Source: Alphaproteobacteria bacterium
GTDB lineage: Bacteria; Pseudomonadota; Alphaproteobacteria; Rhodobacterales; Rhodobacteraceae
Assembly: GCA_016869835.1 (NCBI GenBank)
Contig: VGDH01000015.1
Location: forward strand, 1 to 36,205
Length of the DNA: 36,205 nucleotides
Direction: 5' to 3'
Shown here: positions 1 through 36,205 of the stretch, one piece after another
Position numbering within the stretch: position 1 is the stretch's first letter
Layout of the letters: each line of letters starts with the position of its first letter
Position numbers and translations under genes: made by a program
The notes under the pieces: generated by a model
Told to the model about the DNA's origin: nothing
Seen by the model: the letters and a program-made list of their open reading frames with translations, nothing else
Databases searched by the model: none

Positions 1-2
1 AG

Positions 3-254
3 GGCGGCGCCGGGCTTTGCGCCCAATCTCCCTGGCCCAAGGCCGACCCCGCGCTCTTGGTCGATGACACCGTCACCCTGCCGATCCAGATCAACGGCAA
101 GCGCCGGGCGGAAATCAGCGTGCCCAAGGACATGGCGGCGGCAGAGGTTGAAAAGATCGCGCTGGCCAATGATGATGTGGTCAAATTCCTTGCCGGGCAG
201 CCGGTGAAGAAGATCATCGTCGTGCCGGGGCGCATCATCAATGTCGTCGTTTAA
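3..254 (+). CDS. leuS: Leucyl-tRNA synthetase, C-terminal fragment (5' end outside window)
   Basis: The frame is open from the window edge and ends at TAA 252-254. It encodes the last 83 or so residues of a class I leucyl-tRNA synthetase, which charges tRNA-Leu in the cytoplasm. The tail has the family's end pattern: a PWP-type segment, then [12 protein letters not shown], an acidic-helix stretch and a final [16 protein letters not shown] strand (residues 64-83 of the fragment), which belongs to the C-terminal tRNA-contacting domain. The last 14 bases overlap the start of lptE. The leuS-lptE-holA order is usual in alphaproteobacteria and supports the call. The catalytic HIGH and KMSKS regions lie outside the window. 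Confidence 0.93.
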
Positions 255-729
255 CCGCCGAACCCTGCTTTTGCTGCCGCTGGCCCTTGTCGCCTGCGGC
301 TTTACCCCCGCCTACGGCCCCTCCGGCCCCGCCCAGGGGCTGCAAGGCCGTATCCGCGCTGCTGATCCCGGCGACAAGAACGGCTTTGACTTTGTCACCG
401 CGATCGAAGCCCGCTTTGGCCGCAGCAAGGACCCGCGCTATGGGCTGGCCTATACGATCACAACCCAGTCGGTCGGCGTCGGCTATGCCACCGACACCAC
501 GATCACCCGCTACAACCTCAAGGGCCGGGTCGATTGGTCCCTGACCGACCGCGAAACAGATACCCGCATCGCGGGTGGCACGGCCGAGAACTTCACCTCC
601 TGGTCGGCTACCAGCGCCACCGTGGCGTCGCTTTCGGCCGAGGCAGATGCCGCCAGACGGCTGATGGTGATCCTGGCCGACCAGATCGCCGCCGAAATCC
701 TCGCCGCCTCGGTGCGGTTCACCCCATGA
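241..729 (+). CDS. lptE: LPS-assembly lipoprotein LptE
   Basis: This 162-residue lipoprotein has a basic N-terminus, a hydrophobic stretch at about residues 8-18 and a lipobox LVAC ending at Cys19, as expected for an outer-membrane lipoprotein. LptE plugs the LptD barrel and helps deliver lipopolysaccharide to the cell surface. The sequence after the lipobox (GFTPAYGP) and the later [11 protein letters not shown] strand fit alphaproteobacterial LptE. The start ATG lies inside the end of leuS and the stop overlaps the holA start as ATGA, so the three genes are probably translationally coupled. LptE proteins are weakly conserved, so the call rests partly on the leuS-holA context, which is characteristic. 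Confidence 0.9.
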
Positions 730-1727
730 TCCTCAAGGGGGTTGAGGCCAGCCGATATTTCCAAAAGCCCAACCCGGCCCAAGCGGGGCTGTTGATTTTC
801 GGTGCCGACCCGATGCGCGTGGCCCTGAAACGGCAAGAGGTCATCGCCGCCCTGATCGGACCGGAAGGTGAGGCCGAAATGCGCCTGACCCGCATCGCCG
901 CCGCCGAACTGCGCAAGGATGCCGCCGCGCTCTTTGACGCCATCAAGGCGGTGGGCTTCTTCCCCGGCCCGCGTGTGGCTTTTGTCGAAGATGCCACCGA
1001 CGGGCTGACCGACACCATCGCCGCCGCCCTGAAAGACTGGCAACCCGGCGATGCGCAGATCACCGTGACCGCAGGCGGGCTGACCGCCAAATCCACCCTG
1101 AAAGCGCTGTTCGAAAAGCACCCCAATGCCGTCTGCATCGGCCTTTACGACGACCCGCCCATGCGCAAGGAAATCGAGGATGCGCTGAAAAAGGCCGGTC
1201 TCACCCAGATCGACCCCACCGCCATGACCGACCTGTCCGCCTTGGCCCGCGTCCTTGACCCCGGCGATTTCCGCCAGACGCTGGAGAAAATCGCGCTTTA
1301 CAAATGGGGCGACGCCACGCCCCTGACCCCCGCCGAGGTTGCCGCCATGGCCCCCGCCACCATCGAGGCCGAGGTGGATGATCTCATCATCGCCACCGCC
1401 GAAGGCCGCACCCCCGCCATCGGCCCGCTCTTGCGCCGGCTCGAAGGCCAAGGCACCGCGCCCGTCACCATCTGCATCGCCGCCCTGCGCCATTTCCGCA
1501 CGCTCCATCTCGTCGCGGCAGACCCGAACGGCATCAACAAGGCCCGCGTGATCTTCAAACTGCGCGACGCGGTGCAGCGCCAGGCCAACCAATGGGGCCT
1601 GCGCGCGCTGGAACAGGCGCTTGGGCTGCTTGTGGAAACCGACATGACCCTGCGCTCGACCTCCAAGGCCCCGACCATGGCGGTGATGGAACGCGCCCTG
1701 ATCCGCCTGGCGATGATGAAGCGCTAG
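726..1727 (+). CDS. holA: DNA polymerase III subunit delta
   Basis: This 333-residue protein matches the length and pattern of HolA, the clamp-loader delta subunit that opens the beta sliding clamp. N-terminal landmarks are the LLIFGADPMRVALKRQEVI segment, where family members have a Walker-like fold without a working nucleotide site, and the FFPGPRVAFVEDATD strand. The C-terminal collar domain includes IAALRHFRTLHL and an AVMERALIRLAMMKR end. ATG 726 was chosen because it overlaps the lptE stop as ATGA; the frame is open further upstream only because of base composition. Transcription probably ends at the hairpin just downstream, which is shared with the converging OsmC gene. Confidence 0.94.
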   Translation: MILKGVEASRYFQKPNPAQAGLLIFGADPMRVALKRQEVIAALIGPEGEAEMRLTRIAAAELRKDAAALFDAIKAVGFFPGPRVAFVEDATDGLTDTIAAALKDWQPGDAQITVTAGGLTAKSTLKALFEKHPNAVCIGLYDDPPMRKEIEDALKKAGLTQIDPTAMTDLSALARVLDPGDFRQTLEKIALYKWGDATPLTPAEVAAMAPATIEAEVDDLIIATAEGRTPAIGPLLRRLEGQGTAPVTICIAALRHFRTLHLVAADPNGINKARVIFKLRDAVQRQANQWGLRALEQALGLLVETDMTLRSTSKAPTMAVMERALIRLAMMKR

Positions 1728-1753
1728 GGCCGGGCAGGTCATCCGGGGTTTGC

Positions 1754-1780
1754 GTTCATCTTGGCCCAAATACCCCACGG
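1754..1780 (+). repeat. Copy 1 of an interspersed intergenic repeat (GTTCATCTTGGC family)
   Basis: The segment begins GTTCATCTTGGCCCAAATA, and near-identical 19-base starts recur at 7508 and 24802. In this copy the conserved part is followed by CCCC-AC-GGGG and then the terminator hairpin, in place of the CCGCCGGAGGC tail of the other two copies. It lies between convergent genes. Confidence 0.7.
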
Positions 1781-1781
1781 G

Positions 1782-1809
1782 GGGCGTGAAGCCCCCCTCC
1801 TTCACGCCC
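1782..1809. terminator. Candidate bidirectional terminator hairpin between holA and the OsmC-like gene
   Basis: Arms GGGCGTGAAG (1782-1791) and CTTCACGCCC (1800-1809) are perfectly complementary over 10 bases around an 8-base C-rich loop. The hairpin lies 55 bases after holA and contains the stop codon (1802-1804) of the converging OsmC-like gene. I see no long T tract on either side, so termination is inferred from stem strength and position. Confidence 0.6.
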
Positions 1810-2200
1810 GCCGCAAACTGCCCTCCAAGGGAACCGCCCCGGCCAAGGTGTTGGAAATCGTGCCATATTTCAGGATGTTGCGGTGTATCAGGTCCAGCCG
1901 GGCGTCTGGCTCATCGCTGCCCATGACAATCTCATAGCGGATCGCCACCAGCTTGGGCGGGCTGTCCTGTCGGTCCGCCTCAAGCCGCACCTCAACGGTG
2001 GTGAACTGGAACGCCAGCATCGGTGCCACCTGCTCCACGCCCTTGATCATGCAGGCCGCCAGCGCCGCCAGAAAAAGCTCCACCGGGTTGAAGGCATCCT
2101 GCCGCCCCGCCAGATCGGTGCCCAAGACGACTTCTGCCGACTTGGCCCGCGCCAGACTGCCGTTCGCATCGACGCGATGCGCCACCACCCGATAATCCAT
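1802..2200 (-). CDS. OsmC-like family protein, single-cysteine variant
   Basis: This 132-residue protein has the OsmC/Ohr-superfamily layout: an N-terminal strand region, the NPVELFLAALAACMIKGVE helix carrying Cys50, and a C-terminal segment with LIHRNILKYGTISNTLA. In true OsmC and Ohr peroxide reductases a second cysteine lies in an HRNCPV-type motif at the start of that last segment. Here the positions read KYGTI, so only the first thiol is present and ordinary two-cysteine hydroperoxide chemistry is doubtful. The start is set by GGAGG six bases upstream of ATG 2200. It converges on holA and shares the hairpin at 1782-1809. The fold assignment is good; the substrate is unknown. Confidence 0.82.
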   Translation of the reverse strand: MDYRVVAHRVDANGSLARAKSAEVVLGTDLAGRQDAFNPVELFLAALAACMIKGVEQVAPMLAFQFTTVEVRLEADRQDSPPKLVAIRYEIVMGSDEPDARLDLIHRNILKYGTISNTLAGAVPLEGSLRRA

Positions 2201-2266
2201 TCTTGCCTCCACCGCTTGATCCCGGCCACGGCCTCTGCCATGCCTCATCGCAAAAGGAACCCGAGT

Positions 2267-2611
2267 ATGGCCCCCACCCTGACCCCGCACCAGACTTTCC
2301 TCGCGCCCTTGGCCAGACTTGCCCTGCGCCACCCGATGCTTGAAGGGCAGGCGATCTGGTGGGAAGCCGGCGACTGGCAGGCGCAAGACGATGAAGAGGC
2401 GATGATCGACGGCGAGGAAATCGCCTATTACGCCGAAGGGCTTCTGGCCGAGGGCTTTGGCCTGCACTGGCAAGTTCTGGCCGAGGCCGATGCGCCGAAA
2501 GACCCGGTCCTTGTGCTGCTCTTCCTTTGGCAGTCGCCCGAAACCCCCGAACTGCCGGGCCCCGGCCCCGATTGGGTGGTGCTGGCCCAAGACAGCACTG
2601 CCGCGCAGTGA
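2267..2611 (+). CDS. Uncharacterised small acidic protein
   Basis: I do not recognise this 114-residue protein. It is strongly acidic and rich in Trp, Pro and Leu (for example AIWWEAGDWQAQDDEEAMIDGEEIAYYAEGL, given here by its character at residues 27-57), with no signal peptide or membrane segment. ATG 2267 was chosen because AAAAGGAAC lies just upstream at a suitable distance; an in-frame ATG at 2240 lacks such a site. The stop TGA 2609-2611 overlaps a GTG start of the next gene, suggesting translational coupling with the HPP membrane protein. That coupling is the best clue to a role, perhaps a cytoplasmic partner. Codon use looks like the neighbours. Confidence 0.65.
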   Translation: MAPTLTPHQTFLAPLARLALRHPMLEGQAIWWEAGDWQAQDDEEAMIDGEEIAYYAEGLLAEGFGLHWQVLAEADAPKDPVLVLLFLWQSPETPELPGPGPDWVVLAQDSTAAQ

Positions 2612-3663
2612 GCCTGTGGCGCGCCCTTGGCCCTGCGATGCCCTGGGCAGGGTTGGGCGATGCACTGAGCGGTGCCGTCGGGGCGGGGCTGGGCCTTGTG
2701 GTCACCGGGGCTGGGCTCCTGGTACTGGCGGGACCGACCAGCACAGGGCTTGACCATCCCTTTCTGATTGCGCCCTTCGGAGCTTCGGCGCTGTTGATCT
2801 TTGTGGTGCCGAACAGCCCGCTGGCCCAGCCTTGGTCGGTTGTGGTTGGCAATGGCCTGGCAGCAGGCGTTGCCCTTCTGGTGCTGCAACTGGGTCTGCC
2901 GCCGCTTGCGACCGATGGGCTGGCGGTGCTTTTGGCCATCATCGCCATGGCACTGGCCCGGGCAATGCATCCTCCGGGTGGCGCGGTCGCCCTCTTTACC
3001 GCGCTGGCGGCCCCGGAAGCCCCGCTCGCCTATCTCCTGTCGCCAGTCCTTCTGGGCAGCCTTGTGCTGGTGTTGACAGGCCTTGTCTGGAACCGCGCCA
3101 CGGGCAGCGCCAACCCCTTCCACCAGCCTGCCCCCTCGGCCCATGGCACAGCCGATCCCACCCCCGACCGCCGCCACCCGCCACCGCCTGGCGCCTTGGC
3201 CAACCTGCTGGCCCGGCTGCGCCTTGACGCCAATATCGGGGTCGAGGATCTAACCCGCCTCATCACCGCGGCCGAGGCCGCCACCCGCCCGCTCGCGGGC
3301 CTCACCGCCCGGAACCTGATGTCGCGCGATCTGGTCACTGTGGCACCCGATACCCCGCTGCCTGCCCTTGCTGCCACCTTCCGCCGCCATCGCTTCAAGA
3401 CCCTGCCCATGGTTCAGGACGGCCACTATCTCGGGCTGATCGCAGAAGAAGCCCTTGTCGGCGTCTCTGACCCCGCCCTCACCGCCGCCGACCTGTCCCA
3501 TCCGGCCGCACCCACCAGCCCCGACACCTCCGCCGCCGGACTGGTGCAGCGCCTTGCCGACGGGCGTGAACAGGCCCTGCCCATCACCGAGGCAGGCCAG
3601 CTTGTCGGCCTTGTCACCCGGTCCGACCGGATCGCCCTTCTCGCCCGATCCTTGACAGCCTAG
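2608..3663 (+). CDS. HPP family integral membrane protein with C-terminal CBS domain pair
   Basis: The 351-residue protein has two parts. Residues 1 to about 170 are hydrophobic with four or five membrane segments and contain the family signatures IAPFGASALLIF (about 54-65), NSPLAQPWSVVVGN (about 69-82) and ARAMHPPGGA with HPP at 121-123. After a Pro/His-rich linker, about 235-350 holds two CBS repeats (NLMSRDLVTVAPDTPL onwards, and ALPITEAGQLVGLVTRSD), which often bind adenine nucleotides and gate transporters. GTG 2608 overlaps the previous stop, and the RALGPAMP start it gives suits HPP proteins; ATG 2638 is the alternative. Some cyanobacterial and plastid HPP proteins carry nitrite. I infer a nucleotide-sensing transporter of unknown substrate. 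Confidence 0.88.
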   Translation: MSLWRALGPAMPWAGLGDALSGAVGAGLGLVVTGAGLLVLAGPTSTGLDHPFLIAPFGASALLIFVVPNSPLAQPWSVVVGNGLAAGVALLVLQLGLPPLATDGLAVLLAIIAMALARAMHPPGGAVALFTALAAPEAPLAYLLSPVLLGSLVLVLTGLVWNRATGSANPFHQPAPSAHGTADPTPDRRHPPPPGALANLLARLRLDANIGVEDLTRLITAAEAATRPLAGLTARNLMSRDLVTVAPDTPLPALAATFRRHRFKTLPMVQDGHYLGLIAEEALVGVSDPALTAADLSHPAAPTSPDTSAAGLVQRLADGREQALPITEAGQLVGLVTRSDRIALLARSLTA

Positions 3664-3717
3664 GTCTTGCGCAACCGCACGCCCCGTGGTCCGATGCGCC
3701 GAACCAAAGGACCCGCC

Positions 3718-4149
3718 ATGCCCAGCGCCTATGCCCGCCTGCACGCCGCCTGCGCCGCCCTTGGCACACGGCTTTTCACCATCACCACCCAGGACGAGGC
3801 CGCCGGGGTTACCCGCCGCGCCTACAGCTCAGACCCAGCCGCCTATCCGGTCTCCGGCACCAAACCGCTGACACGCGACGGCTGGTATGACGCCTGCATA
3901 ACCGCGCAACAAACCTTTGTCGCCAACACCACCCCGGAATTCGCCCGCTATTTCTTTGATCACGCGCTGATCAGTTCGCTGGGCCTTGGCTCTTGCATCA
4001 ATATCCCGGTCGTTCGGGATGGGGAGGTGCTGGGCACGGTGAACCTGCTGGCCGAGGAACATCACTTCACAGCCGAACGTCTGGCGGCCTATGAGGCGCT
4101 TGTCGCGCAAGATCACAGCGCCCTGACCGCCGAGATGGCCCGGGGCTAA
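3718..4149 (+). CDS. GAF domain-containing protein
   Basis: This 143-residue protein is essentially one GAF domain, the small sensory fold that binds nucleotides, tetrapyrroles or other ligands. Supporting features are the helix-strand start, the CINIPVVRDGEVLGTVNLLAEEHHFT core (about residues 93-118) and the closing helix LAAYEALVAQDHSALTAEMA. Three cysteines (12, 60, 93) are spread through it. ATG 3718 is preceded by AAAGGA; a TTG start at 3667 lacks support. The gene ends three bases before the LysR gene, so the two are almost certainly cotranscribed, and the protein may sense a signal linked to that regulator or to the polyamine operon beyond it. The ligand is not evident. Confidence 0.82.
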   Translation: MPSAYARLHAACAALGTRLFTITTQDEAAGVTRRAYSSDPAAYPVSGTKPLTRDGWYDACITAQQTFVANTTPEFARYFFDHALISSLGLGSCINIPVVRDGEVLGTVNLLAEEHHFTAERLAAYEALVAQDHSALTAEMARG

Positions 4150-4152
4150 GCC

Positions 4153-5055
4153 ATGGCCTTCACTCTGCGCCAGCTGCAATTCTTTGTCGCCGCCGCGCAG
4201 GCGGGGTCCGTCACCGGGGCGGCGCGCGAATTGTCGATCTCGCAATCCTCGATCACCGAGGCGATCCGCGCGCTTGAGGATGATCTGGGCGTGCAACTTT
4301 TTGACCGGCAGGCGCGTGGGCTTCTGATCACCCAGAAGGGCAGCGCCTTTCTGCGCCATGCCCGGCAAATCCTGGCCGATGTCGCCACCGCCCGCACCGC
4401 CTTTGCCGATGAGGACGGCCCGCTGACCGGGCGGCTGTCCTTGGGGGTGACCAGCCTTGTCGCGGGCTATGTGCTGTCGGACATCCTGCAACGCTTTCGC
4501 CGCGCCTTTCCGCATGTCGAGTTGAATGTCATCGAGGACACCGGCGACTACCTTCAGCACCTTCTGATCGGGGGCGAGTTGGATGTGGCGGTGCTCTTGA
4601 CCTCATCGGTGCGCGATCGGCTGGCGCTGAATGTCGAGACGCTCCTCGTCTCGCCCTATCGGCTTTGGCTGCCTTTGGGTCATCCGCTTTCGGATCAGGA
4701 AACCATCGCGCTGGATGATCTGGCTGGCCAGCCGCTCATTCAGCTGATGGTCGATGAAATCGAGGATTCCACCCGCAAGCTGATGGGCGCGCTTGCCGTC
4801 AAGCCCGAGGTGGCCTTCCGCACGCGCAGCGTCGAGGCGGTGCGCAGCCTTGTGGCCACCGGCGCGGGGCTTGCGATCCTGCCCAGCCTTGTCTACCGGC
4901 CCTGGTCGCTGGAAGGCGACCGCATCGGGATTCGCGACATCTCGGGCGATCTGCCTTCGGTGCAGGTGGGGCTTGCCTGGCGGCGCGGCGCGCCGCTTTC
5001 GGCACCCGCGCATCACTTCATCCGCTCGGCCCAGGATGCGATGCCCGGCCGCTAA
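4153..5055 (+). CDS. LysR-type transcriptional regulator
   Basis: The 300-residue length is typical. Residues 4-63 form the winged helix-turn-helix (LRQLQFFVAAAQAGSVTGAA, then SISQSSITEAIRALEDDLGVQLFDR), and from about 90 the periplasmic-binding-protein-like effector domain follows, with the usual LSLGVTSLVAGYVL start and GAGLAILP segment near 235-245. These regulators bind DNA as tetramers and respond to a small inducer. It lies three bases after the GAF gene and 149 bases upstream of the ydcS-type operon on the same strand. That position suggests, but does not prove, control of polyamine uptake. The spacer downstream contains inverted repeats that could be its site. Confidence 0.92.
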   Translation: MAFTLRQLQFFVAAAQAGSVTGAARELSISQSSITEAIRALEDDLGVQLFDRQARGLLITQKGSAFLRHARQILADVATARTAFADEDGPLTGRLSLGVTSLVAGYVLSDILQRFRRAFPHVELNVIEDTGDYLQHLLIGGELDVAVLLTSSVRDRLALNVETLLVSPYRLWLPLGHPLSDQETIALDDLAGQPLIQLMVDEIEDSTRKLMGALAVKPEVAFRTRSVEAVRSLVATGAGLAILPSLVYRPWSLEGDRIGIRDISGDLPSVQVGLAWRRGAPLSAPAHHFIRSAQDAMPGR

Positions 5056-5065
5056 GCCGACCCAT

Positions 5066-5088
5066 CGGAAATTCCGAACGATCCGTTC
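5066..5088. promoter_or_regulatory. Candidate operator: two abutting inverted repeats upstream of ydcS
   Basis: In the 149-base spacer before ydcS, CGGAA-A-TTCCG (5066-5076) runs directly into GAACG-ATC-CGTTC (5076-5088), each with perfect 5-base arms. This is the only clear dyad symmetry between the LysR gene and the operon, and binding by a dimeric regulator is plausible. A weak promoter candidate, TTGATA at 5096, follows it. No promoter can be assigned firmly. Confidence 0.4.
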
Positions 5089-5204
5089 TCCCTTTTGATA
5101 TTGCGAAATTTCAGGACGAGGATCACGCTCTGCCCATGATCGGGAATCCGACGCCAGCATGACGCCTTCGCAGATGACGGAGGCACATCTCAGGGAGTTG
5201 ACAG

Positions 5205-6362
5205 ATGAAAACCTTGAAATTGATGGGCACCACGGCACTTGCCGTTTTCACTGGCCTTGCCCCGGCCATCGCACAGGTCACCGCCATCGGCGAAGGCGAG
5301 GGCGAAGTGTCGATCGTCGCTTGGGCCGGCTATATCGAGCGCGGCGAGACGATGAAGGAATTCGACTGGGTGACCAAGTTCGAAGCCGAGACCGGCTGCA
5401 TGGTCAAGGTCAAGACCGCCAATACCTCGGACGAGATGGTGGCGCTGATGAACGAAGGCGGGTTTGATTTGGTCACCGCCTCGGGCGATGCCAGCCTGCG
5501 GCTGATCGCCGGAGAGCGGGTGCAGCCGATCAACATCGACCTGATCCCCTCCTGGTCCACCGTCGATGACCGGCTGAAAGAGGCACCCTGGCATACGTTG
5601 GGCGGCGTGCATTACGGCGTACCCTACATGTGGGGGCCGAACGTGCTGATGTATAACGCCGAAGTGTTCAAGGAACCACCGACCTCGTGGAACGTGGTCT
5701 TTGAAAAGATGGACCTGCCGGATGGCAAGTCGAACGAAGGCCGGGTGCAGGCTTATGACGGGCCGATCCATATTGCCGATGCCGCGCAATATCTGATGTT
5801 CCACAAGCCCGAACTGGGCATCACCTCGCCCTATGAGCTGAACGAAGATCAGTACAAGGCCGCGCTTGACCTGCTGCGGGGCCAGCGCCAGATCGTCGGG
5901 CGCTATTGGCACGACGCCTTCATCCAGATGGATGACTTCAAGAATGAAGGCGTGGTCGCATCGGGCTCCTGGCCCTTCCAGGTCAACCTGTTGCAATCCG
6001 AAAACCTGCCGATCGCCAGCGTGATCCCGCAAGAAGGGGCGACGGGCTGGGCTGATACCACCATGATGCATGTGGACAGCAAGCATCCCAATTGCGCCTA
6101 CAAGTGGATGGAACACTCGCTGGCCTCGAACCTGCAATCCGACCTCTCGGTCTGGTTCGGCGCCAACCCCGCCGTGCCTGCGGCCTGCACCGACGGGCGT
6201 GGCATGCAGACGGCCGAGGGCTGCACCAAGAACGGGCTGGATGATTTCGACAAGATCCGCTTCTGGACCACACCCACCGCCAATTGCTCCCAGGGCGAAG
6301 GGGCCTGCGTGCCCTATTACCGCTGGGTGTCCGACTATATCGGCGTGATCGGCGGGCGCTGA
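5205..6362 (+). CDS. ydcS: ABC transporter periplasmic binding protein, YdcS type (polyamine family)
   Basis: This 385-residue protein has a Sec signal peptide (basic start, hydrophobic 7-22, AIAQ cleavage region) and belongs to the PotD/YdcS group that captures putrescine or spermidine in the periplasm. Strongly characteristic segments are WAGYIERGETMKEFDWVTKF, DLVTASGDASLRLI, RVQPIN, LPDGKSNEGRVQAYDGPI and DFKNEGVVASGSWPFQ, which resemble Escherichia coli YdcS as I recall it more than PotD. Four cysteines in the C-terminal third (CAYKW, CTDG, GCTK, and NCS/AC nearby) may form disulfides. AGGGAG precedes ATG 5205. It is the first gene of a ydcSTUV-patD operon and is followed by two strong hairpins, which commonly leave the binding protein more abundant than the other subunits. 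Confidence 0.94.
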   Translation: MKTLKLMGTTALAVFTGLAPAIAQVTAIGEGEGEVSIVAWAGYIERGETMKEFDWVTKFEAETGCMVKVKTANTSDEMVALMNEGGFDLVTASGDASLRLIAGERVQPINIDLIPSWSTVDDRLKEAPWHTLGGVHYGVPYMWGPNVLMYNAEVFKEPPTSWNVVFEKMDLPDGKSNEGRVQAYDGPIHIADAAQYLMFHKPELGITSPYELNEDQYKAALDLLRGQRQIVGRYWHDAFIQMDDFKNEGVVASGSWPFQVNLLQSENLPIASVIPQEGATGWADTTMMHVDSKHPNCAYKWMEHSLASNLQSDLSVWFGANPAVPAACTDGRGMQTAEGCTKNGLDDFDKIRFWTTPTANCSQGEGACVPYYRWVSDYIGVIGGR

Positions 6363-6374
6363 TCCCTTCTCTCC

Positions 6375-6401
6375 CTCCCTCCCCCACCATGGGGGGGGGA
6401 G
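6375..6401. other. mRNA hairpin 1 in the ydcS-ydcT spacer
   Basis: A pyrimidine arm (6375-6385, CTCCCTCCCCC) pairs with a purine arm (6391-6401) over 11 bases with one G-T wobble around an ACCAT loop. It starts 12 bases after the ydcS stop. There is no T tract, so it is more likely a 3' stabiliser or a partial terminator than a full stop. Confidence 0.55.
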
Positions 6402-6446
6402 CCGCAAACCGTGATCTGCCACGCAACACAATGAGGCCCGTCACCT

Positions 6447-6469
6447 CCCCTCCCCTTTGAGGAGAGGGG
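6447..6469. other. mRNA hairpin 2 in the ydcS-ydcT spacer
   Basis: CCCCTCCCC (6447-6455) pairs with GGAGAGGGG (6461-6469) with one mismatch around a TTTGA loop. Together with hairpin 1 it fills most of the 141-base gap between the binding protein and ATPase genes, the place where transporter operons often reduce downstream expression. Confidence 0.5.
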
Positions 6470-6503
6470 CTGGGGGTGCGGGGCATGAAGTTGAAAGTCC
6501 CCC

Positions 6504-7502
6504 ATGACCGCTGCCGTCGAATTTCAATCCGTCTCGCGCCAGTTCGGCACCGGCCCCGGCGCCGTCCGCGCCGTCGATGCGGTGGACCTGACCATTGCCG
6601 AGGGCAGCTTCTTTGCCATGCTGGGCCCGTCAGGCTCGGGCAAGACCACCTGCCTGCGGCTGATCTCGGGCTTTGAACAGCCCAGCTCGGGCACGATCCG
6701 CATCTTCGGGCAGGATGTCTCGACCATCCCGCCCAATCGGCGCAACGTGAACACCGTGTTCCAGGACTATGCGCTGTTTCCCCACATGAACGTGCGGGAC
6801 AACGTGGCCTATGGGCTGAGGGTAAAGGGCATGGGCCGCGCCCAGCGCCATGCCAAGGCCGAAGAGATGCTGGCCCTTGTGCAACTGCCCGATTACGGCG
6901 ACCGCAAGCCGGGGCAATTGTCGGGCGGCCAGCGCCAGCGGGTGGCCCTTGCCCGCGCACTGGTGAACGAACCGCGCGTGCTTCTCCTGGACGAACCCCT
7001 CGGCGCGCTGGACCTAAAGCTACGCGAGGCCATGCAGGACGAGCTGAAGGCCCTGCAACAGCGCCTCGGCATCACCTTTGTCTTTGTCACCCATGACCAG
7101 CACGAGGCGCTGTCGATGGCCGACAGCCTCGCGGTGTTCAATCAGGGCCGGATCGCCCAGATCGGCACCCCGGCCGAGATCTATGATCGGCCGCGCACCC
7201 GCTTTGTGGCCGATTTCGTCGGCTCCTCGAACGTCCTTCCCCCCGCCGTGACGCAGGCGATGGGTGGCCCGGCCCGCTGGGCCAGCCTGCGCCCCGAACA
7301 CACCCGGCTTGCCGCCACCGGCCCGCTCTCAGGCACGGTCACGGCGCTGCGCTATCTGGGGGCGGCCACCCGCGTGGTGATGAAAACCGGCGACACCGAA
7401 ATCGCCGCCCTCGTCCCCGCAGGCCACCCCCTGCCCGAACCCGGGCACAGCACCGCCATCGCCTTCGACCCCAAAGACCTCCATGTCATGGAGGACGAAT
7501 GA
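6504..7502 (+). CDS. ydcT: ABC transporter ATP-binding protein, YdcT/PotA type
   Basis: This 332-residue ATPase powers the importer at the inner face of the cytoplasmic membrane. Visible motifs are Walker [10 protein letters not shown] (41-49), the Q-loop FQDYALFPH (86-94), signature LSGGQ (139-143), Walker B LLLDE (160-164), the D-loop and switch His197 in VTHDQHEAL. The C-terminal quarter is the TOBE-type domain of the PotA/CysA class. The length is close to Escherichia coli YdcT. The Shine-Dalgarno site is weak (GTTGAAAG upstream of ATG 6504), in keeping with lower expression than ydcS. The next gene follows after a 127-base spacer holding a repeat and a hairpin, unusual inside such an operon. 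Confidence 0.95.
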
Positions 7503-7507
7503 TGGCC

Positions 7508-7540
7508 GTTCATCTTGGCCCAAATATGCCCGCCGGAGGC
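7508..7540 (+). repeat. Copy 2 of the GTTCATCTTGGC intergenic repeat
   Basis: It starts GTTCATCTTGGCCCAAATA and ends CCCGCCGGAGGC, matching the copy at 24802 almost base for base. It sits within the operon, between ydcT and ydcU, five bases after the ydcT stop. Confidence 0.75.
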
Positions 7541-7582
7541 TCCTGCGACCTGACCCAGGCAGCACGGGAAAAGGACGGGCGC

Positions 7583-7616
7583 GGGCAAAATTCTTTCTTC
7601 AAGAATTTTCCTGCCC
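7583..7616. repeat. A+T-cored hairpin (AAATTCTT/AAGAATTT type) before ydcU
   Basis: GGGC plus AAAATTCTT (7583-7595) pairs with AAGAATTTT (7601-7609) and, after a CCT bulge, GCCC (7613-7616), with a TCTTC loop. The TTCTT/AAGAA core recurs in the palindrome at 26078-26099. It lies directly upstream of the ydcU ribosome binding site (AAAGGGGGC), so it could tune ydcU translation. Confidence 0.6.
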
Positions 7617-7629
7617 AAAGGGGGCAAGC

Positions 7630-8568
7630 ATGACCGCCCCCGCCATCCTGCCCGAGCGCGGCCTTGCCGATCGGTTGACCGCCTTTTTCTGGCGCCATCC
7701 AAAGACCTTTCTGGCCTTGCTCCTGACCCCGCCGCTTCTTTGGCTGGGCGTGGTCTATCTTGGCTCGCTTTTCACGCTTTTGTTGCAAAGCTTCTACTCG
7801 ATTGACGAGTTTTCGGGCATGGTCAAACCCGAATTCACCCTGAAAACCTATGCCGAGCTTTTGCGGCCGTCGAATTTCGACGTGATCCTGCGCACGCTTC
7901 TGATGTCGGCGGCGGTGACGCTGGGCTGCGCGGTGCTGGCCTTTCCCATCGCCTATTACGCCGCCCGCTTTGCCAGGGGGCGCTGGAAGGCGGTCTTCTA
8001 CCTTGGCATCATGCTGCCCCTGTGGTCGTCCTATCTGGTCAAGGTCTATGCCTGGAAGCTGATCCTCGCCAAAGAGGGCATCATCACCTGGGCCAGCGAG
8101 GCCACCCACACCACCGCCATCCTGAACGCGGTGCTGGCGCTGCCGGTGATCGGCGGCAATTCCCTGTCAACCAGCTACATCGGCATGTTCCTCGTGTTTG
8201 TCTATGTCTGGATCCCCTACATGATCCTGCCGATGCAGGCGGCGCTGGAACGCGTGCCGACCTCGATGCTCGAGGCCTCGCAAGACCTTGGCGCCAGCCG
8301 GTCGCAAACCTTTCGCACGGTGATCCTGCCGCTGGCGCTGCCCGGCGTGATCGCCGGGTCGATCTTCACCTTCTCCTTGACGATGGGCGATTACATCATT
8401 CCCCAGATCGTCGGGAACTCGGCCAATTTCATCGGCATGGCGGTCTATCAGCTGCAAGGCACCGCCGGGAACATCCCCCTCGCGGCCGCCTTTTCCATGG
8501 TCCCCATCGTCATCATGCTGATCTATCTCAGCCTTGCCAAACGCGCGGGGGCCTTCGATGCCCTCTGA
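7630..8568 (+). CDS. ydcU: ABC transporter permease, YdcU/PotB type
   Basis: This 312-residue inner-membrane protein has six hydrophobic segments and a cytoplasmic EAA loop ([20 protein letters not shown] followed by LALPGV, about residues 215-240), where the ATPase docks. Upstream, a charged N-terminus and the [19 protein letters not shown] first helix are usual for PotB relatives. ATG 7630 was chosen for the AAAGGGGGC site just before it; the frame is open upstream across the repeat but has no ribosome site there. The gene overlaps ydcV by 11 bases. It forms half of the membrane channel for the polyamine-type importer. Confidence 0.94.
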
Positions 8569-9364
8569 ACGCGCCTCCCTTGGCCTGAAGATCGCCGCCA
8601 TCGGCGGGCTCTTGTTCCTGCATCTGCCGATCCTCCTGATCTTTCTTTACGCCTTCACGACCGAGGAACGCACCTATGCCTTCCCGCCCCCTGGCCTGAC
8701 GACGGAATGGTTCGGCGTGGCCTGGAGGCGGCCCGACATCTGGGAGGCGCTCTGGCTCTCGCTCAAGGTGGCCAGCGTGGCCACGCTCTTGGCGATGATC
8801 CTCGGCACGCTAGTTTCAGCCGCCATGTCGCGCACCAGCTTCTTTGGCCGCGAGCAGATCAGCCTGCTCATCATCCTGCCGATCGCGCTGCCGGGTGTCA
8901 TCACCGGCATCAGCCTGCGCTCGGCCTTCGGGGTGATGGACATCCCCTTCAGCACCTGGACCATCATTCTGGGCCACGCGACCTTTTGCATCGTCATCGT
9001 CTACAACAACGCCGTTGCGCGGTTCCGGCGCCTGTCGGTGGGGGTGCTCGAGGCCAGCGCCGATCTGGGGGCCAATGCCTTTCAGACCTTCTGGCATGTG
9101 CTGTTGCCCAATCTCGGCACCGCGCTTCTGGCGGGCGGGATGCTGGCCTTTGCCCTGTCCTTCGACGAGGTGATCGTCACCACCTTCACCGCGGGCCAAC
9201 AGGCCACGCTGCCAATCTGGATGCTGGAAGAACTGATCCGCCCCCGCCAGCGCCCTGTCACCAATGTCGTCGCCATGATCGTATTCGCTGCAACCTTCCT
9301 TCCCATCCTGGCCGCCTACTATCTCACCCGCACCGGGTCCGAGACGGCAGGCGCAGGCAAATGA
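8558..9364 (+). CDS. ydcV: ABC transporter permease, YdcV/PotC type
   Basis: This 268-residue protein has six predicted membrane helices and the EAA loop [20 protein letters not shown] (about residues 165-185), and pairs with YdcU to form the import channel. The [10 protein letters not shown] and [11 protein letters not shown] segments are typical of PotC relatives. ATG 8558 lies inside the end of ydcU, the usual coupled arrangement, and the next gene has an ATG overlapping this stop. Length and order again match ydcSTUV. Confidence 0.94.
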
Positions 9365-9375
9365 AAGGCCCCCAG

Positions 9376-10806
9376 ATGACCATCCAGACCCAGCTTTTGA
9401 TCGGCAATTCCTTTGAACATGGCCAAGAGGCCAAAGAGCCGATCCTGAACCCGCGCACGGGCGCGCTTATCCTTGACGTGCCCGAGGCATCGACCGCCCA
9501 GGTTGACCGCGCCGTGGCCGCCGCCCGCAAGGCTTTTGACGGCTGGAGCCGCACCACCCCCGGCGAACGGTCTGCCGCGCTTTTGCGCATAGCCGACCGC
9601 ATCGAGGCCGAAGCCGAAGCCTTTGCCGCGCTTGAGGCGCTGAACTGCGGCAAGCCGATCAATGCCGCGCGGGGCGATGAACTTCCGGCCATTGTCGATT
9701 GCTACCGCTTTTTCGCAGGCGCCGTGCGCTGCCAGCAGGGCGCGGTGGCCGGGGAGTATCTGTCAGGTCATACCAGCATGATCCGCCGCGACCCGATCGG
9801 CGTCGTGGCCTCGATCGCGCCGTGGAACTACCCCTTGATGATGATGGCCTGGAAGCTTGGCCCGGCGATTGGCGGCGGCAATACGGTTGTGTTCAAGCCC
9901 AGCGAACAGACCCCGCTGACCGCGCTCAAGATGGCGCATATCCTGGCCGAGGAACTGCCCGTAGGCGTGGTGAACGTGTTGGCAGGCCGGGGCCAGACGG
10001 TGGGAAGCTACCTCATCAACCATCCCGGCGTCGACATGATCAGCCTGACCGGCGATGTGGCCACCGGCAAGAAAATGCTGGATGCGGCCGCCAAGACCGT
10101 CAAGCGCACCCATCTGGAACTGGGCGGCAAGGCCCCGGTTCTGGTGTTCGACGATGCCGATATCCCGGCGGTCGTTGAAGGTCTGCGCGCCTTTTCCTTC
10201 TACAACGCCGGACAGGATTGCACGGCGGCCTGCCGGGTCTATGCCGGCAAGAAGGTGTATGAAAACCTGGTCGCCGATCTGACCTCGGCCGCCGCCTCGA
10301 TCACCCTTGGCGCCGAGGATGACACGACAAACGAAATCGGCCCGCTCATCTCGCAGCGCCAGCGCGACCGGGTGGCAAGCTTTGTGAACCGCGCGCGTGA
10401 GGTGAACCATATTGAGGTGACCACCGGCGGTGCAGCGATGGATCAGGGTTTTTACTACAAGCCCACGGTGATTGCAGGCGCGCTGCAAACCGATGAAATC
10501 GTCCAGCGCGAGGTGTTTGGCCCGGTGGTGTCAGTCACGCCGTTTTCCGATGTGGATCAGGCGGTGGATTGGGCCAATGACAGCGACTATGGGCTGGCAA
10601 GCTCGGTCTGGACGCGGGATGTGGGCCGCGCCATGGCCACTGCCGCACGGCTGCGCTATGGCTGCACCTGGATCAACACGCATTTCATGCTGACCAATGA
10701 AATGCCCCATGGCGGGTTGAAGCAATCGGGCTATGGCAAGGACATGTCGGCCTATGCACTGGAAGACTACACCGTGGTGCGCCATATCATGGTGAAACAC
10801 GGCTGA
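9376..10806 (+). CDS. patD: Gamma-aminobutyraldehyde dehydrogenase (aldehyde dehydrogenase family)
   Basis: This cytoplasmic NAD-dependent enzyme of 476 residues oxidises 4-aminobutanal, formed from putrescine by a transaminase, to 4-aminobutyrate. The cofactor-binding segment is [20 protein letters not shown], general base Glu248 lies in LELGGKAP and the nucleophile Cys282 in [17 protein letters not shown], a local sequence very like Escherichia coli PatD. Start 9376 has GAAAGG seven bases upstream; ATG 9361, which overlaps the ydcV stop as ATGA, would add five residues and is also possible. Its place after ydcSTUV links uptake to breakdown. No putrescine transaminase gene is seen nearby, so the pathway must be completed elsewhere. 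Confidence 0.93.
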
Positions 10807-10853
10807 CCTTCTCGGACCACTCCTCGGGCGAAGCAGTCGATAAAGAGCCGTGG

Positions 10854-12011
10854 TCAGGCCGCCGCCGCGCGTCCAGCCCAGGCGCCGGTGGCCAGACAGG
10901 CGGTCAGAAGATAGCCGCCTGTCGGCGCCTCCCAGTCCAGCATCTCGCCCGCGACAAAGACACCGGGCAGGGCCTTCAACTCCAGCCCCTCGGTGACGGC
11001 CTCCCAGGCCACACCGCCGGCGACCGAGATTGCCTCATCCAGCGGGCGCGGCGGGCCAAGCCGGGCAGGCACCGCCTTTATGGCGGCGGCCAGATCCATC
11101 TCGCGACCCCATTCCAGCACCAGCGCCGCCACCGCCGGGGCAAGACCCAGCTTGCGCAGGCGGTTGGCGCGGCTGTCGCCGGGCTTCATCCGGTCCAGCC
11201 GGGCCGCAATCTCGGCCAAGGCCAGATCCGGCATCAGATCCAGCACCAGCCCCGCCCCCTGCCGCAGCGCGCGGCTAACAGCATAGATCCCCCCGCCCTC
11301 GACCCCGCGGGCGGAAATTACGAACTCCCCCCGCGTGCGGCTTGGCCCGACGATCAGCGCCGCCCCCTTGATCGCCTGCCCGTAATGCCGCGCCATATGG
11401 GCCGACCAATTCACCGCAAAACCCATATTGGCCGGCTGCCAAGGGGTAATCTTCACCCCCTTCTCGGCCAACCACGGCACCCAAGCCGCATCCGACCCCA
11501 GCCGCGCCCAACTCGCCCCGCCCAGCGCCAGCACGGTGACCGCCGGGCGCAGCACCTGCCGCCCCTCGGGCGTGTCAAAGACAAACGCCTCGCCCTCAAA
11601 CCCCACCCAGCGCCATCGGCTGCGCAGATTAACCCCCAAGCCGGACAGCCGCGCCAGCCAGGCCCGCATCAGGGGCGAGCCTTTCATCGCCACCGGAAAG
11701 ACCCGGCCCGATGACCCGGTGAACACCTCTTGCCCAAGGCCCCGACAAAATGCCTTCACCTCCTCGGACCCGAACCGCTCCAGCATCGGGCGCAGCCGGT
11801 CGGGGCAGTCATAGGCGGCCAGAAAGGCGGTGGCGGGCGCATCCTTGGTGATGTTCAACCCCGACTTCCCCGCCATAAGGAACTTCCGCGCGGGCGAGGG
11901 CTTGGCCTCTGCAACCACAACCTGCCACCCGGCACGGGCCAGCTCTTCGGCCGCCATCAGCCCCGCCGGGCCCGCGCCGATGACCAGCGCATCAGGGTGC
12001 AGATCAGCCAA
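10854..12011 (-). CDS. NAD(P)/FAD-dependent flavoprotein (TIGR03862/HI0933-like)
   Basis: This 385-residue protein begins with a Rossmann FAD-binding motif (VIGAGPAGLMAAEELARAG, residues 10-28) followed by the KFLMAGKSGLNITKD block typical of the BaiN/HI0933-like flavoproteins, and closes with a second FAD contact, GVFVAGEMLDWEAPTGGYLL. An internal insert domain of about 200 residues separates them. The TIGR03862 subgroup is common in alphaproteobacteria and has no established reaction. Its start overlaps the end of the mscS-type gene by eight bases, so it is the second gene of a two-gene operon. Confidence 0.9.
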   Translation of the reverse strand: MADLHPDALVIGAGPAGLMAAEELARAGWQVVVAEAKPSPARKFLMAGKSGLNITKDAPATAFLAAYDCPDRLRPMLERFGSEEVKAFCRGLGQEVFTGSSGRVFPVAMKGSPLMRAWLARLSGLGVNLRSRWRWVGFEGEAFVFDTPEGRQVLRPAVTVLALGGASWARLGSDAAWVPWLAEKGVKITPWQPANMGFAVNWSAHMARHYGQAIKGAALIVGPSRTRGEFVISARGVEGGGIYAVSRALRQGAGLVLDLMPDLALAEIAARLDRMKPGDSRANRLRKLGLAPAVAALVLEWGREMDLAAAIKAVPARLGPPRPLDEAISVAGGVAWEAVTEGLELKALPGVFVAGEMLDWEAPTGGYLLTACLATGAWAGRAAAA

Positions 12012-13314
12012 GCGAACCGCCCTTCACCTCAATCACCCGATGCGGATAAGGCATCTCGATCCCCGCCGCCTTCAGCGCGTTCCAAATGGCGAAATTCACC
12101 CGGCGGGCATATTTGTTCTTGCCGTCATCAATGCCCGCCACCCAGTATTCCAACGCAAAATCGACGCTCGACTCGCCAAAGCCGCGCAACTCGCAATCGG
12201 GGCCATCGGGCGATTTCAGCACGAACGGCAGGGCCGCAACGGCGGTTTCGATGATCTCGGGCACGCGGTTGATGTCCGTGTCATAACTCACCGAAAACGG
12301 CGCCTCATAGCGGTTGGCGCTGCCTTGATCGGGATAGTTCACCACCCGCGTCGTGATGAAATGATCGTTCGGCACCACAATCCACTTGCCGTCAAACGTC
12401 TCCAGAATACAGGCCCGGGCCGTCATCCTCACGATGGTGCCCTTCTCGCCGCCATCCAGTTCCACATAATCGCCCACCGTGGTCTGGCCTTCGATCAACA
12501 AGATCACGCCAGACACGAAATTCGCCGCAATCTGCTGCAGGCCAAGCCCGATGCCCACGCCCAGCGCACCGCCCAGAACCGCCACCGCCGTCAGATCAAT
12601 GCCCATGATCGACAGCAAAAGCAGGAAGGCTGCGCCAAAGACCATGACCTCAACCGCCTTCACGGCCAGTTCGCGGGTGGCCGGGCGCAGCTCTTCCTGG
12701 GCCTTGATGTAGCTGGCACTTTGCCGGTTTGACCAAGACCCCAGCCAGAACAGCACCGCCCCGGCAATCACCCCCCGGATCAGCGCCAGCACCGAAAACC
12801 GGATGTTGCCCAGCGCGATCACGGTTTCATCCAACCGCTGCGCGATGTCATCCAGCACACCCAGCAGATAAAGCGCGGCGACCGGGATCAGCACATATTT
12901 CCCCAAAAGCCGCAGGAAACTGTTGGTCAGCACCTCGCGCACTAGGATGCGGGCGGCCAGGAAGATGACCAGCCGCTTGCCAAAGGCAATCACCTCGCCC
13001 GAACCGAAGGTGGCGCGCGTCACCTCCTCGGCAAGGGCCGTCAGGCCAAAGGCGATCAGGGGCATCATCAGCGGCACAAAGCGCAGGGCAAACCGGCGGG
13101 CATTGGCGACAGGGCCGGTCTTGTCGAGCGGGTCAAGATAGTGACGCAGGACCGGGCCAAGGCGGCGGCTGGCCAGCGCGGCCCCGATCAGAGCAAGGGC
13201 CAGAAGACCGAACTGCGACCAAGCGGCCGGCGACGAAAGCCAGCCCAGCACGGTCTCGGCCGCCTGTTGCGCCCAAGCTGCCAGCGTGGCGGCAAAATCC
13301 CCCTGCCCGTCCAT
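12004..13314 (-). CDS. MscS-family mechanosensitive ion channel
   Basis: The protein is 436 residues. It has several N-terminal membrane helices, a pore-lining helix rich in Gly and Ala (VAVLGGALGVGIGLGLQQIAANF, about residues 248-270), then the soluble beta domain (TTVGDYVELDGGEKGTIVRM, then VPNDHFITTRVVNY), and a C-terminal alpha/beta region with a conserved GFGESSVDF strand. These are the features of small-conductance mechanosensitive channels, which release solutes on osmotic down-shock; the long N-terminus indicates a larger subfamily than Escherichia coli MscS. It is transcribed with the downstream flavoprotein and divergently from the HNH protein. Confidence 0.92.
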   Translation of the reverse strand: MDGQGDFAATLAAWAQQAAETVLGWLSSPAAWSQFGLLALALIGAALASRRLGPVLRHYLDPLDKTGPVANARRFALRFVPLMMPLIAFGLTALAEEVTRATFGSGEVIAFGKRLVIFLAARILVREVLTNSFLRLLGKYVLIPVAALYLLGVLDDIAQRLDETVIALGNIRFSVLALIRGVIAGAVLFWLGSWSNRQSASYIKAQEELRPATRELAVKAVEVMVFGAAFLLLLSIMGIDLTAVAVLGGALGVGIGLGLQQIAANFVSGVILLIEGQTTVGDYVELDGGEKGTIVRMTARACILETFDGKWIVVPNDHFITTRVVNYPDQGSANRYEAPFSVSYDTDINRVPEIIETAVAALPFVLKSPDGPDCELRGFGESSVDFALEYWVAGIDDGKNKYARRVNFAIWNALKAAGIEMPYPHRVIEVKGGSLG

Positions 13315-13395
13315 GATCTGCCTTCCCTACCGTTACACGCTTGCCAAAGGTCTGACGAAGCCCATCCTGTGCCACCACAAGACTGTGGAGACAAG

Positions 13396-13722
13396 ATGAC
13401 CTCTGGCGCAACACCTTCCGAAGGGCGGCAAGATCCGACCTGCCCGCTTTGCCTGCGCCCCATCCCCCCCGATGTGCCACAAAGCCTGCACCATCTGGTG
13501 CCCCGGCTGAAAGGCGGCAAAGGCGGGCCGGTGGTGCTGGTGCATCACATCTGCCACAAGGAAATCCACGCACGCTTTAGCGAAACCGAACTCGCCCGCA
13601 GCTTTCACAGCGTCGAGGCCCTGCGTGCGTCCGATCGGCTGCGGCCGTTTCTCGATTGGGTGGCCAAACGTCCACCCAGCTTTCTCAGCCGGGTGCCGGG
13701 CGGGCCGCGCAGGCGTGGGTAA
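13396..13722 (+). CDS. Small HNH-nuclease-like protein
   Basis: This 108-residue protein has a CPLC zinc-ribbon half near residues 16-19, then the HHLVPRLKGG segment (HH-P pattern of the HNH beta-beta-alpha metal fold) and the second half LVHHICHKEIHARF, which supplies Cys and His ligands. The stand-alone HNH layout fits small DNA-nicking nucleases or related zinc proteins of unknown substrate. ATG 13396 follows GGAG at six bases. A short dyad (CCACA 13375-13379, TGTGG 13384-13388) overlaps that site. No methylase or phage gene lies nearby, so a restriction or mobile role is not supported. Confidence 0.8.
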   Translation: MTSGATPSEGRQDPTCPLCLRPIPPDVPQSLHHLVPRLKGGKGGPVVLVHHICHKEIHARFSETELARSFHSVEALRASDRLRPFLDWVAKRPPSFLSRVPGGPRRRG

Positions 13723-13761
13723 GCTGGCCGCCGCCTTTGTGGAAAGAGACCGGGGGGCCGC

Positions 13762-14280
13762 CTAGCCCATAAGCCGCACCACCAGAACCTGCCCGTCAAC
13801 CCGCGCCGTATCTGCGGTCAGGATCAGATCCTGCGATTCCATGGCGCGGTCATTCAAGGTTGACGGAGCAAGCGCATAGATGGCCAAAAGCCCACCCGGC
13901 GACAGCTGCGCCCGGCCCGTCATGACCGCCACTTCGGGGCGAGGCAGGGCGCGGGCTGTCATGACGTTGAAATCGTCCGAGGGCGCAGAGACGCCTTCGG
14001 CCCGCAGGGCCAGATCGCCGGGAAAGGTCACCGGCATCAGTGGGCGGGCGGCAAGGTGCAGCCCCTCGCCCACCAGATCAAAGCCCGGTCCGGTCAACAC
14101 GGTCAGGTTCCGCTCGATCCCCGGAAACAGCGAGAAATCGCCGTTCTCCACCACCGAGGCGCGCGAAAGCCGCCACTTGAGCCGGCCACCCTCCTCGACC
14201 CGCAGCATTTCAACCGTGCGGCCCTTGCCGTTGGCCCAGGCCATGGTGGTGTAGTCGGCATGCGTCAGGTGGCGCATCAT
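13762..14280 (-). CDS. HutD/Ves family protein
   Basis: This 172-residue protein matches the HutD/Ves cupin-like family: an early NGKGRTVEMLR stretch (W-x-N-G-G-G-type), KWRLSRASVVENGDFSLFPGIERNLTVLTG (the S-x-A-x-V pattern leading into FSxFPGIxR, residues about 35-64), and FNVMTARALP near 104-113. Family members often accompany histidine-utilisation genes but no hut gene is present here; the biochemical role of HutD is unsettled. The start ATG overlaps the rmuC stop, so it is the last gene of the mutL-rmuC unit. Confidence 0.88.
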   Translation of the reverse strand: MMRHLTHADYTTMAWANGKGRTVEMLRVEEGGRLKWRLSRASVVENGDFSLFPGIERNLTVLTGPGFDLVGEGLHLAARPLMPVTFPGDLALRAEGVSAPSDDFNVMTARALPRPEVAVMTGRAQLSPGGLLAIYALAPSTLNDRAMESQDLILTADTARVDGQVLVVRLMG

Positions 14281-15437
14281 TCGGCCGCCCTTGGCCCCAA
14301 AAGCGGCGAGGGATCGGCCGGGTTGATCTCTTCGAAATCGAAATTGTCCAGCCGTGCGGCGCGTTTGCCCGCACGCTCGGCGGCGGTGGAAATGCCGTCC
14401 AGGTCCTGACGGGCCTGGTTGAAATGGGTGTTCAGCTTGTCCACCCGCTCGGAGATGATCTCGACATCGCGGTGAAGCTGGCGCAGCGCGGTCCGAATGG
14501 CGCCAGCCTGTTCGCGCATCCGGGCGTCTTTCAGCACGGCGCGCATGGTGTTCAGCGTGGCCATGCAGGTGGTGGGCGACACGATCCAGACCCGGGCGGC
14601 AAAGCCATCGCGCACCACCTCGGGGAAATTGGCGTGCAACTCGGCATAGACCGCCTCGGAGGGCAGGAACATCAGCGCCCCATCGGCGGTTTCGCCCTCA
14701 AGGATATACTTTTCCGAAATCGCCTTGACATGCGCGCGGACGGCCCCGCGCAGCAGGCTCTGCGCCTCTTGCACCGCGCGGGGGGTATCGGCGCGGCGCA
14801 GCGCCTCATAAGCCTCAAGCGGGAATTTTGCGTCAATGACGATGGGGCCGGGCGGATTGGGCAGGTGGATCAGGCAATCGGCCCGCTTGCCGTTCGAAAG
14901 CGTGGCCTGCATCGTATAGGCGTCCGCTGGCAGGGCCTTTTGCACAATGTCATTCAGCTGAATCTCGCCAAAGGCCCCGCGCGCCTGTTTGTTGGCAAGA
15001 ATGTCTTGCAGGTTCAACACGTTGCCGGAAAGCTTCTCGATATTGGCCTGCGCCTTGTCGATGGTTTCCAGCCGCTGCTGCAATTCGCCCAAGGAGCGCG
15101 CGGTGCGGGTGGCGGTGCCTTGCAGGCTTTCGCCCATCTGGCGGGTCACCTCGGCCAGACGCTGTTCCATCACCTGCAGCATGGCGGTCTGGCTGACGGC
15201 CTGATTTTCCGACACATGATGCAACCCGCCCGCAAGCCGTTCCTGACCGTCGGACAAGGACTGCACGCGTTGCGACATCCAGGCCATCTCGCGCATCAGG
15301 GGTTCAGCCGCCTTTGCCGATTTCCCCGCTGATCGCAGCGTCAAGAGAAGAAGGCCGACGAGCAGCGCAAGAAGCCCCCCGACGACCAGCGCTTCGGGGG
15401 AATTCCAGGCGTAGCTTTGGCCGAAAAGGGTAATCAT
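14277..15437 (-). CDS. rmuC: DNA recombination protein RmuC homolog
   Basis: This 386-residue protein has one N-terminal membrane helix (about 16-36), a long coiled-coil region (about 45-150) and the conserved RmuC core (NKQARGAFGEIQLNDIV, then IVIDAKFPLEAYEAL and MFLPSEAVYAEL). RmuC limits rearrangements at inverted repeats in Escherichia coli; its core resembles nuclease folds. ATG 15437 overlaps the mutL stop as ATGA and fixes the start. Adjacency to mutL makes a DNA-maintenance pair and suggests coupled translation. Confidence 0.93.
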   Translation of the reverse strand: MITLFGQSYAWNSPEALVVGGLLALLVGLLLLTLRSAGKSAKAAEPLMREMAWMSQRVQSLSDGQERLAGGLHHVSENQAVSQTAMLQVMEQRLAEVTRQMGESLQGTATRTARSLGELQQRLETIDKAQANIEKLSGNVLNLQDILANKQARGAFGEIQLNDIVQKALPADAYTMQATLSNGKRADCLIHLPNPPGPIVIDAKFPLEAYEALRRADTPRAVQEAQSLLRGAVRAHVKAISEKYILEGETADGALMFLPSEAVYAELHANFPEVVRDGFAARVWIVSPTTCMATLNTMRAVLKDARMREQAGAIRTALRQLHRDVEIISERVDKLNTHFNQARQDLDGISTAAERAGKRAARLDNFDFEEINPADPSPLLGPRAAE

Positions 15438-17284
15438 CGCCGCCCAAACAACCGTTCGATATCGTGAAGCTGCAATTCCACATAGGTCGGCCGCCCGTGG
15501 TTGCACTGTCCCGAATGGGGCGTTGCCTCCATCTCGCGCAGAAGGGCGTTCATCTCATCCGGGCGCAAGGCCCGGCCCGAACGGACCGAGCCATGGCAGG
15601 CCATGCGGGAGAGGATCGCCTCGATCCGGGTTTGCAGGCTATCGCTGCGGCCCATGTCGGACACTTCGTCCAGCACATCGCGAATAAGGGCGGCGGCCGA
15701 CACGGTGCCAAGGATCGCCGGGGTTTCGCGCACCGCCACGGCACTGCCGCCAAAGGGCTCAATCGTCAGACCAAGGGCGGCCAGATCGGCGGCATGGGAC
15801 AAAAGCAAGGCGGCATCCGAAGACGACAGGTCGACAATTTCAGGGATCAACAGCGCCTGCGCGGTGATGCCGGTTTCGGCCATCTGGCGTTTCAGCCGTT
15901 CGTAAACCAGCCGTTCATGTGCTGCATGCTGATCGACAATCACCATGCCCTTGGCGGTTTGCGCCACGATGTAATTGCCATGGAGTTGCGCCTTGGCCGC
16001 GCCCAGGGGGTATGCCTCTTCGTCGGGCGCTGCCCGCTCATCGGCAGGGTCGAACCTTGCCATGGGGGCCTCGGCGAAACCTGTCGGCGCTTGCCATGTG
16101 GCGGCGCGGGCAAAGGTCGTCTGGCTGGGCCGATCCATCTGATAGATGCGCGGTGCCGGGGCCGGGCTTTCGGGGCGCATCGCGGCAAGCGTGGCATCGG
16201 CGACAGTGGTCGAGGCGCGGTGGCCCGCGCTGGACAGGGCCGTTCGCAGGCCGGTGATGATCAGGCTGCGCGCCGCTTCGGGTTCGCGAAACCGCACCTC
16301 GGATTTGGTGGGGTGGACGTTCACATCCACCCGTTCGGGATCGCAGATCAGGTTCAAAACGGCTGCCGGATGACGGTCGCGACTTAGAAAATCGAAATAG
16401 GCCACCCGCAGCGCGCCCAAAAGCAGGCGGTCGGTAACGGGGCGGCCGTTGACAAACACGAATTGCTGCACGCTTGACCCGCGCGAATAGGTCGGCAGGG
16501 CCGCATAGCCGGTCAGGTGCAGCCCGTCGCGTTCAATGTCGATCTTCAAGGCATTGGCGGTGAACTCGGCCCCAAGGATGCCGGTCAGGCGGCCATGCAG
16601 CGCGTCGAAAAAGTTGCCCGTTTGGGCATCGGCGCGGAAGATCTGGCGGGGGGCCTCGCCCTCGGCCAGTTCGGTCAGGCTAAAGCCGACCAAGGGTTCG
16701 GCCATGGCCAGACGGCGCACCACCTCGGCAATCGCCTGCGCCTCGGCGCGGTCGGCGCGCAGGAATTTGAGCCGTGCAGGCGTAGCGTAAAACAGGTCGC
16801 GCAGCTCAATGACCGTGCCCTTTTGCGCCGCCGCCGGGCGTGGGGCCGAGAGCCGCCCCCCGGCGACCGTGATCTGCGCACCGTCATTCCCCTCTGCCCG
16901 CGAGGTGATGGTCAGCCACCCCACGGCCCCAAGAGAGGCCAGCGCCTCGCCGCGAAAGCCGAAGGAACGGATGTTGAGAAGGTCCGTCCCGTCGATCTTG
17001 GAGGTCGCGTGCAGCGCCACGGCCAAGGGCAGGTCATCGGCGGTCATGCCGCAGCCGTCATCGGTGACGCGGATCAGCACCTTGCCGCCTGCCGAATACT
17101 CCACCGCAATCCGCCGCGCCCCTGCGTCCAGCGCGTTTTCCACCAGTTCCTTGACCGCCGAGGCCGGGCGTTCCACCACTTCACCCGCCGCGATGCGCTT
17201 GATGGCCGCCTCATCCAGGGGGCGGATCACCGGGGGCCGGGTGGGGCGGTCAGAACCGGATATCTTGGGGTCATGCAGCGTCAT
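15434..17284 (-). CDS. mutL: DNA mismatch repair protein MutL, endonuclease type
   Basis: The 616-residue protein starts with a GHKL ATPase domain (AAGEVVERPASAVKELVENALDAGA, DDGCGM, HATSKI, FGFRGEALASLG) and has the NVHPTK motif of the transducer domain. After a Pro/Ala-rich linker, the C-terminal domain holds DQHAAHERLVYE (451-462), the metal-binding endonuclease motif, together with ACHGSVR and CNHGRPTYVEL. Mismatch nicking is therefore expected to be done by MutL itself, as in bacteria lacking MutH. ATG 17284 is the only sensible start; no strong ribosome site precedes it. It leads the mutL-rmuC-hutD unit, 48 bases after the M16 gene. Confidence 0.96.
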   Translation of the reverse strand: MTLHDPKISGSDRPTRPPVIRPLDEAAIKRIAAGEVVERPASAVKELVENALDAGARRIAVEYSAGGKVLIRVTDDGCGMTADDLPLAVALHATSKIDGTDLLNIRSFGFRGEALASLGAVGWLTITSRAEGNDGAQITVAGGRLSAPRPAAAQKGTVIELRDLFYATPARLKFLRADRAEAQAIAEVVRRLAMAEPLVGFSLTELAEGEAPRQIFRADAQTGNFFDALHGRLTGILGAEFTANALKIDIERDGLHLTGYAALPTYSRGSSVQQFVFVNGRPVTDRLLLGALRVAYFDFLSRDRHPAAVLNLICDPERVDVNVHPTKSEVRFREPEAARSLIITGLRTALSSAGHRASTTVADATLAAMRPESPAPAPRIYQMDRPSQTTFARAATWQAPTGFAEAPMARFDPADERAAPDEEAYPLGAAKAQLHGNYIVAQTAKGMVIVDQHAAHERLVYERLKRQMAETGITAQALLIPEIVDLSSSDAALLLSHAADLAALGLTIEPFGGSAVAVRETPAILGTVSAAALIRDVLDEVSDMGRSDSLQTRIEAILSRMACHGSVRSGRALRPDEMNALLREMEATPHSGQCNHGRPTYVELQLHDIERLFGRR

Positions 17285-17332
17285 ACCCCAAAGGATAGCA
17301 GGAGCGCCGCGACAAGACCACAGATTCGCGGG

Positions 17333-18664
17333 CTATTCGGTGCTGGCAAGACCCGCCGGCTCGCCGACGACGGTGAAGAAGAGGTTGTCCGGCTTCAAAA
17401 GCCGCGCTGCGACGCGTTTGAGATCGTCAAGCGTGACCGCGTTCACCTTGTCGTTGCGGGTCCGGGGGTAATCAGAGGGCAGGCCCAGCATCTGCATGCC
17501 GACCAGAATACTGGCGATCGGCCCGTTGCCATCAAAGCGCAAGGGGTAAGAGCCGGTGATATAGGTCTTGGCGGCGGCCAGATCCTCTTCGGTGACATCG
17601 CCCGCCGCAAGCCGCGCCCACTCGGCGCGGATCACCATGATCGCCTCGGCCACCTTGTCGTTGCTGGCCTGGAACTGCCCCACCCATTCGGCTGACAGGT
17701 CACGCGCGGCAAGGCCGGTGACGATGCCATAGGTCAGCCCGCGCTTGTCGCGCACCTCGCTCATCAGCCGGGCTGAAAAGCGCCCACCACCAAGAATTTC
17801 GTTCAGGATATTGGCGGCAAAGAAATCCGGATCGCCAAAGGCAATGCCGCCATGGCCGAACAGCACCACCGATTGCGGCCCGGGGAAAGGTTCGACATGC
17901 ACGCCGCCTGCATCGTTCAATTGGGCGGGGGCGGGCATGGGCCAGCCGGTTTCAGGCAGGCCGGAAAGGAGCTTGTCCAGCAAAAGGCCCAGCTCTTCGC
18001 CCGTGATATCCCCCGCCGCCGCGACATAGACCCGGTCACGGGCCAGCACGCCCTGCCAAGCGGCAACAAGATCGTCACGCGTCAGCGCGGTCACACTGTC
18101 GATCGTGCCGTCCCCGCCGCTGCCATAGGGGTGATCGCCATACTGGCGCGCGGCCTCCAGACGCGCAGCAATGGCCGAAGGGTCCTGGGCATCGGCGCGC
18201 AGACCGGCCAGGACCTGGCCCTTCACCCGCTCGACCGCCTCGGCGTCAAAACGCGGTGCGGTCAGGGCAAGACGGACAAGGTCCATCGCCTCGGCACGGT
18301 TCTCGCTGAGCGCCTGCACCGAAACGGCGACCTCATCGGCATCGGCGCCAAAGCCGATTTGTGCCGCCAGCCCATCGCGGGCCGCGGCAAAGCCCTGGGC
18401 GTCCAGATCGCCGGCGCCTTCCTCAAGCGTGGCGGTCATCAGGTTGACCGCACCGCGTTTTCCCGGCTGATCCAGCGAGGTGCCGCCGCGAAAGCGGATT
18501 TCCAGCGCCATGAAGGGGATGTTGTGATCTTCCACCAGCCAGGCCTTGATGCCGCCGGGTGAGGTGACTTCCTGAATGGCGATCTCGGCGCGCAGCGGTG
18601 CGGCAAGGGTGACGGTCAGGGTTGTTGCAAGGGCAAAGGCCGCATGGGCAAGGCGCAGCATCAT
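17333..18664 (-). CDS. M16 family peptidase-like protein, non-catalytic partner
   Basis: This 443-residue exported protein has a signal peptide (hydrophobic 7-24, LRAEI cleavage region) and the two-lobed M16 fold. The zinc motif HxxEH is absent: the corresponding stretch reads NLMTATLEEGAGD (about 74-86). The Arg/Tyr substrate-binding pair is present in RDKRGLTYGI. This is the pattern of the inactive subunit of heterodimeric periplasmic M16 proteases. Its start overlaps the stop of the catalytic M16 gene upstream, so the two are made in equal ratio. Confidence 0.92.
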   Translation of the reverse strand: MMLRLAHAAFALATTLTVTLAAPLRAEIAIQEVTSPGGIKAWLVEDHNIPFMALEIRFRGGTSLDQPGKRGAVNLMTATLEEGAGDLDAQGFAAARDGLAAQIGFGADADEVAVSVQALSENRAEAMDLVRLALTAPRFDAEAVERVKGQVLAGLRADAQDPSAIAARLEAARQYGDHPYGSGGDGTIDSVTALTRDDLVAAWQGVLARDRVYVAAAGDITGEELGLLLDKLLSGLPETGWPMPAPAQLNDAGGVHVEPFPGPQSVVLFGHGGIAFGDPDFFAANILNEILGGGRFSARLMSEVRDKRGLTYGIVTGLAARDLSAEWVGQFQASNDKVAEAIMVIRAEWARLAAGDVTEEDLAAAKTYITGSYPLRFDGNGPIASILVGMQMLGLPSDYPRTRNDKVNAVTLDDLKRVAARLLKPDNLFFTVVGEPAGLASTE

Positions 18665-20040
18665 TCGGTGGCCTCCTCGGCGGCGGCGGCGGGCGTGACA
18701 TTGGCGGCAACGTCAGGTTGCGGGGCTTGCAGCCAGCCGGTCACGGCGCGGTTGCGGTCAAAGACCTCGGTCGCGGCGGCCATGATTTCGTCCTTGGTGA
18801 CCAATTGCAGGATCTCGGGCCAGTCCCGCACATCCTGCACCGTCAGCCCCACCGCCAGCGCCTGACCGTAAAGCCGCGCCAGGCCACCCGCATCGTCACG
18901 GGCATAGATCGTCGAAGCGCGCACCTGCGTCTTGATGCGCGCCAGCTCTTCGGGATCGACGCCCTCGGTCAGGAAGGTCTCGATCACCTTGTCCATCGCA
19001 GCCTCGGCCTCAGCTAGGCTGACGCCGGGCACCGGCATGACAAAGACGCCAAAAGTGTCGGGATCAACCGAGGTGCCGTCATAGAACGCCGCCGACCAGG
19101 TGGCGATGCCTTGGCCGAACTGCAATTCGCGGGCAAAGACCGAGGTGGTCGGATTGCCGCCCAAAAGCTCGGCCAGAAGGGTCAGGGCGGCGGCCTTGCG
19201 CTGATCGCCGGGGTTGCGTTCAGGGGCCAGGTAGCTGCGGATCACATAGGGTTCGGCCACCCGCTCATCGGTCAGCACGATGCGCCGTTCGGCCAGTTGC
19301 GGCGGCTCGGACGGGCGGATGCGGGGGGCAATGGCCTCAGACGGCAGAAGCGGGCCGTAATGGGTTTCGGCCAGCGCCAGCGCCGCCTCGGGGGTGACAT
19401 CACCGGCCACCACCACGATGGCATTGTTCGGCGCGTAATTGGCCCGGTAAAAGGCCAGCGCATCCTGACGGTCCAGCTCGGTGATCTCGTGCATCCAGCC
19501 GATGATCGGGCGGCCATAGGGGTGGTTAAGAAACTGCGCCGCCCCCATCTGTTCGCGCAACAGCGCGCCGGGGTCGCTGTCAGTGCGCTGGCCGCGTTCC
19601 TCGATGATCACATGCCGCTCGGTCGCGACATCTTCGTCAAACAGTTTCAGGTTGCGCATCCGGTCGGCTTCCATCTGCATCATCAGGCTCAGACGGTCGG
19701 CGGCAACCCTTTGGAAATAAGCGGTATAATCCCAACTGGTAAAGGCGTTGTCGCTGCCGCCCTGCGCCTCGACCGTGGCGGAAAACTCACCCGGGGTCAG
19801 GCTGTCGGTGCCGCGAAACATCAGATGCTCGAAGAAATGCGCAATGCCGGAATGGCCGGGGGCTTCATCGGCGGCGCCCGTGCGATACCAGACCATATGG
19901 GTGACCACCGGGGCGCGGTGATCTTCGATCACCACCAGCGCCAGCCCGTTTTCAAGGGTAAAGCTTGTGACATTGTCCCTGGCAAGGGCGGGGGCGGCAA
20001 GCCCAAGTGCCAAGGTCAGGACAAGAAGCAGTGAACGCAT
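18661..20040 (-). CDS. M16 family zinc metallopeptidase, catalytic subunit
   Basis: The 459-residue exported protein has a signal peptide (residues 1-20, APALA cleavage region) and the inverted zinc motif HFFEH at 68-72, with a downstream ATERHVIIEERGQR helix carrying the third ligand. It is expected to act in the periplasm on peptides or misfolded fragments, with the adjacent inactive paralog as partner. ATG 20040 has GGAG nine bases upstream; an ATG at 20058 has no such site and would place extra residues before the signal peptide. The neighbours bamF and lspA are both envelope genes. Confidence 0.93.
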   Translation of the reverse strand: MRSLLLVLTLALGLAAPALARDNVTSFTLENGLALVVIEDHRAPVVTHMVWYRTGAADEAPGHSGIAHFFEHLMFRGTDSLTPGEFSATVEAQGGSDNAFTSWDYTAYFQRVAADRLSLMMQMEADRMRNLKLFDEDVATERHVIIEERGQRTDSDPGALLREQMGAAQFLNHPYGRPIIGWMHEITELDRQDALAFYRANYAPNNAIVVVAGDVTPEAALALAETHYGPLLPSEAIAPRIRPSEPPQLAERRIVLTDERVAEPYVIRSYLAPERNPGDQRKAAALTLLAELLGGNPTTSVFARELQFGQGIATWSAAFYDGTSVDPDTFGVFVMPVPGVSLAEAEAAMDKVIETFLTEGVDPEELARIKTQVRASTIYARDDAGGLARLYGQALAVGLTVQDVRDWPEILQLVTKDEIMAAATEVFDRNRAVTGWLQAPQPDVAANVTPAAAAEEATE

Positions 20041-20169
20041 CGAAACGCACTCCGGCAAGGAAAGAGACCACTGAGCAAGGTAGGCGGGCGGGGCGGGGCG
20101 GTTAAGCCCGCTTGCGGAAATGTGATCTGGTGCCGGGCGGGGCAGAAAGGGGGGGCTGAAAGCCGGGGC

Positions 20170-20712
20170 CTAGCGTTCGCCCGACTGGCGCGGCGGGGCC
20201 GAGGGGGTGGCTGCACCGGCGGCGCGCCAGCGTTCCAGCTCGGCCTGCTGGTTCAGCGCTTGCTTGCGATAGGCGCGGAAATAGACGTTGGTGCCAAAGA
20301 GCCGCTCCAGCAGGCGTCCATTGTTCTTGCGGCGGAATTCCACATCTTCAGCCGCCAGCGCCGAGCGGATGTCGCCCGACACGCCCGCCCGCGCGGCATA
20401 GCTGACAAGCGCCCCGTCCGAGGCCGGCACAGCGGCGCTGGCAGGCCGCGGGCTGCCGCCCATGGCCAGCACGACATCATCCTTGGGCCGCTGGTCGGAG
20501 CGGTTTTCACCGCCCGGCGTCGGTTCGGGCAAGGCTGCCAGATCTTCGGGCATTTCCAAAGGCTTGGGCGGGACGATGGAAAACTCGTCCGGGCCATTGG
20601 TGGAAGAGCGCAGGTTCATCAACTGCGGCGGTTTCTCGCGCCACGCACCGCATCCGGCAACCGTCAGCAGCGCAGCGCCCGCAAGTGCGAGGACCAATCT
20701 TGCTGCCGTCAT
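20170..20712 (-). CDS. bamF: DUF3035 lipoprotein, BamF-type subunit of the outer-membrane assembly complex
   Basis: This 180-residue lipoprotein has a signal sequence with lipobox VAGC ending at Cys21. The mature part has the PDEFSIVPPKPLEMPEDLAALPEPTPGG region (about 45-72), the hallmark of the DUF3035 family described as the alphaproteobacterial BamF component. The C-terminal half includes a charged helix RSALAAEDVEFRRKNNGRLLERLFG. ATG 20712 is preceded by GGAGG; the ATG at 20724 overlaps that ribosome site and is rejected. It follows lspA, which processes such lipoproteins, and precedes the M16 pair. Confidence 0.85.
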   Translation of the reverse strand: MTAARLVLALAGAALLTVAGCGAWREKPPQLMNLRSSTNGPDEFSIVPPKPLEMPEDLAALPEPTPGGENRSDQRPKDDVVLAMGGSPRPASAAVPASDGALVSYAARAGVSGDIRSALAAEDVEFRRKNNGRLLERLFGTNVYFRAYRKQALNQQAELERWRAAGAATPSAPPRQSGER

Positions 20713-20788
20713 GCCTGCCTCCATCTTCCCTTACGGGATGTTGCTCGCCGTTCTTAGCGCAAAGCCCCCGGCACGTCACGGGGTGTTA

Positions 20789-21277
20789 TCAGCCCTTGCG
20801 CGCCGCTTCGCCACTTTGGCTTTTCCCGGTAAAGAGGACAAGCCCGATGGCCCCGGCAAAGATGCCGATATCGGCGACGTTGAAGGCATAGGGGTTTTCG
20901 ATGCCGCAACAGGACATGTTCAGAAAATCGGCCACATAGCCATAGGCGATGCGGTCCACCACATTGCCCGCCGCACCGCCAACCAACATGCCCGCCGAAA
21001 TCTGGCCCCAGCGGGTAAAGCCGTCGCGCCGCGCCCATTGCAGAACCCACCCCGAGATCACCACGGCCAGCCCGATCAGCACCCAGCGCATCAACTCGGC
21101 ATCATGATACAGAAGGCCAAAGTTGACGCCCCGGTTTTCCGCCCAGCGGAAGTTCAACAGCGGGTCGATCACATCGACCGAGCCGCGATTGCGCAGGTCC
21201 AGCCCGTGGATGATGTACAGCTTTAACGCCTGATCGGCGGCAAAGGTGGCAAGGGCGGCAAGGGTCAGCGCGCGCAT
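20789..21277 (-). CDS. lspA: Lipoprotein signal peptidase (signal peptidase II)
   Basis: This 162-residue inner-membrane aspartic protease removes lipoprotein signal peptides after lipidation. Four membrane helices are visible. The two catalytic aspartates are Asp108 in GNVVDRI and Asp136 in FNVADIGI, and WAENRGVNFG (about 45-54) matches the conserved periplasmic loop. The gene begins three bases after the purH stop, so it is cotranscribed with purH, and bamF follows after 76 bases. LptE, BamF and other lipoproteins in this window are its expected substrates. Confidence 0.96.
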   Translation of the reverse strand: MRALTLAALATFAADQALKLYIIHGLDLRNRGSVDVIDPLLNFRWAENRGVNFGLLYHDAELMRWVLIGLAVVISGWVLQWARRDGFTRWGQISAGMLVGGAAGNVVDRIAYGYVADFLNMSCCGIENPYAFNVADIGIFAGAIGLVLFTGKSQSGEAARKG

Positions 21278-21280
21278 GGG

Positions 21281-22882
21281 TCAGTGCCGGAAATGACGCT
21301 GGCCGGTAAACACCATGGCCAGGCCGGCCTTGTCGGCCGCCTCGATCACCGCGTCGTCGTTCATGCTGCCGCCGGGCTGGATCACGGCCGTCGCCCCGGC
21401 CTCAGCGGCGGTCAAAAGCCCGTCCGGAAAGGGGAAGAACGCATCCGACGCCACAACCGAACCGATGGCGGGCGATTGGGCAAGGCCCAAGGCCTCGGCC
21501 ATGTCGCGCGCTTTCTGCGCGGCAATCCGGGTTGAATCCACACGGCTCATCTGTCCTGCCCCCACACCGACGGTCGCGCCATCTTTCACATAAACGATGG
21601 CGTTCGACTTCACATGTTTGGCAACTTTCCATGCAAAGAGCAGATCGGCAAGCTCGGCCTCGGACGGCGCGCGCTTTGTCACCACTTTCAAATCGGCGGC
21701 GGTGATGGCGTCGATATCGGCGTCCTGCACCAGAAAGCCGCCCGCGACCTGACGGAAGGACAACCCACCCTTTTTCGCATCGGGCAGGCCCGCCGTAGTC
21801 AAGAGGCGCAGGTTCTTCTTGGCGGCAAAGATCGCGCGGGCCTCGTCACTGGCGCCCGGTGCAATGACCACTTCGGTGAAAATCTTGACAATCTCCTCGG
21901 CGGTGGCGGCATCTAGCGGCTGGTTCAGCGCCACGATCCCGCCAAAGGCCGAGGTCTGGTCGCAACGATAGGCGCGCCGGTAAGCCTCAAGCAGCGTCGC
22001 CCCCTTGCCCACACCGCAGGGATTGGCGTGCTTGATGATCGCACAAGCGGGGCCTTGGCCGGCAAACTCGGCCACCAGTTCAAAGGCGGCATCGGTGTCA
22101 TTGATGTTGTTGTAGGACAGCTCCTTGCCCTGCCATTGGCGCGCGGTGGCCACCCCTTCGCGGCGGCTGCCATCGGTGTAAAAGGCCGCGCCCTGATGGG
22201 GGTTTTCGCCATAGCGCAGCGGCTGGGCAAGCTTGCCTGCGAAAGACCGATAGCGCGGGGCCTTTTCCTGCAACTCCCCGGCCAGCCACGTGCTGACGGC
22301 ACTGTCATAGGCGGCGGTGCGGGCATAGGCGGTTAGCGCCAGCTTCTGACGGAAGGCCAGCGTCGTTGCCCCGTCATTGGCCTTGATCTGGTCGATCAGC
22401 TGCGCGTAATCGGCCGGATCGGTGACCACGGTGACAAAGCGGTGGTTCTTGGCCGCGGCGCGGATCATCGCCGGGCCGCCGATGTCGATGTTTTCGATGC
22501 AGGTGGCGTGATCGGCGCCCTTGGCCACGGTTTCTTCAAACGGGTAAAGATTGACGATCAGAAGGTCGATCGGATCAATGCCGTGCGCGGCCATCGCCAG
22601 AAGGTGTTCGTCATCATCGCGCAGCGCCAAAAGCCCGCCATGCACATTGGGGTGCAGGGTCTTCACCCGGCCATCCATCATTTCCGGAAAGCCCGTGACC
22701 TCAGAGACATCGCGCACCGCCAGCCCTGCCGTGCGCAACATGCCCGAAGTGCCGCCGGTCGAGATCAGTTCAACCCCCATCGCCGCCAAGGCGCGGGCAA
22801 GATCCAGAAGGCCCGACTTGTCGGACACCGAAATCAGCGCGCGTCCGACATAGACATGATCAGTGGCGACAGGATGGGTCAT
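21281..22882 (-). CDS. purH: Bifunctional AICAR transformylase/IMP cyclohydrolase
   Basis: This 533-residue enzyme catalyses the last two steps of IMP synthesis. The N-terminal MGS-like cyclohydrolase domain contains [26 protein letters not shown] and [15 protein letters not shown]. The AICAR transformylase domain follows, with [14 protein letters not shown] and the active-site block [12 protein letters not shown] (Lys-His pair), and ends with [10 protein letters not shown] and [13 protein letters not shown]. Length and motifs are complete. It lies between a heparinase-like gene 24 bases upstream and lspA three bases downstream, an order I associate with Rhodobacterales. Confidence 0.97.
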
Positions 22883-22906
22883 GGCAGGCGCACCTCAAAG
22901 GGGGAC

Positions 22907-24676
22907 CTAGAGAGGAACCGGCATCTCCTCACGGTCCAGATCACGAATGGCCAGCGCAGTATCCTGTGCCTTGGCCAAGGTCCAGCCCAGAGGGGTCTCA
23001 AACTCCGTGGCGCGGCCCGAAAGGACGATCTGACGCGCCGGACGCGGCTTGAGCCGCCCCTTTTGCAGATAGACCGATGGCTCCAGCGACAGAACTGCCC
23101 CGGAATCATGCCGAAACACCCAGATCTCGCCGCTTTTCAAGGCAATCGAAACGGCATTGCCGCCCATGTCCAGCGTGGCATCGACATCGGGATGCAGGTG
23201 GAACCGCAAATCAAACCCGACACCAGCCAGACGGCCTTCGGTCATCAGCCGTTCGAATCGGGTCTTCTGCGTCTCGGTGATGGCGATCAGGCTGTCGTTA
23301 CCGATCAGACGCCGTCCGTCGCTCGACAGCGTCAAGCTGCGCAGGTGAGACAGACCATGGGTAGCCGCCCATCCGTCATGGCTGGCCGAAAAGAACGGCC
23401 CACCCTCGCCCGCGCCAAGGCGCAGATGCTGAACCCCCGCCCGGTCGGTCAGCAATTCGCTGCCCGGCCTGAAGCGGGACGAAGAAAACCCGTCAATGGC
23501 CAGCGTCGAATGGCTCGCCGTGGCGCGGCCAGCCAGCCGCCACTCCGGGCCAAAGGGCGCACCCGACCCGCAAGACACGATCAGCGGGCGGCGCCCCGAG
23601 GTCAGCTCGAACGCCAGCGTCGAGGCATGGGCCAGCGCGCTGGCCTGCCCAGCCGGGGGGGCGCTTGCGTCAATCACCACCGATGTGCGGCCGCCCTGCA
23701 ATCGCGCAAAGCCCATGGCCAGCCCCTGGGCGCCCGTGGCCGTGGGCTTGACGGCTGCCGTGGCCAGCGCCTGATCCAGCCGCCCCTCAATCCCCCGCCC
23801 GCCCGAGTGTAACCGCGCCAGCCCCCCATCGGCATGGCGCAGCGCCCGCAAGGTCGGCGCGATGCGCTCAATCGCGGCCATCAGGGGCTCAGGCGGCATC
23901 TGGCCCGCCTCGCTCAGCGCCTGTGCGGCCCATGTCAGGAGCGTGAACACCTCAAGCAGTTCTTCGGGGTTGCGGGTGGGGATGCCGCCCTGCGCGTCCA
24001 CCTCGCGGGTGCATTCGGCGGACAGGGCGGTGACCGCCGGGGCCACCAGCTTTTCCATCCCCACGAGTGCAAGGCTGGCCGAGACCAGCCCGACCAGCGC
24101 CTCGAACCGGGGCAGGCCGGGGGCGGCCAACTGCCAGCGCCAGGACAGGAACACGGTCTGCGCCGTGACTTGGGCGTAATAGGCATCCGACTGCGCCCGG
24201 TCGCGACCGCTGAGGACAAAAAGCGCATGGTTGATCCAGCGGATCAGCCGCCGCCCGGTCAGATCGGGCGACCAGCCCGGCCCCTTGCCACCCCCATAAA
24301 GCGCGATCCAGTCCCAAAGCCAGTCCTGCGCCTTGGCCCGCGCCGGACCATCGCCCACGGCGGCCAGATCATCCAGCCAGGAAAACCCGTGAATGTCATC
24401 GGCCTGGCCCGGATCGGGCTGGGTGATGTCCCACAAGGGCGCGCCCTTCAACTCCACCAGCTGGCCACCAAACAGCGCATTGCCGGCAATCAGTTGCCGC
24501 TCCCGCGCACAAAGCCCGATCGACCGCGGTTCGGGCTGCGAGACAAAGCCGCGCGCCGGCAGGGTCCGCAGGGCGCGCGCCATCGCCCAGCGATTGCCGA
24601 GAGTGCCCATCAGCGTTCCGGTGCCGCGCGATGCCATGATGATCTGCTCTTTGGGGCCGCCCGCCACGCGGGTCAT
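22907..24676 (-). CDS. Heparinase II/III family protein
   Basis: The 589-residue protein has an alpha-helical first half (LLWDWIALYGGGKGPGWSPDLTGRRLIRWINHALFVL region) and a beta-rich second half with the heparinase II/III signatures RLHSGGRGIEGRLDQ, GRATASHSTLAIDGFSSSRF and HDGWAATHGLSHLRSLTLS. Such proteins are lyases or relatives acting on acidic polysaccharides; in Rhodobacterales this gene next to purH is common and its substrate is not established. No signal peptide is evident. ATG 24676 has no strong ribosome site; ATG 24637 is a possible later start. It is the first gene of the long minus-strand run. Confidence 0.88.
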   Translation of the reverse strand: MTRVAGGPKEQIIMASRGTGTLMGTLGNRWAMARALRTLPARGFVSQPEPRSIGLCARERQLIAGNALFGGQLVELKGAPLWDITQPDPGQADDIHGFSWLDDLAAVGDGPARAKAQDWLWDWIALYGGGKGPGWSPDLTGRRLIRWINHALFVLSGRDRAQSDAYYAQVTAQTVFLSWRWQLAAPGLPRFEALVGLVSASLALVGMEKLVAPAVTALSAECTREVDAQGGIPTRNPEELLEVFTLLTWAAQALSEAGQMPPEPLMAAIERIAPTLRALRHADGGLARLHSGGRGIEGRLDQALATAAVKPTATGAQGLAMGFARLQGGRTSVVIDASAPPAGQASALAHASTLAFELTSGRRPLIVSCGSGAPFGPEWRLAGRATASHSTLAIDGFSSSRFRPGSELLTDRAGVQHLRLGAGEGGPFFSASHDGWAATHGLSHLRSLTLSSDGRRLIGNDSLIAITETQKTRFERLMTEGRLAGVGFDLRFHLHPDVDATLDMGGNAVSIALKSGEIWVFRHDSGAVLSLEPSVYLQKGRLKPRPARQIVLSGRATEFETPLGWTLAKAQDTALAIRDLDREEMPVPL

Positions 24677-24801
24677 TCTTGGGCCACAGCATAGCCCGAT
24701 GCCCCCCAGATGTCATCCCAAAGCAAGGCAGATCGCGAAATGTGTCGACTTCACGGCCATATGTCCGCCCCCAAAGGCCCGCCAGATCTCAGAGCCCCCG
24801 G

Positions 24802-24834
24802 GTTCATCTTGGCTGAAATACCCCCGCCGGAGGC
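24802..24834 (+). repeat. Copy 3 of the GTTCATCTTGGC intergenic repeat
   Basis: It starts GTTCATCTTGGCTGAAATA and ends CCCGCCGGAGGC, with a few differences from the copy at 7508. It lies in the 201-base spacer between the heparinase-like gene and the saccharopine dehydrogenase gene. The rest of that spacer (24677-24801 and 24835-24877) shows no gene; it presumably holds the promoter of the heparinase-purH run, but I cannot pick the boxes. Confidence 0.72.
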
Positions 24835-24877
24835 TTCCGCCGGTCCACGACAAAAGACCGGCGTCAAGGGCATCGCC

Positions 24878-26029
24878 TCAGGCCAGATGGTCGACGCGGC
24901 TCATGTATTGCGCCAGATGCGTCACCTGGCCCAGGAACTTGGCAATCAGCTTCGGGTCATGCGGCGCGGCATGCACGCCCGCCGGGAATTCCCGCGCCTG
25001 GACCGATTCGATGGCGAGAGACACCGGCACCGACACCAGCCGCCCCATGGCCAAGCCGCGCGCATCACCCCAGGCATCCATCGCCCAGGTCTGGTCAAAG
25101 ACCGCCCTCCCGTCGCGTTCGGCCTTGAGGCTCACGAACAGGACCACCCGGTCCGGCTCTCCCGGCGCATAGGAGTTTTCCTTCAACAGCGCATCGGCCC
25201 GCGCGGTCAAGGCCGCGTTGATCTCGGCATCCGACTTGCCCTCCAGCCCCTCGATCTCGCGGAAAATGGGCGCCCAGGCTTCGGCCCAACCGTTCAGGCG
25301 GATGGTGCCACGCACAAAGTCGCGCACCTTCCAGGCCTTGTCGAAACGGTAATCCTCCATGAAGGGATAGCTGTCGCGGTTGGGATAAACCTCAAAGCTT
25401 TCCGGCTGCGGCAGCGGCGCATCATAGCGGGTGATCGCATCCCAGGGCCGGTTCACGCGGAGTTCGCTGAAATTCTTCAAGCTGCGCGAGGGCGAGCGCA
25501 GGGCTTTCAACACACCTGCCGGGGCCCAGCTGAATTTATAGCGAAAGGGGTTCGGAATTTTCTGCACGCCGCCGCAATAGCTGACAAAAGACAGCACATT
25601 ATCCAAATGATAGGCAGGCGAGGCGCGATAGGCCGCCACCAGATCATGGGCCATCAGATGGTCGATGCCGGGATCAAGGCCAACCTCGTTGACGCTGACC
25701 AGCCCCTTCTGCCGGAACTCCTCATCCAGCGCCCGCATTTCCGGCGCGATATAGGACGAGGAGACGAAGTTCGCCCTCTTGGCAAGGCAGGCCTTGGCAA
25801 TCGACACATGCTGATCGGCAGGCAGCATCGACACCGCGATGTCGCCCGGTTGAAGGGCGGCGGTCAGCGCCTCAAGGCTATAGGGGCGGATGTCACCCGT
25901 CAGGTCGCCCACCACCTCGCGGGCCTTCTCCACGGTGCGGTTCCAGACCACCACCTTTTGCCCGGCCTCCAAAAGCCGCCGAAGGCCCGGCCCCGACGAC
26001 AGCCCCGTTCCGCACCAGTGAATTGCCAT
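24878..26029 (-). CDS. Saccharopine dehydrogenase family protein (LYS9-like)
   Basis: This 383-residue oxidoreductase opens with a Rossmann segment (CGTGLSSGPGLRRLLEAGQ, residues 6-24) and has the LYS9-type block VNEVGLDPGIDHLMAHDLV (about 120-138), the saccharopine dehydrogenase C-terminal signatures SYCGGVQKIPNPFRYKFSWAP and a substrate-domain end. With the LYS1-like enzyme encoded upstream it makes a two-enzyme saccharopine route: the partner forms saccharopine from lysine and 2-oxoglutarate, and this enzyme would release glutamate and aminoadipate semialdehyde. GGGAG lies seven bases before ATG 26029. The 71-base gap to the partner gene holds two palindromes. Confidence 0.88.
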   Translation of the reverse strand: MAIHWCGTGLSSGPGLRRLLEAGQKVVVWNRTVEKAREVVGDLTGDIRPYSLEALTAALQPGDIAVSMLPADQHVSIAKACLAKRANFVSSSYIAPEMRALDEEFRQKGLVSVNEVGLDPGIDHLMAHDLVAAYRASPAYHLDNVLSFVSYCGGVQKIPNPFRYKFSWAPAGVLKALRSPSRSLKNFSELRVNRPWDAITRYDAPLPQPESFEVYPNRDSYPFMEDYRFDKAWKVRDFVRGTIRLNGWAEAWAPIFREIEGLEGKSDAEINAALTARADALLKENSYAPGEPDRVVLFVSLKAERDGRAVFDQTWAMDAWGDARGLAMGRLVSVPVSLAIESVQAREFPAGVHAAPHDPKLIAKFLGQVTHLAQYMSRVDHLA

Positions 26030-26055
26030 GTCTCTCTCTCCCAGACTGAGCGACC

Positions 26056-26075
26056 CGGAGTTTTGTAAAACTCCG
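26056..26075. repeat. Palindrome 1 between the saccharopine genes
   Basis: Arms CGGAGTTTT and AAAACTCCG are perfectly complementary with only GT between them. It stands two bases from palindrome 2. Both lie between the stop of the LYS1-like gene and the start of the LYS9-like gene, and could end or stabilise part of the mRNA. Confidence 0.75.
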
Positions 26076-26077
26076 AA

Positions 26078-26099
26078 CCGATTTCTTGCAAGAAATCGG
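26078..26099. repeat. Palindrome 2 between the saccharopine genes
   Basis: A perfect 22-base palindrome with half-site CCGATTTCTTG. It abuts the stop codon of the LYS1-like gene (26101-26103). The TTCTTG/CAAGAA core resembles the hairpin at 7583-7616, suggesting one family of A+T-cored palindromes dispersed in this genome. Confidence 0.75.
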
Positions 26100-26100
26100 C

Positions 26101-27153
26101 CTAGAGGCCGGATGTGTGTTTGTCGAAATCTGCCTTGGCCCGCGCCCATACCTCTACGTTCAAATCGCTCAGCGTCAGAAGGCTGGGCAACAGTTGCGCG
26201 GCATAGTCGATGCTGGATTCCACCGGCATCAGCGAGGGCAGGTTGTCGATGGCGGTGACGTCCAGCACCGGGCGTTCGGCCACCCGCAGGGCGGGCGCGT
26301 CCCAGTCGGTCGCGCGGTCATAGACCTTGATCGGCGAAAACTCCGACGTCGGGTCGCAGGCGATATCGCCGATGACCGTCAGCTTGCGCGCGGCATCGAC
26401 CTTGGCCGCGGCAGGCACGAAGACCGGGCAACCGGGGCGGGCAAGGATGCAGTTGAGGAAGATCTCATGCTCCAGCACCTCAGTGAACGGCCCGCCGCTG
26501 GCGGTTTCCGCCATGTCCCATTTGGTGACGGCCACGCCCATCGCTTCGCACAGGTCCGCAGCCCCCGTGCCCACCCGGCCCAGGGCGCCAATGATGATGG
26601 CGCGCGGGCGACCAAGGCCCGCAAGATCGGCATTGAGTTCGGTCAGAAGCGCCTCCTTGGACCCGGCCTTCTTCACCGGCCCGGCAATCCCGCCGCGCTG
26701 TTGTGCGGCCCAGCAATACAACGAAACCGCCGCCCCCGCATAGCCCGCCCAATAGCCGAACGCCGCCACGCGCCGCCCGGTTTCATCCACGAGATATTCA
26801 AGGTCATAGAGCGTGCCGCCCCCTGCCTTGAACCGTTTCAGCAGCACCTGACCGGCAGGCTGGCCCTTGAAGGCATGGCCAAACATGATGTGGCGATGGG
26901 TCAAGGGTGTGCCATCCTCGGGCAGTTCCTTCAGCCCGAAGATGATCGCGTCGGCAGGCGCCTTCGGCCAGAGGTTTTCCGCGGCAATCTCGCAGCCCGC
27001 CTTGGCATAGCCCTCAATCCCGATCGCCCGGACCGAAGAGGTCTCGACCGTCACCCGGATCCCCGCCTTCACCAGCACCGCCGCCCCCTCGGGCGTCAGG
27101 CCCACGCGTTCCTCATTCGGGCGTTGTTCGGCCCTCACCCACAGATGCGTCAT
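26101..27153 (-). CDS. Saccharopine dehydrogenase, LYS1-like (lysine-ketoglutarate reductase)
   Basis: This 350-residue protein resembles the LYS1/AlaDH-PNT group: an N-terminal domain with WVRAEQRPNEERVGLTPEG, catalytic candidates Lys75 (FGLKELP) and His93 (MFGHAFKGQ), matching the Lys/His pair of the yeast enzyme, and an NAD-binding stretch AIIIGALGRVGTGAADL (about 187-203). ATG 27153 has AAGGGGG upstream. It is the first gene of the saccharopine pair and divergent from the SGNH gene across 90 bases that must hold both promoters; no clear boxes are visible there, only an imperfect hairpin at about 27183-27201. Lysine breakdown is more likely than synthesis in this bacterial group. Confidence 0.9.
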   Translation of the reverse strand: MTHLWVRAEQRPNEERVGLTPEGAAVLVKAGIRVTVETSSVRAIGIEGYAKAGCEIAAENLWPKAPADAIIFGLKELPEDGTPLTHRHIMFGHAFKGQPAGQVLLKRFKAGGGTLYDLEYLVDETGRRVAAFGYWAGYAGAAVSLYCWAAQQRGGIAGPVKKAGSKEALLTELNADLAGLGRPRAIIIGALGRVGTGAADLCEAMGVAVTKWDMAETASGGPFTEVLEHEIFLNCILARPGCPVFVPAAAKVDAARKLTVIGDIACDPTSEFSPIKVYDRATDWDAPALRVAERPVLDVTAIDNLPSLMPVESSIDYAAQLLPSLLTLSDLNVEVWARAKADFDKHTSGL

Positions 27154-27243
27154 GCGCGCCCCCTTCGGTTTTCCCGCCAGATCCCTCTGGTTATCAGGGG
27201 GCTCAATACCCAGATATGTCGCCAAAGAACAGAGGGGCGCGCG

Positions 27244-28173
27244 ATGGAGCGGCGGATGATCTTTGCGGCCCTGGCCGCAGCGGGTGTTGCCGGTCTGGGG
27301 GCGGCGGCCTGGGCGTGGTTTGGCCGGGCCAAGACCCTGTCGGATGCCGAATGGAATGCCGCGTTTGCCAAAGCCCTGCCGCCGCCTGCCGGGCCGATGC
27401 AGACCTATCATCTGGGCCACAGCCTTGTGGGCCGTGACATGCCCGAGATGCTGGCGCAACTCGCAGGCCATAGCTACCACAGCCTGCTGGGCTGGGGCGC
27501 AACGCTTGGCGATCACTGGAAGGGCGCGGTCAACGGCTTTGCCGAGGAAAACGCCCATCCCGCCCACCGCCCGGTGCGCGAGGCTCTGGCCAGCGGCGAT
27601 TACGCGGCGCTGGTCCTGACCGAGATGGTCGAATTGCAAGACGCCATCCGCTATCACGACAGCGCCGCGCGGCTCGCCGATTGGGCGGCCTTGGCCCGTC
27701 AGGCGCGGCCCGATGTGCGGCTTTATCTTTACGAAACCTGGCACCGTCTGGGCGATCCTGCCGGCTGGCTAGAGCGGATCGACGCCGATCTGTCTGCGCT
27801 GTGGGAAGGGCAGGTGCTGCGCTCTGCAATGGCCCGGCTGGGTCTTGCATCCGGGGCGATCCATGTCATTCCCGGCGGGGAGGTGATGGCCGCTGCCGTC
27901 CGCGCGGTCGAGGCAGGCCAGGTGCCCGGCCTGACCCGGCGCGAGGATTTCTTCACCGATGACATCCACCTGAACGACATCGGCGCCTGGCTCATCGCCA
28001 TGACCCACTACGCCACGCTTTATCACCGCAACCCGCTGGGCCTGCCCGCCCAACTGGCCCGCGCGGATGGCACGCCGGCCACGCCCCCGCCGCCCGATGC
28101 GGCCCCCTTGTTGGAAGAGGTGGTCTGGAGGGTGGTGACCGGCTATCCTGCGACCGGAGTGGCGAAAGGGTAG
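27244..28173 (+). CDS. Membrane-anchored SGNH-hydrolase-like protein
   Basis: This 309-residue protein has an N-terminal helix (about 6-26) that could be a signal anchor, placing the rest in the periplasm. The soluble part has the SGNH pattern: GHS with Ser60 in HLGHSLVGRDMP, a Gly-containing block near AGHSYHSLLGWG, and DDIHLND giving the Asp239-x-x-His242 pair. SGNH enzymes are esterases or acyltransferases, often of polysaccharides. GAGGGG precedes ATG 27244. The next gene starts four bases after this stop and its first domain is a relative, so these are tandem paralogs. The role is inferred from its glycosyltransferase and glycosidase-like neighbours. It is intact. Confidence 0.72.
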   Translation: MERRMIFAALAAAGVAGLGAAAWAWFGRAKTLSDAEWNAAFAKALPPPAGPMQTYHLGHSLVGRDMPEMLAQLAGHSYHSLLGWGATLGDHWKGAVNGFAEENAHPAHRPVREALASGDYAALVLTEMVELQDAIRYHDSAARLADWAALARQARPDVRLYLYETWHRLGDPAGWLERIDADLSALWEGQVLRSAMARLGLASGAIHVIPGGEVMAAAVRAVEAGQVPGLTRREDFFTDDIHLNDIGAWLIAMTHYATLYHRNPLGLPAQLARADGTPATPPPPDAAPLLEEVVWRVVTGYPATGVAKG

Positions 28174-28176
28174 CCC

Positions 28177-30606
28177 ATGTCGGTGTTTTCGGTCCTGGCG
28201 GATGTGCTGATGGTCGGTCACAGCCTGTTTGGCGGTGAGTTGCCGGTGCTGACCGAAGAGGCGCTGCGCCAAGGCTCTGGCCCGGCTGCGGTCGAGGCGC
28301 AGATCATCAATGGCGCGCCCTTGGCCTTCAACTGGGAAAACTCGGCCAATGCCGAGGGCGTCGATGCCCGCGCCCGTCTGGCAGAGCGCCCGGCCAATGT
28401 GCTGATCCTGACCGAGGCGATCCCGATTGCCGAGCATGTGAAATGGTCCGACACCGCAGGCAATGTCGCCCGCTTTGCCGATCTCGCGCGCGAGGCCAAT
28501 CCCGAGGTGCGGGTCTTTCTCTTCGAAGGCTGGCCCGCCCGGTCGGGTGAGGGCCTGCCCTAGCGCGAGCAACTGGCGCAAGACCTGCCCCTGTGGCAGG
28601 GCGCGGCGGGTGAGGGGGTAGAGATCATTCCCGCCGGGCAGGCGCTGGCTTTGCTTGAGGACGAAATCGCCGCCGGGGCTGTGCCGGGCATCGACAGTCT
28701 GGATGCGATGTTTTCCGACGAGATCCATCTGGGCGGCAAGGGCCAGTATTTCGTGGCCATGGTGATTGCCGGGGCCGTGGCGGGCAAATCGCCCGAGGGC
28801 CTTCCGGCCAAGCTGATGCGCAGCTGGGCCAACCGCGATGCCCGGCTGACCTAAGAGCAGGCCCGCGCGCTGCAACGGGTGGCCTGGGCGGCGGTGTCGG
28901 CCGGCCTGCCCGCCGCGCCTGACGCGGCCTTGGCCCCCCAAGCGGACCCCGAACCTGCCCCCGAACCTGCCTATGCCCCCTTGCCCGATCCGGCCCCTGC
29001 CGAAACGGTGGCAGCCGTGCCGCCGATGCCCGCCTTTGCCCCCGTCACCAACACCAACCTTGCCTTTGGCTTGGCCGGGGTCAACGACTGGTCGGTGCAG
29101 CAGCCCTTTCTGGACGTGATGAAAACCGCCCGGCCCTGGGTCGGCCATCTTCCCGGCCAATGGGGGGGCTGGGACCATGACGATCTGGCGGCCAAGGGGG
29201 TCTTGGACGAAAACGGCTGGCCCCGATCCCTCCCGGCCGAGCTTTCGGCCATTGCCACGCTGATCCTCACTGACCTGCCCGAAGATGCCGCAGGCGTCGC
29301 CGGACGCTATCAGCTGACATGGGACGGGCAAGGCAAGTTGGCGCTGGAAGGCCGGGCCGAGGTGGTTCAGGCCACGCCGGGGCGCATTGTGTTTGACTAT
29401 ACCCCCGGTCCCGGCGCGGTGATCGTGACGCTCAGCGCGATTGATCCTGCCGACCCGATCCGCAACCTCGTGGTGGTGCGCGAAGACCGGGCCGAGGCGC
29501 TGGCGGCGGGCCAGATCTTCAACCCCGACTGGCTGGCGCGCATCCGGGGGGCCAGTGGTCTGCGCTTCATGGACTGGATGGCGACCAATGACAGCACGCT
29601 GTCGCGCGCCGCCGACCGGCCAAAGCCTGCCGATTACACCTGGGCGCGGGCCCGTGTGCCGATGGAAACCCTGATCGCGCTGGCCAACGAGCTGCAGGCC
29701 GACCCGTGGTTCACCCTGCCGCACCTGCCCGAAGATGCCCTTGTGCGCGACTGGGCAGAGATGGTGGAACGCGACCTCAACCCCGGCCTTGTCGCCCATG
29801 TGGAGTTTTCCAACGAGGTGTGGAACTGGCAATTCGCCCAGGCCCATTGGGCCGAGGCTGAGGGAAAGGCGCTGTGGAACCAGGACAACACCTGGGTGCA
29901 ATTCTATGCCCGCCGCGCCGCTGAGGTGGCGGATATCTGGGCCGATGTGTTTCAGGATGACCCATCGCGGCTGGTGCGGGTGATCGCGATGCAGACCGGC
30001 TGGCTGGGGCTGGAAGAGCAGATCTTGGATGCGCCTTTGGTCGTCGCCGAAGGGCGCAAACCCCCGGTCGAAAGCTTTGATGCATACGCGGTGACCGGCT
30101 ATTTCTCGGCCCTTCTGGGCTCGGACGACAAGGCGCTGACGGTCAAGGGCTGGCTGGTGCAATCGCGCGATGCCAATCCCGAAAACCCCTTCGCGCTGGC
30201 CAATGCCATGGCCGCCGACGAATTGCGCGACGGCAGGATCACCGGCACGACCGAGGACACCCTGACCACGCTTCTGGGGCAAACCCTGCCCTATCACGCC
30301 AGCATCGCCGCTGATCGGGGGCTCGCCTTGGTGATGTATGAGGGCGGCACGCATGTGGTGGGGTTTGGTGCGCAGATGGAGGATGCCGAACTGACGGCGT
30401 TTTTCACCCAGCTCAACTAGACCGCCGAAATGGGCGCGCTTTATGGCGAGTTACTGGCAGGCTGGCAGCTGATCTCGGATCAGCCGGTCAACACCTTTGT
30501 CGATGTCTACAGCCCCGGCAAATGGGGGTCTTGGGGGGCCTTGCGGCATCTGGGCGATGACAGCCCGCGCTGGCAGGCTTTGGCCAGGGGGTGCCACGGG
30601 TGCTAA
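28177..30606 (+). pseudogene. SGNH-like plus clan GH-A-like glycoside hydrolase fusion, interrupted by three in-frame stops
   Basis: One frame encodes about 810 codons with stops at 28561 (TAG), 28852 (TAA) and 30418 (TAG) and no frameshift. Domain 1 (28177 to about 28900) is SGNH-like: VGHSLFGGELP near the start and SDEIHLGGKGQYF giving Asp-x-x-His. A Pro/Ala-rich linker (about 28918-29050) leads to domain 2, whose VEFSNEVWNWQF and VMYEGGTHVVGFG resemble the acid/base and nucleophile strands of clan GH-A glycosidases. Protein-like sequence runs through every stop: WPARSGEGLP to REQLAQDLPLW, ANRDARLT to EQARALQRVAW, FFTQLN to TAEMGALYGEL. GAAAGGG precedes ATG 28177. No signal peptide is seen. 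The last codons overlap the glycosyltransferase gene. Confidence 0.8.
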
Positions 30607-31420
30607 GCGTCATCCTGCCCGCCTCGAATGAAGAGGCCTATATCGGCCCCTGCCTGACGGCGCTTTTTGCCAGCCACCCGGTGCCCGGCGGGGCCGAGGT
30701 GGTAGTTGTGGCCAATGGCTGCCGCGACGCCACGGCAACCCGCGCCCGCGCCATGGCCGGGGCGGCAAAAGCGGCAGGCTGGGGGTTTCAGGTGCTGGAA
30801 CGGGCCGAGGGCGGCAAACCCGGTGCGCTGAATGCGGGCGATGGGGCCGCGAATGGCACGATGCGGGCCTATCTTGATGCCGATGTGATCGTCAGCCCCC
30901 CGGTCATGGCCCAACTGGCCACCGCGCTGGAACTTGACCGGCCCCGCTATGCCGGGGCCACCCCCCGCATCCCGCCCGCCGATAGCGCTCTCACCCGCGC
31001 CTATGCCCGCTTCCGGCAACGCCTGCCCTTTGCCCAAAGCATCGCCCCCGGCTTTGGGCTTTTTGCGGTCAACGCCAAAGGCCGCACCCGCGGGCGCGAC
31101 TTTCCCGCGCTGATTTCGGACGACACCTTTGTGCGGCTGCAATTTGCGCCCGAGGAACGGGTGCAGGTGTCGGGCCTTTACGATTGGCCGATGGTCGAAG
31201 GGTTTGCCGCCCTGACCCGCGTCCGCCGCCGCCAGGATGCCGGCGTGGCCGAAATCGCGCGGCTCTATCCCGGCCTGTTGGCGCGGGAGGGCAAAGCGCC
31301 CTCGACGCGGGCGGGCTGGCCCGTCTGGCGGCGCAAGACCCGGTGGGGTTTGCGGCCTATGCCGCCGTGTCGCTGGCGGTGAAGGCGGGGAAAACAACGG
31401 GCTGGACGCGGGGAAGGTAG
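30591..31420 (+). pseudogene. Family 2 glycosyltransferase with C-terminal single-base frameshift
   Basis: The main frame (263 codons to 31382) is a GT2 nucleotide-sugar transferase: VILPASNEEAYIGPCL at the start, VVVANGCRD, GGKPGALNAGD, the DAD metal motif in RAYLDADVIV, and SDDTFVRLQF. At about 31309-31311 (a GGG run) the frame should drop by one base: the -1 frame continues as GLARLAAQDPVGFAAYAAVS and ends at TAG 31418-31420, which reads as the natural tail, whereas the main frame ends in Trp/Arg-rich shadow sequence. The catalytic core is untouched, so the product might keep some activity. GTG 30600, nine bases after GTG 30591, has the better ribosome site (AGGGGG). It overlaps the SGNH-glycosidase gene. 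Confidence 0.72.
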
Positions 31421-31561
31421 CAGGGGCGGTAGCGGAGGAGATAGGGGCGGTCACGCCATGGTCGGTTGCCGCCCCGGCCACAGACCCCGCACCATCCCAT
31501 CGTCCCCCGGCAGCACAGAAACCCGCTTGATCTTTCCCCGTGGCCCGGAAACTCTGCCGCC

Positions 31562-32173
31562 ATGTTACAGCTTGTCCCCCCCGATACCCTTCTGACCTTT
31601 GCCATGGCGGGCATCCTTCTGAACCTGACACCAGGGGCGGATGTGATGTTCGCCACCGCCTCCGGCATGGCAGGTGGGCCGCGGGCCGGGATGGCGGCCG
31701 GGGCCGGCGTGGGGCTTGGCGGGCTTTGGCATGTCGGTCTGGCCGCGCTTGGTGTGGCCGCCCTTCTCGCCGCCAATCCCGCTGCGATGACCGGCCTGCG
31801 CTGGTTCGGGGCGGGGTATCTTCTCTATCTGGCCCATGCGGCCTGGACCGGCGGACCGGCCGCACCGGGCCATGGGATTGCCCGCCTGTCGCGCGCATTC
31901 TGGCGGGGCTTCCTCACCAATGCCCTCAACCCCAAGGTCGCGCTGTTCGTCCTTGCCTTCCTGCCGCAGTTCACCGATCCCGCCCGCGGCCCGGTCTGGC
32001 AGCAGATCCTCATCCTTGGTGCGCTCTTTACGGCGACCGGGATGGTGATTACTGCAGGCTATGGGGCCTTGGCGGGGCTGGCCGGGCAAGCGCTCTCGGC
32101 CCGCATGGGCGTGATGAACAAACTCGCGGCCGGGGTCTTTGCCCTCTTGGCGCTGCGCATGATGCAGGAGTGA
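31562..32173 (+). CDS. LysE/RhtB family amino-acid exporter
   Basis: This 203-residue inner-membrane protein has about six hydrophobic segments and the LysE-family opening ILLNLTPGADVMFATASG (about residues 18-36), with GFLTNALNPKVALFVLAFLPQF (about 122-143) as the second conserved block. Members export amino acids or their derivatives, including homoserine, threonine and lysine; the substrate cannot be read from sequence. A 141-base spacer precedes it with nothing recognised. The start ATG 31562 has only GGAAAC upstream. The stop touches the ATG of the homocysteine methyltransferase relic, so the two were an operon. Confidence 0.9.
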   Translation: MLQLVPPDTLLTFAMAGILLNLTPGADVMFATASGMAGGPRAGMAAGAGVGLGGLWHVGLAALGVAALLAANPAAMTGLRWFGAGYLLYLAHAAWTGGPAAPGHGIARLSRAFWRGFLTNALNPKVALFVLAFLPQFTDPARGPVWQQILILGALFTATGMVITAGYGALAGLAGQALSARMGVMNKLAAGVFALLALRMMQE

Positions 32174-33072
32174 ATGATGGCTGTGATTACCCTTCTCGAT
32201 GGCGGCATGGGGCAAGAATTGGTGGCGCGCTCGGGCGATGAACCAACGCCGCTCTGGGCCACCCGCGTATGATCGACCATCCGGGGCTGGTGAAGGCCAT
32301 CCACGATGATTACTTTGCGGCGGGGGCGTCCGTGGCCACCACGAACACCTATAACATCCTGCATGACCGGCTGGTGGGCGTTGGTCTGGACCACTATTGC
32401 CACGCGCTGCACCTGCGGGCGCTGATGGAGGCGCATGAGGCGCGGGCCGAGGCGGGGCGTGGCCTCATTGCAGGCTCCATGGGGCCTTTGGGCGAAAGCT
32501 ATCGGCCTGACCTGACGCCAGCCGTTGAGGTCTCCACCGCGCTTTATGCCGAAAAGGCTGCCCTCATGGCGCCCCATGTCGATGTGATCCTGTGCGAAAC
32601 CATGTCCTCGCTGGACCTTTGCCTCGGTGCGCTGGCGGGCGCGCAGGCGGCGGGCAAGCCGGTGTGGCTTTCGGTCTCGGTACATGACCGCGACGGCACC
32701 AAGCTGCGGTCGGGCGAGCCGCTGGCCGGTCTGGCCGATGTGATCGCCGGCCATCCCACCGCCGCCGTTCTGGCCAATTGCTCCATGCCCGAGGCGATGG
32801 AGGCCGCAATGGCCGTCTTGCGCGGCATGGGGCGGCCCTTTGGCGCCTATGCCAACGGGTTTTCGGAAATCTCCAGCCTGCCGCTGCCCGACACCCATGA
32901 CGCGCCCGATTATTGCGCCCGCCATGACCTGACGCCCGAGAAATACACCGCCTTCGCCCTGCGCTGGGTCGAGATGGGGGCCACCATCGTCGGCGGCTGT
33001 TGCGAGGTCGGCCCGGCCCATATCGCCCATCTGGCCAAGGCGCTGAAGGCCGCAGGCCACCAGATCGCATGA
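32174..33072 (+). pseudogene. Homocysteine S-methyltransferase family gene, frameshifted near the N-terminus
   Basis: From ATG 32174 the frame reads MMAVITLLDGGMGQELVARS and PLWATRV, then meets TGA at 32270. The downstream frame, one base earlier, opens at ATG 32269 with MIDHPGLVKAIHDDYFAAGAS and continues unbroken to 33072. The joined product is a zinc-dependent homocysteine (betaine-type) methyltransferase: DGGMGQEL at the start, TTNTYNI, and the zinc cysteines in LANCSMP and VGGCCEVGP. A single base lost in CGCGTATG explains the break. Restart at 32269 would lack the first strand with the homocysteine-binding DGG. The stop overlaps the rluA start as ATGA. Confidence 0.82.
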
Positions 33073-33722
33073 TCCCGGACTTCGACTACAACCCGCCCGA
33101 TGTGCCCCTGGACATCCTCTTTCAGGATGATCTGATCCTTGTGGCGAACAAACCGGCAGGGCTGTTGTCGGTGCCGGGCAAACTGGAAGGTCGGTCGGAT
33201 TGTCTGGTCTCGCGCCTTCAGGCCGCCCAGTGGAACACCCTTCTGGTGCATCGGCTGGATTGCGACACTTCGGGCGTGATGATCTTTGCCAAGACCAAGA
33301 AGGCCCAAGGGTTTCTGGGGCAGGAATTCGAACAGCGCCGGGCGCAGAAATCTTACGTCGCGCGGGTGGCGGGAGAGGTCGCGGGCGAAAGCGGCCATAT
33401 CGACCTGCCCTTGGCCGCCGATTGGCCGAACCGCCCGCGCCAGATGGTCAGCCATGAACACGGACGGCCCGCACAGACCGATTGGCAGGTGATTGGCCGC
33501 GCCCCCGGCGAAACCCGCGTCAGGATGTGGCCAAAGACCGGCCGCAGCCACCAGCTGCGCGTCCATATGCTGGCCCTTGGCCACCCGATCCTGGGCGACC
33601 CGATCTATGCCACCGGCACGGCGCGCGCCCATCCCCGGCTGATGCTGCACGCCGAAACCCTGGCGCTGCGTCACCCCGGCACCGGCGACATGGTGGAATT
33701 TTCCGCCCCCTGCCCGTTCTGA
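33069..33722 (+). CDS. rluA: RluA-family pseudouridine synthase
   Basis: The 217-residue enzyme has the RluA layout: ILFQDDLILVANKPAGLLSVPG at about 16-37, the catalytic loop HRLDCDTSG with Asp64, then QKSYVARVAG, TGRSHQLRVHM and HPILGDPIYA. RluA isomerises uridines in 23S rRNA and some tRNAs. The absence of an S4 domain and the short length favour RluA over RluC or RluD. It is intact although it overlaps the end of the broken methyltransferase gene, on whose translation it may have depended. Confidence 0.93.
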   Translation: MIPDFDYNPPDVPLDILFQDDLILVANKPAGLLSVPGKLEGRSDCLVSRLQAAQWNTLLVHRLDCDTSGVMIFAKTKKAQGFLGQEFEQRRAQKSYVARVAGEVAGESGHIDLPLAADWPNRPRQMVSHEHGRPAQTDWQVIGRAPGETRVRMWPKTGRSHQLRVHMLALGHPILGDPIYATGTARAHPRLMLHAETLALRHPGTGDMVEFSAPCPF

Positions 33723-33785
33723 CTATCTCGCGCATTAACCTTGCTGCAATCTCCGTGCTGTCTGATGCCGGTGAAAGGAGCGCCC

Positions 33786-35389
33786 ATGCGCCTGCTACTG
33801 CAATTCCGCTTTCTTCCGCTGACCCTGTCCGCGCTGCTGGCCCTGGCCTCGCTGGGGGCGGCGATTGTCTGGCCCGCCTGGGCCTTCTTCTTCACCTGCG
33901 CTTTCGTGGGCTTCGCCATGCTAACGGCCCTTGGCCTGCGCGACATCACGCAAACCCGCCACGCGGTTCTGCGAAACTACCCCATCGCGGCGCATCTGCG
34001 GTTCCTCCTCGAATCCATCCGGCCCGAAATGCGGCAATACTTCTTCGAAGGCGAAAAAGACGGCGCGCCCTTCCCGCGCGACAAACGCGCCATCGTCTAT
34101 CAGCGCGCAAAGAAGGAACTCGACAAGCGCCCCTTCGGCACGATGTTCGATGTCTACCAAGAGCAATACGAATGGCTGCACCATTCCCTTGCCCCCACCG
34201 CCCCCCTGCCCGTTGACCAGATGCGCGTGCAGGTCGGCCGCTATTCGGCCAGCCTTCTGAACATTTCCGCCATGAGTTACGGGGCGCTTTCGGCCAATGC
34301 GATCTGATCCTTGAACAAGGGCGCGCAGGCGGGCGGGTTCTTCCATGATACGGGCGAGGGTGGGGTGTCGCCCTATCACCGCGAACATGGCGGCGATCTG
34401 GTCTGGGAAATCGGCTCGGGCTATTTCGGCTGCCGCGCGGCGGATGGCGGGTTTGATCCGGGCAAGTTTGCCGAAAACGCCGCCGATCCGCAGATCAAGA
34501 TGATCGAGGTGAAGCTGAGCCAAGGGGCGAAACCGGGCCATGGTGGCGTGCTGCCGGCGGCCAAGGTGACAGAAGAAATCGCCGCCATTCGCGGCGTGCC
34601 CATGGGGTAGGATTGCGCCTCCCCCGCCCGCCATTCGGCTTTTTCCACGCCGATCGAATTGATGCAGTTCATCGCCCGCTTGCGGGAGTTGTCGGGCGGC
34701 AAGCCTACCGGCTTCAAGCTCTGCATCGGCCATGAATGGGAGTTCATGGCGCTCTGCAAGGCGATGGTGGAATCTGGCATCACCCCCGATTTCATCGTGA
34801 TCGACGGGAAAGAGGGCGGCACGGGGGCGGCACTCTTGGAATTCATGGACCATATCGGCATGCCCCTGCGCGACGGGCTGTCCTTTGCCCATAACGCGCT
34901 GATCAGCGCAGGCCTGCGCGACCGGGTGAAACTGGGGCCTCGGGCAAGATCACCTCGGCCTTTGACATGGCACGTGTCATGGCGCTGGGGGCCGATTGGT
35001 GCAACGCGGCGCGGGGGTTCATGTTTGCGGTGGGCTGTATTCAGGCGCAGTCCTGCCACACCGGGGAATGCCCCACAGGGGTGGCCACCCAAGACCCACT
35101 GCGCCAGCGCGCGCTGGTGGTCACGGACAAGGCCGAGCGGGTGAAGAATTTCCACCACAACACGCTGCACGCCCTGTCCGAACTGGTCGCCGCGGCGGGG
35201 CTCTCCCATCCGAACGAACTGCGGCCGCATCACTTTCAGCGCCGGGCGTCATCGGACAAGGTGATTTCCTTTGCCGAGCAATATGAACAGCTTGCCCCCG
35301 GCATCCTGTTGCAAAACCCCGCGGCAAGCCCCCGCTACGGCGCGGCGTCGTTTCTGGCGCAAAGCGCCAGCTTCGCGCGGGCGGGGTAA
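33786..35389 (+). pseudogene. FMN-binding glutamate synthase family gene with two in-frame stops and one frameshift
   Basis: The start is sound: AAAGGAG lies six bases before ATG 33786, followed by two N-terminal membrane helices and PFGTMFDVYQEQYEWLHHSL. The frame meets TGA 34305-34307 (ISAMSYGALSANAI to SLNKGAQAGGFFHDTGEGG) and TAG 34608-34610 (RGVPMG to DCASPARHSAFSTP). At the GGGG run 34934-34937 one base is missing, and the -1 frame continues SGKITSAFDMARVMALGADW to a normal end at 35389. Family landmarks are DTGEGGVSPYH, DGKEGGTGAA and GCIQAQSCHTGECPTGVATQD. The whole would be about 534 residues. Restored, it would be a GltB-like FMN/iron-sulfur oxidoreductase; as it stands it cannot make a complete enzyme. 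Confidence 0.88.
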
Positions 35390-35390
35390 G

Positions 35391-35461
35391 GCCCGCGAAG
35401 AGTGTGCGGCACGCGCTCGATGAGCGATGCTCCTCGGTCCCGTTGGTCCCTCCTCGCGGGC
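35391..35461. terminator. Inverted repeat between convergent genes
   Basis: GCCCGCGAAGAG (35391-35402) is complementary to CTCCTCGCGGGC (35450-35461) apart from one position. It spans almost the whole gap between the glutamate synthase relic and the converging flavin oxidoreductase. The long loop makes a simple terminator uncertain. Confidence 0.35.
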
Positions 35462-35462
35462 A

Positions 35463-36205
35463 TCAAAGCCCCAGCGCCACCTTGCGCCCCTCATGAAAGG
35501 CATAGGCCGCCAACCGGGGCGCCGCGCAATCGCCAATCCGGTGCGTGGTCTTGCCCGCAAACCCCTCAGGCCAAGGGTCGAAGCTGCGGTTGGTCGTGGC
35601 CATCACCAGACCGCTGGCGGGCAGCGTCTCTTCCTGCCCCGTCAGCATGTTCTTCACCGTCACCCCATTGCCATGCCACCGCGTCAGGCAATGTTCGGTC
35701 AGGAACCGCACCCCCAGTTGCGCCAACCGCCGCCGCGCCGCGCCATCGGCGGCGGTGCGGGCAATCTCCTTGCCGACAAAGGGCTCGGGCGTGACAATCA
35801 CCACCTGATGCCCACGTTCGGCCAAGGTCCAGGCCGTGCCCACCCCGCGCCAGTTTGACCCCTCGTCATACAAGACCACTGCATCGCCCAGCCGCGCCTC
35901 GCGCCGCATCGCCGCCTCGGGCGACCAGACCCCGCCCAGATCAATTCCGGGCAGGCCGGCCAAATGCGGCTGCCAGCGCTGGAACCCCGTCTCATCGGGC
36001 AAGGACCCCGTTGCCAAGATCACCACATCCGCCGGATGGGCAGCAATCTCGGCCTCCTCCAGAAAGGTGTTCAGCCGCAAGCTCACGCCCAGCTTGTCAA
36101 ACTGCCGCTCATACCACTCCATCAGATCCAGGATCTGCGCCCGACGCGGCTGCATCCCCGCCAACCGGAACTGCCCGCCGATCTGCGGCAGCGCCTCGAC
36201 AATTT
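35463..36205 (-). CDS. NADH:flavin oxidoreductase, C-terminal FAD/NAD-binding part (5' end outside window)
   Basis: The open frame enters from the right edge and ends at TGA 35463-35465, giving the last 246 or so residues. It reads GGQFRLAGMQPRRAQILDLM, then WYERQFDKLGVSLRLNT, DVVILATGS, VVLYDEGSNWRGVGTAWTLAERG (second nucleotide-binding fold) and an end IGDCAAPRLAAYAFHEGRKVAL. This matches the C-terminal half of two-domain old-yellow-enzyme-type proteins such as dienoyl-CoA reductase and trimethylamine or histamine dehydrogenase. The N-terminal FMN barrel and cysteine cluster lie outside the window. The visible part is intact, unlike the genes to its left. Confidence 0.88.
   Translation of the reverse strand, partial: IVEALPQIGGQFRLAGMQPRRAQILDLMEWYERQFDKLGVSLRLNTFLEEAEIAAHPADVVILATGSLPDETGFQRWQPHLAGLPGIDLGGVWSPEAAMRREARLGDAVVLYDEGSNWRGVGTAWTLAERGHQVVIVTPEPFVGKEIARTAADGAARRRLAQLGVRFLTEHCLTRWHGNGVTVKNMLTGQEETLPASGLVMATTNRSFDPWPEGFAGKTTHRIGDCAAPRLAAYAFHEGRKVALGL

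Follow-up and report, generated by a model that had tools for sequence, protein, structure and literature searches.

Clustered gene disruptions at the end of a contig related to Tabrizicola oligotrophica: young pseudogenes or consensus errors

Introduction

Four neighbouring genes at the right-hand end of one contig carry stops and frameshifts, and the genes to their left are open. This raises the question of whether the organism has recently lost these genes or whether the published bases are wrong. The window analysed here is the entire contig, 36,205 bases long, from a draft assembly of 3,144,613 bases in 217 contigs; the fragmentation suggests that the source is a metagenome-assembled genome (MAG). 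The genome lies near Tabrizicola oligotrophica (G002), and G001 (completeness 88%) and G003 belong to the same genus. An initial annotation had proposed the very recent loss of an accessory block or a local consensus error. We compared the genes with those of relatives and with the rest of the assembly.

Results

Eight lesions in four neighbouring genes

We found five in-frame stops and three single-base losses in four neighbouring, unrelated genes on the forward strand, two of which carry three lesions each. Gene 1 (28177..30606, about 810 codons), which aligns with copies in relatives, is interrupted by TAG at 28561..28563, TAA at 28852..28854 and TAG at 30418..30420; searches of Pfam and NCBIfam with its three largest pieces gave no match. 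The glycosyltransferase family 2 gene that follows (30591..31420), supported by alignment, the coding-frame model and a family match, contains one frameshift, for which relatives' DNA and the frame model place the loss of a base at about 31310, the exact base not being fixed within 31294..31312. A homocysteine S-methyltransferase family gene (32174..33072; alignment and family match) has lost a base near its start, at about 32268 (32266..32269), when compared with relatives' DNA. The glutamate-synthase-domain gene (33786..35389; alignment and family match) combines TGA at 34305..34307 and TAG at 34608..34610 with the loss of a base at about 34936 (34934..34938), seen in relatives' DNA and in the frame model. 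The five stops and their frames thus agree with the initial annotation, and the relatives' DNA bears out that all three frameshifts are one-base losses. Their proposed location in G runs holds in part, as these runs are merely 3-4 bases long and the loss at 32268 lies outside any run.

Two genes between the lesions are intact, as previously noted: a LysE-type translocator gene (31562..32173, forward strand) and an RluA-family pseudouridine synthase gene (33069..33722, forward strand), both identified by open frame and family match and both evolving at ordinary rates. The last gene is an open frame on the reverse strand (35463..36203), truncated by the contig end.

The coding-frame model, which is independent of relatives, flagged every stop and, of the frameshifts, all but the one at 32268 near the gene start; it also flagged four ordinary gene junctions in the window. 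A homology screen, in which T. oligotrophica genes were aligned to the window (31,099 of 36,205 bases covered), recovered five lesions, every one to the right of position 28173. The glutamate-synthase-like gene falls outside this coverage because G002 gave no match for it. To the left of 28173 the model recognised 28 coding segments and the screen no lesion, in line with the earlier view that these genes are open. If lesions were scattered evenly, all eight would lie in the rightmost 8.03 kb of the 36.2 kb with a probability of about 6e-6, a post hoc figure for a window that was chosen for its cluster.

Gene order across the boundary

If one accessory block had recently lost its function as a unit, contiguous lesions would be accounted for. 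The glutamate-synthase-like gene may moreover be accessory in the genus, since DNA searches of G002 and of the incomplete G001 were without match. However, the window is collinear from 13.77 to 31.38 kb with one contig of G002 in three match runs that span position 28173, and the gene order across this position is identical in G002, G001, G003 and G031. Relative to G002, the order shifts instead at about 10.8, 13.7, 31.5 and 33.7-35.5 kb. In G002, the lysE-bmt-rluA genes lie on the same contig as gene 1 and the glycosyltransferase gene, about 215 kb away from them, and two genes inside the damaged stretch are intact. A block edge or chimera edge at 28173 was rejected in view of the order conserved in the four relatives. 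The boundary that had been drawn there therefore stands as the place where the lesions start, not as the edge of a block. The recent timing also receives support, from open copies and little missense excess, but the collinearity and the 215 kb separation speak against a block, and we regard its loss as a unit as very unlikely.

State of the genes in relatives

The comparison with close relatives, which had been suggested as a check, showed that the aligned copies are open, so that the lesions disable genes that relatives keep. The frame of gene 1 is uninterrupted in G002, G001 and G031, as it is in the portion present on a contig of G003. It was matched in 58 of 149 genomes of the family; among the best matches per genome, stops occurred in the window genome (three) and in a partial 45% match of G026 (one), and eight further secondary matches, all weak, likewise contain stops. 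Among the matches listed for the glutamate-synthase-like gene, that of the window alone carries stops. No lesions were found in the sequence checked from G001 (31.7 kb), G003 (13.5 kb) and G031 (14.2 kb), and one frameshift was found in 5.9 kb of G025.

A mixture of strains, with a second intact copy in the assembly, was considered and set aside, as DNA searches gave short, weak matches, the longest being 242 bases at 70%. Contig C70 holds a relative at 40% on the protein level.

Age of the breaks

Compared pairwise with copies from the same genus, the damaged genes have low dN/dS values (0.07 to 0.24); those of the left-hand genes are 0.15 to 0.17. Three left-hand genes (g8569, g9365 and g7483, the last with a shortened start) are excluded from these values and from the rate sums. 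For relative rates, we counted the amino-acid changes unique to the window genome against those unique to the sister. Gene 1 gave 54/40 with G002 and 51/46 with G001 as sister, the glycosyltransferase gene 15/16 or 13/11, the glutamate-synthase-like gene 12/13 and the methyltransferase gene, depending on sister and outgroup, 11/8, 9/5, 10/5, 5/7 or 5/5. The left-hand genes gave 168/154 and 162/158 with G031 as outgroup. A faster amino-acid change along the whole contig, raised by a codon-position comparison, found no support in the outgroup relative-rate tests. Of 238 residues that are conserved in 98% or more of the homologs, 5 are changed in the window, and the corresponding mean for other homologs, summed over the genes, is 2.8; this sum covers gene 1 (in two parts), the glycosyltransferase and the glutamate-synthase-like gene, with 17 to 86 homologs, and leaves out three genes with just 3-5.

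Missense drift in the damaged genes thus hardly exceeds that in intact genes, as expected of young pseudogenes. The number of null lesions, in contrast, is out of proportion to the missense load. A random single-base change in these genes yields 20-27 missense changes per stop, so that about 100-130 extra missense changes would be expected to accompany five stops; the summed amino-acid excess is about 3-20. A post hoc likelihood test of stops against missense changes, in which the excess was set to 6 and to 18 and its error was assumed to be 14, gave p values of 0.0015 to 0.019. The breaks are therefore young or artificial, and the misfit speaks equally against neutral decay and against random wrong bases.

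Breaks elsewhere in the assembly

Outside the window, 40 stretches (645 kb) of the source genome and 1.64 Mb of G002 were fetched. G002 genes aligned to 159 kb of this sequence gave nine lesion rows, seven of which were kept, in six genes on five contigs; the other two lay upstream of the apparent start. Broken genes thus make up 6 of the 166 compared, about 3.6%. The reverse screen, over 187 kb of G002, returned two rows, both upstream of the start, and none was kept. Of the rows kept, two stops six bases apart in a YjeF-type gene on C28 lie in a poorly aligned stretch and are doubtful. Candidate genes hit twice were found on C130 (an MR/MLE enzyme) and C18 (an RND pump). Both outside frameshifts checked by alignment are one-base losses adjoining runs of seven G.

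The frame model proposed nine frameshifts in 645 kb of the source genome and two in 1,639 kb of G002; the model candidates were checked by homology only where they coincided with the lesion list. Six of the nine are of the one-base-loss type. Judged by eye, at least two of the nine (L079 and L068) look like places where one gene adjoins another. The model also gave in-frame stop candidates that lack an ATG nearby, 19 in the source genome and 16 in G002 (2.95 vs 0.98 per 100 kb). We also ran the model on named loci with a GC content of at least 60%, all surrounding one gene, whose isolate or MAG status was judged from titles. The isolates gave three frameshifts in 661 kb, all at Leisingera loci and at nearly one place, and the MAG or uncultured loci five in 457 kb; stops without an ATG numbered two and seven, respectively. 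Six named loci of lower GC content gave no model candidates. Breaks thus occur throughout the assembly, and the densest patch among those seen is the right end of the window.

These rates bear on the possibility that depth or quality fell toward the right end of the contig, so that about 7 kb of the assembly would contain erroneous or dropped bases while the genes of the organism are intact. The patch forms the last 8 kb of the contig and tracks position and not function, all window frameshifts are single-base losses, the two aligned outside frameshifts adjoin G runs, and the frameshift rate of the assembly is above that of T. oligotrophica and resembles that of the MAG loci more than that of the isolates. 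However, the outside lesions are not limited to contig ends.

Which genes are broken

The broken genes tend to be weakly conserved: their identity is 77.0% against 85.8% for a length-weighted random draw (P 0.0016; 9 of 199 genes). A stricter form, which omits the two C28 stops, gave 79.9 vs 85.9% (P 0.028; 8 genes), and outside the window alone the broken genes were again less conserved (P 0.004; stricter 0.030). These tests rest on 5 to 9 broken genes, and frameshifts depress the measured identity somewhat, an effect that the stricter form removes partly. Since errors should be indifferent to conservation, the bias would favour real decay. The families of the broken genes look accessory. G/C runs of 6, 7, 8 and 9 or more bases were no rarer than in T. 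oligotrophica; this lack of depletion argues against a systematic shortening of runs, as a consensus error might have produced.

Are the stops decoded?

Genes with in-frame stops might still work if the stops were read through or reassigned. According to the available part of PMC7918605, bacterial in-frame stops in genes of low dN/dS have been argued to reflect readthrough, and low dN/dS is what we observed in the damaged genes. TAG is the commonest stop, with three of five in the window and three of five outside. But the damaged genes acquire TAG more easily than the other two stops, and it is expected to make up 55-57% of random stops in them. All three stop codons are present, and readthrough would not rescue the three frameshifts. 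The release factor 1 gene (prfA) is intact (479 bits), and none of the 34 tRNAs read out of 39 matches carried a CTA anticodon. We thus found neither a single codon with a decoding tRNA nor an altered release factor, and TAG reassignment was rejected as unlikely; readthrough and reassignment taken together appear highly improbable.

Discussion

Overall, we give roughly even chances to the reading that the four genes are real, very young pseudogenes, forming the densest patch of a light, genome-wide gene decay. Each gene would have remained intact until recently; stops and one-base losses would then not have been removed because the genes can be spared, and the clustering of the lesions may be due to chance or to a common loss of need. 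That the lesions are present in the organism, and that the genes are dispensable, we infer. The open copies in relatives, the dispersal of broken genes over the assembly and their poor conservation, the undepleted G/C runs and the ordinary rates of the two open genes within the patch are consistent with this reading. On the other side, the cluster covers four unrelated genes and stops at the contig end, two genes have accumulated three lesions apiece but show almost no missense drift, the predicted missense changes are missing, and the frameshift rate of the assembly is nearer to that of other MAG loci than to that of isolates.

Young pseudogenes in Salmonella offer a comparison. In the available portion of Kuo and Ochman (2010; PMC2916853), 346 of 378 pseudogenes had just one inactivating mutation. 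As far as that set is described there, it shares with the genes studied here the presence of premature stops and small deletions in genes of one lineage that are otherwise well preserved. In contrast to it, three lesions are found in each of two genes here, and the damage extends over four unrelated neighbours. Three lesions per gene without drift are, by the same partial account, unusual, which favours a local consensus error, as does the near absence of missense drift. We consider such an error a serious possibility, although with chances somewhat below even. Random wrong bases should have brought the 20-27 missense changes per stop that are absent here. The state of the long G/C runs speaks against it as well, and the weak conservation of the broken genes, also outside the window, may do so. 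Nanopore MAGs have been described, in the part of PMC8103633 available, as containing extra pseudogenes through frameshift errors. Our lesions resemble these in their one-base losses, the draft state of the assembly and the raised assembly-wide frameshift rate. Unlike what that part reports, they include five in-frame stops, come with hardly any missense change and tend to fall in weakly conserved genes. That study concerns Nanopore data, and the sequencing platform of the window genome may differ.

If the lesions are real, several genes at once have more null mutations than their missense load permits. Inactivation itself may then have been favoured, in a recent bout of selected gene silencing in this lineage with more null mutations gathering in genes that were already off, in place of slow neutral decay. 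We consider this very unlikely.

Young pseudogenes and consensus errors are both well-known kinds. The case mainly calls for caution: broken genes packed closely together in a draft genome are easily taken for a fresh evolutionary event, and yet breaks are scattered over this assembly. Two tests can be made without reads, namely how many missense changes accompany the stops and how well the broken genes are conserved; here they do not point to a single answer. If the lesions are real, this genome would represent gene loss caught early.

Apparent gene interruptions on other contigs

Outside the window, two genes of the same draft genome seem to be broken, each by one stop and one frameshift. 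The first encodes an MR/MLE (enolase superfamily) enzyme and appears split on the minus strand of stretch L077 (contig C130) at 2281-3404; it is adjoined by an open elongation-factor-like gene. The second, for an RND (AcrB-type) pump, appears split on the plus strand of L213 (contig C18) at 10909-14044, where two pieces match successive parts of one family. In addition, we found three genes outside the window with one in-frame TAG each, encoding a solute-binding protein, a glycosyltransferase and an FMN-binding protein (L220 on contig C65, position 10312; L072 on C80, 12231; L203 on C2, 5173).

Genes in and beside the damaged patch

Within the window, the glutamate-synthase-like gene (33786-35389) is patchy across the genus: a DNA match is present in the congeneric genome G003 and was not found in G001 or G002. 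An open frame of 861 codons (27769-30354, minus strand) lies antisense to damaged gene 1, the gene with three in-frame stops, and is without support from the coding-frame model. Directly left of the damaged patch, the open gene at 27229-28173 is similar to the N-terminal part of gene 1 (28177-28970), with 33% identity at the protein level, and the two are likely to represent an old duplication.
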